Positions 1 through 53,818 of a stretch of DNA of 53,818 nucleotides are shown here, piece by piece; the stretch's first letter is position 1, and each line of letters begins with the position of its first letter. Source of the DNA: Elusimicrobia bacterium GWA2_51_34 (GTDB lineage: Bacteria; Elusimicrobiota; Elusimicrobia; Elusimicrobiales; UBA9959); the NCBI GenBank assembly GCA_001799565.1, contig MGTS01000035.1, positions 1 through 53,818 of the forward strand, written 5' to 3'. The notes under the pieces are model-generated. The model had not been told where the DNA came from and made no database searches. It worked only from the letters and a program-made list of their open reading frames with translations. The position numbers and the translations under genes were made by a program.

Positions 1-4
1 GGAA

Positions 5-88
5 TCCAACGCTTTTTCAAGATTGCGCCAATTTCACCATCATGTTGCGTTGGAAATGGGGATATTTTCACCATCATCTTGCATTGGA
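5..88. repeat. 34-bp-spaced direct repeat with inverted flank
   Basis: A 23-bp unit beginning TTTCACCATCAT lies at 32-54 and again at 66-88 with two mismatches. The 8-mer TCCAACGC at 5-12 is the exact reverse complement of GCGTTGGA at 47-54. This could be the end of a repeat or insertion element cut by the window edge, or an operator ahead of the promoter at 101-129. No transposase is visible, so identity is open. Confidence 0.6.
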
Positions 89-100
89 TAATTCTAGGGC

Positions 101-129
101 TTGCCCGGTTTTATATTTTGTGTTATACT
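101..129 (+). promoter_or_regulatory. sigma70-like promoter of the RiPP locus
   Basis: TTGCCC (101-106) and TATACT (124-129) are separated by exactly 17 bases. The expected transcript start, near 136, is only a few bases before the ATG at 139, so the first message would be almost leaderless. It would drive the PqqD-like gene and probably both precursor genes. Confidence 0.6.
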
Positions 130-138
130 ATATTCACA

Positions 139-414
139 ATGGGACATCAGGGCGAAAAAACAGAAATCAGCCCAACTGTGACCTGGCGCAAGGTTAATAA
201 TGAGGCCGTGATATTAAATTTGGAGACCTCGGTTTATTATTCAGTAAACCAGACAGGGACCCTTATCTGGGAACTCCTTGTGGAAGGTAAGCCGTTAGAG
301 AAAATAGCCAGGGCGCTGGCGGCGGAGTATAAACTTTCCACGGAGCAGGCCGCTGAAGACACCTGCGGGTTTCTGAAGGCCGTCTCGGAACTGGGCTTAA
401 CGGTAAAACACTGA
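139..414 (+). CDS. PqqD-like RiPP leader-recognition protein
   Basis: This 91-residue protein matches the PqqD family in length and pattern: a beta-rich N-terminal half (VILNLETSVYYSVNQTGTLIWELL) followed by a helical half with alternating Ala/Glu (IARALAAEYKLSTEQAAEDT). PqqD proteins are small winged-helix RiPP recognition elements that hold the leader of a precursor peptide and pass it to a radical SAM or other enzyme. An in-frame ATG at 79 exists, but the residues it adds are translated promoter sequence, so the start is placed at 139. Two precursor-like genes and a radical SAM/SPASM gene follow directly, which is the classic context. Family assignment is firm; the partnership is inferred. 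Confidence 0.85.
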   Translation: MGHQGEKTEISPTVTWRKVNNEAVILNLETSVYYSVNQTGTLIWELLVEGKPLEKIARALAAEYKLSTEQAAEDTCGFLKAVSELGLTVKH

Positions 415-462
415 AATGCTTTGCGATCGGGCGGCCTCAACCGCGCGCAATGAGGGGGCACT

Positions 463-570
463 ATGAAAAAGCCGGATAAAAAAGACCAGAAGAATAAGAA
501 ATATCAAAAGCCAAAAATAAAACAACACGGCAAAATAACCACAGTTGCCGGAATTATAGTAAGGGAATAG
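463..570 (+). CDS. candidate RiPP precursor peptide 1
   Basis: A 35-residue, lysine-rich peptide with ATG start and a GAGGGGG ribosome-binding site 4 bases upstream. Residues 1-30 form a leader with Tyr14-x2-Pro17-x-Ile19-x3-Gly23 and Thr26-Thr27. This is the Yxx-P-x-[LI]-xxx-G pattern that RiPP recognition elements bind in lasso-type leaders. The presumed core after Val-Ala-Gly is only IIVRE, with one arginine that could be the target of the UPF0489 protein at 5587-6654. It is too short for a gene finder, but the second copy at 665 keeps reading frame and leader. It is not a lasso core: no tail follows the acidic residue and no cyclase gene is present. Function is inferred from leader and context. 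Confidence 0.65.
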   Translation: MKKPDKKDQKNKKYQKPKIKQHGKITTVAGIIVRE

Positions 571-629
571 GCTGGCGGCTATTAGACACGTAGAAAGCGA
601 TTTTTTCCTGGAAACCACTGGTTCCTGAA

Positions 630-647
630 GGCGGGCTCAATCCCGCC
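630..647 (+). other. hairpin before second precursor
   Basis: GGCGGG at 630-635 pairs with CCCGCC at 642-647 around a CTCAAT loop. A weaker version (GCGG/CCGC, 431-434 and 441-444) precedes the first precursor at the same distance from the start codon. There is no U tract, so it may stabilise or process the message rather than terminate it. Confidence 0.5.
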
Positions 648-664
648 GTAATAAGGGGGCACTT

Positions 665-778
665 GTGAAAAAGCCGGATAAAAAAGACCAGAAGGATAAG
701 AAATACCAAAAGCCAAAAATAAAACAGCACGGCAAAATAACCAAGGTTGCCGGTGCGGATGATGATCCGGTACGATAA
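665..778 (+). CDS. candidate RiPP precursor peptide 2
   Basis: A 37-residue paralogue of the peptide at 463, starting with GTG at 665 behind AAGGGGGCACTT. Residues 1-30 differ from the first peptide only at two positions (Asn11 to Asp, Thr27 to Lys), apart from the start codon. After the shared Val-Ala-Gly the sequence changes wholly to ADDDPVR, again with a single arginine at the extreme C-terminus. The preserved frame and leader with a replaced core support two substrates of one enzyme set. A maturation protease could cut after the Ala-Gly pair at 29-30, but no cleavage site is proven. Confidence 0.62.
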   Translation: MKKPDKKDQKDKKYQKPKIKQHGKITKVAGADDDPVR

Positions 779-877
779 AACAACCGCTGAAATTACCCCC
801 TTCTTTAAACACGCAAGTGTCTTAAGCCAACAACCATCCAACCGTATCTGCTGACCCAGCGGACGATTCATTTGTAT

Positions 878-883
878 TATAAT
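878..883 (+). promoter_or_regulatory. Pribnow-like box before radical SAM gene
   Basis: A perfect TATAAT lies in the 254-bp gap between precursor 2 and the radical SAM gene. No convincing -35 is seen. Transcription from here would give a leader of about 140 bases. A 12-bp direct repeat (CAAATCCAAAGC at 973-984 and 1001-1012) lies within that leader. Confidence 0.4.
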
Positions 884-889
884 AATATC

Positions 890-949
890 ATGAGTTTGTT
901 TTTGCATTTTTTTTGGGGCGCCTGGAAGCGTCGGACACAGAAGGAATGA
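890..949 (+). CDS. possible leader peptide, 19 residues
   Basis: An ATG lies 6 bases after the TATAAT at 878-883 and opens a 19-residue frame rich in Phe and Trp (MSLFLHFFWGAWKRRTQKE). The position matches the leaderless starts seen elsewhere in the window. Without a homologue, or a second copy, it could be chance. Confidence 0.15.
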   Translation: MSLFLHFFWGAWKRRTQKE

Positions 950-1021
950 GCAATAACCGTTCATGTCCCTTGCAAATCCAAAGCGAACCCGTTATTAAAT
1001 CAAATCCAAAGCAGCGATATT

Positions 1022-1028
1022 AGGGAGG
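1022..1028 (+). promoter_or_regulatory. strong Shine-Dalgarno without a canonical start
   Basis: AGGGAGG lies just after an in-frame TAG at 1021-1023. The codons at the right distance in the radical SAM frame are ATA (1033) and ATC (1036). No ATG, GTG or TTG occurs in this frame between the stop and the iron-sulfur cysteines. The site argues that translation starts here with a rare start codon, or that the assembled base is wrong. Confidence 0.6.
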
Positions 1029-1032
1029 ACAT

Positions 1033-2097
1033 ATAATCAACTCCAGTTTACGCCAGCCGGAAAAAGTATATGGCCTCGATTTCAGCCGCAAAGAGATTGC
1101 CGCCGCCATTAGCCAAAACAAGATCCTTTCGCTTGATCTTGAAACAAGCCTTGTATGCAACCTGCGTTGTGTCTATTGTTACGCAAGCGCCGGCAAACCA
1201 AGGCATGGCGAATTAAGCACGCCGGAAATTATAAACGTTATCAATCAGGCAATAGCCATGGGCGCTAAGGTTATCAGCGTGATAGGGGGAGGTGAGCCGC
1301 TGGCTCACAAGGACATATCCGCTATTATCAAATATATCGGGACAAAGCCGGTTAAAAAAAATTTATTCACGAACGGAACGCTGATAACCGGGGAAACTGC
1401 GGCTCTTCTGAAAAATAGTGGATTTGCGGTTATTGTAAAATGCAACAGCAGGACCCCCCATATCCAGGACCACCTGGCCGGGCTCAAGGGTTCCTTTGAA
1501 AAAATTCAGAAAGGAATGCGGCATCTTTTTAACGCCGGGTATCCATCCGCAAAACTGCCGTTGGGCATTGAAACCATTATCTGCAGGCAAAACATCAAAG
1601 AACTCCCGTCACTCTGGCAATGGGCGCGGGAACGCAGGATAATGCCCTACTTTGAAACAATCACCTTCCAGGGGAGAGCGCGTAATCATCATGACCTGAA
1701 TGTCAGCTCAAAAGAACTCCGCGTTCTTTTCAAAACCCTGCTGGAGATTGACGAAAAAAAATATAATTTCACATGGCATCCCCACCCACCCATTGCGGGC
1801 CTCTCCTGTAACAGGCATTTTTACAACCTGGTGGTGACATCCAACGGATATGTCCGCCCTTGTGTCGGAGTTAACATATCTATCGGCAATGTGCGGCATG
1901 ACGCGCTAAAAGATATAGTCTCCGCATCCGATGTGCTTAAAAGCCTGCGGCATTTAAAAGGTAAAATTAAGGGTGCCTGCCGGAAGTGTTCTTATCGCGA
2001 TGAATGCTACGGATGCCGGGGCCTGGCATATCACATCTGCGGCGACTATCTGGCGGCAGATCCGATTTGCTGGAGGAATCCCAGGCGGATTATTTAA
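1033..2097 (+). CDS. radical SAM/SPASM peptide maturase
   Basis: About 354 residues if read from ATA at 1033. The radical SAM signature C-NLR-C-VY-C is encoded around 1156-1180, upstream of the first in-frame ATG at 1258, so a start at 1258 would delete the catalytic cluster. A glycine-rich GGGEPL motif follows. The C-terminal SPASM part has Cx12Gx4C, then CxxCx5CxxC and a last DPIC cysteine, enough for two auxiliary iron-sulfur clusters. SPASM enzymes with PqqD partners carry out radical chemistry on RiPP precursors, such as thioether or carbon-carbon bonds; which reaction occurs here cannot be told. The next gene starts 11 bases downstream, so they form an operon. Family is sure; start codon and reaction are not. 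Confidence 0.88.
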   Translation: MINSSLRQPEKVYGLDFSRKEIAAAISQNKILSLDLETSLVCNLRCVYCYASAGKPRHGELSTPEIINVINQAIAMGAKVISVIGGGEPLAHKDISAIIKYIGTKPVKKNLFTNGTLITGETAALLKNSGFAVIVKCNSRTPHIQDHLAGLKGSFEKIQKGMRHLFNAGYPSAKLPLGIETIICRQNIKELPSLWQWARERRIMPYFETITFQGRARNHHDLNVSSKELRVLFKTLLEIDEKKYNFTWHPHPPIAGLSCNRHFYNLVVTSNGYVRPCVGVNISIGNVRHDALKDIVSASDVLKSLRHLKGKIKGACRKCSYRDECYGCRGLAYHICGDYLAADPICWRNPRRII

Positions 2098-2108
2098 ACA
2101 GGACGATT

Positions 2109-3395
2109 ATGGACAGGTTTCACATGATTGACGAAAAATCTCTTACCCCGGCATCCATCGCAAAACTCCAGACACAGCGTTTTAAGGAAATAGTGGGCTA
2201 TTGCAAAACAAATTCTCCTTATTACCGCCAAAAGCTAGCCTCTCTGGATATCCGCGATGTGGCGGACATCAGTGATATCGCCCTGTTCCCCTTTACCACA
2301 AAAGACGCTCTATCTTTTGCGCCGCAATCTTTTCTCTGCATTGATAGCTCCCGGATCGTTGATGTATCCACCACCAGCGGGACGACCGGGAAACCGCTTA
2401 TGGTTAAGCTCACAGAAACCGATCTTCAGCGCCTTGCCTTTAACGAATATCTATCCTTCACTGCAGCGGGGCTTACCCGAAATGACACGGTGATTCTTGC
2501 CGTAACCATGGACAAATGCTTTATTGCCGGGCTTGCATACTTCCTGGGTTTGTCAAAATTAGGCGCCACAATACTAAGAGTGGGGCCTGCTTCTCCGGAG
2601 ATGCTTCTGCGTCTTGCTTCGGACGCCAAGGCTACGGCGATAGTAGGCGTGCCTTCATACCTGCTGCATGTCTGCGAATATGCCCGCAAGAGCGGGATAT
2701 CCGTGGAATCCCTGCGATTGCAAAAGTTGATATGTATAGGTGAACCTGTCCGAAACAAAGATTTATCGTTGAACGCGACGGGATTAAAACTTGCGCGATA
2801 CTGGAAAAGCGCCATCTACTCAACCTATGGCATTACCGAATTGGCGATATCTTTTTGTGAATGCGCGGCGGGAAAAGGCGGACACCTGCATCCGGAGCTT
2901 TTACATGTAGAAATCGTGGATGACTCCGGGCATGCGCTGGGCCACGGAAAAGAAGGCGAGATCGTGGCCACCACCTTCGGGATAAACGGCATGCCTTTAA
3001 TCAGGTATAAGACCGGAGACATTTCTTTTACACTTGCCGGAAAATGCAAATGCGGGTTGCGGACGCTGCGGCTTGGCCCCATAATCGCCAGAAAACAACA
3101 AAAGCTTAAGCTTAAAGGAACCACCATTTATCCCCGGACCATCATTGATGTCCTGGAAAGACTCACCGGCGTGCTCAACTATGTGATAATAGCGACTGCT
3201 AACCCTGATCTTTCCGACAATGTGGAAATATTGATAGCGCTTGACCCGGCGCTTACGATAGCAGAAGTGAAAGAAAAACTGAAAGGCGCCTTGAAGGTAA
3301 GCCCTAAAATCACCCGGACGCAACCGGAATTGATAGAGAAACTGAAATTTTCCTCCAACCAGCGAAAAAAAACATCATTCATAGATAAGCGCTGA
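2109..3395 (+). CDS. PaaK-like adenylate-forming enzyme
   Basis: About 428 residues, similar in length to phenylacetate-CoA ligase relatives. Visible motifs are the ATP-binding loop TTSGTTGKP, the STYGITE adenylation motif, YKTGD for ribose binding, and a basic C-terminal tail ending FIDKR. These enzymes activate a carboxylic acid as acyl-adenylate and usually hand it to CoA. The ATG at 2109 has AGGA 5 bases upstream and follows the radical SAM stop by 11 bases; the longer open frame from 2004 overlaps the SPASM domain and is rejected. Next to a peptide maturase and an acyltransferase, it may prepare an acyl or aryl group for attachment to the peptide. Substrate is unknown. Confidence 0.8.
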   Translation: MDRFHMIDEKSLTPASIAKLQTQRFKEIVGYCKTNSPYYRQKLASLDIRDVADISDIALFPFTTKDALSFAPQSFLCIDSSRIVDVSTTSGTTGKPLMVKLTETDLQRLAFNEYLSFTAAGLTRNDTVILAVTMDKCFIAGLAYFLGLSKLGATILRVGPASPEMLLRLASDAKATAIVGVPSYLLHVCEYARKSGISVESLRLQKLICIGEPVRNKDLSLNATGLKLARYWKSAIYSTYGITELAISFCECAAGKGGHLHPELLHVEIVDDSGHALGHGKEGEIVATTFGINGMPLIRYKTGDISFTLAGKCKCGLRTLRLGPIIARKQQKLKLKGTTIYPRTIIDVLERLTGVLNYVIIATANPDLSDNVEILIALDPALTIAEVKEKLKGALKVSPKITRTQPELIEKLKFSSNQRKKTSFIDKR

Positions 3396-3478
3396 TATTA
3401 GCCGCTTTTGCGGGGATACACCACATCGTCCCGTATCATTCTTTTTTAGCCGCCACGCAAAACATCTCTGATTTTTTG

Positions 3479-3487
3479 TGCTAGAAT
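3479..3487 (+). promoter_or_regulatory. extended -10 promoter
   Basis: TGC-TAGAAT is an extended -10 element. The expected transcript start is about 3494, itself an ATG in frame with the acyltransferase gene. The 98-bp gap before it contains a small CCGC-TTTT-GCGG hairpin (3401-3412) after the PaaK-like gene, so the acyltransferase-kinase pair may be a separate transcript. Confidence 0.5.
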
Positions 3488-3517
3488 TATAACATGGCGA
3501 CAGTAAAAGGAAGGAAA

Positions 3518-4525
3518 ATGAAGCCGGACCGGACGAAAATAGCTTTCATATTCTCCAGTTGCAGTTCCCAGTATTTGGATATGGGCAGGAGAGTTAGAAG
3601 GGCTTTTCCAGAGGTGGAGAAAAATCTACAGGTCATAAATAAAACCCTGGGCTATAACCTGGCCAGCGCCATGAAAGCTCCGAATAAACTTCTTTTACCT
3701 AAGGCAGGTTCGCCGTCAAGCACGCTCCACAGCATGGAAGTTATTGTGGCGCTTTCCCTTGCCGTGGCGCGCTCGCTTTCAGAAGCGGGAATAAAACCGG
3801 ACGTAGTGGCTGGCAACTCCCTGGGGGAATTCAGCGCGGCCGTTTTCGCGAAAGTATTCGGCGTGCCGGAGTGTTTTTCAATGTTCCAAACCGTAACGCT
3901 GCCATACCTGCAGGACTGCTTTAAAAATCCACGCGCACGCGCAGCCACTATATACGGTTTGTCCCGGGTGGAACTGAAGGGTGTGTCCGCCGGGATGGCG
4001 AAAAGCGGACAAATCTGCGAAATGTCAATTTTTTTTGACAGGCTTCGCAAGGGTGTGCTGGGTCTGCGCAACGAAGGGGCCAACATGCTGAAATGCCGGC
4101 TGACACCTTTTAACCATAAGATTAAAATATCAGGGGGAATATTAGGCGCGCTTCATACCTCGCTTTCCGCCCACCTGGTGGATTGGACAAGAAATTTTTT
4201 CACCGATATTGCCTTCCACTCTCCGACGGCGCCGCTTTACATGAATCTGGATGGAAACCCGGAAACGGCTCCTGCCGCGATAAAACACAAACTGGCCTCA
4301 ATGCTTAGCAGACCGGTACTTTGGCAGGAATCCCTTAATAGAATGATAGCGGACGGAGTGACGACTTTTGTGGAAATAGCTCCACGCGCCATGCTCACGG
4401 AATTTATATGCGACCTGCCTCCGGACGCCGAAGTTCTGCGCACCGACACTCCTGAAAATTACTTTCGGACCCTGGATTCGCTTTTAAATAAAAGGCCGCT
4501 GAAAAGACACCGCCCGATTAACTAA
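3518..4525 (+). CDS. FabD-like acyltransferase, non-malonyl type
   Basis: 335 residues with the acyltransferase fold of FabD and polyketide AT domains. The nucleophile elbow is GNSLGEFSA and the catalytic histidine lies in AFHSPTAPLY. Two family features are changed. The N-terminal GQGSQ loop reads SCSSQ, and the helix that normally carries the malonate-carboxylate-binding arginine reads QTVTLPYLQ with no arginine. By analogy with FabD Arg117 this predicts an uncharged acyl substrate rather than malonyl. The start at 3518 has GGAAGG upstream and gives the usual short FabD N-terminus; 3494 is an alternative leaderless start. Its stop abuts the ATG of the kinase gene. No acyl-carrier gene is seen nearby. 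It may move an acyl group onto the peptide. Confidence 0.72.
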   Translation: MKPDRTKIAFIFSSCSSQYLDMGRRVRRAFPEVEKNLQVINKTLGYNLASAMKAPNKLLLPKAGSPSSTLHSMEVIVALSLAVARSLSEAGIKPDVVAGNSLGEFSAAVFAKVFGVPECFSMFQTVTLPYLQDCFKNPRARAATIYGLSRVELKGVSAGMAKSGQICEMSIFFDRLRKGVLGLRNEGANMLKCRLTPFNHKIKISGGILGALHTSLSAHLVDWTRNFFTDIAFHSPTAPLYMNLDGNPETAPAAIKHKLASMLSRPVLWQESLNRMIADGVTTFVEIAPRAMLTEFICDLPPDAEVLRTDTPENYFRTLDSLLNKRPLKRHRPIN

Positions 4526-5575
4526 ATGAGTCCGCTTCTTAAAGAACTTACCCTGGATATGTACGGCGTACGACTGCTCATAAGCGGGGCAGGCGGCCTG
4601 ATTGAAGAAACAGCGCGGGATTTTGATTTTTTCCAGGCAACGCAATCCGGAGCCGCAATCGGAGTAACGGTTCTCACTCGCCCGCCGGAAAACACACAGG
4701 GGACGCGGTTCAGTTTCGGCTGCGGCAAGTGGCAGGTTTACCGCAGACCCGACGGCAGGCGGCTTGTGAACTACCCGCAGGGAGCGTCCTGCCTTTGCGA
4801 CTACGCAGCCGGTCTCTTTGAATTAAAAACGCTTAACCCTGATCTGGCGCGGGAACTTTCTTATCTGCTGATACTTTCACGCGCCGGTGAAGCCCTGGAC
4901 CTGAAAGGCCTGCACCGCCTGCATGCGGGAGCGGCGGCTTTCCAAAATCACCCCTTGCTTTTTTGCGGCAGCCAGGGAACCGGTAAAACCACGCTCTTAT
5001 TGGAGCTTCTGAAAGATCCCGCTTTTTCACTGATTTCAGACGACACCCCGCTTATCGGGCCGGACGGCACAGTGTATCCTTTTCCTCTGCGCTTCGGCCT
5101 TGCAGCGGATAACCCGCATCTCACCGCCTACCGGAGCCTGCGCTCGTTTCGCCGCCGGTATTACCGGGAAAAGTTTCTTTTAGACCACAGCCTCTGCGGC
5201 TGGGAAGTTTCACGGCCATGCAACGGCGCGCTTTTCTTCATCCTGCGCAAAAGCTCAAGACCCGGTTTTAAAAAAATGTCAAAACCGGCTGCCTGGGCGG
5301 AATTACTTAAGTCTCTGGCGCTGGGATGGGGCGTGCCTCAGATGGCTGAATACTTCCTGCGCTTTAACGGCGCGGATCTGGCGCGCAAAACCCGCATACT
5401 GGGCTTACGATTAAAGGCCGCCCAGGCGCTTTTAAAGGGCGGAGAACAATGGATATTTGAAACCGGTCCTGACCCCGCAGCCAATGCCGCGGCCATTAAA
5501 ATTTTTCTGAGCCGGCGCGCCGCAGGAGGCGCGGCCCCATGCCACAAAAATAAATTTTGCGCTTCAAAAAAATAG
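4526..5575 (+). CDS. HprK-like serine kinase (HprK-related family)
   Basis: 349 residues. Walker A is GSQGTGKTT at about 148-156, followed by SDDTPLIG at about 171-178, the acidic pair that follows the P-loop in HPr kinase/phosphorylase. The N-terminal 140 residues do not look like the HprK sensor domain, as is usual for the HprK-related kinases that accompany PqqD proteins. Such kinases phosphorylate the last serine of some lasso peptides. Neither candidate core here has a serine, so the substrate may be another peptide, the leader threonines or an added group. The ATG directly follows the TAA of the acyltransferase gene, implying translational coupling. It ends 11 bases from the convergent UPF0489 gene. 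Confidence 0.75.
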   Translation: MSPLLKELTLDMYGVRLLISGAGGLIEETARDFDFFQATQSGAAIGVTVLTRPPENTQGTRFSFGCGKWQVYRRPDGRRLVNYPQGASCLCDYAAGLFELKTLNPDLARELSYLLILSRAGEALDLKGLHRLHAGAAAFQNHPLLFCGSQGTGKTTLLLELLKDPAFSLISDDTPLIGPDGTVYPFPLRFGLAADNPHLTAYRSLRSFRRRYYREKFLLDHSLCGWEVSRPCNGALFFILRKSSRPGFKKMSKPAAWAELLKSLALGWGVPQMAEYFLRFNGADLARKTRILGLRLKAAQALLKGGEQWIFETGPDPAANAAAIKIFLSRRAAGGAAPCHKNKFCASKK

Positions 5576-5586
5576 TAAATCCTTAG

Positions 5587-6654
5587 CTATTTTATAAAAA
5601 AATTTCCTTTTAAATAAAAAATAAACTTAAGAACTTCTTTCTCAAGGCTTTTACGTTCGCCTTCGCAACGGCTGAACATATCCTTGAATATCTGGCGCAA
5701 GTTTTTTCCCCGCGCAATTCCATCCCATATAAACCGGTTATCTCTTTCCAGTTCCATCTTTTTATTCAGTAACGGGTTGTAAATTATATCACCCACGCGG
5801 GTTATAAAAGGATAAACCTCAAAAGCGGAAACGATATCGGAATAATCCATGCCTTTGTGGCCCTTCAAATATTTAATCAGTGTTTCTTCCGCATATTGAG
5901 CATGCTTTGCGGGAGTATAGCCGCTCTTTACAGAGCGGCAGATTGAAGCGCTTGCCGGTTTGACCTTTAATGAGTCAGTAAAATATTTAATGGCACATTC
6001 GATCCATTCCCTGGAACTATTACAAATTACATCTTCAAGCCCTCTAAGCGTTTTCGCCCTCAAAGTCCGCTTTTCAACGGCGAACTTGTTAAGACTTATT
6101 TTATATTTATCATCGGACAAAAACATTTTTTTTACATGCTTAAGCTGCCTGTCACTCAGGCATATCTCATACTGAGGCCGGGGAGAATAGTAACCATAAA
6201 AATAATCCAGGTCGATATCCAGCGTGAAGTCTTGTGCTTTTATATCCGAGGCGTCTCCGATTATTGTGTATTGCCATTCTTTTGCGTCCGGATAAAGACT
6301 GGCGGAAAGCCTGTCTTTCGGGAAATCCATGTTTATCCAGCGTCCACTCCCGTATAAAGTCCCGATATTATGTTTTTCTTTCTTCCGGGGGGCTCTGGCG
6401 CGGTCCAGAAAAATCACCTGGTTGAATATCCCCCGCAGTACCGCGGGAAGAATAAAGTTCCCGATATTCAATTGGGTTCGCACGAATCTGCGCACGTTCG
6501 GCGAATATACCGAATCCTGAACCCAGGGCGCGGCCAGATCTGCATGCCCATCCACATGTAAAAGCGTAGAACCCTTGTGTAATTTACCCGAAGCAATACT
6601 TTCCTCCCAAAATAAAAAAACTTCATGGTGTTCATCAAAAACAGTTATATTCAT
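5587..6654 (-). CDS. UPF0489 protein, candidate peptide arginase
   Basis: 355 residues. The N-terminus has HVDGHADL, a D-x-H-x-D metal motif, and the middle has DIDLDYF, resembling the arginase metal-site motifs. UPF0489 proteins include OspR-type peptide arginases, which turn arginine into ornithine inside ribosomal peptides. Start 6654 (MNITVFDEHH) is chosen because the family begins there and AGGA precedes it; the open frame extends upstream into the glycosyltransferase gene. Both candidate precursors carry exactly one arginine, at the core C-terminus, which fits an arginase partner. The gene is last in a minus-strand set and converges on the kinase gene. Family good; peptide substrate inferred. 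Confidence 0.72.
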   Translation of the reverse strand: MNITVFDEHHEVFLFWEESIASGKLHKGSTLLHVDGHADLAAPWVQDSVYSPNVRRFVRTQLNIGNFILPAVLRGIFNQVIFLDRARAPRKKEKHNIGTLYGSGRWINMDFPKDRLSASLYPDAKEWQYTIIGDASDIKAQDFTLDIDLDYFYGYYSPRPQYEICLSDRQLKHVKKMFLSDDKYKISLNKFAVEKRTLRAKTLRGLEDVICNSSREWIECAIKYFTDSLKVKPASASICRSVKSGYTPAKHAQYAEETLIKYLKGHKGMDYSDIVSAFEVYPFITRVGDIIYNPLLNKKMELERDNRFIWDGIARGKNLRQIFKDMFSRCEGERKSLEKEVLKFIFYLKGNFFIK

Positions 6655-6740
6655 AAAGTCCTGCACGGCAGCCGGGAGAGGCCGCAACATACCCAGCCGG
6701 CAGTTTCCCGCGCGATATTGTTTTGAACGTTGAGCAACAT
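6651..6740 (-). CDS. possible small peptide coupled to arginase gene
   Basis: A 29-residue frame (begins MLLNVQNNIARE) whose TGA overlaps the ATG of the UPF0489 gene in an ATGA arrangement; AAGG precedes its ATG. It has three arginines and three cysteines. It fills most of the 115-bp gap after the glycosyltransferase. It may be a coupling leader or an extra substrate, but coding potential is unproven. Confidence 0.2.
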   Translation of the reverse strand: MLLNVQNNIARETAGWVCCGLSRLPCRTL

Positions 6741-6769
6741 ATATACCTTGGCCCGGCACCTTACTACCC

Positions 6770-7789
6770 TCAGAGGCTTTTTGGGCAGCCGCAGCGCCAG
6801 GGACGCGGCCTGCTGAAGATCTTTCCAGCCATGCCCTCAAGCGCGCCAAAGAACCACCCACAGGCGTAAGCCGCGTGCAGTACGGGGAAAAGCGCCAGTA
6901 CCCTGCGCTTAACGGCGGTTTCCGCATTCAGACTAAAAGCAAAAATAAACGACGCGGTCAGGTAAATTGCGGCCATGATTGCAAAAAAATACGGCATAAA
7001 TAAAGCGGCGGCCAGAGCGGAGGCAAATGCCAGGGGCGGCAGCAGGGTGAAAGGCGCGAACCCCTTCGGACTCAGCGCAGTTATTTGAGCTCTTCCCCTC
7101 CCAGAACTGAAAACCTGGCGCGCGAACTGCGCCGGATTATTACGCCGTCTGTGCACAAGATTCAGGTCTCCGCTTAAAATCATTTCCGCGCCGGCGGCCG
7201 CCATGCGGTTAAGCAGGAGGTTCTCTTCGGCGCTGGTAAGGTGTCCCTCAAAAGCAAGCCCGTGCGCTTCCAGAAATAATCTGTCCATGGTAAGGTTGCA
7301 CAGAATTAATTTTTCAGGCCCGGCGGCGCGCGTGCCCGAAACCGGAGAAAATCTTTCAGTGAAAGGTCCTCCTCCCCAGGGGGACCCAAGCAAAGCGTAA
7401 ACCGCTTTTTCAAAACTGAGCGCGGCGGTAGAAAGTGTCTGCCCCCCCCCGAAAACCGCCGCGTCGCTATGCCGCGAAATCAGCGCCGAAAGCCTTAAAA
7501 AATAATTTTCCGGCAGCACCGTGTCGTCGTCAAGAAAGCAGAGCCAGCGCCCGCGCGCGCCGGCAGCCAGGGCATTTCTGGCTTCCCCGCGGCAGATCCC
7601 CGGCAGCGGAACAGCCCGCACTCCGGGGAATCGGGCTATAACTTCAAAAGCGCGTTCATCCGGACCATTTACCCCGGCCAGGACCTCAATATTTTCCGGC
7701 AGCGCCGCCGTCACGCTGCCTAGACAGTCGCTAAGCATTTCAGGGCGATTGCGGGTTATTATTATTACGCTTATTTCAGGCTCAGACAT
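6770..7789 (-). CDS. GT2 glycosyltransferase with C-terminal membrane helices
   Basis: 339 residues. The N-terminal GT-A domain starts with EISVIIITRNR and has the nucleotide-sugar motif FLDDDT; an EEN acidic motif follows at about residue 190. Two hydrophobic segments near residues 245-285 anchor it in the inner membrane. Start ATG at 7789 overlaps the stop of the upstream giant gene by 8 bases and has GGGAAAAG ahead; an in-frame start at 7810 is less likely. It probably transfers a sugar to a lipid-linked, protein or peptide acceptor. Whether it belongs to the peptide pathway or to cell-surface glycan synthesis cannot be told. Confidence 0.8.
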   Translation of the reverse strand: MSEPEISVIIITRNRPEMLSDCLGSVTAALPENIEVLAGVNGPDERAFEVIARFPGVRAVPLPGICRGEARNALAAGARGRWLCFLDDDTVLPENYFLRLSALISRHSDAAVFGGGQTLSTAALSFEKAVYALLGSPWGGGPFTERFSPVSGTRAAGPEKLILCNLTMDRLFLEAHGLAFEGHLTSAEENLLLNRMAAAGAEMILSGDLNLVHRRRNNPAQFARQVFSSGRGRAQITALSPKGFAPFTLLPPLAFASALAAALFMPYFFAIMAAIYLTASFIFAFSLNAETAVKRRVLALFPVLHAAYACGWFFGALEGMAGKIFSRPRPWRCGCPKSL

Positions 7790-10700
7790 TCTTTTCCCGC
7801 GCCGCTTCAACCTGGACGGCTATGAATTCGTAATTTTCCCGCCCGAACCCGCGCGAATAAAACTCTTTCCAGCCGGGAATATTCGGGCCATAAGTTTCTT
7901 GGAAAACTGAAGAAAGTGTCAGAATGTCGGAAAAAGCCGGGGAATTCCCTTTTTCAAGAAGCAGGCGCAGCCCGGCTGCGCGAGAATAAAAATAATGAAG
8001 GGGCATCTTTTCCCAGAGGCTGCGCCAGGTAGCGGCGAAATGTTTCAGCGCCAGAGCCTTCATTTCCCGCGTAAAGTCTTCCGATGGGCGGCGGTAAGAG
8101 GGTGTAAATCCGTAGCGATAAATGCCTCCGTTGTGGCCGCCATTCGGCTCGCCTCCTCCTCCCTCACGGCAGCAGCCGGCCAAATCCAGCCAAAAAAGAG
8201 GATTGTTGAGATAGGCGGTAAAGGAAAGTAATTCAAAAGCGCCCGCGCTTATCAGCACGGACGCCTGAGCCAGAAATTCGCTGCTACGGCCGGCCCGGAT
8301 GACAGCCGAAGCCACCCTGTTAAAAACGGCTCGGTCCCCCGCGAGCGCGTCAGGTATAATGATATAAAACCGGTACAGAGAGTCCCATACAAATCCCGCC
8401 TCTTCCCCGCAAGTCCGGGCAAGAACCCGGCAGATTTTTTCAAAATCGGTATGGCCGGGCCGCCGGCTGTCCGCGGACGCGTCCTCCTTCGCCAAGGCTT
8501 CGAAGGGACGCGGTCCTGCGAAGCTATTGTTAAGCGAAGCAGACGCGTCGGCAAGACGGTCTGTGGCCGGACGCGCCATCTCCGGCAACCGCTCCATGGC
8601 CGCGGCATGGAGCGCCGAGAAAGCCCGGAACGCCGCCTCTTTTTTAGGATAGGAGGCGAAATCATCAAGACAGATGCCTGCCGCCAGAGCGTACTCGCGT
8701 CGTGAATCGCGCAGCGGCGACTTTGTATCCAGGTAACGCGTTACGTCCATATAATTCTTCAGGCAGTTGCGCCTTACAAAAGGGATCGGCTGATACGCTG
8801 AAAAAAAATGACAGGCCAAAATAGTGTACGCGTAAAAAGCCTCGGTCAGGTCGGCATTCTCCCCGTTACCCGAGGAGGGGCGGCGGGGCAGCTCTGTTCC
8901 GTACAGGAGTTTTGAGGAAGAATAAAATTCCCTGCCTTTTATCCCCCATACGGACATAAATTCCAGGAATTCGTCATCCCGGGCGGCCATTATTTCCCCT
9001 GTATAAGGGAGCAGGGCCTTTAGCGCGCGCTGCCTGCGTTTGAGAGCGCAGTAAAGACGCCAGTCTTCGCCGGGAAGCAAGGTACGCAATAAGCAGGCGA
9101 GGTCCATATCGCTTAAGGCCGGCACCCAGCCGCTTCCGGTCATGCCCCTGTAGAGATACAGGCTTTTCATCCCGGCGCTTGGAAGAAGCAGCCTGGCCAC
9201 GGCCGGACCAATAAGATAAACGCGGCGGTAAAGTTGCGAGAATACCGGCATGGCATATGTAGCGGCGGCAAACCGGAACAATAAAGAGCGCTTCCGCGGC
9301 CCCGGTTTTAGCGGAGGAGTCCAGGGATGGCCGTTAAATAAAACATTTTTTATATACAGCCCTCTGGCCGAGGCCGGGCCTGAAAGCCCCGGATTCGGGG
9401 CGGCATACGCTTCGGCGTTTACCACGGCGTCGCGCCCGTTGTTCGCGGAGGAAACGATAGCGTACTTGCGGGCGTTCACTCGCACGTTTTCTATTTTTAC
9501 AAGCCGTACCTTCCTTATAAAAATTCCTATAACCCCGGAGGCGCTTACGCGGCGCAGTTCAGCCGAAGATACGCCCAGATTAATAGCGAACCCTTTTTCG
9601 GAAACCGCGCTTGAATCCGCCATGCCCAATATGCCGCGCCCGCCTGCGAAAACCGCGTCGCCGACTGAGAAAAAAGAGGTTCCGGAAACTGACAGTCGGG
9701 CCGAGCCGGAGACGGACAAAGCCGGTTGCTCTGCGCTTCGCACCGAGCTGGAGACCAGGCGCAGGCGGGACTTACCTCTTACAACTATGCCGGCAGGGAC
9801 TCCAACCGAGATAAAACCGGAAAAATTACCGCTGGCCAGGCCTGAAATTTCAGCCGAAGGCCCTTTGTTGTCCTCAAACCGGCAGTCTTTGGCTGTGAGC
9901 CGCGCCGAACCGGCGACCCAGACCCCGCGGGCGCAGCCGCGCACGGAAATACCTGATAAACTCACCCGCGCCGCATTTGAAATTTCCAGAGCGTTGCCCG
10001 CGGACGCGAAGACTCCCGAAGCTGATATGACCAGTCTGGAATTGTCCACACACTTCAACACGGGGCCTTTTCCGCCGGTAAAGACGCAACCGTAAAAGCC
10101 GCCGCCGGCCCGGCCTAGAATTTCAGCCGAAGGCCCTTTATTGTCCTCAAACCGGCAGTCTTTGGCTGTAAGCCGCGCCGAACCCGCGACCCAGACCCCG
10201 CGGGCGCAGCCGCGCACGGACATGCCGGATAAACTCACCCGCGCCTTATCTAAAAGTTTTACCGCGTCGCCCGCGACAGCGACAACTTCCGACGCGGATA
10301 TGACCAGGACGGAATTGTCCACGCACTTCAATGCGGGGCCTTTTCCGCCGGTGAAAACGCAGCCGGAAAAAATGCCGCGGGCGCCGGCTGATATTTCAAC
10401 CGAAAGCCCTTTATTGTCCTCAAACCGGCAGGAATTTAAACCCGCAAAAGCTTTGCCTGCAACATACATGCCGCAGGCATTTTCCCTGAAATTACAGTCT
10501 TTGGCTGTAAGCCGCGCCGAACCGGCGACCCAGGCCCCGCGGGCGCAGCCGCGCGCGGACATACCGGATAAATTTACCCGCGCCTCATTTAAAATTTCCA
10601 GCGCGCTGCCCGCGGCCGCAAACACTTCCGTCGCCGATATGTCCAGGCTGGAATTATCCCGGCACCGCAGCGCGGGGCCTTTTCCGCCCGTAAAAACGCA

Positions 10701-12881
10701 GCCGGAAAAACTACCGCGGGCGCCTGCTGATATTTCAAACGAAGGCCCCCTATTGTCCTCAAACCGGCAGGAATTTAAACCTGAGAAAGCCTTGCCTGCA
10801 ACATACATACCGCAGGCATTTTCCCTGAAATTACAGTCTTTGGCTGTAAGCCGCGCCGAACCGGAGACCCAAACCCCGCGCGCGCAGCCGCGCACGGAAA
10901 GATCAGCCAAGTTGTTGCGCCCGCGGTTTAAAACAAGGCCGCCTTTAGCCTCCCCGGATACTATTAAGCCTCTTATTTCCAGCTCGTCCGCGGCGGAGAC
11001 AATGCCGTAGTTGCGCGCGCTTATTTGCAGATCTTCCATTATTGCACTACGGGCTTCCTTTATGAAGATCCCGCCAGCCCCGGCGGCGCTTACGCGGCGC
11101 AGTTGAACCGCGGACAGCTCCAGACTGATCGCATACCCTTTTTCTGAAACCGCGCCGCAATCCGCCATGTCCAGCATGCCGTTACCACAGACGTAAACCG
11201 CATTGCCGGCGGAAAAAAAAGAAACGCCGGAAATAGCCAGGCGCGCAGAGCCGGAGGCGGACAGCGCCGGCTGTCCGGCGCTTCGCACCGTGCCGGAGGC
11301 CAGGCACAGGCCGGCCATATCTCTCACCACTATGCCCGCCGGAGTTCCGGCTGAGGTGAAACCGGAAAAGTCGCAGCGGGCCCGGCCTGAAATTTCAGCC
11401 GAAGGCCCTTTATTATCCTCAAACCGACAGTCTTTGGCTGTGAGCCGAGCCGAACCGGCAACCCAGACCCCGCGGGAGCAGCCGCGCGCGGACATGCCGG
11501 ATAAACTCACCCGCGCCTCATTTAAAATTTCCAGAGCGTTACCCGCGGCTCCGGCTGAGGTGAAACCGGAAAAGTCGCAGCGGGCCCGGCCTGAAATTTC
11601 AGCCGAAGGCCCTTTATTCTTTTTAAACCGGCAGTTTTTAGCCTGGAGCCGCGCCGAACCGGAAACAGAAACTCCGCGAGCGCAGCCGCGCACGTATAGA
11701 CCGGATAAACTTGCCCGCGCCTCATTTGAAATTTCCACCGCGTTGCCCGTGGCGCTGAAAACTTCTGACGCCGATATAACCAGACTGGAACTGTCCACAC
11801 ATCGCAACGAGGGGCCCTTTCCGCCGTCAAAAACACAGCCTGTCATAAACCCTGACGCGGTTCCGCTTAGAAGCGCTCCACGTTCGCAAGCGGAAAAATA
11901 CCCGTGCCGGCATTCAAGATGCGCCCTGTCCGCCGCGCCTACGGCGCACATCCTGCCCCCGAGAACCCGGAAATGTTCCAGACACAACTCCCCGCTGCCA
12001 AGCGCGTAAACCCCCCCCATGGACGGTCCGTGAAAAATAACCGGTTTGTCCGCCGAACCCAGCGCCCGAAAGCTGCCGTATACCTGTATCCTGGCGTGCG
12101 AACTGTTCATTTCGTTAAGTATACCGTAATTTCCTCCGCGCAGCAGAGGCAAAGTCCAATCCAGTCCCCGCTCAAAAATTATTTCCGTGCCGGGCAAAAC
12201 CGTCACCGACGCCCCTGGGGCTACCTGGAGATAACTCTGCACGGTAATCATTCCCTCCCAGGTCTCATCAGAATTGATTATTCCGCTTTTTACGGCTGCC
12301 GGCGGAATTTTGAGCGGGGCAAGAATCTTCATCCCCCCATAAACAGGCAAAGCCAGGTAGCCAGCCAGCGAAGGATATAAATCCGCTTCCCAGCGCCGGT
12401 AAAGGGAATTTTTCAGGCAAAGCAGGAAGGCCGGGGTTATAAGGCAGAAAAGCGCGAATAATTTTGCCGCTAAAAACAAAGCCCCCCACAAAAGATGGTA
12501 GGCGCAGAGGGAATAAAGTGATTTCAGGAACCAGAAAGAAGTATCGGGAGCGTAGAGAGTCCCCCGCTTGAAAATGCCCGCTACCCTGCCCACCGCCTGA
12601 GAAGAAAAAAGAGGCAGGTCCGGAACAATATTAACGTCACCCTTGGTAAGCAGCAGCCGGCGGCCCCTGAAAGGTAAATTCAGGATAACACGGTGAGTAG
12701 TATAACTGACGCTGTTTTTTTTCCCCCACCTGAGCAGTACCGCTATATCGCCGGGGGCAAGGCTTTCGGCAGGACAAAATTCAATTACAGCCTGGTCACC
12801 CGGCTCCATCAGAAACGACATGGAATGCCCCACTACAGGAAAAATCCTGCACGGGGCGGCGGGAGCTACCGCTTCCTGCAT
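7782..12881 (-). CDS. giant S26 peptidase/beta-helix/nucleotidyltransferase fusion
   Basis: 1699 residues with three parts. Residues 1-110 look like an S26 signal peptidase of the SipW/ER type: Ser20 in GHSM, His63 in THRV, TKGD at 79-82, Asp88. Two membrane segments follow at about 120-160. From about 210 to 1180 is a right-handed beta-helix with short Asn/Gly/Ser turns and six copies of a 35-65-residue module containing ARGVWVAGSARLTAKDC or close variants. The last 500 residues have GSGWVPALSDMDLA, a GS-x-DxD nucleotidyltransferase signature, then helices. S26-type peptidases and such nucleotidyltransferases occur as separate genes in PqqD/HprK clusters; the fusion is unusual. It overlaps the upstream GT2 gene by 16 bases and the downstream one by 8, so it is in an operon. 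Domains 1 and 3 are fairly sure; function is inferred. Confidence 0.75.
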   Translation of the reverse strand: MQEAVAPAAPCRIFPVVGHSMSFLMEPGDQAVIEFCPAESLAPGDIAVLLRWGKKNSVSYTTHRVILNLPFRGRRLLLTKGDVNIVPDLPLFSSQAVGRVAGIFKRGTLYAPDTSFWFLKSLYSLCAYHLLWGALFLAAKLFALFCLITPAFLLCLKNSLYRRWEADLYPSLAGYLALPVYGGMKILAPLKIPPAAVKSGIINSDETWEGMITVQSYLQVAPGASVTVLPGTEIIFERGLDWTLPLLRGGNYGILNEMNSSHARIQVYGSFRALGSADKPVIFHGPSMGGVYALGSGELCLEHFRVLGGRMCAVGAADRAHLECRHGYFSACERGALLSGTASGFMTGCVFDGGKGPSLRCVDSSSLVISASEVFSATGNAVEISNEARASLSGLYVRGCARGVSVSGSARLQAKNCRFKKNKGPSAEISGRARCDFSGFTSAGAAGNALEILNEARVSLSGMSARGCSRGVWVAGSARLTAKDCRFEDNKGPSAEISGRARCDFSGFTSAGTPAGIVVRDMAGLCLASGTVRSAGQPALSASGSARLAISGVSFFSAGNAVYVCGNGMLDMADCGAVSEKGYAISLELSAVQLRRVSAAGAGGIFIKEARSAIMEDLQISARNYGIVSAADELEIRGLIVSGEAKGGLVLNRGRNNLADLSVRGCARGVWVSGSARLTAKDCNFRENACGMYVAGKAFSGLNSCRFEDNRGPSFEISAGARGSFSGCVFTGGKGPALRCRDNSSLDISATEVFAAAGSALEILNEARVNLSGMSARGCARGAWVAGSARLTAKDCNFRENACGMYVAGKAFAGLNSCRFEDNKGLSVEISAGARGIFSGCVFTGGKGPALKCVDNSVLVISASEVVAVAGDAVKLLDKARVSLSGMSVRGCARGVWVAGSARLTAKDCRFEDNKGPSAEILGRAGGGFYGCVFTGGKGPVLKCVDNSRLVISASGVFASAGNALEISNAARVSLSGISVRGCARGVWVAGSARLTAKDCRFEDNKGPSAEISGLASGNFSGFISVGVPAGIVVRGKSRLRLVSSSVRSAEQPALSVSGSARLSVSGTSFFSVGDAVFAGGRGILGMADSSAVSEKGFAINLGVSSAELRRVSASGVIGIFIRKVRLVKIENVRVNARKYAIVSSANNGRDAVVNAEAYAAPNPGLSGPASARGLYIKNVLFNGHPWTPPLKPGPRKRSLLFRFAAATYAMPVFSQLYRRVYLIGPAVARLLLPSAGMKSLYLYRGMTGSGWVPALSDMDLACLLRTLLPGEDWRLYCALKRRQRALKALLPYTGEIMAARDDEFLEFMSVWGIKGREFYSSSKLLYGTELPRRPSSGNGENADLTEAFYAYTILACHFFSAYQPIPFVRRNCLKNYMDVTRYLDTKSPLRDSRREYALAAGICLDDFASYPKKEAAFRAFSALHAAAMERLPEMARPATDRLADASASLNNSFAGPRPFEALAKEDASADSRRPGHTDFEKICRVLARTCGEEAGFVWDSLYRFYIIIPDALAGDRAVFNRVASAVIRAGRSSEFLAQASVLISAGAFELLSFTAYLNNPLFWLDLAGCCREGGGGEPNGGHNGGIYRYGFTPSYRRPSEDFTREMKALALKHFAATWRSLWEKMPLHYFYSRAAGLRLLLEKGNSPAFSDILTLSSVFQETYGPNIPGWKEFYSRGFGRENYEFIAVQVEAAREKNV
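9880..11840 (-). repeat. coding tandem repeats in beta-helix region
   Basis: Long near-identical DNA modules recur inside the giant gene, for example segments with TCTTTGGCTGTAAGCCGCGC near 9894, 10159, 10498, 10837 and 11432 (plus-strand reading). The identity at DNA level suggests recent duplication or gene conversion, and such regions are prone to copy-number change and to assembly collapse. Confidence 0.8.
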
Positions 12882-13693
12882 AAACGGCGCTTCCGGCGGC
12901 GGAAGCGCGGCGCCGGTGTTTTAAGGTTTGAGTCTATTTCGTCCAGGAATTCCAAAGCCTTGCGGCACCATTTATCCACGAATACTTCCCGGTTTTTAAG
13001 CACCAGGGCGTGAAGATCACCGCGGCTCTTGAAGCTGGAATGCTCGCGGTGCCAGACCAAAACATCCCGCGCGACCCTCAGTTTCCAGCCGGCCTGGCGA
13101 AGGCGCAGGCAATAATCAAGATCTTCGTAACAGCCGATACCGAAACGCTCGTCCAGAAGCCCCACGCTTTCACAGGCCTGGCGGCGCAGCATCAGGCAAA
13201 AACCCGTCAGACGATGTACTTCCTGTGATAAATCCGCGAATTTAAGGCGCAATGCCTGGGAATATATTTTCAATTTTCCAGGATGCAGCGGTTTCCTGTT
13301 CCGTATGTCCATAATCTGTATGCCCGAGGTACGGTTTGTGAATGGCCCCACGGCGCCGGCTGAAGGGTTCATGTCAAGGCAGGCCGCCAACCCCTGCAGA
13401 CCGCCGGGGAAAAATACAATATCGCTGTTGACTATCGCCACGTAGCGGCCGGATGCTTTTTTTATGCCCTGATTAACGGCCTTTGCAAAACCAAGGTTGG
13501 AGGAATTGCGGATCTTTTTCGCGCTTTTTATGGAGGCTATATAACGGCGCGTCGCCGGACTGGAAGCGTTGTCCACAAGTATGAGCTCATAAATTCCCCG
13601 CGCCGTAGCCTCAAGAGAGGCGATGCAGGCTTTAAGCTCTTTTGGCGCATTATGCACCGGAATTATCACGCTTATAGGTTTGTCCATGGTCAT
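12866..13693 (-). CDS. GT2 glycosyltransferase (rhamnosyltransferase-like)
   Basis: 275 residues. It begins ISVIIPVHNAPKEL and has VDNASS, NLGFAKAVNQGI and VNSDIVF, typical of WbbL-like GT2 enzymes that add sugars during surface glycan assembly; CYEDLDYCLRLRQAG supplies the conserved catalytic ED. The C-terminus is very basic (RFRRRKRRL). TATAAT as part of an extended -10 (13703-13708) lies 9 bases before the ATG, so the transcript is probably leaderless. It opens the minus-strand set that continues through the giant gene, the second GT2 and UPF0489 protein. Confidence 0.82.
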   Translation of the reverse strand: MTMDKPISVIIPVHNAPKELKACIASLEATARGIYELILVDNASSPATRRYIASIKSAKKIRNSSNLGFAKAVNQGIKKASGRYVAIVNSDIVFFPGGLQGLAACLDMNPSAGAVGPFTNRTSGIQIMDIRNRKPLHPGKLKIYSQALRLKFADLSQEVHRLTGFCLMLRRQACESVGLLDERFGIGCYEDLDYCLRLRQAGWKLRVARDVLVWHREHSSFKSRGDLHALVLKNREVFVDKWCRKALEFLDEIDSNLKTPAPRFRRRKRRLCRKR

Positions 13694-13702
13694 GTGCCGT
13701 CT

Positions 13703-13711
13703 ATTATAACA
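13703..13711 (-). promoter_or_regulatory. extended -10 promoter of minus-strand operon
   Basis: On the minus strand TGT-TATAAT is a full extended -10, ending 9 bases before the ATG at 13693. No -35 is apparent. It is the likely promoter for the four-gene set ending in the UPF0489 gene. Confidence 0.6.
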
Positions 13712-13772
13712 TTTTCAAAAATCCGCCGTTCGCTTGTATCCAGTGCCGCGGTACGGCATGGTCGGGATGGAG

Positions 13773-14963
13773 TTACGCGCGGTAATCCCGCAGGAATTTT
13801 TCTATTTCAAGGGCCGCCTTCCGCGCCCCTCCGGATCCTTTTAATTTAAGACGCATCTTATTAATCCGCTCCCGCATAGGCCTGTTTTCCACAGCCCGCC
13901 GCACACACTCGCGCAGTTTTTTTGAAGTAACTTCGCCGCGGGACAAGCTTATGGCAAGCCCAAGTTCCTCCAGTCTGCGGGCTATAAAACGTTGCTCATA
14001 CATCTGCGGAATTACCACCATCGGTCTTCCGTAATACAAAGCTTCAATTGTGCTGTTCATGCCCCCATGGGAGATAAACGCGTCGCAATCCGCCAGTATC
14101 CGAAGCTGCGGCACATAACGGCACGCCGCTATATTAGCCGGCAGGCGCCCCAGTTCAGCGCGGCGCAAATTTTTTCCGTAAGCCATTATTACGTTCCAGG
14201 CAGACCCCGAAAACGCCTTAACACACATACGGAAGAATTCCGGCCACTCATTAAACAGCGTGCCGAGAGAAACCAGCAGCAGGGGCCGGCCGCCGGGAGG
14301 GCGTTTCCAGGCGGACTCAGCCCTTTCTTTGTCCAGGCAGGGGCCGGCAAAAATAAAACTGGAATTAAAAGTATCGCCCGCGGGCTGTAAAATACGCGGG
14401 AAAAAAACTATATTCATTTTTTCCGGGCGGCGGATAAAATCACTGAAAGACATCCCGTGAAGCCCCACTCTGTCTAAATAGCTTTCAAATTGCGCGCGAA
14501 ACTCGGCCTGGGCGGGATGCGTTGACCTTAAAAGCGAGTCAAGCAATGAAAAATGCGCGTTGGAGGCGTAAATAGGATTAAGCCGTATCGCGGGGATTTT
14601 GAACCTGGCCGCAAGAACTTTACCCGCCCAGCCAAAATAGTCATAAAGAATAAGGTCCGGCCGGTCTTTTCCATAAAACGTTTCCAGCCGGGGAAGCGTA
14701 AATGCCGTTTCCCTGAACACGGCCATCAGAAAACGGATATCGGCGCTATGGCGTATAATTGTGCTGCGGTAAATAAGCGGGAAAGCGCCGACGGCTTTAA
14801 GAGCGGGAGCGAATTCTTTCGTAACGGCATAGGTTACCCGGGCTCCCTGCCGGACAAGTTCGGCTACCAATCCCAGCGTCGGGTTAATATGACCCCAGGC
14901 CGGAATACCTATAAATGCCAGATGGGCGCCCTTTAACGTCTTACGGCGGCTTCCATCCTTCAT
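13773..14963 (-). CDS. GT1/MGT-family glycosyltransferase
   Basis: 396 residues of the UGT/MGT type (GT-B fold). The N-terminus reads LAFIGIPAWGHINPTLGLVAEL, the usual GHxxP acceptor-side motif; the C-terminal half has PLLLVSLGTLFNE and the donor-binding SHGGMNSTIEALYYGRPMVV. These enzymes move sugars from nucleotide donors to small molecules or lipids. Start 14963 is preferred because AGGGG lies 6 bases upstream; ATG 14990 is also in frame but lacks a ribosome site. It ends before the promoter of the next minus-strand gene. It could decorate the peptide product, but the distance makes that weak. Confidence 0.82.
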   Translation of the reverse strand: MKDGSRRKTLKGAHLAFIGIPAWGHINPTLGLVAELVRQGARVTYAVTKEFAPALKAVGAFPLIYRSTIIRHSADIRFLMAVFRETAFTLPRLETFYGKDRPDLILYDYFGWAGKVLAARFKIPAIRLNPIYASNAHFSLLDSLLRSTHPAQAEFRAQFESYLDRVGLHGMSFSDFIRRPEKMNIVFFPRILQPAGDTFNSSFIFAGPCLDKERAESAWKRPPGGRPLLLVSLGTLFNEWPEFFRMCVKAFSGSAWNVIMAYGKNLRRAELGRLPANIAACRYVPQLRILADCDAFISHGGMNSTIEALYYGRPMVVIPQMYEQRFIARRLEELGLAISLSRGEVTSKKLRECVRRAVENRPMRERINKMRLKLKGSGGARKAALEIEKFLRDYRA

Positions 14964-15061
14964 TTTAAGCCCCTGCCTGATGTTTTCCATCAAAAAAGAT
15001 TTTTCAGTTCGCCCCGCTATTTTTGGAAAGCACGGAACCCTGCATCGGCTGTCAAATATTA

Positions 15062-15067
15062 TATACT
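15062..15067 (+). promoter_or_regulatory. Pribnow box close to start codon
   Basis: TATACT at 15062-15067 is followed after 9 bases by the ATG at 15077; no Shine-Dalgarno fits between them. It is one of several leaderless-type starts in the window. Confidence 0.5.
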
Positions 15068-15076
15068 TTTCTTAAC

Positions 15077-16870
15077 ATGTATACGGTGGAAAAACCGCGG
15101 TTTATCCTGCTTGGGGCGGCGCTGGTTTTCGCGGCAGCCATGGCAATTTACATGCCATCTATTTCGCGCGAGCTCTTATGGGATGACGGCGCCTTTATAG
15201 GGCGCAATCCTTTCGCGCGTAACTGCTCAAATCTGGGCACAGCTCTTAACCCGCTCAACCTGTTCAAGGTACTGCCCGTTCCTATGGGCGCCAGGCCCGT
15301 GGTAAACGCCACCCTTATAGCCGATGCCTGCGCCGGGGGAGGTCCCGCCGGCATGCACCTTACAAATTCCCTCATTCACGCCTTCAACGCGGTACTGGTA
15401 TTCCTGCTTATTTTCTCCCTTTCCGGCGCTGGAACGGCGGCCTTTTTCGGGGCGCTGGTTTTTGCCCTGCATCCGGCGGCCGCCGAAGTGGTAAATATAA
15501 TTACTTTTCGCTCCCATCTTTTGGGTTTTTTCTTTTTCACGGCGGGTCTGCTTGCCGCCGTCTTCCACTCCAGGGAAGGCAGGCCCGGCCCGGCTATGGC
15601 GGCCTCCGTCTGCTATTTACTTGCCATGCTCAGCGTTGAAACCGCCATAGTTCTGCCTGCCGCGGCGTTTATGGTAATTTACTTTGAGAAGGGAAGGGAA
15701 GGCGTAAAAAAAGTTTTACCGTTCATAACTGTTCTGGCGGCCCTGGCGGTTTTCTATCTATGGTTCAGAACACCGCGCAGCGGCTATGTCATACCGGGAA
15801 TCGCCTCCCAAGGCGTGTCCGGGCCGTCCCTCCTCTATCCTAAATTCCTTTTTCCAGCCGCAACGCGCGAAACGACCCATGCGGTTACGCTTCTCCCCTG
15901 GCGCCTGATGTATCACGACCCGCTGGCCAGACTCTACACCATGGCGCGCGTAACCCTTGATTACTTTGCCGCTCTTGTGCTGCCGATCCATCTAAACTCG
16001 GATTACAGCCCCGCGGTAATAACCTCGGCTTCGGCGGGGCTTTGGCCCCTGGCGGCGGACCTCGCCGCCGCGGCCGCGGCGATCGCGCTGTTTATAAGGA
16101 AACGCCTGGCGGGCCTGGGCCTGGCGCTGGTTCTAATAGCGCTTTTGCCCGCGCTGAATATCTGGCCGGTCTATAATATAAAAGCTGACCGTTACCTTTA
16201 CCTGCCGCTGGCCGGGTTCTCACTGGCGGCCGCGGCCGTATTCGCCCGCATATCTCGCCCGGACCCCGCCCTTTTGCCAACAGCCTTAAAAAACATCAGG
16301 CAAAAGGGCGGGGGCATGCGGCTTTACCGGATGGGCGCGGCCTGGCTTTGGCTTGCGGCTCTTGTTTTCTTGAACATAGCCCGGATCCCTGAATTTAAAG
16401 ATAACCTCTCTTTTTTTTCAACAGCGGTCAAAAAGGATCCGACAGTATCCAGAGCCCGAATCAACCTGGCCGCGATGTACATGCGGTCGGGCAACTGCCC
16501 CGCCGCCATTAACCAGACGGTGGAAGCAGCCAGGCTTGATCCCCAGAATTACCAATTGGAGCTGCGCCTGAATTTCACTTTAGCCTACTGCGACCGGCGG
16601 ACGGAAGCTCTTAAAAAGACCGACGCCTTGCTTGAAAAAAGACCTCAGGAGGCGGACGCCCTGTACCTGGCCGGAGTGTTGCGCCTTAAATCTGATAGGC
16701 GTTCAGCTATAAGTTTTTTACAAAAGGCTTTGAAATCAAATCCCAGTCACCGGGAAGCCCGCTTAACGCTTATTCTGGCGGAAAACGGAACTATCGCGGG
16801 TCTGCCGTCCGCGGAGAGGAACAATCTTAAAAAACTTGAGAAATTATACGGACAAATCGGCCTGCGCTGA
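15077..16870 (+). CDS. TMTC-like membrane glycosyltransferase with TPRs
   Basis: 597 residues. About ten membrane helices fill the first 440 residues, with an early LLWDD acidic motif after the first helix as in GT-C enzymes, and a conserved DRYLYLPL segment near residue 370, as in TMTC-type proteins. The C-terminal 150 residues form TPR repeats (INLAAMYMRSGNCPAAI and following). Members use polyprenyl-linked sugars for O-mannosylation or similar glycosylation in the envelope. Start at 15077 is chosen because an upstream in-frame start would include the promoter. Sugar and acceptor are unknown. Confidence 0.72.
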   Translation: MYTVEKPRFILLGAALVFAAAMAIYMPSISRELLWDDGAFIGRNPFARNCSNLGTALNPLNLFKVLPVPMGARPVVNATLIADACAGGGPAGMHLTNSLIHAFNAVLVFLLIFSLSGAGTAAFFGALVFALHPAAAEVVNIITFRSHLLGFFFFTAGLLAAVFHSREGRPGPAMAASVCYLLAMLSVETAIVLPAAAFMVIYFEKGREGVKKVLPFITVLAALAVFYLWFRTPRSGYVIPGIASQGVSGPSLLYPKFLFPAATRETTHAVTLLPWRLMYHDPLARLYTMARVTLDYFAALVLPIHLNSDYSPAVITSASAGLWPLAADLAAAAAAIALFIRKRLAGLGLALVLIALLPALNIWPVYNIKADRYLYLPLAGFSLAAAAVFARISRPDPALLPTALKNIRQKGGGMRLYRMGAAWLWLAALVFLNIARIPEFKDNLSFFSTAVKKDPTVSRARINLAAMYMRSGNCPAAINQTVEAARLDPQNYQLELRLNFTLAYCDRRTEALKKTDALLEKRPQEADALYLAGVLRLKSDRRSAISFLQKALKSNPSHREARLTLILAENGTIAGLPSAERNNLKKLEKLYGQIGLR

Positions 16871-16921
16871 GGACGCCTCGGCCGGATCGATTCCGCCTGA
16901 TGTTTATATTGAGCACTTAAA

Positions 16922-17809
16922 TTATTTTTTAGAGCCAAAACTTGTGAAAGGAAAAGATGAAAACTGCGCCGGTTGGAAATTAAAACCGGCCGAGGCCGGG
17001 GCGGTTGAAAAACCGCCGTTTTGCTCACTGTTATAGCTGCCGGCCCACAAAAGCCACCTGCCTTCAAGCTCAACCGTATTTTGTATCCTGTATGTTTCCC
17101 AAAGCGCCGTCTTCAGCTTCTCTCCCTTACGCAACAACGCGCAAAAATTTTTCAACTGCAGGCGCTGGCGGGGCCGGAAAAGGTAGGCCACTATCCCGTA
17201 AGATTGCAGGTACCAGTCGCTTATCTGTCGCTCGGAGGTAAGGTCAACAACTTTAATTGAAAAGAATTTGTCAAATTTTATCAACCGCTCTTTAGGAAGA
17301 TAGGGGAGCGCCTGGCCCCAGGGGCCGGCCTTGGGGTAGGAATTATCCTCCATAAATACAGCCAGCCCTTCATTAAGCCACTGCGGCGGGTAGGTAAGCT
17401 TCTCTCCAAAATAGCTTTCAAAATAAAGGTGGGTAAGTTCATGGGCTAGAACGGCTTTCAGCTTTGCCATGTCGCCGGTGTCATAAACCACCACGGTTTT
17501 TTTGTCAAACAAGGCGAGGCCTTTTGACCATTTAGGCGGGGTGAATTCCCCCGCTATATATGACTTCCGGCCCGAGTAAATATAAATTTTTGTTTTTTCC
17601 CTCACCATCCACGGCGCGAACATAGCCAGGTTGAGGCGCATGGAAGAATACATCCGCTCAAGCTCAAGGCTGACGGCGGAGGGCGACAAATTGGATTCGT
17701 GATAGACTTCAAAATGCGGAGAGGACTTCAGATGCCAGGAAACCTGCGGGGCTGTTGAAATTTCCGCGGCTAAAGCGAGGGCTGCCGACAGGACCGCTAT
17801 CAGGGGCAT
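16922..17809 (-). CDS. peptidase-MA-like gluzincin, exported
   Basis: 295 residues with a signal peptide (MPLIAVLSAALALAAE). It has HELTH at about 158-162 and downstream NEGLAVFME, the HExxH plus NExxA/E zinc site of gluzincin peptidases (MA clan). Start 17809 overlaps the stop of the pilin-like gene upstream by 10 bases, so they are co-translated; the longer frame from 17965 lies inside that gene. Placement at the end of the minor-pilin set suggests a periplasmic or surface protease linked to pili, but no substrate can be named. Confidence 0.75.
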   Translation of the reverse strand: MPLIAVLSAALALAAEISTAPQVSWHLKSSPHFEVYHESNLSPSAVSLELERMYSSMRLNLAMFAPWMVREKTKIYIYSGRKSYIAGEFTPPKWSKGLALFDKKTVVVYDTGDMAKLKAVLAHELTHLYFESYFGEKLTYPPQWLNEGLAVFMEDNSYPKAGPWGQALPYLPKERLIKFDKFFSIKVVDLTSERQISDWYLQSYGIVAYLFRPRQRLQLKNFCALLRKGEKLKTALWETYRIQNTVELEGRWLLWAGSYNSEQNGGFSTAPASAGFNFQPAQFSSFPFTSFGSKK

Positions 17810-18153
17810 GAAGGATCCGGAGAATCCTGATCCGCGTCTATCTTGACGAACATACCGTTTGTCGGGCTTAAAGCCCCCCTGCTGTAGATCAGAGAAAAAC
17901 CGTCCATACAGGTACTGCCGCTTGTCGGGATAAGGCCGAAACTCGGATAACTCATCATGCTCCACATGGAAAACAGATTGCTGCTATACCCCTGGGAACG
18001 CACTTTAGACGCGCTGGAGCGGTAAGTGCGCGTTGCCGTCATATAGCGGCCTAGAACCCACTGCATCACCATGACGGCTATCATGGAAAGTATGACAGAC
18101 ATCACCAGCGTCTGAAGAAGTATCATTCCCTTTCTGCGGGTCACGCGGGTCAT
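17800..18153 (-). CDS. PilX-like minor pilin
   Basis: 117 residues. The basic N-terminus MTRVTRRKG is followed by a single long hydrophobic helix (MILLQTLVMSVILSMIAVMV), as in prepilins cut by PilD, but the Glu5 of normal pilins is absent, as is common in PilX/GspK-type proteins. A short Cys-containing C-terminal part follows. It precedes the peptidase gene with a 10-base overlap and follows the PilW-like gene. Likely part of a pilus-tip priming complex. Confidence 0.65.
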   Translation of the reverse strand: MTRVTRRKGMILLQTLVMSVILSMIAVMVMQWVLGRYMTATRTYRSSASKVRSQGYSSNLFSMWSMMSYPSFGLIPTSGSTCMDGFSLIYSRGALSPTNGMFVKIDADQDSPDPSCP

Positions 18154-18234
18154 AGTTATAGTCTAGCAGAGAAAACCGGCATTTTCAAGGTGCTTACATA
18201 AATTACATGTTTACGAAAAACTTCGCGGGAGACA

Positions 18235-18945
18235 CTATATTGCGGGACTGTTTATTCTTACAACAGTTTGAAGGGAATAATCAATTGTGCGCTGGGAGGC
18301 GCTTAGATCAGCGCCGGTAACAGCAAGTGCGCCTGGATTCCAGAGAATCCTCAGATTGACAGCCACTACGCCCTTTTCATTCATCTGGCGCGAAAAAACA
18401 GGCACACCCGGCCGCGGTGTGACATTGCTTAAAAGTAAAATGGGCGCGGCGCAGACTGGATAGGCGCCAGCGGGAGGATTCCAGAAAAAAGGAGCGGCGC
18501 TTGAGCAAGCCCCGCCCCCGGCGGTGGGGATGGGGCCGGAACAATAATACAGGCAGCTGCCGGATGGGCAACCGGGCGTAACAATAGTGGTACGGTAAAA
18601 GTGATGCCAGGTGACGGGGCCAGGGCCTATGGGGGCACAGCCGGTAAGCTGGTCAACATTAACGGCGAAGTTAAGATGGTCGCTCACGCCGCCGGCGACC
18701 GGGGAGTCTATCCTTGTGGCCGCAATGAGGTTCTGCTGTATTGTGCGCATGGCCATCGCCGTATTGGTTTTCCACATATCCTGGCGGTAATTCTGATGCG
18801 TGTTCCTGGTAATAGTGGAATATATAGAGGATATGGAAGCCATCATGAAGCTGAAAACCAATACGGCGATAATCAGTTCGATTAAAGTGAAGCCAATTCT
18901 ATGGAGGAACAACGGAGTCCCAAAACGGCCTTTTCTTCGTTTCAT
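18235..18945 (-). CDS. PilW-like minor pilin
   Basis: 236 residues. The class III prepilin signature R-IGFTLIELIIAVLVFSF lies near residue 17, with Gly before the cleavage site and Glu5 present. The large C-terminal domain is Cys- and Pro-rich. Length and position after a PilV-like gene match PilW/GspJ. It should be cut and methylated by the prepilin peptidase (not in this window) and join the pilus tip complex. The downstream gap of 81 bases has a TAGACT/TATAAC pair just before the next gene. Confidence 0.8.
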   Translation of the reverse strand: MKRRKGRFGTPLFLHRIGFTLIELIIAVLVFSFMMASISSIYSTITRNTHQNYRQDMWKTNTAMAMRTIQQNLIAATRIDSPVAGGVSDHLNFAVNVDQLTGCAPIGPGPVTWHHFYRTTIVTPGCPSGSCLYYCSGPIPTAGGGACSSAAPFFWNPPAGAYPVCAAPILLLSNVTPRPGVPVFSRQMNEKGVVAVNLRILWNPGALAVTGADLSASQRTIDYSLQTVVRINSPAI

Positions 18946-18955
18946 TCTAAACCTT

Positions 18956-19411
18956 TTACATATCCTGGTAAATCAGCGTGAACTGCACCCTTTTGCAGGC
19001 CGTGCTCCCCGTACCAAAACCGCAATTAATGTCGGTCACGGTATAAGTGAAAGAAGGAGCAGGCAAAGACGGGTCGTTATCATTGAGGGGCGTATTCTGT
19101 AAAAGCGCGGTTATATTGTGCGTGATACCGGCCGGGGAACCGAGCAACGCCCAGTTGCTGCCTGGTTCGGCCGACCACACCCCCCCGGCGTTGGGAGAAT
19201 AATCTGCCTCGCCAGGAACCGCGCTGACATAGCTTTTAAGCGTTTCCTGGGCCTGTTTAAGCATGAATCCCGCGGCTTCGCGCTTATCCGCTTTTTTTTG
19301 CGAAGCGAAACTTGAAAGCAGCACCGAAAAAACTGCCATGGCGGTGGTGGCGGCTATTACGGTAGCCACAAGCACTTCCACCAGCGTCTGGCCTTGCTTT
19401 TTCGGTTTCAT
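18956..19411 (-). CDS. PilV-like minor pilin
   Basis: 151 residues. N-terminus KKQGQTLVEVLVATVIAATT has the prepilin cleavage site (G before QTLVE) and Glu5, as in PilV/GspI proteins. The C-terminal part contains two cysteines (NCGFGTGSTACK) that may form a disulfide loop. It lies 5 bases downstream of the PilA-like gene and 10 upstream of the PilW-like gene, a compact pilin operon. Confidence 0.8.
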   Translation of the reverse strand: MKPKKQGQTLVEVLVATVIAATTAMAVFSVLLSSFASQKKADKREAAGFMLKQAQETLKSYVSAVPGEADYSPNAGGVWSAEPGSNWALLGSPAGITHNITALLQNTPLNDNDPSLPAPSFTYTVTDINCGFGTGSTACKRVQFTLIYQDM

Positions 19412-19416
19412 TCTTT

Positions 19417-19911
19417 TTAAAAAGCGGGACAGTCCGGCGCGGTGCCGGTCTTAGCGCACGCGGGGGACGCAGTGGTTGAGAAAGTGTAACCCCAGTCCTG
19501 ATAAGCCAAATTGCTGGTGCCGGGGCTGGCTCCAGACTTACGCGTGGCTTGGACTATGATGCCGCCTCCAGGGCCGGGATTCAAGGCCGAATAGGAGTAA
19601 GCCGCATTGGTCCAATCCTGACTAACCAGGTAATTGCAGGCAATAAGATTACAGGCGCTTGTGCCGCCGGAAACACAGGGGCCCGGGGGATTAGTGCACG
19701 TGTCAAAAGACCCCGAAACGTATACACCATTACCCATAAAAAACATCCGGCTCGCGCTTGCGATCATGTTCGCTATTCCGATGGCGTTAGTAGCTTTTGA
19801 AGTTTCTACGGTCTTCTGATACTGGGGCAGGGCCACCGCAGCGAGTATGCCTAGTATGGCTACAACCACTACAAGTTCAATTAATGTAAAGCCGTTTTTA
19901 TTTTTTCTCAT
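19417..19911 (-). CDS. pilA: type IV pilin, PilA-like
   Basis: 164 residues. [32 protein letters not shown] is, in pieces, the standard type IV pilin N-terminus with cleavage after Gly7 and Glu5. The C-terminal domain has six cysteines. AGGGGG lies 9-14 bases before the ATG. It may be the main pilin or a pseudopilin; the neighbouring secretin, PilM-N, PilO and PilP genes favour a type IV pilus rather than type II secretion. It is followed without gap by three minor pilins. Confidence 0.85.
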
Positions 19912-19979
19912 ATATACTATCCCCCTGCAGGTTTAAAGTCACAAGCGGAAAACAGCCGGTAATCAAAACCTGCTGCTTG

Positions 19980-20048
19980 CAACTTTTAAGCCTCTTGCCT
20001 GTGACCTGTGATTTGAAACTTGTAACTAGCGGCGTGTTGCGCCGCTAG
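19980..20048. repeat. intergenic 7-bp-register repeat with hairpin
   Basis: Units such as CTTGCAA, CTTTTAA, ACCTGTG and ACTTGTA follow one another every 7 bases. At 20026-20048 CTAGCGGCG and CGCCGCTAG form a perfect 9-bp hairpin with a TGTTG loop that includes the pilC stop codon. One of the family described in the findings. Confidence 0.6.
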
Positions 20049-21262
20049 TGTATCTGCGAGAGCTGAAAAATGGGCATAAAGATGGATAATACTATAACGC
20101 CTATTATGCCGCCGATGCCCACCACCAGTATAGGGTCTATCATAGAAGAGAAGCGCCGTACCCACTGGTCGATCTGTTCCTGATAATATTTGGAAAGCAC
20201 CGCTATAATATCCGGCAGCTTGCCGGACTCCTCGCCCATCCACATCATGTCGGTTACCATTCCGGAGAAAATGCCGGTTTTTTTAAAAGACTCGGAAATG
20301 GAGCGGCCGCTTGCGATGTCGTTCTTGGCCTTTCTGAGTGCATCCTGAAAAATAAGGTTTTTTTTAAATGCGCCCTCAAGCACGGATACGGCGTTAAGTA
20401 TGCTGACGCCGCTGCGTATGAGCGTGGACATGGTGGTTAAAAGGCGCTCGGTCTGTATGTTTTTTATAAAATCCCCGAACAGCGGTATTTTAAACTGTAT
20501 ATGGTTCCATGTCAGACGCCCCTGGGGAGTGGCAATATACGCCCTGAAAGCTAAAACACCGCCTATGCCGGCCACTATCATAAGCACAATATAATTTGAA
20601 ACCATGCTGGAGATCATTATTATAAACTGCGTAAGCATCGGCAGCTTCAGATTGAAGTCCCTGAAAATACCGGCAAAAACAGGGACAATGAAAACCACAA
20701 AGTAGGCAAGCACCCCGCTTGACATAAACATGAGCACCGCGGGGTAGGCAAGCGCGGTGACGATCTTGGATTTAATATTTTCCTTTGATTCGCTGTAAGC
20801 GGTTACCTGCCTGAGCACGGCCGGCAGCTGGCCGGAAACCTCGCCCGCCTGCACCAGAGACACCCAGATCTCGTCAAAAACCCGCGGATGCTTTTCAAGA
20901 GCCTTATGGAAGGCGCCGCCTGCGGAAACTTCCTTGGTAACCTGGCCAAGCACTGCGGAGAGATTTTTATTTTCGGCATGTTCACTTAAAAGGGAAAGCG
21001 CGCGCACCAGCGGAATGCCGCCGCCTATAAGCGTGGACATCTGCTCGCCGAAAAAAACCAGCTCACGGCCCGATACCTTGCCCCTGCTCATCCTGTTGGC
21101 ATTGAGCATCCCCCTTGCTTTGGCCTGATCGGACTGGATGGAAAGGATAAACAAGCCCTTGGTCTGAAGGGTTTGGATTGCGCGGTCTTCGTCGTCCGCT
21201 TCCACATTTCCTGTGGTAACGGTACCTTGGGCGTCCTGAACGGTGTAAATGAATCTTCCCAT
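20045..21262 (-). CDS. pilC: type IV pilus inner-membrane platform protein
   Basis: 405 residues, the normal PilC/GspF length. Two T2SF domains are visible, each with the conserved FxxxLxxLxxxGxxL pattern (FFGEQMSTLIGGGIPLVRAL and LLTTMSTLIRSGVSILNAV), and three membrane helices (about 170-195, 220-245, 375-400). PilC is the polytopic platform in the inner membrane that couples the PilB motor to pilin insertion. It sits between pilB and the pilin genes. No clear Shine-Dalgarno precedes the ATG. Confidence 0.92.
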   Translation of the reverse strand: MGRFIYTVQDAQGTVTTGNVEADDEDRAIQTLQTKGLFILSIQSDQAKARGMLNANRMSRGKVSGRELVFFGEQMSTLIGGGIPLVRALSLLSEHAENKNLSAVLGQVTKEVSAGGAFHKALEKHPRVFDEIWVSLVQAGEVSGQLPAVLRQVTAYSESKENIKSKIVTALAYPAVLMFMSSGVLAYFVVFIVPVFAGIFRDFNLKLPMLTQFIIMISSMVSNYIVLMIVAGIGGVLAFRAYIATPQGRLTWNHIQFKIPLFGDFIKNIQTERLLTTMSTLIRSGVSILNAVSVLEGAFKKNLIFQDALRKAKNDIASGRSISESFKKTGIFSGMVTDMMWMGEESGKLPDIIAVLSKYYQEQIDQWVRRFSSMIDPILVVGIGGIIGVIVLSIFMPIFQLSQIH

Positions 21263-21370
21263 ATAAAATCAATATCCACGCTTACAGAAATATCTCAGAC
21301 TGCGACTGCAGGATAATTAGACAAAAAAAAATGGTATAAATCAATACCTAACTTGGAGGGGCATATTGCA

Positions 21371-21450
21371 GCTTGTAGGCTAGTAGGCTGGTAAGCCCAG
21401 AAGAGATACTTTGCTTTTCCGTAAGCCTACTAGCCTACAGGCATACCAGC
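21371..21450. repeat. 8-bp-register snap-back repeat downstream of pilB
   Basis: Left arm 21371-21398 repeats TAGGCTAG/TAGGCTGG-like octamers; right arm 21421-21450 repeats the complement (AAGCCTAC, TAGCCTAC, AGGCATAC). The loop AAGAGATACTTTGCTTTTCC recurs almost unchanged in the element at 23225-23330 on the other side of pilB, so the two are copies of one element. Confidence 0.75.
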
Positions 21451-21468
21451 GAATTTATTTCCCCAGGC

Positions 21469-23214
21469 TTATCTTTCCGTGACTGTTACCGAAATCATTT
21501 CTTCAGCCGAGGTAACGCCTTCCAGCACCTTGCGCCAGCCGCTGGCGCGCATATTCCATGCCCCGCCTTTAATGGCGGCGGCCGCTATTTTTGTAACATC
21601 GGCGCCTTTGTAAATAAGTTCCTTCATCTCCCTGGTATTGAAATAAACTTCGTAGATGGCTTTACGGCCTCTGTAACCCATATTGAAGCATTTGGGACAG
21701 CCCTTGGCTTTGTAGAATATCAGTTTCGCCGGGTCAGGCAGCGGCGCGATATGCGACTCCGACATGAACATATCCAGTTCTTCCTGCGGCGGATGATAGG
21801 GCTGTTTACAGTCGGGGCATAGCATACGCACCAGGCGCTGAGACGCCAGCAGAAGCAGAGTGCTCGCAAGCAGATATCCCTCTATGCCCATATTTATAAG
21901 GCGGGGAATAGCGTCTAGAGCGCTGTTTGTGTGCAGTGTTGAAAGCACCAGGTGCCCCGTCATGGCGGCCTTAAGGCATGATTCGGCCGTTTCGTTGTCG
22001 CGCACCTCGCCTACCAGTATAACATCCGGGTCCTGCCGCAAAAAAGAACGCAGACCTGAAGCAAAGGTAAGCCCTATCTGCGGATGTACCTGTACCTGGC
22101 TTATGCCTTCCATCTTGATTTCTACGGGGTCTTCCAGCGTCATAATATTGATTTCCGGCGACCTTATAGTGTTTAAAACCGCGGCTAAGGTGGTGGTTTT
22201 ACCGGAGCCCGTGGGCCCGGTGAGAAAGATAAGGCCGTTCGGGGCTTTGGCGGCTTTAAGGAAGTCTTCGCGCTGGCGGATTTCAAAGCCCATCTTTTCA
22301 ATGTTAAGCTCCACCGCGCCCTTGTCAAGAAGACGCAGAACCAGTTTTTCGCCGAAAACCGTGGGACACACTGAAACGCGGACTTCAATAGTGCGGTTCT
22401 GATGCCTGATAGCGAAAGTTCCATCCTGGGGGAGACGGCGTTCCGCGATATCAAGTTTTGAAAGGATCTTAACGCGTGAGATCAGGCTTTCCACCAGGGC
22501 CAGCGGCGGGGAGCTGCGCTCATAAAGCACGCCGTCAATGCGCAGACGCAAAGAGACTTTTTCGTCAAATTTCTCAAGATGAATATCGCTGGTCCGCTCG
22601 GAGATGGCCTGTTTTAATATGGCGTTGACCAGCTTTATCGACTCGGCGCCCTTTGACTCGCCGATAATAATTTTATCTAAATCCAGCTTTCCTTCCGGCG
22701 TGATAAAATCTTCATCCGCGCCCTCGCCTTTGGATTTGAGCGCCTTATCCATTACCTTGTCAATCAGGTCGGCCTGCCCCTGCTGATAGAAAGAGTCAAT
22801 AACTTTCAGAATCTGCGCCTTGGTGGCGATAAACGGCTGTATTTCCATGCCGCAGACAATTTTGATGCTGTCAAGCATCATAATATCCGTCGGGTCTGTA
22901 AGCGCCACCGCCAGTATGTTTTCATCCATGAAAAGCGGAGTTACAGCCTGCTCTCTGGCGAATTTTTCCGGGATCAGTTTTTCCAGCCCCTGGCCTTTCT
23001 CGGGGTTAAGTATCCGGTTTTCTCTGGAAGCGTATGTTACTCCGAGCTGCCTGGCGAGCGCCTGGGCAACCTGCTCTTCGCTTGCGTAACGCAGTTTTAC
23101 CAGGGCCTCGCCGATGCGGCAACTCTGCTGAACCTGGAATTTAAGCGCCTTACTGAGCTGGTCCTCAGTTATCCAGTTCATCTCTATCATCAATTCGCCG
23201 AGTCGTTTTGCCAT
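21469..23214 (-). CDS. pilB: type IV pilus assembly ATPase
   Basis: 581 residues. The N-terminal 120 residues resemble an MshEN domain: two RLGE/RIGE-x-L...Q segments (residues about 4-27 and 34-57). MshEN domains of many PilB/GspE proteins bind cyclic-di-GMP, although both segments here lack the usual glycine. The motor core has Walker A GPTGSGKTTT at about 331-340, an LRQDPD Asp box, the Walker-B/VGEVRD region and HTNS His box. A four-cysteine zinc site (CPDC, CPKC) lies near 463 and 508. It drives pilus extension. Repeat elements lie on both sides of the gene, so it may be a separate transcript. Confidence 0.93.
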   Translation of the reverse strand: MAKRLGELMIEMNWITEDQLSKALKFQVQQSCRIGEALVKLRYASEEQVAQALARQLGVTYASRENRILNPEKGQGLEKLIPEKFAREQAVTPLFMDENILAVALTDPTDIMMLDSIKIVCGMEIQPFIATKAQILKVIDSFYQQGQADLIDKVMDKALKSKGEGADEDFITPEGKLDLDKIIIGESKGAESIKLVNAILKQAISERTSDIHLEKFDEKVSLRLRIDGVLYERSSPPLALVESLISRVKILSKLDIAERRLPQDGTFAIRHQNRTIEVRVSVCPTVFGEKLVLRLLDKGAVELNIEKMGFEIRQREDFLKAAKAPNGLIFLTGPTGSGKTTTLAAVLNTIRSPEINIMTLEDPVEIKMEGISQVQVHPQIGLTFASGLRSFLRQDPDVILVGEVRDNETAESCLKAAMTGHLVLSTLHTNSALDAIPRLINMGIEGYLLASTLLLLASQRLVRMLCPDCKQPYHPPQEELDMFMSESHIAPLPDPAKLIFYKAKGCPKCFNMGYRGRKAIYEVYFNTREMKELIYKGADVTKIAAAAIKGGAWNMRASGWRKVLEGVTSAEEMISVTVTER

Positions 23215-23224
23215 AAATTATTGT

Positions 23225-23330
23225 AGCTTGTAGGCAAGTATGCCTGTAGGCTGGTAGGCCAAGAAGAGATATTCTACTTTTCCGTAAGCATACCAGCCTA
23301 CTAGCCTACCCGCATACCAGCGAATTAGTT
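23225..23330. repeat. 8-bp-register snap-back repeat upstream of pilB
   Basis: Left arm has TAGGCAAG, TATGCCTG, TAGGCTGG; right arm has AAGCATAC, CAGCCTAC, TAGCCTAC, CCGCATAC. Loop and right flank (CATACCAGCGAATT) match the element at 21371-21450. Confidence 0.75.
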
Positions 23331-23339
23331 TCGCATGAC

Positions 23340-25043
23340 TTAATCAACTAATATCGTCGGCGTAATAAAAATCACCATGTCGGTATTAACACGCCGGGAA
23401 CTGACGCTGGTAAACAGCCAGCCGATAATAGGTATGTAACCCAGCAACGGGACTTTCTTAACGGTTTTATTGTCCTGGGAAGACAGCATGCCGCCTATTA
23501 CCACGGTCTGCCCGTTTTTAACCCTGACCATCGTTGAAGCGCCGCGGCTGATAGGATCCAGAACCGTAGTGCCCTGCACGGCTACTCCGGAGGCGATTAC
23601 GCTGGAATAAGAGGGCTGGGCGATAAGGGTAACATAACCTTCCTTATTCACCTGCGGCGTAACCTTCAGCATAAGGCCTATGCGCCTGCGTTCCACTCCG
23701 GTGGATGACTGCCCGGCAGAACCTCCCGCCGAGGCCACAGAGCTGGTGGTGCCCATAGCGGCGTCTTGTGTAACCTGTATGATGGCGGTTTTATTATTCA
23801 TGGCGACTATCTTAGGCTTTCCAAGATAGCGCGCCTCGCCCCTTGAAATAAGGGCGCGGAAAATAGCCTGCAATTGCGCCAGACTGAAAACACCGTAATA
23901 AACACCTTTCGGACTCATCTGCGCTGTAGAGAATATCGGATCTATCGTCCCGCCGCCGGAAGAACCGCCAGATTCGGAAGACGCGAGGTCGGCGCTTTTC
24001 GGAAAGAAGTTTTTCCAACTGTCACCCGAAAAAAACCCGGGCCGCAGTCCATAATCCGTAAGACGGGCGGGACCGGCGAAATAAGCCATCTCTCCCCGTG
24101 AGCCGCCCCATTCTATGCCAAGCTCATTGACACGGTCGGTGTTTATTTCCACTATCTGCGCTTCTATCAGTATTTGCGGAGCTTTTTTATCCAGCTCGGA
24201 GAGGATCTGCTCCACCTGCGGGAACACCTCCGGCACGTCGGTGATAATAAGGGTGTTAGTGCGCGCGTCAACGGCAAGCTTGCCGTATTTTTCCGAGAGT
24301 ATGCTGCGCACTATATTCAATATGGAGATCGGACTTTCTTTTCCCTGCTGATCGCCTCCCTGGGAATTTTGTCCGGCCATAGCGCCCTGTCCGGAGGAAA
24401 CATCGGGCGAAGTGATGGCGGACATTTCGTCTCCCGCCGAACCTATCGGGATCAGCGGTATGTAGCTGAGAGTGTAGAGCTTGGTGATAAGGTTCGGCAT
24501 GCCGGCCGAGCGTTTTTGCACAACATATGTGTTGCTCCTGCCGATGCGCTGGTAGGTGAGGCCCTTTACCCTGAGCAGCAGTTCCAGAGCTTCGCGCACA
24601 GTCGTCTTGCGCAAAAAAACGGTTATGGTCTTGGCCTCAAGGCCTTCCGTTATAATGAAATTAACCTTTGACTGGGCCGATACCACATCCAGGAAAGTGG
24701 ACAGGGGCGCGCCTTTCAGCCTTATGGGGCCTATTTTTCTGTCAAGCGGAGAAACAGACTCCACTTCCGCGTACATGGGCGCTTCTTTCTGTACGCCGCC
24801 TATCTGTGTCGATTCCACCGGAGCGCCGGGGGGTTGCCCCTGCGGCATGCTCTGCGGCGGAGCGGAATCCTGCTGCTCCGACTCCGTTATGGGACCGCCC
24901 TCCTCTCCGGACTGGCCCTGCAGATCCTGCATGAAATTCTTGTCCTGGGCAGCAGATCCGCTTTGAGCGAAAAGCGTTCCGAAAGGCAAAGCCGCCTGCT
25001 CACCCAAAAGGCACAGCGTTATCAAAATCCTCAGTTTGTTCAT
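23340..25043 (-). CDS. pilQ: type IV pilus secretin
   Basis: 567 residues with a signal peptide (MNKLRILITLCLLGEQAALP). Domains in order: a Pro/Gln-rich linker, an STN/N0-like domain (about 100-170), an N1/KH domain (about 240-305), and the secretin barrel, with GVERRRIGLMLKVTPQV and the C-terminal VPLLGYIPIIGWLF motif. No AMIN domains precede them, so it is a short PilQ. It forms the outer-membrane gate for the pilus. Start 25043 is chosen because GGAGG lies just upstream; the frame also opens at 25055. Confidence 0.92.
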   Translation of the reverse strand: MNKLRILITLCLLGEQAALPFGTLFAQSGSAAQDKNFMQDLQGQSGEEGGPITESEQQDSAPPQSMPQGQPPGAPVESTQIGGVQKEAPMYAEVESVSPLDRKIGPIRLKGAPLSTFLDVVSAQSKVNFIITEGLEAKTITVFLRKTTVREALELLLRVKGLTYQRIGRSNTYVVQKRSAGMPNLITKLYTLSYIPLIPIGSAGDEMSAITSPDVSSGQGAMAGQNSQGGDQQGKESPISILNIVRSILSEKYGKLAVDARTNTLIITDVPEVFPQVEQILSELDKKAPQILIEAQIVEINTDRVNELGIEWGGSRGEMAYFAGPARLTDYGLRPGFFSGDSWKNFFPKSADLASSESGGSSGGGTIDPIFSTAQMSPKGVYYGVFSLAQLQAIFRALISRGEARYLGKPKIVAMNNKTAIIQVTQDAAMGTTSSVASAGGSAGQSSTGVERRRIGLMLKVTPQVNKEGYVTLIAQPSYSSVIASGVAVQGTTVLDPISRGASTMVRVKNGQTVVIGGMLSSQDNKTVKKVPLLGYIPIIGWLFTSVSSRRVNTDMVIFITPTILVD

Positions 25044-25110
25044 AACATCCTCCATTACATTATAAATAATCCGCTCCGATAAGCAAACCCCGCTGCAGGC
25101 TGAAGGCCGC

Positions 25111-25250
25111 TATCATCGATGGTAACTGAAAGCTACGGAACGCTACGGAAAGCAACTGAAAGTTAAGAAAGAAAACCGCTTTATACGACACTCTTACTTT
25201 CTGTGGCATTTAGTTGCATTCTTTTGCCTTCCATTGCGATAAATTATCAT
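25111..25250. repeat. 10-bp-register snap-back repeat between pilQ and pilP
   Basis: Left arm from 25121 steps in exact tens: GGTAACTGAA, AGCTACGGAA, CGCTACGGAA, AGCAACTGAA. Right arm from 25201: CTGTGGCATT, TAGTTGCATT, CTTTTGCCTT, CCATTGCGAT. The arms are approximate complements. The element at 44121-44212 is of the same family. Confidence 0.75.
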
Positions 25251-25251
25251 C

Positions 25252-25902
25252 TCACCGCAGGAATACTTTAAACTGCCTCCCTTTGTGCTCGCCTATAAAA
25301 TAGTTTACTCCGATCTTTAAGATTTTAGCCCCAAGGATCTTCTGTCCGACATTATACATGTCGCCATTGATTATAACGGCATTGCCTACTATTCCCTGTA
25401 AACGCATTTTGGTCTCTATGCTGGTTTCCTTTTTGCGTTTTTGCAAGGCGGCCAGCCTCTGTCTTTCAGCCTCGGCACGCTGATATTCTTCAGATTTTAT
25501 CTGCTGGTATTCCATAGGCGACATAGTGGGATTGCGCGGAGACTTCGGGCTAAAATAAGAAATCGGCTCGGACCGTGTGGAGACAGCGGCCGCCGCAGGA
25601 ACCGCCGCGTTTGTAAGAACCGCTTGAGCGGACACGCCTGACGCCGTAGCCGGGGCGGAATGAGTGGACGCCGGTATTGCGGCCTGTTCCTGTGACACCG
25701 TTCTGCCGCCGGACTCCGGCGTATCCCCCGCGCCCGCCGCGGGCGCGGGCGGCTGAAAAATAGCGCCGGCATTCATTTTCTGGGCTCTCTCCGAAACCGC
25801 TTTTTCCTTATTTTTAGCCCACCAGTTGTAAAAAAGAAACGAAGGCACGGCAAGAACCGCCGCCAATAAAAGCCATCCCGCAGTTGAGGCGATATTTTTC
25901 AT
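25252..25902 (-). CDS. pilP: pilus assembly lipoprotein-like PilP
   Basis: 216 residues. One N-terminal membrane segment (WLLLAAVLAVPSFLFYNWW), a low-complexity Ala/Pro linker (about 45-120), then a compact C-terminal domain (RLQGIVGNAVIINGDMYNVGQKILGAKILKI) resembling PilP/GspC homology-region folds that dock on the secretin N0 domain. No lipobox cysteine is seen, so it is membrane-anchored rather than a lipoprotein. Its ATG overlaps the pilO stop as ATGA, behind a run of nine G. Position between pilO and pilQ supports the call. Confidence 0.75.
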   Translation of the reverse strand: MKNIASTAGWLLLAAVLAVPSFLFYNWWAKNKEKAVSERAQKMNAGAIFQPPAPAAGAGDTPESGGRTVSQEQAAIPASTHSAPATASGVSAQAVLTNAAVPAAAAVSTRSEPISYFSPKSPRNPTMSPMEYQQIKSEEYQRAEAERQRLAALQKRKKETSIETKMRLQGIVGNAVIINGDMYNVGQKILGAKILKIGVNYFIGEHKGRQFKVFLR

Positions 25903-26498
25903 CCCCCCCCCGGAGCGGCCGCGGGGCCGCCGAAACGCGGGAATACGGTGGAAAGTTTTAAATCCACCTGGATCATGCCCATGCGCTCATCCAGCTTTTT
26001 GAAGCGTAATTCTGTAACTTTAATAAAAATAGGCGAATTCTCTATATCCGCCAGCCAGGCGCCGAGCTTGACGTAGCTGGTTGTCACGCTAACGGAACGG
26101 GAAGCCGCCAGAAAACCTCCCGACTCCACTTCTTCTTGCGCGCGGAGCGAGTCTATATCTATGCCGTTTTTCTTCGCATTGGCGTTTATAAGGTAGCTGA
26201 GCCACTCTCCCTTATCTTTCAGTAAAGGCAATTTGGCCTGATAAAGCGAAAGGTTGGTTTTAGCGTCTCGGTATTCCTGGTAATTCTGGCTGATTACCTC
26301 AAACTTTAGAAGTTCCCCCGACCTGAAAGCCAGCTTTGATCTCAAAGGCGCGTAAATTACGGCGTAAATACCCAGGAGCACAGGCAACGCGAAAAGCAGC
26401 GGCTTTTTAAACGGCACGATGCCCTTCTCAGAATAAATTATGACAATATCGGAAGCCATATTCTTAAAGAAGGCCTGCAACCTGAATAATTGCTCCAT
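25899..26498 (-). CDS. pilO: pilus alignment protein PilO
   Basis: 199 residues. A short cytoplasmic segment, one membrane helix (PLLFALPVLLGIYAVIYAPL, about 33-52), a coiled-coil stretch (about 55-95) and a ferredoxin-like periplasmic domain, as in PilO/GspM. It pairs with the PilN part of the upstream fusion protein to link the cytoplasmic motor to the secretin. AGGAGG within the end of the upstream gene serves as its ribosome site; the genes are 1 base apart. The C-terminus ends in a G9 tract. Confidence 0.82.
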   Translation of the reverse strand: MEQLFRLQAFFKNMASDIVIIYSEKGIVPFKKPLLFALPVLLGIYAVIYAPLRSKLAFRSGELLKFEVISQNYQEYRDAKTNLSLYQAKLPLLKDKGEWLSYLINANAKKNGIDIDSLRAQEEVESGGFLAASRSVSVTTSYVKLGAWLADIENSPIFIKVTELRFKKLDERMGMIQVDLKLSTVFPRFGGPAAAPGGG

Positions 26499-26499
26499 G

Positions 26500-28059
26500 T
26501 CAGGACCTCCTTAGGACGCAGGTGATGTTAAAGCCCGTGGGTTCCGCGCGGCCGGCGGTCCCGGATCTCCCCCCGCCCGAGGCAGCCTCGGAATTCAGAG
26601 TATGATCTATGCTGCCGTTAGGCGGCATGAAAATTTTAAATTCAGCGGAAGTCTTGAGCGACTTTTCAAAAAGATTCACTATGCCGAATTTCATATCACC
26701 CTTAAGCGCGGTTTTGCCGCTGAAAGTTATTGTTTCGGCCGCGGACTGGGTGTTATCGGAAAAGAACGGGCTTGTATAACGCATCTCCTCTATCCACAAT
26801 GCCTCAGGAATGGTATCGGCGATTACCTGCAGTTTAGGCGCGATGTAATCCCTGTTATTGATCAAGCCAAAAAGCATTCTTCCATTTTCGTGCATGGCTT
26901 TAATTTTTGTCCTTACTGCTTCCACAGAGTTTCCCTGCAATTCCGAGGCGCTCCCCAGTTTGGCCTTAAAACCTGAAAGCCTGGAGTCCGCCATAAAAAG
27001 CCGCACCTGGGTTATGAGCGAGAGCGCGAGCATAAGGCCGCCGAGGATGGCAGTGATGCCCCAAACATAGCTCTGTACCTGTTTTTCAAGCCTGGAAGCG
27101 GCGCTTATACCCGAAAGATCAAGCGTAAGCCTGCCCGCTGCCGCGCCCTTAAGAGAGGCTCCAAGCGAAAAAAAAGCGGCGGTGTCGTTGTCTTTTAAAT
27201 CCGCCAGTTTTGCCGGCTCCCAGAGGACCAGCGGGATCTGGGATTCCTGGGCCGCCGCGTCTTTCCATACTTCAAGGTTGTCTCCGCTCAGCATCAGATT
27301 CTTATAAGCCTGCCCGCCCACATAACGCTCCACGAATTGTACCGATCCTTTTATGTCCAGACGCTTGCGTTCGGTTAAGGATGAGGCGCTGTCAAAATCT
27401 TTTTCGCGATACATTACCGGGTAACCGCCGCTTGAAAAAAGGGTTAAATTCTGTGAACCAAAAAAGTGAATATAGGCCTTCACATCATGATCTTTCGGAT
27501 CCAGAAAAGCGAACAGCCGCTCCAGAGAACACGAACTGGTTTCCAGGCTTGCAAGTTCAAGACCCGCGGATTTAAGCGTGTTTATCAGAAATTCAACGCT
27601 TTTTTTCTGGGTGAGACCGAAGAGAACCCCCATTTTTTTGCCGCCATCAATCGCGACCACGCTGAAATCGTAAACCACCTCGTCGAAAGAAATCGGTATA
27701 TACTTTTTTGATTCAAGCGGTATGGCGCGGTTCCAGAACTTTCTATCCATGACCGGCATCACGAAATAGCGCAAAATAGCCAATTGCGGGGAGAATGTGA
27801 CCACCACATTTGAGGATCCCCAGCTTACTTTTTTTACAGCGTTTTTAAAACCGTCCACCCACGGAGCATGGTCATCAAAAAAATCGTTATTAAGGGAGAG
27901 CGGACGTGTCATCCCGGCCGTAGAGTTGAAGCCGGTAGATATTTTTACCAGATGCTGGACCTGAAGCCTGGAATTTTTGCCCGCCTTTACTTCCGAAAGG
28001 CAAATTTCCGAAGGCGAGAGGTAAACGCCCAGAGTGTCATTGCTGCCGATTTTGTTCAT
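26500..28059 (-). CDS. PilM-PilN fusion protein
   Basis: 519 residues joining two normally separate proteins. Residues 1-310 have the actin-like PilM pattern, with LGVYLSPSEICLSEV at the start and the FEVVYDFSV-type segment where PilM reads DEVxxDF. Residues about 330-350 are a membrane helix (YVWGITAILGGLMLALSLIT), followed by a coiled coil and a PilN-like periplasmic domain (residues 370-519). The layout equals GspL of type II secretion, but flanking pilO, pilP and pilQ plus pilins favour a pilus. The fusion fixes the PilM:PilN ratio at 1:1. TATACT at 28080-28085 is a likely -10 for the pilus operon. Confidence 0.78.
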   Translation of the reverse strand: MNKIGSNDTLGVYLSPSEICLSEVKAGKNSRLQVQHLVKISTGFNSTAGMTRPLSLNNDFFDDHAPWVDGFKNAVKKVSWGSSNVVVTFSPQLAILRYFVMPVMDRKFWNRAIPLESKKYIPISFDEVVYDFSVVAIDGGKKMGVLFGLTQKKSVEFLINTLKSAGLELASLETSSCSLERLFAFLDPKDHDVKAYIHFFGSQNLTLFSSGGYPVMYREKDFDSASSLTERKRLDIKGSVQFVERYVGGQAYKNLMLSGDNLEVWKDAAAQESQIPLVLWEPAKLADLKDNDTAAFFSLGASLKGAAAGRLTLDLSGISAASRLEKQVQSYVWGITAILGGLMLALSLITQVRLFMADSRLSGFKAKLGSASELQGNSVEAVRTKIKAMHENGRMLFGLINNRDYIAPKLQVIADTIPEALWIEEMRYTSPFFSDNTQSAAETITFSGKTALKGDMKFGIVNLFEKSLKTSAEFKIFMPPNGSIDHTLNSEAASGGGRSGTAGRAEPTGFNITCVLRRS

Positions 28060-28079
28060 ATATCCCGCGATTTTACAAT

Positions 28080-28085
28080 AGTATA
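28080..28085 (-). promoter_or_regulatory. -10 box of pilM-N operon
   Basis: Minus-strand TATACT ends 20 bases before the ATG at 28059, giving a short leader of about 14 bases. No good -35 is recognised. Confidence 0.4.
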
Positions 28086-28141
28086 AAATTTATCCGGTCG
28101 GCGCCACTATCAGGCTATGGTACTGGCCAACGCTTATTCTT

Positions 28142-28208
28142 TACCGATTACCGGCTACTGGTTACTGGTTACTGGTTACTGGTTACTGGTTACTGGTTAC
28201 TGGTTACT
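28142..28208. repeat. perfect heptamer array (TACTGGT)7
   Basis: Seven perfect TACTGGT units start at 28156 and end at 28204, preceded by two degenerate units (TACCGAT, TACCGGC). It is the purest member of the heptad repeat family and the only one with no complementary second arm. Confidence 0.9.
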
Positions 28209-28231
28209 TCCCCTCCGTTTCCCCTTTCCCG

Positions 28232-30160
28232 CTACTCTTGCCCCGCCAGCTTTATTTCAACAAGAGTTTTAGGGGTTTCCGAAACTTTCGTCTGGGCATC
28301 CAGTCTGTTTTTGTCTATCTTGTATTTTTTGCTAAGCCTGGCGACCACATAATTCACGCGGTTTTCAGCCATGGCTTCTGCGTTAGGCTCGCCGGAATAG
28401 GCATACCCGGTAAGCTTTACCGTTGATATCGGGTAGTAATTCAGCGTTTCGGCGACCTGGGAAAGTTTCTTCTCGCTGTTGGCCGTAATTGTAGCGCTGT
28501 TTTCTTTAAAATAAATTTTATAACTTACCTGCCCTGAAAAGGGGATTTGATTCTCTCCGTCTCCGGTGGCCTGTGCTATGACCCTGTCCTGTTCCGCCTT
28601 AGGCGGACTGTCCGCGACTGTGACACTGGCCTGTCGCGGGCCTCTGGCGCTGTCCGCGACTGAGGCGGCTTCATCTGGATTTGTTTGGGGCGCCGCGGCG
28701 CGCTTATTTTTTGCCGGCGACAGGCCGGTTTTCTTTTTTTGTCCGTATTTTCCGGCGGTGAACAGCGCGGGTTTACGCGCGGAAGAGCCTTTTTTCAAAA
28801 GAGCTTTGCCTGTTTTAAGGGGCGGTTTTCCGGAAGTTCCGGCTTTTGTCTCCGCCCGGGATTTGAGCTCTTTGGCCTTAACGGCCGCGGCGGAAAGCAG
28901 GCCGGCCCGCGAAGCTTTCTCCTCTTCCGGAGTGGGCCTGATGACAAGCGTCCGCTGCACAGTGGTTTCCTTGCCTTCCACATCCGCCGCGGTAAGCGAG
29001 AACATATATTTCCCGGAAGGATAGGGGGCTCCGAAAAAGTTTTTTCTCCCGTTCCAGAAACTCTGGTTATACTGGGCGCCTATCCCGGAAATTGCCTGAA
29101 GGAGCAGGATATTGTTATCCTTCCGCACTTCAAAAATCTGGAATTTCCAGGAAGGCGTTCCTGTAGGAGGCTCAAAAACCGAAAACTCAACTATGGCGCC
29201 TTCGTCGGCGCGCATGGAAAGCGCGGTTGGATAAATGCCAAGAGAGATCCGGGGCCCTTTGGTCGGAAAGTCTTCTCTTTCTTTAAGGCGCGGAGCGTTA
29301 TCGTAGGAGAATATCATTATCAGTCCGCCGATATTGGTGAGTTCTTTCGGCAATTTAACATCGGAACCTGTCAGATTCACTTCAATTCTTGCCGGGGAAA
29401 TACCTCTGGATATAAGGTACGAATTCAGCGCCAGCGCCTGGCGGATGCTTTTAATTTTCACATCGTTGCGGGCCGAACCCTCAGGCAGAATAAGGCAGTC
29501 AGCCTTGCCCATGGTAAACATCAGGCCGGCAAGCCCCGAAAGCAAGGGCGTCACGCCCGGTTTAAAAACCGCTTCTCTGGCGAAAAAAGCCGAGGTGTTT
29601 ATGGTAATAGCCTTTGGCAGACTGTCTCCCATATAGATCTTAACGGCATCGCTGCGCCCAAGCTCAAGCAGGATAGAACGGCGCATCTCCGCGATCTTTG
29701 CGGCTATTTTTTCGCTCACCATTTCTTTTCGTGACACTTTGGCGTCGGCTGCGGCCATTTCCGCCTCTTCCGAATCGCTCACGCGCTCCCGTTCCTGTGA
29801 AGGGGTTTGTCTTTTACCCGGCTCTTTTCTTACCTCTTCAACATCGCTTAGAGCGCCGGCGTCAGAACCTTTATCTTTAGGGGTATCCAGTCCGGTATTC
29901 ATCCTGAGAGTTATTTTCGTGACATATTCGTTGGCAAGCGACCTTTCCGAAGGAGTGCCTCTGGTAAGAATATCCATAAAACGGTCCATGGCTTCATTGT
30001 CCTGCCCCTCATGATAAAGGCGCATAGCCTGCTCCATGGGACGGCTGACCCCGTAGGACCCTGACTGGGGCCCGGCGGCCGGCGCGCTCAGATTAAAGGC
30101 AAAGGCCAAAAGCATGGCCAATGCCAGACTCCAAAACCCGCCTCCGGAATTATCCATCAT
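28232..30160 (-). CDS. OmpA-family peptidoglycan-binding protein
   Basis: 642 residues with a signal peptide (ALAMLLAFAFNLSAPAAG). A middle part (about 150-280) resembles a first, degenerate OmpA-like fold (ISRGISPARIEVNLTGSDV), then an Ig-like segment (about 300-410), a Lys/Ala-rich linker, and a C-terminal OmpA domain (KIYFKENSATIT, then TVKLTGYAYSGEPNAEAMAENRVN). It probably ties the outer membrane or pilus to the cell wall, as FimV/TsaP-like proteins do. GGGAGC lies 7 bases before the ATG. It sits at the head of the pilus gene set. Confidence 0.75.
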   Translation of the reverse strand: MMDNSGGGFWSLALAMLLAFAFNLSAPAAGPQSGSYGVSRPMEQAMRLYHEGQDNEAMDRFMDILTRGTPSERSLANEYVTKITLRMNTGLDTPKDKGSDAGALSDVEEVRKEPGKRQTPSQERERVSDSEEAEMAAADAKVSRKEMVSEKIAAKIAEMRRSILLELGRSDAVKIYMGDSLPKAITINTSAFFAREAVFKPGVTPLLSGLAGLMFTMGKADCLILPEGSARNDVKIKSIRQALALNSYLISRGISPARIEVNLTGSDVKLPKELTNIGGLIMIFSYDNAPRLKEREDFPTKGPRISLGIYPTALSMRADEGAIVEFSVFEPPTGTPSWKFQIFEVRKDNNILLLQAISGIGAQYNQSFWNGRKNFFGAPYPSGKYMFSLTAADVEGKETTVQRTLVIRPTPEEEKASRAGLLSAAAVKAKELKSRAETKAGTSGKPPLKTGKALLKKGSSARKPALFTAGKYGQKKKTGLSPAKNKRAAAPQTNPDEAASVADSARGPRQASVTVADSPPKAEQDRVIAQATGDGENQIPFSGQVSYKIYFKENSATITANSEKKLSQVAETLNYYPISTVKLTGYAYSGEPNAEAMAENRVNYVVARLSKKYKIDKNRLDAQTKVSETPKTLVEIKLAGQE

Positions 30161-30259
30161 AGCATCGCTCCCGATCCGTATTGACCTTCCCGCACCATAT
30201 TTAACAATTTTCGCTTTACCTAAATATTGCGTTATTGTTACGAAAGCGTAGCCGGCATA

Positions 30260-30333
30260 GGCGGCTACAGGTGGCAGGTAGTAAGTGACAGGTCACATGT
30301 TGCAGGTTACAGGTCACAGGTAAAAAAATTCCG
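30260..30333. repeat. heptad repeat (CAGGTNN)n
   Basis: Units CAGGTGG, CAGGTAG, TAAGTGA, CAGGTCA, CATGTTG, CAGGTTA, CAGGTCA, CAGGT keep a strict 7-bp step from about 30268. It is followed by A7. It lies between the OmpA-like and the ligase genes. Confidence 0.8.
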
Positions 30334-30348
30334 ACTGTTCCCTTTTTA

Positions 30349-33060
30349 TTACGGCAGCGCTTTCAGGCGGGCAGCCACGGCGGTATTACCCGGATCAAAC
30401 TGAAGAAATATCCCCCACTCAGTCCTGGCGCGGGCGAAGTCGCCTTCTTTTTCATAAATGGCCGCCAGCCCGTAACGGGCGGAGTTATCGGCCGGGTTTT
30501 TTTTAAGCAGAGACGAAAGCAGTGTTTCGGCGCCGCCTGTATCGCCCGCTTTGAAAAGCAGTTTGGCTTTAAGCATTAAAACTTTTACGTTTCCCGGGGC
30601 AAGGTCCAGCAATATATCCGCGTTTTTAACGGCCCTGTTGATATCGCCGCCGGAAAGACCGCCGGAGGCTTCGTTATAAAGCGCCAGCCACTGAAGGTCC
30701 GGGTCGGATTTAATCTTCATCCGCGCGGCCGCGCCGGCCAGGTTTTCGGCCAGCATCCTGTTTTCCGGGTCAACCCGCACCCCGCGGCCGTAAGCCGCTC
30801 TGGCCTTTGGCAGGTCTTTTTGCAGACTATAAAAATAACCGAGAGTATTCCACATATTTCCGTCGTCCGGAAATATTTTTACGGCGTCTGAAAATATTCT
30901 GGCCCCCGCGCCCGCCGCCGCATCTTTGGCAGACAAGCCGTAGGCCGGAGCTGCGTGGCGGACGCCTGCCGCGGGCGCGGCGGCTTCAGCGGTATAAATC
31001 TCAGCCAAAGCCTGGTAAACCGGCGGGTTGAGGGGGTTTATAAAAACCGAGGCCTCAAGAGCATGCGCCGCCTCCTGAAATTTTCCGGCGCGTTTCTGCA
31101 CCACGGCCATATTAAAATAAATCTCGTCGTATCCGGCGTTGGCCTTCAGAGCCTCGCCATAGGCCCATCCTGCTTGCTCAAGCTCACCCGCGCGCACAAA
31201 AGCGTTAGCCAGTTCATAGTTATTATTTACTTCGCGGGAATGCAGGCTGTAAGCCTTTTTGAGTTCAAGCACCGCCTGCGCGAAATTATTCCTGCGCATT
31301 TCCTTAAATCCGTTGAAATAGTAAAATTCGCGCGCGAACTGCCTTTGCCAGAAAATGGCGGCAAGCGCGCAAAAACAGACCACGGCTGCAAGCCCCGCCC
31401 TTTTGGCCCATGAAGCGCGGATTACGATCGCGTCCATAATCTTATTCCAAAAGAGCGGGGCAAGCCCTGCGCGTCTGGGCCACTGGTGGACAGTGGGCGG
31501 AAAAACTTTCAATGCTAAAGCGCCGGTAAGCCACCAGAACAAAAGCCCCGGCACCGCAAAATGCAGAGAAACATTGAGCATATTGTCGGCGAACATCCCG
31601 ACCAGAGCCGCCGCAAGGGGCACGGCTGAAGCCGCGACATCGGGCGCTGAGCGCTTTTGGTAAAAACAAAAACCGGCGGCCAGGGTGAAAAAAAACCAAA
31701 GATAGGCGCCCAGTCCCAGAAGCCCTGCCTGTGACCACTGCTCTAAAATTTCGTTATGAGCATTATTGGCGTGAGTGCGCAAATTTCTCGCGGCCTCATA
31801 ATTATAAAGCAGGTTGCCCTGGTAAAAGGGATAAAAAAGTTCAAAAAGCCCCTCGCCCTTCCCCAAAAGCGGGTTTTCAAGACCCATCTGCCAGGCGCTG
31901 GCCCAGATAAGCAGGCGCTGATGAAAAGACGAGTACACCTTCTCCGCGGGCACGGACAGGGAAAGAGAGGATGGGGAATTTAGTTTAGACGTTGCTTCAG
32001 AGACTCTTTCAAAAAGTCCGGAACTGAAAGGTTTGAGAGAAGCGGAAGGCCAGAAAACAAGCACCACAAGCGCCGCCGCGAAAAAAGGGACCAGGAATTT
32101 TTTATTCTCGTAAAATTTTTCCCGCACCGCCCGGAAGGAAAAAAGGAAAACGAAGGCGGCAGCCGCGCCTAGCCAGGATGAACGGGTGAGACTCGCCAGC
32201 AGCATACCCTCGTAAGAAAAAAAGAGGATGCCGTAAAATACCCTGGCCCCAATGGTTTTGGCCCCCGCAAGGTAATAGGCGGCCAGCGGCAGCAGCATGA
32301 CCACATACGAAGAAATAAAGTTAGGATTGCCGAAAGTGGAAACCGAGCGGTTGCCATAAGGGTTAATAAGCTTCGCCCAGATAAGCTCAATATGAAAATA
32401 TTCCAGCACGCCGTAAAGCGAAGCAATGCCCGCGGCAGACATTATCATGGCTAAAACATCTTCCTGGCGGACTGGTTTTTTCAGCGCCAGATACGCGGCC
32501 GTTATGCCCCCAAGCCATAAAAGTCCTCCGTATGGATCCCAGAACCTGGACCAGAAATCCTGGGCGGGAGCCGGGGTTTTAACAAAGGGGAACAGGAACC
32601 ACAGGGCGCCCCACAGCAGGGTGAGCGAGAGCCATTTGCCCGCGCCCGGTTCTTCAAGGTTTGAGACACCCGCAAATGGGGTTTTTAAGGACAGGTAAAA
32701 AACAAAAAAACAATTTACCACGATAAAGAGAGCGGTTTTCAGACCCTCGCTAGCCATAGCCGGCCTGAAAAAAGCTGTATGGTTAAAGTACGCGTAAATA
32801 AAGCTGAACAAGTATACGGCAAGTAGGCAGGCCGCCGGGATATTCAGAGGCGAACCCGGCAGAAAATTGCCGCGGCGCAGGAAAGCGTTTACAGCTATTA
32901 CGGCCATTGCCGCCAGCAGAGAGACATTAAGCAGGGTAATCTGCAGATAATATGGATTTCGCGTCAGATCGGTGAAAAAAAGCAGCGGGGAAACAAAAAA
33001 AGACGTAACAAGAAGCAAATTCAACAGTCCCCCGCCCTTGAAAGCGTCTTTTTCCGGCAT
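30349..33060 (-). CDS. O-antigen ligase/Wzy-like membrane protein with TPRs
   Basis: 903 residues. About twelve membrane helices cover residues 10-540, with a Wzy_C-type segment containing GNPNFISSYVVMLLPLAA and the periplasmic-loop motif KGEGLFELFYP near residue 400. The rest is TPR repeats (for example YNMAVVQKRAGKFQEAAHALE and YFYSLQKDLPKARAAYGRGV). Such fusions act as O-antigen ligases or protein O-glycosyltransferases in the periplasm. The paralogue at 33114 lies directly upstream. One may glycosylate pilin, as PilO/TfpO-type ligases do, since the pilus locus is next door; this is inference. Confidence 0.78.
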   Translation of the reverse strand: MPEKDAFKGGGLLNLLLVTSFFVSPLLFFTDLTRNPYYLQITLLNVSLLAAMAVIAVNAFLRRGNFLPGSPLNIPAACLLAVYLFSFIYAYFNHTAFFRPAMASEGLKTALFIVVNCFFVFYLSLKTPFAGVSNLEEPGAGKWLSLTLLWGALWFLFPFVKTPAPAQDFWSRFWDPYGGLLWLGGITAAYLALKKPVRQEDVLAMIMSAAGIASLYGVLEYFHIELIWAKLINPYGNRSVSTFGNPNFISSYVVMLLPLAAYYLAGAKTIGARVFYGILFFSYEGMLLASLTRSSWLGAAAAFVFLFSFRAVREKFYENKKFLVPFFAAALVVLVFWPSASLKPFSSGLFERVSEATSKLNSPSSLSLSVPAEKVYSSFHQRLLIWASAWQMGLENPLLGKGEGLFELFYPFYQGNLLYNYEAARNLRTHANNAHNEILEQWSQAGLLGLGAYLWFFFTLAAGFCFYQKRSAPDVAASAVPLAAALVGMFADNMLNVSLHFAVPGLLFWWLTGALALKVFPPTVHQWPRRAGLAPLFWNKIMDAIVIRASWAKRAGLAAVVCFCALAAIFWQRQFAREFYYFNGFKEMRRNNFAQAVLELKKAYSLHSREVNNNYELANAFVRAGELEQAGWAYGEALKANAGYDEIYFNMAVVQKRAGKFQEAAHALEASVFINPLNPPVYQALAEIYTAEAAAPAAGVRHAAPAYGLSAKDAAAGAGARIFSDAVKIFPDDGNMWNTLGYFYSLQKDLPKARAAYGRGVRVDPENRMLAENLAGAAARMKIKSDPDLQWLALYNEASGGLSGGDINRAVKNADILLDLAPGNVKVLMLKAKLLFKAGDTGGAETLLSSLLKKNPADNSARYGLAAIYEKEGDFARARTEWGIFLQFDPGNTAVAARLKALP

Positions 33061-33074
33061 TGTTTTAAAAACCG

Positions 33075-33110
33075 ATCGTTGTGATCAATGAGAGATCGCA
33101 ACGATTTATC
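33075..33110 (-). terminator. possible attenuator between the two ligase genes
   Basis: On the minus strand ATCGTTG pairs with CAACGAT (33099-33105 with 33075-33081), followed by CGGTTTTT. It could reduce read-through from the upstream to the downstream ligase gene. Confidence 0.4.
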
Positions 33111-33113
33111 TCA

Positions 33114-35501
33114 TCACTGCGCGAACTCTTTTCCGAAACGCGCCTGGAAGACAGCCATATTGCGCTTAGCCGGTTCAGCATTGGGATCAAGTTTCAGCGC
33201 CGCCCGGAACCCCTCCCCCGCCTCTTTGTATTTGCCCATGGCGTAACGGACATTGGCAAGGTTGGTGTAAGCCTCAGGTGTGGCGTGGAGATGGCCCTTG
33301 ACATAACACTTCCAGGCGTTAAGGTTATGAAGGTATTCGGTTTCGGCCTTGTCAAATTGCTTGCGGTTTATATAAATTTGAGCCTTGCGATAGTAGTTGT
33401 ACGGATAAACGGGGTCCAGGTTTTCGTAGAGATTAAACCGCGCCAAAGCCTTGTCCAGGTAGGTTTGAGCCTCCTGCGGCTGCCCATGCGTATTCAGATA
33501 ATCGAACATCTTCATGTAAAGCGTGCCCACCTGGTGATGCATCTGCACATAATTAGGGGCTATGGCGCGAACTGTTTCATAGGAATCCATGGCCCTTTCA
33601 AAATCAGTGCGGGCCCGGTTGTTTTCGTCCCCCCATTCGGGCTTATACTGCCGCTCCATATTCAGGCGGTCATTGAACACATTGCCGACAAAATAATAAG
33701 GCATGATGAAATATTTGTTGAACTTGTTGACTTTCTTATAATATGTGATGGCGTCTTCCCATTTTCCCTGCTTGGAAAAGAAGATAGCCATATTATGATA
33801 GACATCACCCTTAAACCAGCCCCAAAAATAATAGGTAGGCCAAAGCACCAGCAGCACCGCCAAAACGGCGCCCAGGGAAACGCCTTTGGAAATGATCTTT
33901 GAATAGGCGTAGGCAAAAAAAGCCACCACGGAAAACAGCACGCCCCAGGATATCCACCACTGCAGAACTTCCCCGCCGGTTATGTAATTACGCAACGGCC
34001 CCTGAAGTTCCGAAAATTCGCTGAGCACCAGAAAAACAAGGTAGGCCAGAGCGCCCAGCGCCAGCGCCCGGGCCGCCCAAAGCAAGCCGGTATAGATCCC
34101 GCCCGCTGACGCTTCATCCTCCTGCGCGTCGGCCTGTTCACGCTTGTAGTGCAGTTCCCACAGGGCCTGCCCCCGCGCGAGGTTCACTATAACTCCCGGC
34201 AAAAGTCCGAGAAAAACACCTGATGAAACAAAACGCATGCTTACATCCGTGGTATTATGTATCAGCATCGCCAGGAAAGACGTAATGTAGCCAAGCAGAT
34301 CGTAGGCGACCGGAGGTGGTTTCGCGCCTTTCAGTCCCCCCGTCAGGGTCTCAAGTCCCCGAAGTCCCACAGTGGTCACAAAAACAATTATCCACAGATA
34401 AAAACCGAAACCGATAAGACCGTTATCCATGAATTCTTCCAGGTGCTCATCCTCGGCGTGGTCAGTTTCGGTATTATGCTTGGCTTCTATGTGGAAAATT
34501 TTCGGACGCCGGAAAGCCGGATAAACCACTTTAAAAGTTCCCACCCCCGTGCCGATGAGAGGATGTGTTTCAATCATTTCCCAGGTGGACAGCCAGGTAG
34601 CCACCCTGAAAGAAACTGAACTTGGAGTTTTGGCCAGAACAATACAGACCAATACAAACGCCACCACAGGGATGGACGCGGAAACAAGAAGGAATTTAAC
34701 ACGGGCGCCTTTCAGTTTATCGCGCAGAAAAAAATAACCGTAAAACACCGCGAAAATAAAGGAGGAAATGCCGAAACCAAGCCACGCCCCTTTTGTTTCA
34801 GTGCCATACAAAGAAAGGATGGTCAGAAAAATAAGCGGCAAAAGACTGAATGAGCGTGTTTTAAGATATTGTGTGACCGCTATAGGCAAAATGAGAACCA
34901 GGAAGTTCCCGAAGAAATTGGGATTGCCGTAAGTTGAAAAAACCCTGTGCGAAAATGCCTGGCGCCAGATAAACGGATCAAGCCCCGGGCCCTGCGCTTT
35001 TGGAAAAAAGCGTATATCCAGAAACTGCACCAAACCGTACAAGACCGCGATATAGGCCGCTATAAGCAATATCTTTGTCAGGCGGTTTATAGCCGGCGCG
35101 CTGAATTCCCTTATAATAATGAGCGTCACCGACATATAAAGGAGATAGCGCACAAAATCATCCACGCTTGCGCCCTTATAGGGCGCGTGAAAGAAAGAAA
35201 TTATCACATAGCTCAGATAGGCGAAAAAAGGCGCTAAAAACACAAAATCTTCGCTGCGGAAAGCTTTACGGCCTTCCATAACAAGCAAAGAAAGCCACAG
35301 GCCGAGCAAACCCAGGCCGCCCATCTGCAGGAGAGTGATTTTCACCTGAGCGGAATCATAAGTGCGAAGGTAAAAAGAATCGGCGATCAGGAGGTAAAGT
35401 ATGGGCAGCCACAAACATATCGCCTTTCTGGCGAAACTGACGCCGGGAGCGAATTTTATATCGGAAAATTCATCGTACTGCTGAATATTTTTCTTGGACA
35501 T
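33114..35501 (-). CDS. O-antigen ligase/Wzy-like membrane protein with TPRs (second)
   Basis: 795 residues, same architecture as the neighbour at 30349: about twelve membrane helices with YGNPNFFGNFLVLILPIAV and GTGVGTFKVVYPAFRRP, then C-terminal TPRs (about 620-780). The two share the GNPNF motif and order of domains, so they arose by duplication, but the sequences have diverged widely, suggesting different acceptors or glycans. The first 30 residues are cytoplasmic and polar. No strong promoter is seen; a repeat element and the tRNA lie upstream. Confidence 0.78.
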   Translation of the reverse strand: MSKKNIQQYDEFSDIKFAPGVSFARKAICLWLPILYLLIADSFYLRTYDSAQVKITLLQMGGLGLLGLWLSLLVMEGRKAFRSEDFVFLAPFFAYLSYVIISFFHAPYKGASVDDFVRYLLYMSVTLIIIREFSAPAINRLTKILLIAAYIAVLYGLVQFLDIRFFPKAQGPGLDPFIWRQAFSHRVFSTYGNPNFFGNFLVLILPIAVTQYLKTRSFSLLPLIFLTILSLYGTETKGAWLGFGISSFIFAVFYGYFFLRDKLKGARVKFLLVSASIPVVAFVLVCIVLAKTPSSVSFRVATWLSTWEMIETHPLIGTGVGTFKVVYPAFRRPKIFHIEAKHNTETDHAEDEHLEEFMDNGLIGFGFYLWIIVFVTTVGLRGLETLTGGLKGAKPPPVAYDLLGYITSFLAMLIHNTTDVSMRFVSSGVFLGLLPGVIVNLARGQALWELHYKREQADAQEDEASAGGIYTGLLWAARALALGALAYLVFLVLSEFSELQGPLRNYITGGEVLQWWISWGVLFSVVAFFAYAYSKIISKGVSLGAVLAVLLVLWPTYYFWGWFKGDVYHNMAIFFSKQGKWEDAITYYKKVNKFNKYFIMPYYFVGNVFNDRLNMERQYKPEWGDENNRARTDFERAMDSYETVRAIAPNYVQMHHQVGTLYMKMFDYLNTHGQPQEAQTYLDKALARFNLYENLDPVYPYNYYRKAQIYINRKQFDKAETEYLHNLNAWKCYVKGHLHATPEAYTNLANVRYAMGKYKEAGEGFRAALKLDPNAEPAKRNMAVFQARFGKEFAQ

Positions 35502-35518
35502 GAGTTTTAGATACGGCT

Positions 35519-35612
35519 ATTGCCATAAGCCATACGCCAGAGGCCATAAGTTATACGGAAACTCCTAAAAACATATGGCTTACGGCTTATGGCAGCCTTT
35601 CTGCCTATGGCT
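35519..35612. repeat. heptad snap-back repeat (GCCATAA)n
   Basis: Left arm: GCCATAA, GCCATAC, GCCAGAG, GCCATAA, GTTATAC. Right arm: CATATGG, CTTACGG, CTTATGG, then CTATGGC. The arms are complementary in a 7-bp register around a loop GAAACTCCTAAAAA. Confidence 0.8.
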
Positions 35613-35642
35613 ACAATACTTTTCCGTGGCAAAATAATATTC

Positions 35643-35714
35643 AGCCGAGGATGGGACTTGAACCCACAACCTGTCGCTTACGAAGCGAATGCTCTACCAT
35701 TGAGCTACCTCGGC
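35643..35714 (-). tRNA. tRNA-Thr (anticodon CGU)
   Basis: The minus strand gives a full cloverleaf: acceptor GCCGAGG/CCTCGGC, D arm GCTC-GAGC, anticodon loop TTCGTAA (anticodon CGT, reading ACG), and T arm GTGGG-TTCAAGT-CCCAT. Discriminator is U and CCA is not encoded. The first pair of the anticodon stem (27-43) is a T-C mismatch. G35 and U36 are the threonine identity bases. Confidence 0.9.
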
Positions 35715-35730
35715 ATCTTTATCCGAAAAG

Positions 35731-35776
35731 ACCTGCCGTTCACGAAACGAACTTCTGCCGTTTGAGCGGCCTCGCC
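35731..35776 (-). pseudogene. degraded 5' copy of the tRNA-Thr
   Basis: 46 bases align without gaps to positions 1-47 of the tRNA next to it, about two-thirds identical, keeping GCTCAA in the D arm, the TTCGT of the anticodon loop and AGGT after the stem. The T arm and 3' acceptor are missing. It lies 16 bases upstream of the intact gene in the same orientation. Confidence 0.65.
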
Positions 35777-35906
35777 GGATTAATGCCTTTACATATTAGT
35801 AAATTACAGGGAATTTGCAAAATACACATCACGAAAAGGCAGGCTCCCCTTTTTACGGGAAATAGCTATTTTTTGGTTTTTTTAACCGGACATCGCGTGG
35901 GCGGAA

Positions 35907-36869
35907 TTAAAATTTATAATTGAGACTCAGCGATTTGGTGGCGCCGAAATTCCCGAAGGGGGCGAAGGCATAGTCAACGGCGACATCCGCCAGCTTAAGG
36001 CCTATACCGCCGGAAATATTGCCCATATCGCCGGCGCCGGCTATGCGGTTGGAGTAGCCGCCGCGCAGAAACATGGAGCCGAACATATTATATTCGCTCC
36101 CTACGGCAAAAGAGGTTGCCTTGTCATAAACAAGCCGTTTTACGTCCAAGACGAGGGTCATGGCGTCAAATACGCAGGCTGAAATCCCTGCGCTTACGGA
36201 AAGAGGCAGATCGTCGCGCTGCTCCGCGTATTTCAAACCCCGCCCCATGTTCCGCACCGCCACGCCCATGGACAGTCCGCCTGAGGCGGACAGCTTTCGG
36301 ATATAACCGGCGTCAAAGGCCACCGCTGTCGCGCGATAACCCGCTATGGAGCTGGCAATATACTTGGCGGTGAATCCCATGGTGGAATTAGAGCCGAGCG
36401 TTCTTGAAAAAGCCGCCGCCACCGAGAGGTCCGAAGCTTCAAAGCCGCCCGCCGCCCGTCCGTCCGCCCCCCGCGCCTCAAACCTGCCGCTGTCAAGTCT
36501 GGTTATGGAAAGAGCGGCGGAGAAACTTTTAAACGGGACCGCGAAGGCGGCAAAATCATAATTTCCATCCATCAGCCAATCCGCGTGCATGAACGATGCC
36601 GCACGTCTGTTAATAGCGGAAAGTCCCGCCGGATTATAATAGACGGCATTGGCGTCATTTGAAACAGCTGTGAAAGCCGAACCCATCGCGGCCGGGCGGG
36701 CTCCGGCGCCGATATTAAGGAAGTCGGCGCCGGATTCAAGAGCGCCGGCCATGCGCACTGAAGGAGTGAGCATGAACGCCAGAACCAGGACAAAAACATA
36801 GGGCCGCGAAGCCCAGAATATCAGGCTGTTGGCGAAGTCCTTTTTAGTTCCGGCATCCAGACATTTCAT
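35907..36869 (-). CDS. PorV/UPF0164-family outer-membrane protein
   Basis: About 320 residues. After a signal peptide it starts DFLNIGAGARPAAMGSAFTA, then DANAVYYNPAGLSAI, the hallmark of PorV/PorQ and UPF0164 beta-barrels. The rest alternates short strands and ends in LNYKF with a terminal Phe, as required for barrel insertion. PorV shuttles type IX secretion cargo; homologues are widespread outside Bacteroidota. Start 36869 has GGGA 7 bases upstream; 36887 is an alternative. The gene is downstream of a secreted protein with a CTD-like end, a natural cargo. Confidence 0.82.
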   Translation of the reverse strand: MKCLDAGTKKDFANSLIFWASRPYVFVLVLAFMLTPSVRMAGALESGADFLNIGAGARPAAMGSAFTAVSNDANAVYYNPAGLSAINRRAASFMHADWLMDGNYDFAAFAVPFKSFSAALSITRLDSGRFEARGADGRAAGGFEASDLSVAAAFSRTLGSNSTMGFTAKYIASSIAGYRATAVAFDAGYIRKLSASGGLSMGVAVRNMGRGLKYAEQRDDLPLSVSAGISACVFDAMTLVLDVKRLVYDKATSFAVGSEYNMFGSMFLRGGYSNRIAGAGDMGNISGGIGLKLADVAVDYAFAPFGNFGATKSLSLNYKF

Positions 36870-36889
36870 AACATTCCCATTAATCATCG

Positions 36890-36975
36890 TAAAGCGGAAA
36901 GCGTGAAACGTAAAAAGTTTGTAAAGGCGCTCCTTGAAATCATTCTTCCCGCTTTACGGCTTACGCTTCACGCCG
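36890..36975. repeat. heptad snap-back repeat (GTAAAGC)n
   Basis: Left arm GTAAAGC, GGAAAGC, GTGAAAC, GTAAAAA; right arm CGCTTTA, CGGCTTA, CGCTTCA, CGCCGC. Both keep a 7-bp step and are complementary. Confidence 0.8.
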
Positions 36976-36984
36976 CTGACTTCG

Positions 36985-39180
36985 TCAGCGGACCACCGCG
37001 AATTTGCCGTTTTTTCTTATCTTCTGCGCGCCGCTCGTAACTTCCGCCGAGTAGTAGTAAACCCCGCTGGGGAATTCTCCGCGCAGTTCCAGTTCGTAAG
37101 CCCCTTCAACCTGGCGCCCTGTGAAAGAGGTTTCGTAGGCCAGCCTGCCCGAAACCGAGTAAACCTTCACGGCCAGACTATCCCCCGCGGTAGCCGATAT
37201 GTGAAGCTTCGGCGCCGCGCCCGCCACAGCGGGGTTAGGGAAAACATAAGCCTCTCCGAGCGAGAAGGCCTGTTCAATGGGCGCCTCCGCCGTCGGGGAG
37301 GCTCCTGCCATCACCTGATAAACCGAGAAATGAGCGGTTTTGGCTCTTACCAGTTTTTCCTCTTTTGACACTGACGAAGGCAACCCCTCCCACCCGGCGG
37401 CCTCGGCGTTCCAGTAGCAGATGATCAGATCATCCTCTTTGGCCCCCGCGGGGACAGCGGCCGGGTTATATGGTATGGCGATAGTTACCGGCTTTTCGAA
37501 CTGCATTCCGTGCGGACCGAATTCCACTGCGCTTGAAACCGAAACAAGGCTCTTGTGCTTTCTGGCATTTTCACGCTTCTCTTTTTCTTCTCCTCCGACA
37601 GCCGCCTCATCCTCGTTCTCCACAGTCAGCAGCAGGTCCGGATTCCCCGGGAAGGCGCCCTGCCCGATATCCGCTCCGGCGCCGGAATGGCTCCGTCTGA
37701 AGCCGGCCCTTTCCCTGGCGGTATTTATTTTAGCCGCGCCGGGTTTTATTACCCAGTTGGTGTTTTCACCCGAGAAGGTCCGCGCGTCCAAAAGCGTTCC
37801 CTCCAACTTTATGGTCACTTCTCCTTCAGGCGCGGCGTTCTGCAACGCCTGCCTGTCAAACTTGAACATGGCATAATTTATGCCGGTAAGCCCTGAAAAC
37901 TCATCGCAATCGCCGGTGTGGAACTTAGTGGCCCATTTTGGATCCACATAAATAGGGGCTATAGGCACGCCGTTTATAGCCGATATTCTGACGGTATTCG
38001 GCAGTATGAGATTTACGTCGGCCTCCGGCAGTCCCACTATGGCGGTAACATACTTACCGTTGGATTTTTTGTTAAGCGTGGCCGGATTTATCCGGACGAA
38101 CGCCTTGGGCTGCGCCTTTATCATGGCAAAATATATATTGCTTTGCGGCTCGTCAATGTAGGTCAGGGCCCCGCCGATGGAATAGAGGTACGTGTCATTG
38201 GCCGCGGAAGCCAGCGCCAGCAGGTTTTTAGGCAGGGCATAAAGCGCCTGCCAGGCTCCAAGCGCGCCGTCCGGGAGCACCGGCGCGTAATACACGGCGT
38301 TGGAAACCCCCGTCCCGTTAAAACCCCCAAGGACATAAATATTTTTTCCCGAGAACGAAACGGCATGGAACGCGGCCGCTTCCGGCAGGGGCGCCGTAGT
38401 TTCCCATGGCGCAAGACTGCCGTCCGCAAGTATCCGAGCCGAATAGACGGCGCTGGAAACATTCGGGTTGGGCGCGCCGGACACGTAAAGAGTGCCGTTT
38501 ACGGTTCCGCCCATAACGTATATCCGGCCATTAGCGGCCAGAGCCTTATGCCCGAAGAGATTTACGGGGAGCGACACGGTTTTTTTCCATTCGCCAAGGC
38601 TTTTGTCCGGCAGTATATCCGCGTAGTAGACATCCGCCACGGCCGCCCCCAGTCTTACAATGCCGCCCAGCGCATAGATCCTGCCGCCGGCGATTACCGC
38701 GTCATGGGCCATAAGCCCGGCATTTGGAAGCGGCGTGCTCACAACCCAGCCGGCAAGAGCCCCGTCGGCATTAATGGCCGAGCGGTAGACCCTGTTTCTG
38801 GCGCCAAACATATTTGTCCCGCCCAGCACATATATCTGGGAATCGTACGCCACTGAAGCGTGCATGCCGAGACCCAGCACTTCAGGCATGGAGCTTGCCA
38901 CCTTCCATTCGCCAAGTGTGCCGTCGGCGTTGATACCCGCGCAGTAATAAACATCGTTAAGGAAACCGCCCTTCCCCAGCACGCCGCCGGTATCGCCGAC
39001 TCCGCCGGCCACGTACACCATATTATTGATTACCACCGCGCTGTGCGCGAGCAGGCCCTGGGGCAGTGGAGTAATCTCGCTGAACTGGGCAAAAGAAGAA
39101 CGTCCGGCGGCAATTACCAGCACGGTCATCAATGCCGCTGTCGCAATTTTAAGGCCCCGCTTGCTATTATAAGTTCTCAT
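36985..39180 (-). CDS. secreted kelch-repeat protein with CTD-like end
   Basis: 731 residues. Signal peptide (LKIATAALMTVLVIAAGRSSFA), then about six kelch blades (residues 30-360) with repeating YVLGG/YALGG/YVMGG and SLGEWKK-type motifs, forming a beta-propeller. A middle part includes a ZU5-like segment (SSAVEFGPHGMQFEKPVTIAIPY). The end (YVFPNPAVAG ... FPSGVYYYSAEV ... GKFAVV) resembles FlgD/type IX sorting domains. Start 39180 follows the riboswitch terminator; the in-frame ATG at 39207 lies inside that terminator. Likely a surface adhesin exported with help from the PorV-like neighbour and controlled by cyclic-di-GMP. Confidence 0.8.
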   Translation of the reverse strand: MRTYNSKRGLKIATAALMTVLVIAAGRSSFAQFSEITPLPQGLLAHSAVVINNMVYVAGGVGDTGGVLGKGGFLNDVYYCAGINADGTLGEWKVASSMPEVLGLGMHASVAYDSQIYVLGGTNMFGARNRVYRSAINADGALAGWVVSTPLPNAGLMAHDAVIAGGRIYALGGIVRLGAAVADVYYADILPDKSLGEWKKTVSLPVNLFGHKALAANGRIYVMGGTVNGTLYVSGAPNPNVSSAVYSARILADGSLAPWETTAPLPEAAAFHAVSFSGKNIYVLGGFNGTGVSNAVYYAPVLPDGALGAWQALYALPKNLLALASAANDTYLYSIGGALTYIDEPQSNIYFAMIKAQPKAFVRINPATLNKKSNGKYVTAIVGLPEADVNLILPNTVRISAINGVPIAPIYVDPKWATKFHTGDCDEFSGLTGINYAMFKFDRQALQNAAPEGEVTIKLEGTLLDARTFSGENTNWVIKPGAAKINTARERAGFRRSHSGAGADIGQGAFPGNPDLLLTVENEDEAAVGGEEKEKRENARKHKSLVSVSSAVEFGPHGMQFEKPVTIAIPYNPAAVPAGAKEDDLIICYWNAEAAGWEGLPSSVSKEEKLVRAKTAHFSVYQVMAGASPTAEAPIEQAFSLGEAYVFPNPAVAGAAPKLHISATAGDSLAVKVYSVSGRLAYETSFTGRQVEGAYELELRGEFPSGVYYYSAEVTSGAQKIRKNGKFAVVR

Positions 39181-39193
39181 AGAATGCGCCAAT

Positions 39194-39256
39194 AAAAAAG
39201 CCGCCAAAAAGAACGATCGTCCGCATTACTTCCGCGGATTATCGCTTTTCGGCAGC
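39194..39256 (-). terminator. nested terminator of the riboswitch
   Basis: Minus strand: GCTGCC (39256-39251) pairs with GGCGGC (39205-39200), followed by six U. Nested inside, CGAT-TCCGC pairs with GCGGA-ATCG, followed by TTCTTTTT. It ends 14 bases before the kelch gene start, so it acts as the expression platform. Confidence 0.6.
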
Positions 39257-39262
39257 TTAGCC

Positions 39263-39400
39263 GGCAATAGAGACTGTCAAACTTCCTTCGGTAGCCAGTC
39301 CGGCATCGAGACAGAGTCCCATTAGCCCCACAGCTTTGCGCTCCCAGCCTTTCGGCGCTTCTCTCCCCTCCCGGGAAAAGACGTTCGGGATTGCCTTTAT
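39263..39400 (-). ncRNA. candidate cyclic-di-GMP (GEMM-I) riboswitch
   Basis: The minus-strand leader of the kelch gene contains, in order, a GCC-GAAA-GGC tetraloop hairpin, GGGA, GCAAAGC, GGGGCTAA, a variable hairpin, GATGCCGGACTGG and CTACCGAAG. This order of motifs matches the GEMM-I aptamer. The closing helix is less clear: CGGGAG/CTACCG with one mismatch, or GGCAAT (39395-39390) with ATTGCC (39268-39263). A terminator follows before the gene. Target genes of this class are often pili and adhesins, which fits. Other aptamers are not excluded. Confidence 0.55.
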
Positions 39401-39410
39401 CGTCTTGAAT

Positions 39411-39438
39411 AGTATAGCAGGTTTTTGGCCAAATACAA
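39411..39438 (-). promoter_or_regulatory. extended -10 promoter of riboswitch and kelch gene
   Basis: Minus strand TTGTAT (39438-39433), 16-base spacer, TGC-TATACT (39416-39411). Transcription would start near 39404, just before the aptamer. Confidence 0.6.
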
Positions 39439-39481
39439 GGGCCTATCGGCCTTTTTAATTATTATGTATATTTGTAACTAG

Positions 39482-39610
39482 TGAGGTTGGCAGGCTCACG
39501 GTTCAAGGTTCAGGGTTTACGCCAGAGGCGGACCCGCCGGCTGTTTGGCGGGCACGGTTGCTTTTTCTGTTTAACCACTGAACCGCTGAGCGGTGAACCT
39601 GAGTGGTAAC
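39482..39610. repeat. heptad snap-back repeat with 32-bp GC core
   Basis: Heptads GGCTCAC, GGTTCAA, GGTTCAG, GGTTTAC run directly into a 32-bp core (39521-39552) starting GCCAGAGGCGGACCCGCC and ending GGCGGG. The complementary arm has AACCACTG, AACCGCTG and GAACCTG. The core plus a flank to about 39576 is repeated in inverse orientation at 46046-46100. Confidence 0.8.
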
Positions 39611-39623
39611 GTATATTTGCACC

Positions 39624-41480
39624 ATGTTCAGGATAAACTCCCCGAAAAGTGTAAAAACCCTGCTATATTTAGCCTCTTCGGGCATTTTTTGCTTATCGGT
39701 TTCCCATGCCGCCACTGACGGGGGATTGCCGGGGTCGTTCCTGATGATGCCGGTAGGTGCAAGGGGCGGCGCTATCGGTCCATCCTTCGCTGCCTGGGAT
39801 GGCGATGCCTCCGGGATATTCTGGAATCCCGCTCTGCTCTCAAAAACCCGAAAACCTGAGCTTAACCTCTCCCAAACCTGGCTTTTTGAGGATACCAGCC
39901 ATGCTTTCATGGGCTTTTCGTATCCACTCAAGGACACTCTGACGCTTGGAGCCGGGTATATAAGGCAGGCCAGCGGGGGATTTGAGAGAAGAACCAACCC
40001 TTTTGACTCTCCAGTTTCGTTTTCCATATATAACGAGGCGTTTTTGGGCGCTCTTTCGTTTAAAACGCAGCTGAATAAATTCCCCCTGTACGCCGGGTTT
40101 ACGCTTAAAGGTATCCGCGAACAGGTGGATTCGTATTCCGGTTCCGCTCCGGGCGCCGACCTGGGCTTAAATCTGGAGCCATATAAAAATTTTTCGGTTT
40201 CCGCGGTTATGCTTAACGCTTTGAAGCCGGAGGTAAAGCTGGTTTCAAGAAAAATAACTTACCCTTCAGCCTGGAATCTGGCAGGAGCATATAAGCTACC
40301 CGAAAGGGCGGGTTTTGAACCGGTAATCGGAGTCAGCCTCCTGAAGTATGAGCGCCAGGCCGTAAAACCCTCGGCGGGAACCGAGTTGATCTATAAAAAA
40401 ACCGCGTCATTGCGGATGGGGTTATCCGAAAACGGCATATCCAGCGGTTTCGGAGTCAGATCCGGAAATTATATGCTGGATTACGCGGTGCTCTTCCATG
40501 AGATAACCCCGGTACACACCATAAATATCGCTATAAAATTCGGCATAACGCTGGAAGAACTTGCGGACTATATCAAGAAAGGCATAACCCGCTACAACAA
40601 AGAAGACGCCTCCCGGCTCGCGAAAGTCTATATGCAGCAGGCCGAAATAATGCACAAGGAAAAGAACTATCCGCAGGCGGTAAAAACGCTGGAAACCGCC
40701 ATCCTATGGGACCCGGCGAACCGCGATATCCGCCAACTGCTCGGTGTTTACGTTGAGGAAATGGACAAGACGCTGAACAGACAGGTGGTAGAGAGAACCG
40801 TGTTATTGGCGTTGAACTATTATGAGAAAGGGGAATTCCTGACCAGCAGGGAATACTGGACCAGCGTGCTTGAGATGGAACCCGCCAACCCGCAAGCCGG
40901 GCAATATCTGTCAATTATAGACCGGAAGCTGGACGAGAAGGAGAGAAAAAGGGCGCTCAGTGAGAAACTGCGCGGGAAAGAAATCCTGGCGGATTCCCTG
41001 CTGTCCGAAGCTACTGATAATTTAAAGCACGAAAAATACGCCAAAGCCATACTGCTGGCCAAAAAGGCCGTTTCTACGCTGCCAGGTAAGGCGGAAGCGG
41101 CCGAGGCCCTTATCGCTATAGCCCGGAAGGGACTTTCACTTTCAATACAAAAACGGTTAAACGAGACGGAGTTGTTCTGTAAAAACAAGCAGTTCAAAGA
41201 AGCCCTGCCGCTGATCAAATCGGTGCTTGAAGATGACCCCGGCAACAAAACGGCGCTTGAAAAAGCCGCCCTCTGCAAGACGGCGCTGGCCCCGAAAATA
41301 ACTCCCGACGCGGTGAAAAAGATAGACAAGCTTTACTATATGGCCGTGGACGCCTACCTGAAAAACAATTACGATGTTTCACTGGGTTACCTTGGAGAAA
41401 TATTCGCCATAGACCCGTTAAACGACATGGCCGCGAGCCTTGAGGAAAAAATTAAAAATGCGCAGAAGGCAACGCAATGA
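39624..41480 (+). CDS. PorV-like barrel protein with C-terminal TPRs
   Basis: 618 residues. Signal peptide ends SHA-ATDGG. The barrel half begins GSFLMMPVGARGGAIGPSFAA and has GDASGIFWNPALLS, the PorV/UPF0164 start. From about 310 it changes to helical TPR and coiled-coil repeats (EKNYPQAVKTLETAILWDPA and following) to the end. A barrel fused to TPRs suggests an export or assembly scaffold on the periplasmic side. Start 39624 has TATATT 6 bases upstream and no ribosome site, a probable leaderless start. The CTD-like secreted protein downstream is the likely partner. Confidence 0.78.
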   Translation: MFRINSPKSVKTLLYLASSGIFCLSVSHAATDGGLPGSFLMMPVGARGGAIGPSFAAWDGDASGIFWNPALLSKTRKPELNLSQTWLFEDTSHAFMGFSYPLKDTLTLGAGYIRQASGGFERRTNPFDSPVSFSIYNEAFLGALSFKTQLNKFPLYAGFTLKGIREQVDSYSGSAPGADLGLNLEPYKNFSVSAVMLNALKPEVKLVSRKITYPSAWNLAGAYKLPERAGFEPVIGVSLLKYERQAVKPSAGTELIYKKTASLRMGLSENGISSGFGVRSGNYMLDYAVLFHEITPVHTINIAIKFGITLEELADYIKKGITRYNKEDASRLAKVYMQQAEIMHKEKNYPQAVKTLETAILWDPANRDIRQLLGVYVEEMDKTLNRQVVERTVLLALNYYEKGEFLTSREYWTSVLEMEPANPQAGQYLSIIDRKLDEKERKRALSEKLRGKEILADSLLSEATDNLKHEKYAKAILLAKKAVSTLPGKAEAAEALIAIARKGLSLSIQKRLNETELFCKNKQFKEALPLIKSVLEDDPGNKTALEKAALCKTALAPKITPDAVKKIDKLYYMAVDAYLKNNYDVSLGYLGEIFAIDPLNDMAASLEEKIKNAQKATQ

Positions 41481-41640
41481 CTAAGGGTAGAGGGTTTAGG
41501 GTAGAGGGTTTAGGGTTTTCCGCCAGAGGCGGACCCGCCGGCTGTTTGGCGGGAGGGTCTAGGACATGGAATTCCTTATTTCTGCACCCTCTACCCTGTA
41601 CCCTCTACCCTATACCCTTTCGTATACCCTCTGCCCTTGT
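41480..41640. repeat. heptad snap-back repeat with 32-bp GC core
   Basis: GGTAGAG and GGTTTAG alternate twice from about 41484, then come the 32-bp core (41522-41553) and a complementary arm of CCCTCTA, CCCTGTA, CCCTCTA, CCCTATA. The open frame from 41477 to 41641 is translated repeat and is not taken as protein. Confidence 0.85.
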
Positions 41641-41641
41641 T

Positions 41642-44098
41642 ATGATATTGTTATTGGCTACGGCGGCCCCTGCGTTTGAATGGCCCGGCGGGGACTGGCA
41701 TGGCGAGAACCTTACCCCCGGCAACTATGACACGCTCACAGGAACCTTCACTAATGTCGGCCTTTTCGCTATAGGCAGCGGCGACACTGTCTTTGTCACG
41801 CAGGAAGTACCGCTTGTAATTTATGCCTCAACCGTAACAATAAACGGCAAACTGGACGCGGCGGGGCGGGGTTTGCCCGGCGGCGGAGGAGGCGATTACA
41901 ATCAGCCCGGCGCAAACGGATTCGGCGCGGGGCTGGGTGCGGGCGGGGCTGCCTACAAAGGGGGAGGAGGGGGAGGACATGCCGACGCGGATTTGAACGG
42001 GGTAAGCGGCGGAGCCGGCGCGGGAGCCGGCGCGGGAGCCGGCGGGCAGGAATACTCCTCCACCGGCACAATTTCATCGCCTCTCTCACCAGATGATATT
42101 TCCATAGGTTCCGGCGGCGGAGGGGGCGGGGGCGGCAGCGGCGCAGATTTGACTACAAGCGGGGCAGGCGGAGCCGGCGGAGGAAGCATATATATTGAAG
42201 CCCGCTACATAACCATAACCGGAACGGTCACAGCCGGCGGCTTAAACGGCGGCTCCGGAATAAATCCCGTCAACTGCACAGAAATCCCCGGCGGCGGCGG
42301 CGGCGGTTCGGGCGGAAGCATACTTCTAAAATCCCTCGGCACCATGACCCTTGATAATTCCTATTTGGCAAATAACGGCGGCGCGGGCGGATACTCTTTT
42401 TGCGGCGACGCAGGCGGGACTCCAAACCCGGGAGGCGGCGGAGCAGCGGGCCGGATAAAGATTGTCTATCGGTCGGCTTCTTTTGCGCAAACCGTTATAT
42501 CAACAGCCGCGGGATTAGGCGGGATAGAGTTCATAGGGGGAAATTCCGGCGCAGCCGGTTCCAGCGGCACCGTTTCATACGGCATTATAGCCTCATCGCC
42601 TTCCGGTTTCTCGGTAACGGAAGTGTTCACCACCTCAGCCACTTTCGCCTGGCAGGCAAAAGCTGGAGCGGAATGGGGTGGAAGCGTTAAATATTTTCCG
42701 ACTCTTGATGTTAAACAATTCAGACTTTATCGTTCCACGGACGCTGTTCCTTTTGGCGACTACTACACAAGCGTCAGCGCCGCTGAAGGCGCGGTATCAA
42801 CTCCGGAAGAAGGACTTACTCCTGACACCACCATATACAGAATGTTGACGGCTTACACGGACTTCGGCGACAGCGCCCCCTCCGCCATGATAACCACAGT
42901 AACATTTGCCGCTCCGCCCTCGGGCGCGGTATTTCCGTCGGCGGCGGTAGATTCCCTGGCCTTTGCCTGGTCTTCCGGAACTCTGGCGACGGGATTTAAT
43001 CCGGCCCATACAGTTTACGAAATTTCACGCTCCAGCGTTCCGGGCTTGGCCGCCGAGGTGTCGGCGGCTTTTACCACCGGCCTGTCTTCGGCCCCGGCGG
43101 GACTTGAGCCCAACACAACTTATTACTTCAGTCTAAGAGCGATGGGCATAAACGGAGTTTACACTTCTTCCACTCCGGTAGTGTCCACACCTACTCTGGC
43201 CGCCGCCCCGGATTCCCCTTCGTTGGACGGGGTATATACTGACAGCATAGCCTTTTCCTGGTCGGGGGCGCAGAATCCGCCGGGGACGCTTTTTGAGGCC
43301 CAGCTTTCCATGAATGATTTTATAACCATTTACAAAACCACAACCACACTTCTTACCAGCGTGGATTTCGCCGGCCTTGAGGCCGGCGCAATATATTCTA
43401 TGCGTGCCAGGGCTATAAATCACGCGCTGCGGCCCACTGACTTTACAATGACGCTGTCAACTACCGTAGGGCAGATGGGAAACCTTGAGGCGCCTTTAAA
43501 ACCGCCCCCCCCCTCGCCCACAGCCCCATACTCCTATGACGGCTCGGCCGTTTTCAACTGGAGTCATCCGTCCGGCGTAATCCCATGGCGCTACTGGTTT
43601 GAAATCGGCAGCACCCCGGACGGCAACGATTTTCTCTCATCCTCTTTTACCGCTACCGCTCCTTTAACTTACGCCGCCGCAAATCTGTTATCAGGGAAAA
43701 CGTACTACGCGCGGGTAAGAGCGGAAAGCGCGGCAGGCGTGCTTGGCGAATTTTCAGAGCCCGGGCCGGGGATAGCGGTATGGATATCGGCGACACAGGC
43801 ACCTATTGCAAAGCCTTACAACTGGCCCAATCCGTTTGACCCGGCTGCGGGCGCGACCAGTATAGGTTTTTATCTTAAATCGGAGGCCGATGTCACCATT
43901 AAAATATTTACCCTGCAGGGCATACCTGTGTATGCCGCAAGCGGACATGAACCTTCAGAAGGGAATAAGGTTTGGCGATGGAATGGCAGGAACGGAGAGG
44001 GCCGCATGGTGGAACCGGGCGGATATATATGCCTTATTACGAAAAAATATTCCGGAAAAACCGAGGTCCAGAAATTTAAACTGGCGGTGCTGTATTAA
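41642..44098 (+). CDS. secreted Gly-rich/fibronectin-III protein with CTD-like end
   Basis: 818 residues. Start ATG 41642 gives a short signal peptide (MILLLATAAPAFEW). Residues about 20-300 are a Gly-rich beta-helix-like region with runs such as GGGGGGHADAD and GAGAGAGAGG. Four fibronectin-III-like modules follow (about 320-720), each with an NTTYYFSLRAMG-type core. The last 90 residues, from YNWPNPFDP to FKLAVLY, match FlgD-Ig or type IX-like sorting domains. It is probably an outer-surface adhesin. The ribosome site is weak. Short in-frame GGCGCGGGAGCC-type repeats near 42016-42040 suggest length variation. Confidence 0.75.
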   Translation: MILLLATAAPAFEWPGGDWHGENLTPGNYDTLTGTFTNVGLFAIGSGDTVFVTQEVPLVIYASTVTINGKLDAAGRGLPGGGGGDYNQPGANGFGAGLGAGGAAYKGGGGGGHADADLNGVSGGAGAGAGAGAGGQEYSSTGTISSPLSPDDISIGSGGGGGGGGSGADLTTSGAGGAGGGSIYIEARYITITGTVTAGGLNGGSGINPVNCTEIPGGGGGGSGGSILLKSLGTMTLDNSYLANNGGAGGYSFCGDAGGTPNPGGGGAAGRIKIVYRSASFAQTVISTAAGLGGIEFIGGNSGAAGSSGTVSYGIIASSPSGFSVTEVFTTSATFAWQAKAGAEWGGSVKYFPTLDVKQFRLYRSTDAVPFGDYYTSVSAAEGAVSTPEEGLTPDTTIYRMLTAYTDFGDSAPSAMITTVTFAAPPSGAVFPSAAVDSLAFAWSSGTLATGFNPAHTVYEISRSSVPGLAAEVSAAFTTGLSSAPAGLEPNTTYYFSLRAMGINGVYTSSTPVVSTPTLAAAPDSPSLDGVYTDSIAFSWSGAQNPPGTLFEAQLSMNDFITIYKTTTTLLTSVDFAGLEAGAIYSMRARAINHALRPTDFTMTLSTTVGQMGNLEAPLKPPPPSPTAPYSYDGSAVFNWSHPSGVIPWRYWFEIGSTPDGNDFLSSSFTATAPLTYAAANLLSGKTYYARVRAESAAGVLGEFSEPGPGIAVWISATQAPIAKPYNWPNPFDPAAGATSIGFYLKSEADVTIKIFTLQGIPVYAASGHEPSEGNKVWRWNGRNGEGRMVEPGGYICLITKKYSGKTEVQKFKLAVLY

Positions 44099-44120
44099 GA
44101 TACAGCCATAGCCACAAAAA

Positions 44121-44212
44121 GACAAAGAACGCAACGGAAAGCAAAAGTTTACTAATGCCGTATTACATTTCGTTGCTTTCAGTTGCCTTCCGTTGCTTTC
44201 TGTTACGATAAA
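44121..44212. repeat. 10-bp-register snap-back repeat
   Basis: Right arm steps in tens from 44171: CGTTGCTTTC, AGTTGCCTTC, CGTTGCTTTC, TGTTACGATA. The left arm from 44121 has GACAAAGAAC, GCAACGGAAA, GCAAAAGTTT. Same family as 25111-25250; it separates convergent genes. Confidence 0.75.
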
Positions 44213-45990
44213 TTTGCGTTGTCTTTCAACGGAAGGGTGAAGAAGAATGTGCTTCCCCCGTCTTTTTTAGAGGTCATTCCAACAGCGCCGCTGTGGGACT
44301 CCGCCACGATCTTGACGAACGCCAGTCCCAAACCCAGCCCCTCTATCTGCCCGGTGAAATCGTTCTCTATCTGGTGAAATTTCTGGAAAAGGTTCGGCTC
44401 CTCTTCGGGCGGGACGCCAGGGCCGTTGTCTGAAACCTCTATGCGCAGCTGGCCGTCCCGGACTTCCGTCCTCAGAGTGACTTTTCTGGGCTCGCCGGGG
44501 TTGAACTTAACCGCATTTTCCATGAGGTTTCTCAGCGCCTCTTTGACGGACCATGCGGCCGCGTACACAGGAGGCAGCAATCTGCAGGCTGCAGGGTCCC
44601 ATTCAATTTCAGCTTTCTTTTCCAAAAAATAGGGCGACATTGATTTCAGGACCTCTTCCACCATATCCGGCACTGAACAGGACTCCCTGTTCATTATCAC
44701 CTTTTCCGGGTCCTGCACCGAACTGAATGCCAGGAGTTTGTTTACAAGATACTTCAGGTTCTCGCTCTTGCGCAGTATTGTAGCCAGAGATTTTTTCTGA
44801 AAGTCGTTGAGCTCTTCCGGTTTACCCAGCATCAATTCAATAAACCCTATGGTTACGGCAAGCGGCGTGCGCAGCTTGTGCGACACAAGAGAGAGAAAGC
44901 CCCTTTCAAGCTCTTCTTTCCTTTTTTCCTGGGTTACGTCGTGGAAAACCAGCAGGAATCCCACCAGATGATCGTCAACCGTCAGCCGGTCGGATGTTCC
45001 GGAAAGCGCCAGAAGCCTGGGTTTTTCACGCACAAATTCACATTTAACCACCCGCTCCGTCTGGGTTAAGATACGCCCGGCATACGCCTCACATTGGATA
45101 TTGCCCAGGGCGCTTACAAGCGTTTTCGGGGGACTGTCGGAAAAACCGAGCAGTCTGCTTGCCGAAGGATTGATAAGGATTATGTCCCCCCCGGCCTCGG
45201 CCAGTATCGCCCCCTCGTGAGTTTCCAGGAATACGGTCCGGAACTTTTCCTTTTCCTCGTTAAGCAGGCCGAAGAGACGCGCGTTTTTCTCAGCCATGTC
45301 ATTGAACGTGCCCGCCAGAAGGCCGATTTCATCTTTGCTGTCCCACTTTACCCTTGCCTGGAGGTTCCCCCGGCCTATTTCTGCGGCCGCCTTGGCCAGA
45401 AGCGCAAGGGGTTTTGTTATCCAGCCGACCAGCAGCACCGTCCCGCCGACGGCCAGAAAAATGGCCGCGGCCGCGATGGCCGTAATCTGCCTTTTTTGTT
45501 TAGAAAGGGCCTGCCGGATGGATTCCCGCGTAAAGCCCAATCGCACTGTTCCGGCTCTGTGCGCGCCTAACATGACAGGAACGGACAAATCAAAGTATTC
45601 CCTGGAATCCAGCGTATTTATATAGGTTTGAAGAAGCATTTTAGCTGACAAAACGGCCTTTTTGCCCTCGGTAGAGGTGTCGGCTTCTCCGATGTGGCTG
45701 GGAATTGAATGGGAAAGAAATTTGCCATTCGAGTCCAGCACCGCGGCGTAAACGATCGCCTTTTCCTTCAAAAGTTCGTTAAGGCTGAAATGAAGCTGGA
45801 ACGAATTAATCTTCGGGAATATGGCCTCGCGGCACGAGCGGGCGAAAAAATCGGCCCTCACTTCCATTTCCGCGATCAGCGTCTGCTCGGTTTCGTTAAA
45901 AAGCATTCTTGCCATAAAAAGGATCACTCCCAGCACCAGGAGCGATGCCAGTAGCGACAGCTTGAACGCCACGGAATGGATATTGCGCAT
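44203..45990 (-). CDS. membrane sensor histidine kinase (HAMP-PAS)
   Basis: 595 residues. Membrane helices at about 8-26 and 180-202 enclose a periplasmic sensor of 150 residues. HAMP (about 205-255), coiled coil, PAS (about 265-370), HisKA with SLVSHKLRTPL, and HATPase with NLMENAVKFN, DNGPGV and GLGLGLA follow. It phosphorylates a response regulator, perhaps the one at 46855. Start 45990 is chosen because TATAAT lies 7 bases upstream; the in-frame extension to 46029 includes the promoter. The signal sensed is unknown. Confidence 0.88.
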   Translation of the reverse strand: MRNIHSVAFKLSLLASLLVLGVILFMARMLFNETEQTLIAEMEVRADFFARSCREAIFPKINSFQLHFSLNELLKEKAIVYAAVLDSNGKFLSHSIPSHIGEADTSTEGKKAVLSAKMLLQTYINTLDSREYFDLSVPVMLGAHRAGTVRLGFTRESIRQALSKQKRQITAIAAAAIFLAVGGTVLLVGWITKPLALLAKAAAEIGRGNLQARVKWDSKDEIGLLAGTFNDMAEKNARLFGLLNEEKEKFRTVFLETHEGAILAEAGGDIILINPSASRLLGFSDSPPKTLVSALGNIQCEAYAGRILTQTERVVKCEFVREKPRLLALSGTSDRLTVDDHLVGFLLVFHDVTQEKRKEELERGFLSLVSHKLRTPLAVTIGFIELMLGKPEELNDFQKKSLATILRKSENLKYLVNKLLAFSSVQDPEKVIMNRESCSVPDMVEEVLKSMSPYFLEKKAEIEWDPAACRLLPPVYAAAWSVKEALRNLMENAVKFNPGEPRKVTLRTEVRDGQLRIEVSDNGPGVPPEEEPNLFQKFHQIENDFTGQIEGLGLGLAFVKIVAESHSGAVGMTSKKDGGSTFFFTLPLKDNANLS

Positions 45991-45997
45991 GGGTGTG

Positions 45998-46003
45998 ATT
46001 ATA
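45998..46003 (-). promoter_or_regulatory. TATAAT box 7 bases before kinase start
   Basis: Minus-strand perfect TATAAT preceded by TG, followed by CACACCC and ATG. There is no room for a ribosome site, so the transcript should be leaderless. Confidence 0.6.
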
Positions 46004-46045
46004 CAAAAATCGTTAATAAACAGGTTCATGGCTTAGCGGTGGCGG

Positions 46046-46135
46046 TTAAACAGAAAAACTAACCGTGCCCGCCAAACAGCCGGCGGGTCCGCCTCTGGCG
46101 GAAACCCTGCACCTTGAACCTGACAACCTACACAC
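46046..46135. repeat. 32-bp GC core (inverse) with heptads
   Basis: The core at 46068-46099 is an exact inverse copy of that at 39521-39552, with a shared flank of about 20 bases (AAACAGAAAAACTAACCGTG side). It is joined to heptads CCTGCAC, CTTGAAC, CTGACAA, CCTACAC. It lies between divergent kinase genes. Confidence 0.85.
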
Positions 46136-46145
46136 TTTCTTTTTT

Positions 46146-46151
46146 TATACA
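46146..46151 (+). promoter_or_regulatory. -10 box near short kinase start
   Basis: TATACA followed after 8 bases by ATG at 46160, without ribosome site. CTGACA at 46120-46125 could be a -35 at a long 20-base spacing. Confidence 0.4.
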
Positions 46152-46159
46152 ATGTAATC

Positions 46160-46870
46160 ATGGCAAGCGACGGCCCCGATAAAACCGAATTTTTATGCCG
46201 TCTGGGGCATGAGATGAAAACGGTAATTGCCTCGCTCTCCGGAGCGCTTGAAGTCCTCAGAGGAAGGTATCGGAACAAACTGGGTTCTGTTGAAAAGGCT
46301 CTTTTTGACGTAAGTGAAAAAGATGCCATGCGGCTTGCAAAACTGGCCAATAACCTTTTGGACTTCGCGCACAAGCCCACCGGCGCTCCGCCTCCCGTAA
46401 AGTCCCGGCGGGTTGTTTTAAAAAACAGCCTGGATACCAGTCTGGCCATGCTGAAGTACGCCTTTAGGGAGCGTGATATGTCCAGCCTGGAAATTTCTCT
46501 GCCAAGGGGGCTGGCTGTCCGCGCTGATCCGGAGCAACTGGTCCAGATATTTACGAACCTGATTGAAAACGCCGTTAAATACACGCCTCCGGACCGGAAA
46601 ATAGGGGTTTTCGCCAAAAGGGAAAGATCAAATGTGCTTGTATGCGTATGGGACGAGGGGATCGGAATTTCCGCGCAAAACAGGCGGAAGATTTTTAAAC
46701 GCTTTTACAGGGTAAATCCGGCCGGAAGCAAAGGCTCTGGGATCGGACTTTCGGTGGTAAAATGGATCATTGAACGGCAGGGCGGAAAAATATGGGTTGA
46801 AAGCAGACTGGGCAAAGGAAGCAAATTTTATTTTACCCTAACAGGAGAAAAAAAATGGCGCAAAAGCTGA
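46160..46870 (+). CDS. soluble histidine kinase without sensor domain
   Basis: 236 residues: only HisKA and HATPase. The phosphoacceptor lies in LGHEMKT (His17); the N box is NLIENAVKYT, with DEGIGIS and GSGIGLSVV downstream. It lacks membrane or sensor domains, so it must be activated by a partner, possibly the divergent membrane kinase. Its stop lies 16 bases inside the response regulator gene, so the two are translationally coupled and likely a cognate pair. Confidence 0.87.
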   Translation: MASDGPDKTEFLCRLGHEMKTVIASLSGALEVLRGRYRNKLGSVEKALFDVSEKDAMRLAKLANNLLDFAHKPTGAPPPVKSRRVVLKNSLDTSLAMLKYAFRERDMSSLEISLPRGLAVRADPEQLVQIFTNLIENAVKYTPPDRKIGVFAKRERSNVLVCVWDEGIGISAQNRRKIFKRFYRVNPAGSKGSGIGLSVVKWIIERQGGKIWVESRLGKGSKFYFTLTGEKKWRKS

Positions 46871-47232
46871 TCCTTATAGTGGAAGACGACACGGACCTCG
46901 CTTTTGTGATCAAGACGGCCCTGGAGGACCAGGGATATACGGTCCGCACGGCCAAAGACGGCTTTCAGGCGCTTGAAATGGCCATGGAAGAGCCTCCGGA
47001 ACTGATCCTTCTGGACCTCATGCTGCCGAAAATGGACGGCTATGCGGTCAACCTGAAACTTAAGTCTATTTCCCAGACAGCCGATGTGCCGGTTATAGTT
47101 CTGACGGCTTACGGTCATCTTAAAAAATTCAGCGAAATGAAAAAAGACGCGTCCATAGTGGCCTACCTGGAAAAACCGACGCCGATGAAAAAGGTGCTTG
47201 AAATAATCGGAAAAGTTTTGAAACCGAAATAA
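46855..47232 (+). CDS. single-domain response regulator (CheY-like)
   Basis: 125 residues, a receiver domain alone. Acidic pair EDD near residue 10-12, phosphoacceptor Asp in LILLDLMLP (about 53), Thr in VLTAYG and Lys in LEKPTP. There is no output domain, so it must act through protein contact, for instance on the pilus machinery or another kinase. AGGAGAAAAAA precedes the ATG within the end of the kinase gene. Confidence 0.9.
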   Translation: MAQKLILIVEDDTDLAFVIKTALEDQGYTVRTAKDGFQALEMAMEEPPELILLDLMLPKMDGYAVNLKLKSISQTADVPVIVLTAYGHLKKFSEMKKDASIVAYLEKPTPMKKVLEIIGKVLKPK

Positions 47233-47239
47233 CCGGATG

Positions 47240-47316
47240 ATGGAAAGTGGCCAGTGGTTAGTGGACAGTGGTCAGCAGTAAACTGTCCACTGACCACTGC
47301 TCACTGATCACTGTTT
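47240..47316. repeat. heptad snap-back repeat, terminator-like
   Basis: Left arm AGTGGCC, AGTGGTT, AGTGGAC, AGTGGTC, AGCAGTA; right arm AACTGTC, CACTGAC, CACTGCT, CACTGAT, CACTG followed by six T. The fold plus U tract could stop transcription of the response regulator operon against the convergent gene. Confidence 0.8.
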
Positions 47317-47317
47317 T

Positions 47318-48385
47318 TTAAAACGCGGCAAGCTTGTCCAGGGCGCTTTTCAGTTCCTCATGGACAGTTTTCACATCCCCGGGCTTCCATTCGCCCTTAT
47401 TTTCCCGTATGAAGGATGTCTTGTCCACCCTGTTGTCAAAACGGGCTATGGGTATATTGAACTTCTCATTGTGGGCCAGTATTGTCACGGTCCCTTTAAC
47501 TTCGGCGTGGGATTGCAGCCAGTCCATATCATCGCAGCCGTAATCCTTAAACATTACTTCCATGGGCACTCCGTGGTGCAATATTGAACCCGGATCGTCG
47601 GGGTCTGTCCTGGCCGTATTTTTCCTCCTGGATTCTTCCGGAGTAACCCAGATATAAAGGATGCGGGCTTTTTCAAGGATCTCTGAGGAAAGCTCGCCGA
47701 TGGAGTATCTGTAGCCCAACTGCGCGGACAGCGGCATAGAGGCTCCGTCCGGCCCTCCTCTTGCGAACTCTATTACAAGAGTTTTTCCCTTAAGCGTCTC
47801 CGGGTAATTAGCGTGCTTTTCGTTTAAAAGCCGCCCGGCCTCTTTCTCCAATGCTTTGGCCAGAACCGAACGGACGGATTCATCCAGGAAGGCCAGCCTT
47901 GCTTTTTCCCCCGCTTTCAGAGAGGCTCTGTCCAGACGTTCAAAAAGGTGGCGCGCTGCTGAAGCCGGCCTGCTGATATTTTTCGCGACAAGATCCGCGT
48001 AGTCTTCGTTTATAAGGTTGATCAGCGTACCCCAGTCTTTGGTGCTTTTAAACGGACTGTCTCCGGAATGAAAAAATATCCTGCTCTTTTCAAGTTCCGC
48101 CATCTTATCGTCCACGCTCCGCATACCGGCTATAAGGTGGTTAAGCGTATCCCAGTCTTTGGCGCTTTTGACCGGGCTGTCTCCTGAATGGAAAAATTTC
48201 ACCAGCTCCTCGTCTATGCGCCGCATCATATACACGTAAGGAAAATCATCCAGCTGTACAGTGGTCCCCAGGTGAAGATCATTTTCACGCACTTCGGGGG
48301 AAAGATCGGCGAGATACTTCCTCACTTCCGATTTGCCGGAAGCCGGTAACGCAAGCAGAAGCACCGTGTCGAGTATTTTATTCAT
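47318..48385 (-). CDS. P-loop protein of unknown function, with internal duplication
   Basis: 355 residues. The N-terminus LLLALPASGKSEVRKYL is a Walker A loop of a small-kinase type; VQLDDFPYVYMMRRID follows with an acidic pair. The C-terminal half has WVTPEESRRKNTARTDPDDPGS, an Arg-rich lid-like segment. It is a paralogue of the gene at 50231, but has an extra 40 residues: the FFHSGDSPxKSxKDWxTLxxLI block occurs twice in tandem. It may phosphorylate a small molecule; no family name is certain. GAAGGGA lies 7 bases before the ATG. It diverges from the permease gene. Confidence 0.7.
   Translation of the reverse strand: MNKILDTVLLLALPASGKSEVRKYLADLSPEVRENDLHLGTTVQLDDFPYVYMMRRIDEELVKFFHSGDSPVKSAKDWDTLNHLIAGMRSVDDKMAELEKSRIFFHSGDSPFKSTKDWGTLINLINEDYADLVAKNISRPASAARHLFERLDRASLKAGEKARLAFLDESVRSVLAKALEKEAGRLLNEKHANYPETLKGKTLVIEFARGGPDGASMPLSAQLGYRYSIGELSSEILEKARILYIWVTPEESRRKNTARTDPDDPGSILHHGVPMEVMFKDYGCDDMDWLQSHAEVKGTVTILAHNEKFNIPIARFDNRVDKTSFIRENKGEWKPGDVKTVHEELKSALDKLAAF
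48031..48270 (-). repeat. 120-bp in-frame tandem duplication
   Basis: CCCAGTCTTTGG occurs at 48031 and again at 48151, exactly 120 bases (40 codons) apart, with similar flanking sequence. The paralogue at 50231 has a single copy, so the duplication is a later event in this gene. Confidence 0.8.
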
Positions 48386-48576
48386 CGCTGTTCCCTTCTA
48401 AACTGCAAGTCAGGCCCGGGACAGGGACCATTTATTCAATTGTATTTTCATTTGAATCAATTTTCAACTATAATCGCAAGATCTTTATCGCGTCAGGTTG
48501 CAAATTTCCGGGGGAATTTATATTATCATAAGGCGCGCATCTCAGGACGGCGCAATATGCCAGCAGGGAGATAGTC

Positions 48577-50106
48577 ATGAAACATATTTTCGCAAAAAAA
48601 TCTCTTAAACGACTTCTTGAGGAAATGCACGACGATAACCGTCTGCGAAGGGTGTTAGGCCCCATAACTCTGACGTCTCTGGGAGTGGGCGCGATCATCG
48701 GAGCCGGTATTTTTGTGGCGACAGGCGCGGCCGCGAAGAGCGTCGCCGGCCCCGCACTCATGGTGTCTTACGCGCTGGCCGGTCTCACCTGCATATTTGC
48801 GGCGCTATGTTACGCGGAATTCGCGTCAATGGCTCCTGTAGCCGGTTCTGCCTATACCTACGCTTATACCACCATGGGCGAATTGTTCGCCTGGATAATC
48901 GGCTGGGACCTTGTTCTTGAATACGCGGTAGGGTCCGCGACAGTGGCCAACGGCTGGTCGGGCTATTTCCAGAGCGTGCTTGCCAAATTAGGCATAGCCC
49001 TGCCGGAATATCTGCAGAAGGCGCATTATACCTACGATAACGGCCATTTCCTCGCGACCGGTTCCTGGGTCAATCTGCCCGCGATATGCATTGTGATACT
49101 TGTCACACTCATCCTGATAAAAGGCATCCGTGAAAGCGCCACGTTCAACGCCGCAATGGTATTTCTGAAGGTGGCGGCGGTGCTTTTCGTTATATTCGTA
49201 GGAGCTTTTTACATCAACCCCGCCAATTACATTCCCTTCGCCCCTTTCGGCTGGACCGGGATAAGCTTTTTCGGGGTACCGATGTTCGGACAGACGAACG
49301 CCGGCGGCGATCCGGTGGGGATGATAGCGGGCTCCGCCATCATTTTCTTCGCGTATATAGGTTTTGACTCCGTCTCCACCCACGCCGAGGAGGCGGTCAA
49401 CCCGAAGCGGGATATTCCCATCGGGATAATAGCGTCTCTCGTCATCTGCACGGTGCTTTATATCGCGGTGGTAGCCGTTCTTACCGGGATGGTCCCGTAT
49501 GCCCAGCTCAGCAAGGACGCGGCCGTAGCCGACGCGTTCAAACAAGCCGGCCTGCCCTGGGCCGAATTTATCATAGCTGCGGCAGGCGTAGCGGGTATCA
49601 CTTCGGTCCTGCTTGTGATGATGCTCAGCGGGCCACGCGTCTTCCTGGCAATGGCGCGCGACGGGCTTATTCCGGCCAAATTCTTTGCGGATGTCCATCC
49701 AAAATTCCGCACACCCTGGAAAAGCACGATGGCTATCGGTGTTTTCGTCAGCGTCATGGCCGGCCTGCTGCCCATAGACGCTCTGCTGCACCTGGCGAAT
49801 ATAGGCACATTGTTCGCCTTCGCTATGGTTTGCGGCGCGGTGCTTATAATGAGGAAACTGGACCCTCATGTGGAAAGGCCGTTCCGATGCCCGTGGGTAC
49901 CGTTAATCCCTCTGTTGGGCATAGGAAGCTGCCTGCTCCTGATGGCCTCGCTGCCCGCGGCGAACTGGTGGCGGCTTTTTGCCTGGCTGGGTATCGGGCT
50001 GGTGATTTACTTCGCTTACAGCCGCAAACATAGTTTTCTCGGCAAGGAACTCAGAGGGGAAAAAATTACCGACAAGCCGGTGATACACGTTAATTTAAAG
50101 CATTAA
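48577..50106 (+). CDS. APC-family amino-acid permease (cationic type)
   Basis: 509 residues with 12-14 membrane helices. The start (TLTSLGVGAIIGAGIFVATG) is the first-helix binding motif of APC transporters; the next segments AGPALMVSYALAGLTCIFAALCYAE and FFAYIGFDSVSTHAEEAVNP match CAT/YfnA-like permeases. It imports amino acids, probably basic or branched, by proton symport or exchange. GGGAGA lies 7 bases before the ATG and TATAAT at 48469-48474 is a possible -10. A strong hairpin and a terminator follow the stop. Confidence 0.9.
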   Translation: MKHIFAKKSLKRLLEEMHDDNRLRRVLGPITLTSLGVGAIIGAGIFVATGAAAKSVAGPALMVSYALAGLTCIFAALCYAEFASMAPVAGSAYTYAYTTMGELFAWIIGWDLVLEYAVGSATVANGWSGYFQSVLAKLGIALPEYLQKAHYTYDNGHFLATGSWVNLPAICIVILVTLILIKGIRESATFNAAMVFLKVAAVLFVIFVGAFYINPANYIPFAPFGWTGISFFGVPMFGQTNAGGDPVGMIAGSAIIFFAYIGFDSVSTHAEEAVNPKRDIPIGIIASLVICTVLYIAVVAVLTGMVPYAQLSKDAAVADAFKQAGLPWAEFIIAAAGVAGITSVLLVMMLSGPRVFLAMARDGLIPAKFFADVHPKFRTPWKSTMAIGVFVSVMAGLLPIDALLHLANIGTLFAFAMVCGAVLIMRKLDPHVERPFRCPWVPLIPLLGIGSCLLLMASLPAANWWRLFAWLGIGLVIYFAYSRKHSFLGKELRGEKITDKPVIHVNLKH

Positions 50107-50107
50107 T

Positions 50108-50163
50108 CCCACCACCCGCATATTTGCCGAAGGCGAATCTTCGATTCGCGTGCGGGTGGTGGG
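50108..50163. other. two-tier hairpin after permease
   Basis: CCCACCACCCGCA (50108-50120) pairs perfectly with TGCGGGTGGTGGG (50151-50163); inside, GCGAATC pairs with GATTCGC around TTC. No U tract, so it may protect the 3' end of the message. Confidence 0.7.
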
Positions 50164-50179
50164 ATAACCCCGCCACCCA

Positions 50180-50217
50180 ATAAAAAGCCATCCGCCTTGG
50201 GCGGATGGCTTTTTATT
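50180..50217. terminator. bidirectional intrinsic terminator
   Basis: AATAAAAAGCCATCCGCC, loop TTGG, GCGGATGGCTTTTTATT: a 12-bp GC-rich stem flanked by A and T tracts, working for the permease and the convergent P-loop gene. Confidence 0.9.
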
Positions 50218-50230
50218 CATGATCCGCGGT

Positions 50231-51214
50231 TTATTTCCCGGCCGCGGTCCTAAGGGCGTACATTTTGTCGGTGGCGGCCTTTATTCCCAGGCGCACGTTT
50301 TTCACCTTCTCCGCCGGCCAATCAGCCTTTTCATCGCGCAGAAAACTGGTTTTATCCACGCGATTGTCAAAACGTCCTATCGGGAGGTGATAGTTAACCC
50401 CGCCGGCGCTTATGGTAACCGTGCCTGGAACCTCCGAATTTTTTTCCAGCCAGTCCATATCGTCGGTACCGTAATCGTTCATCATCACTTCCATGGGCAC
50501 GCCATGGTGCAGGATGGAACCGGGGTCATTCGGATCGGTGCGGGCCGTATTCTTGCGGCGGGACTCTTCAGGCGTCACCCAAACGTACAGGATTACCGCT
50601 TTCTTAATAATTTCAGGGGCGAACTCGCCCAGGGAATACCGGTAGCCGAACGGCGCGGCCAGCGGCATGGCGGAGCCGTGCGCGCCCCCGCGGGCGGCTT
50701 CTATAATAATGGTCTTGCCCTCAAAAGAAGCGGGGTAGGCGGCGTGCTTTTCATCAAGCATGGAGCGGGCCTCTTTTTCAAGCGCGGCGGTGATTATAGT
50801 GATCGTTCCCGCGTCAAGCGCCGAAAGCCTGGGGCTTATGCCGGCCTTCCCGGCGGCATTTTCCACGCGCTTCACAAGAAGAGCCGCGGCGGACGGGGCT
50901 TCGGAAACACGCTTCGCCAGCAGATCGGCATAATCCTCGTTGATAAGGTGTATAAGCGTGCCCCAGTCCTTCGGGTCCGCGAACGGCCTGTCCGGAGACT
51001 TGAAGAACATGCGGGCCTTGCCCAGTTTCACCAGTTCGTCGTCAACGCGCCGCATCATATGCACGTAGGGGAAGTCGTCAAGCTGAATAGTGTCGCCTAT
51101 GTGAAAATCCCGTTTAAGTTCCGCGGCGGACATATTGGCCAGGTAACGGCGTACCTCGGATTTACCCGAGGCGGGCAGGGCCAGCAGCAGTATCACATCA
51201 AAAGTTTCATTCAT
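50231..51214 (-). CDS. P-loop protein of unknown function (paralogue)
   Basis: 327 residues, closely related over its whole length to the protein at 47318, without the 40-residue duplication. It has the same ALPASGKSEVRRYL P-loop, IQLDDFPYVHMMRRVD, and WVTPEESRRKNTARTDPNDPGS. Two conserved copies on either side of an amino-acid permease suggest a shared task, perhaps sensing or modifying a transported compound, but this is only context. GGAGG lies 4 bases before the ATG. Confidence 0.7.
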   Translation of the reverse strand: MNETFDVILLLALPASGKSEVRRYLANMSAAELKRDFHIGDTIQLDDFPYVHMMRRVDDELVKLGKARMFFKSPDRPFADPKDWGTLIHLINEDYADLLAKRVSEAPSAAALLVKRVENAAGKAGISPRLSALDAGTITIITAALEKEARSMLDEKHAAYPASFEGKTIIIEAARGGAHGSAMPLAAPFGYRYSLGEFAPEIIKKAVILYVWVTPEESRRKNTARTDPNDPGSILHHGVPMEVMMNDYGTDDMDWLEKNSEVPGTVTISAGGVNYHLPIGRFDNRVDKTSFLRDEKADWPAEKVKNVRLGIKAATDKMYALRTAAGK

Positions 51215-51314
51215 AAAACCTCCAGCAGGAATATGGGTTATTCTAAATTATATATCCGCCGGTTTCAAGCGTTATTCCTGGCCGCTTTTTAATTCTCGCC
51301 ATTCTACATTAATG

Positions 51315-51320
51315 TATAAT
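51315..51320 (+). promoter_or_regulatory. TATAAT 9 bases before terC
   Basis: A consensus Pribnow box followed after 9 bases by the ATG at 51330. The ATG at 51312 in the same frame lies within the promoter and is rejected. Confidence 0.6.
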
Positions 51321-51329
51321 TTGTCCTAT

Positions 51330-52307
51330 ATGATGACCCCTTCTGAAATCATGTGGAGCATTTTCATTATAACCGCGGCCGCGCTTTTTGTAGCGGATAT
51401 AAAACTTTCCGCCGGGCGTGCCCATGAAATAGCACGCAAAGAGGCCATGACGCTCTGCGCCTTCTGGGTAATAGTGGCCTCGCTGTTCGGACTGCTCACC
51501 GGTCGCATGCTGGGCGCAGAGAAGATGATAGAGTTCTTTACGGCCTATATCATTGAGTACTCGCTTTCAATGGACAACATGTTCGTATTCATCATGATCT
51601 TCGCCTACTTCGGCATCCCAAAAAAATACCAGCCGAAGATCCTTACTTGGGGCATACTCGGCGCCGTCTTCATGCGCCTGATACTTATTTTCACCGGCAT
51701 AAAGCTGATACACACTTTCAACTGGATAATTTACATCTTCGGCGCCATACTTATTTTCACGGCCATAAAAATGATGTTGCAGAAAGAGGGCGGCATGGAC
51801 CCCGGCAGGAACCCGGTATTAAAATTGCTGGCAAAGTTTTTGCCGATAGATAAGGATTCGGAAAGCGGAAATTTCTTCACAAAAAAGGAAATCTGGCATG
51901 CCACGCCCCTTTTTGCCACGCTGATAGTGGTGGAGACCTCCGACCTTGTCTTCGCGGTGGATTCAATACCCGCGGTGCTGGCTATCTCCACGGACAAATT
52001 CATCGTCTACACCTCCAATGTGTTCGCCGTGGTGGGCCTGCGCTCGCTGTACTTCCTGCTGGCCTCAATTATGGACCTGTTCCGCTACCTTAAGGCGGGC
52101 ATTGCCATAATACTGCTATACGTCGGAGTGAAAATGCTTATTTCCGGATACATACATATCCCCACGCTGCTTTCGCTGGGCGTGGTGCTGGGCATACTGA
52201 TGGCTTCAATACTATTATCTGTAATTATTAAGCATAACAAGAGGGTATCCGCCACTACAGCGTTGGCGGACCCGCCGAAGAAGTGTGGCGGGGAGGGTAG
52301 AGGATAG
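51330..52307 (+). CDS. TerC-family membrane protein
   Basis: 325 residues, about eight membrane helices. It has the two TerC hallmarks, EYSLSMDNMFVF and VETSDLVFAVDSIPAV, each with buried acidic residues. TerC proteins are linked to tellurite resistance and to manganese export that protects exported metalloproteins. The last 13 residues (ADPPKKCGGEGRG) are encoded by a variant of the GC-rich repeat core found elsewhere here, so the natural C-terminus was probably shorter. The stop codon touches the terminator. Confidence 0.88.
   Translation: MMTPSEIMWSIFIITAAALFVADIKLSAGRAHEIARKEAMTLCAFWVIVASLFGLLTGRMLGAEKMIEFFTAYIIEYSLSMDNMFVFIMIFAYFGIPKKYQPKILTWGILGAVFMRLILIFTGIKLIHTFNWIIYIFGAILIFTAIKMMLQKEGGMDPGRNPVLKLLAKFLPIDKDSESGNFFTKKEIWHATPLFATLIVVETSDLVFAVDSIPAVLAISTDKFIVYTSNVFAVVGLRSLYFLLASIMDLFRYLKAGIAIILLYVGVKMLISGYIHIPTLLSLGVVLGILMASILLSVIIKHNKRVSATTALADPPKKCGGEGRG
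52266..52293 (+). repeat. variant GC core in the 3' end of terC
   Basis: GGCGGACCCGCC, a 10-base spacer and GGCGGG match the ends of the 32-bp core at 39521-39552, with a different middle. Heptad-like GGGTAGA GGATAG follows, as in the complete elements. Confidence 0.55.
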
Positions 52308-52341
52308 AAAAAAGCCCCGGAAGTTATCCGGGGCTTTTTTT
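52308..52341. terminator. bidirectional intrinsic terminator
   Basis: AAAAAAGCCCCGG, loop AAGTTAT, CCGGGGCTTTTTTT: a 7-bp GC stem with A and T tracts on both sides, between the convergent terC and FKBP genes. Confidence 0.92.
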
Positions 52342-52361
52342 GTTCCACTATTTAAAGAAAC

Positions 52362-53177
52362 TTATTTCTTTTCCGCAGGCCTGGTTTCCGCCACCGGTTT
52401 GGCCTGACTGGCTGCCGGCGTACCGCCGATAGCGGGCGCGGCGGGCTCAGGCTTTACTATTTCAAGCAGCTCCACGTCAAACACCAGTGTAGAGCCGCCG
52501 GGTACGGCGCCACCGGCGCCCTGATCGCCGTACGCGGTGTCCGAGGGGCATATAAGCGTAGCCTTGCCGCCTACTTTCATTTTCTGCACACCTTCAGTCC
52601 AGCAGGGAATAACTCCGTTAAGCGGGAATTCCGCCGGTGTTCCTCTGTCAACCGAGCTGTCAAAAACCTTACCTTCGGGAAAGGTGCCGTGATAGTGCAC
52701 TTTTACCGTATCAGTGGCTTTGGGGCCGGAGCCCTTACCGCTCTTTACCGGAATATAAACAACTCCGCTGGGCAGCTTAATGGCGCCCTTTTTTTTGGCC
52801 ATTTTTTTAAGGAAATTTTTACCCTTTTCTTTTTCCGCGTTCACTATTTTAGCCTGCTTAGCGCCCAGATACTCGTTTAACTTCGGGCCGTAAGACTCGT
52901 CTACTTTTGCTTTTTTACCGTTCATGGATTCGGAAAAACCCATAACGATGTACTTGTTTTCCTCGGGAGTGAACCCGAGCAGTTTGATCTTGGAACTTAC
53001 CGCCATTCCAAGAAAATAAAGCGTCTTCTGGTCTTCGTTGTCGAAGTCGCCCTTATCTGCCGCTGCCGGAGCGCTTACCGCGGGCGCGGTTTGCCCGGTA
53101 GTCGCCGCGACCGGCGCCTGGGCCATAAGTCCCGCCGGCAAAGTCAACGCTAGAATTGCAAGAACTATCTTGTTCAT
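52362..53177 (-). CDS. periplasmic FKBP-type peptidyl-prolyl isomerase
   Basis: 271 residues. Signal peptide MNKIVLAILALTLPAGLMAQ. A helical dimerisation domain (about 45-130) is followed by the FKBP domain (about 135-240) with VKVHYHGTF, GKVFDSSVDRGTP, IPCWTEGVQKMKVGGKA and GSTLVFDVELL, as in FkpA/Mip. It catalyses proline isomerisation and helps fold envelope proteins. The C-terminal tail is Pro/Ala/Lys-rich. GGGAGG lies 8 bases before the ATG. Confidence 0.93.
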   Translation of the reverse strand: MNKIVLAILALTLPAGLMAQAPVAATTGQTAPAVSAPAAADKGDFDNEDQKTLYFLGMAVSSKIKLLGFTPEENKYIVMGFSESMNGKKAKVDESYGPKLNEYLGAKQAKIVNAEKEKGKNFLKKMAKKKGAIKLPSGVVYIPVKSGKGSGPKATDTVKVHYHGTFPEGKVFDSSVDRGTPAEFPLNGVIPCWTEGVQKMKVGGKATLICPSDTAYGDQGAGGAVPGGSTLVFDVELLEIVKPEPAAPAIGGTPAASQAKPVAETRPAEKK

Positions 53178-53252
53178 TTAGTTTCCTCCCGTTTCAAATA
53201 TACTACAAAAAAACCGCCCTGCAAATCACCCGCAATCCCGTACCGTAAAAAC

Positions 53253-53675
53253 TTATTTACCCGCGCTGGTTACGCTCAAGGTTGCGTGCCTGACGCCGCT
53301 GACAGCCTTCAACGCGTCCGCCAGCGCTCGGACTTCGGCGCCGGAACCTTTAACGGCTATTATCTCAAGGCAGCTGTCATGGTCCAAATGCGCGCGCTGG
53401 GCGGAAATAATAATGCCGCCGTGATCGTACTGAATATCCAGCAGTTTGTTCGCGACTCCGCGCTTGTGATGGTTGTAAACTATGGTTACGGCGCCGGCCA
53501 CGGCTCCGCCCCTGGCGAAAACATCGGCCACAAACTCCTTGCGGATGAGGTCGGCTATGGCTTTGGAGCGGTTGGTATAGCCTTCGCGCGAAATATAGGC
53601 GTCAAAGCGCCGCAGGAGATCTCCCTTCAGCGAAACCCCGAATCTGGAAAGTTTTTCAGCGGTCTGTGCCATCAT
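53253..53675 (-). CDS. NikR-like regulator with altered metal site
   Basis: 140 residues. N-terminal ribbon-helix-helix (RFGVSLKGDLLRRFDAYISREG, TNRSKAIADLIR) binds DNA; the C-terminal ACT domain has AHLDHDSCLEIIAVKG. Of the four nickel ligands known in E. coli NikR (His76, His87, His89, Cys95), only the last two are kept (His96, Cys102 here); the others are Tyr83 and Arg94. It may sense another metal or ligand. An extended -10 (TGT-TACAAT) lies 7 bases before the ATG, so it may be leaderless. Confidence 0.85.
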   Translation of the reverse strand: MMAQTAEKLSRFGVSLKGDLLRRFDAYISREGYTNRSKAIADLIRKEFVADVFARGGAVAGAVTIVYNHHKRGVANKLLDIQYDHGGIIISAQRAHLDHDSCLEIIAVKGSGAEVRALADALKAVSGVRHATLSVTSAGK

Positions 53676-53768
53676 CCTGTAAATTGTAACACAAGCGCCG
53701 GCGGGCGCTCAAGCTGCTCCTTTTTCCCTAATCCTCCGCTAACTATACTTTTGTATTGGGAAGCAGAT

Positions 53769-53785
53769 TTCACCCAATGGGTGAA
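53769..53785. other. 7-bp palindrome near right end
   Basis: TTCACCC and GGGTGAA around AAT, downstream of TATACT at about 53745. It could be an operator of a gene beyond the window. Confidence 0.3.
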
Positions 53786-53818
53786 GCTACGCTTTACTCG
53801 GATTACCACGCCAGTCTG

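Follow-up and report, generated by a model that had tools for sequence, protein, structure and literature searches.

Among the described systems, the nearest precedent for the arginase and acylation steps proposed here is found in the selidamides, such as phaeornamide and kamptornamide, in which a peptide arginase of the OspR type makes ornithine and the side chains of Orn or Lys are acylated (PMC9505594, PMC12703449). The likeness lies in this succession of arginase and side-chain acylation, but in the selidamides the acylating enzyme is a GNAT (PMC9505594), the leaders are of the NHLP type (PhaA) and a LanM occurs, whereas the locus described here has a 35-aa precursor with a lasso-type leader and a FabD-fold enzyme; HMM scans of the cassette proteins revealed no GNAT, and there is no LanM in the cassette. 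The peptide arginases OspR, FlmR, OhkR and PbsE, which convert Arg to Orn on their precursors, share the PF12640 domain and six metal ligands with the arginase encoded here. The latter differs in its score against the FlmR/OhkR model (116 versus 350 bits, below cut-off), in a probable C-terminal RRE and in the new type of precursor with which it is found.

A discrete PqqD-type RRE, a YxxPxL leader and an HprK-related kinase are features in common with the lasso peptides that have HPr-kinase homologues, namely paeninodin, pseudomycoidin and Bsf (PMC8498205, PMC10368454), but here B2, the cyclase and a long core are lacking and a FabD-like enzyme, a radical SAM protein and an arginase are present in addition. 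The SynChlorMet, GeoRSP and HPr-rel-A systems of NCBIfam also combine a PqqD relative with a SPASM radical SAM protein, some of them with an HprK-like protein; membership of any of these was rejected, as every score falls far below the curated cut-offs. The precursor, too, is different and there is an extra FabD-like gene here. Finally, the PksD-type acyl hydrolases and the FabD acyltransferases have the FabD fold and the Ser-His dyad in common with the cassette enzyme, the hydrolases also being without the malonyl-binding Arg (PMC11775670), and differ from it in its peptide-cassette setting, its nucleophile motif and its replacement of Gln11. The literature searched contained nothing on the combination of PqqD, HprK, radical SAM and precursor and, at the level of titles and abstracts, nothing relevant on RiPPs in the Elusimicrobiota.

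Organisation of the locus

The window, by which is meant the whole stretch of 53,818 nucleotides that was analysed, makes up all of one contig (C35) of an Elusimicrobiota genome of 2.63 Mb that is 97.8% complete; its base 1 is the contig edge and the upstream flank of pqqD is missing from the assembly. On the + strand the order of genes is pqqD, precursor 1, precursor 2, radical SAM/SPASM, FlxY-like ligase, FabD-like and HprK-like. The arginase gene is on the - strand, convergent with these, and stands last, at the 3' end, in a series of - strand genes that includes the GT2 and S26/beta-helix genes. A consensus scan picked out a promoter-like site (TTGCCC-17-TATACT, 101-129, + strand) directly ahead of pqqD, a weak indication given that chance matches are frequent. 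The first-pass annotation had placed six families (PqqD, SPASM, PaaK, FabD-like, HprK-like and UPF0489) between positions 139 and 6654, and HMM searches located each of them where it had been claimed to lie.

The precursor peptides

The two tiny precursor-like genes that had been noticed between pqqD and the radical SAM gene are indeed present and are conserved in relatives. Precursor 1 (463-570, + strand, 35 aa; profile E 6e-17) has the sequence MKKPDKKDQKNKKYQKPKIKQHGKITTVAGIIVRE and the tail AGIIVRE, and precursor 2 (665-778, + strand, 37 aa, with a GTG start; profile E 1e-15) has the sequence MKKPDKKDQKDKKYQKPKIKQHGKITKVAGADDDPVR and the tail AGADDDPVR. They are tandem copies, with nearly identical leaders and unrelated tails. 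The leader is of the lasso-like YxxPx(L/I) type, the motif YQKPKI being present, and it adjoins the gene for the PqqD-family protein. In lasso leaders the Tyr is at -17 (PMC10368454), and if the leader Tyr is so placed here the core is 4-7 aa long.

Twelve other genomes of the family were matched strongly by the precursor profile (E down to 1e-20), all of them among the 14 genomes with strong matches to the HprK-like protein; the exceptions are G153 and G263, and in G263 a distant precursor takes the place of the standard one. It is the same gene in the same place in all 12, and the precursor frames are thus conserved at homologous loci. Over the last 21 codons of the precursors of ten relatives, the variable sites at the first, second and third codon positions number 6, 3 and 19, a pattern that shows this frame to be translated and held by purifying selection. 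Judged in this way, the precursors are coding-constrained genes rather than chance ORFs.

In the relatives the precursor tail is a near-invariant SEVASAFKP (once SDVASAFKP), with Lys and without Arg. At most loci the coding sequence of this tail and the GTG start of the FabD-like gene overlap, and this alone could constrain the tail, yet in G222, where the precursor and FabD-like genes do not overlap, the tail is unchanged. In the window the Arg of precursor 1 is penultimate, at the position of the relatives' Lys, and that of precursor 2 is the last residue, off that position.

The conserved cassette in the Elusimicrobiota

Whole-genome searches covered 295 Elusimicrobiota genomes, and unique here means unique among them. 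The HprK-like protein has matches in 51 of these, among which are 14 other genomes of the same family with strong ones. For eleven loci of the family the whole order was established, and it is a radical SAM gene of another subfamily, PqqD, precursor, FabD-like and HprK-like, followed by the convergent GT2 and S26/beta-helix genes; the PqqD orthologues in these cassettes are 43-52% identical. On such comparisons the ancestral core is PqqD, precursor, FabD-like and HprK-like, then the convergent GT2 and S26/beta-helix genes. The suggestion that the six families might recur together was borne out for one part of the set: PqqD, precursor, FabD-like and HprK-like genes occur together in 12 other genomes, whereas the full set is found nowhere else among the 295.

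The GT2 glycosyltransferase gene (6770-7810, - strand; PF00535, E 1e-12) is a conserved neighbour that converges with the cassette and adjoins the HprK-like gene in most loci, and the HprK-GT2 pair is found phylum-wide. The S26/beta-helix gene (7782-12881, - strand), also a conserved neighbour and syntenic across the family, encodes a protein of 1699 aa with an S26-type signal-peptidase domain (TIGR02228, E 6e-8, below cut-off) and a right-handed beta-helix (PF13229, E 2e-62), and the S26-domain protein is a candidate leader protease. A nucleotidyltransferase domain, suspected by eye at the C-terminus of the same protein, was dropped as there was no Pfam match. No phage families were matched by PqqD or the HprK-like protein, and an anti-phage defence system was rejected on the lack of a PADLOC match.

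The PqqD-family protein (139-414, + strand, 91 aa; PF05402, E 4e-16) is probably a leader-binding RRE protein, and its best NCBIfam models are those of lasso PqqD proteins (E 1e-12, below cut-off). The FabD-fold acyltransferase (3494-4525, + strand) belongs to the conserved core and is matched by TIGR00128 (84.5 bits) and, above cut-off, by PF00698. A dyad of Ser92 and His201 is invariant in 11 of 11 FabD-like sequences; the nucleophile motif is GRSxGE or GNSLGE, and Gln11 has become Ser, Thr or Cys. Arg117 is the residue of FabD to which the malonyl carboxylate binds, and relatives of the PksD type, in which it is absent, take short uncharged acyl groups (PMC11775670). All 11 sequences have lost Arg117, with V, F, Y or T in its stead, and because of this loss the identity of the protein as a malonyltransferase was ruled out. 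We know of no FabD-fold enzyme that acylates a peptide amine.

The HprK-related P-loop protein (4526-5575, + strand), likewise of the conserved core and probably a peptide kinase, has the motifs GSQGTGKTT and SDD. Taken alone, the protein from the window gives a weak HprK match (E 0.009-0.014), and 10 of the 14 HprK-like family members match HprK_rel_B, the best at 6e-7, below cut-off. The HprK profile, when run against PDB sequences, returned P-loop matches only, and structure prediction with four sequences gave a mean pLDDT of 40.

Genes added in this lineage

Comparison of their sequences marks the radical SAM/SPASM, FlxY-like ligase and UPF0489 arginase genes as additions of this lineage. 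None of the three has a close relative among the 295 genomes, the nearest in the phylum being 33%, 32% and 35% identical, respectively. The radical SAM/SPASM protein (about 1033-2097, + strand; PF04055, E 3e-19, and PF13186, E 9e-10, both above cut-off) keeps the CxxxCxxC motif as CNLRCVYC and is encoded by the sole radical SAM gene of the cassette here. Around the nearest relative of this protein (G083, 33%) there are no other cassette genes. No orthologue of the relatives' radical SAM protein was found in the present genome, the best candidates being 24-33% identical over partial length, as against 35-62% among the relatives. From 1024, where the reading frame of the radical SAM/SPASM gene opens, there is no ATG, GTG or TTG ahead of position 1258, by which point the CxxxCxxC motif has been passed; translation probably starts at ATA 1033 or ATC 1036, after AGGGAGGA, the alternative being a base error in the assembly.

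The FlxY/PaaK-like acyl-CoA ligase (2109-3395, + strand) matches NF053551 with an E value of 1e-135; its score, 452 bits, falls short of the cut-off (520), and it is classed as a close relative of FlxY and not as an equivalog. It is 40% identical to genes on Bacteroidota plasmids, which themselves lie beside C45 peptidase and oxidoreductase genes, and on the strength of this match it was probably acquired.

UPF0489 occurs in 9 of the 295 genomes, and the present one is alone in its family in having it; there is a single copy, at this locus. The protein (5587-6654, - strand; PF12640, E 2e-19) matches the peptide arginase model NF052474 (E 1.8e-33) and aligns with OspR (8brp, E 1e-22), and the alignment shows every one of the six metal ligands given in PMC10028609 to be kept. 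The ligand motifs are DEHHEVF, VDGHAD and LDIDLDYF by comparison with 8brp (in the family DxHxD, EEHxEAF-like and DxDxD). A plasmid search for the arginase yielded one partial match only, and structure prediction with one sequence gave a mean pLDDT of 33. The arginase domain spans residues 1 to about 264, and the 90 or so residues beyond it resemble PqqD at levels below cut-off (Pfam E 0.15 with the whole protein and 0.016 with the region alone; NCBIfam E 0.13). An hhalign comparison of the C-terminus gave a P value of 0.001 and a probability of only 18%, and no match was found among PDB sequences. The matching region of an arginase homologue in G031, read in two parts on either side of a frame change, is PqqD-like above the Pfam cut-off (25.9 bits, E 1e-5), and a radical SAM gene adjoins that homologue. 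The C-terminal domain (residues about 270-355) is thus probable, not proven, as a PqqD-like RRE. The peptide-arginase literature searched makes no mention of an RRE, nor a recent RRE survey of arginases, and the way in which certain of these enzymes locate their substrates is described as unclear (PMC12703449).

A proposed pathway and its alternatives

The first-pass annotation had proposed a RiPP-type pathway, and this holds as far as the real and conserved precursors, the YxxPxI-type leader beside PqqD and the metal ligands of the arginase are concerned; three of the genes, those for the radical SAM/SPASM protein, the FlxY-like ligase and the arginase, fall outside the conserved cassette. 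That this is a RiPP locus is well supported; the chemical steps we infer from sequence. The reading that we favour, and that seems to us to have an even chance of being correct, is of a RiPP-type peptide maturation built on the family-conserved cassette, with acylation of the amine of Lys or of Arg-derived Orn and with radical and phosphoryl steps. PqqD would bind the YxKPxI...HG leader and present it. The arginase, steered by its own PqqD-like domain, would convert the tail Arg to Orn as the amine source in this genome, the FlxY-like ligase would here activate an acyl group, and the FabD-fold enzyme would transfer an uncharged acyl group by way of an acyl-Ser intermediate to the tail amine, which in the relatives would be the Lys of SEVASAFKP. 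The radical SAM/SPASM enzyme, taking the place of the relatives' radical SAM gene, would modify the short core, the HprK-like kinase may phosphorylate Ser/Thr after HGKI or another hydroxyl, and the product might be released by the S26 domain or by a housekeeping protease. The more specific notion of a class in which a FabD-fold Ser-His enzyme, not a GNAT, acylates Lys or the Orn from an RRE-bearing arginase, and in which a core of about 5-9 residues also undergoes radical SAM and HprK-type steps, is tentative and more probably wrong than right.

The favoured reading draws its support from the synteny, the 6/3/19 constraint, the lasso-type leader beside a PqqD, the keeping of the leader with diversified tails, the metal ligands and PqqD-like C-terminus of the arginase, the Ser-His dyad together with the loss of Arg117, and the selidamide precedent. 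The arginase is placed in the pathway because this genome is the only one of the family with UPF0489, while both of its tails contain Arg and the tails of the relatives contain Lys and no Arg. From their position, the change of tail and the RRE-like domain, we infer that the three added genes are part of the pathway. Against this reading it must be said that the link between the Lys-to-Arg change and the arginase is a single event (n = 1), that some distant precursors have Arg in the tail although their genomes lack an arginase, that the arginase gene runs on the opposite strand, that the Arg of precursor 2 is C-terminal, that acylation of a peptide amine would to our knowledge be new for the FabD fold, that the HprK match of the window protein is weak and that hhalign gives the C-terminus of the arginase a probability of only 18%.

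A further point against it is that the near-invariant tail of the relatives is more like that of a cofactor precursor than that of a diversified natural product. The cassette might instead turn SEVASAFKP into a small molecule that serves as cofactor or signal, as with PQQ and mycofactocin, with the acyl and kinase enzymes building that molecule. We consider this unlikely: the weak resemblance of the GT2 to MftF of the mycofactocin pathway (E 9e-12, well under the cut-off) and the genes for a methanofuran-type 4-HFC-P synthase, an AA-kinase and a UbiA-like protein that several relatives carry upstream of their cassettes would accord with it, but this genome has two unrelated tails, the cassette is missing from most genomes of the phylum, sampled ones of the same genus included, and a set of the PqqB, C, E or MftE type was not identified. 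A different doubt attaches to the added genes, which are missing from the relatives' cassettes. With the arginase on the opposite strand and the radical SAM and FlxY-like genes forming a pair of their own between precursor and FabD-like gene, the core cassette could modify a peptide while these three lie beside it by chance or belong to the making of a different product. This is improbable in our estimation, as the only UPF0489 of the genome sits exactly here, probably with an RRE, the tails are altered in the same genome and contain Arg, and the relatives' radical SAM gene is gone, the present one being the only one in the cassette.

The very short core, and the presence of an acyl ligase and an acyltransferase beside a conserved carrier-like peptide, might also suggest that the peptide is a carrier or scaffold, with a small molecule built at its C-terminus and later cut off in a pearlin-like manner, its acyl part coming from the FlxY-like and FabD-like enzymes. 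We regard this as very unlikely, since the cassette showed neither a peptide aminoacyl-tRNA ligase nor any other enzyme known from scaffold systems, and no sign of C-terminal extension was seen. A lasso-peptide cluster, or the remnant of one, is scarcely credible and was rejected. A PqqD nearest to lasso B1 models, a YxxPxI leader and an HprK-like kinase are all known from lasso clusters, but the genome has no Transglut_core3 (B2, PF13471) gene, a core of 4-7 aa (with Y at -17) is too short for a threaded lasso, and the absence of a lasso cyclase reported earlier was upheld for the cassette, the Asn-synthase genes of this genome lying only on contigs C21 and C33 and none being found in the relatives' cassettes.

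Returning to the maturation pathway that we favour, the locus provides a family of short precursors that can be aligned and that come with a fixed set of enzymes, in a little-studied phylum, for which the literature searched describes no such peptide chemistry. If the mechanism is true, it would add a second enzyme fold for RiPP side-chain acylation, and the fusion of arginase and RRE may account for substrate finding by some peptide arginases. The change from Lys to Arg together with the gain of an arginase would be a clear instance, open to test, of one amine being exchanged for another within a pathway.

More distant precursors

More distant precursors with YxKPx(I/L)xxHG-like leaders have the tails TALARSY, TALAHSY, IASFRTFY, EIRAFQLLY and SIVEGD. 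Some of the distant tails contain Arg in genomes without an arginase, and Arg in the tail alone therefore does not imply Orn. Alongside these precursors lie genes for HprK-like and PqqD-like proteins and glycosyltransferases, and the loci represent other families of the class.

Synteny and gene structure around the cassette

The gene for a 1699-amino-acid protein that combines an archaeal-type signal-peptidase domain with a long right-handed beta-helix (window 7782-12881) is syntenic with the cassette across the family. The frame of the window's radical SAM gene contains no ATG, GTG or TTG from 1024 up to 1258, a stretch that already includes its CxxxCxxC motif; it either uses a rare ATA or ATC start or reflects an assembly error.

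Related genes elsewhere in the phylum

Another UPF0489 arginase, with a PqqD-like C-terminus, adjoins a radical SAM/SPASM gene in genome G031 (locus L135, 6227-8182), where both genes are interrupted by frame breaks in the assembly, and one more arginase copy, also broken, is found in G005. In another part of the phylum, loci L068-L073 carry HprK-like and GT2 genes with SPASM-type and B12-binding radical SAM genes, several having an ABC transporter gene alongside; these loci lack PqqD and a window-type precursor, and their gene set is possibly a system related to the cassette. Two distant precursors have a tail consisting only of SIVEGD (L064, 5235-5348; L063, 18659-18784), with several GT4 genes close by.

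In several relatives the cassette is preceded upstream by a gene for a methanofuran-type 4-HFC-P synthase (PF04476), accompanied by genes of the AA-kinase, UbiA or polyprenyl synthase type (e.g. L041, 1234-3043 and 6408-7166). The window's genome has a set of this kind, together with a SPASM radical SAM gene, on contig C34 (L140, 3929-8106), a contig other than the window's.
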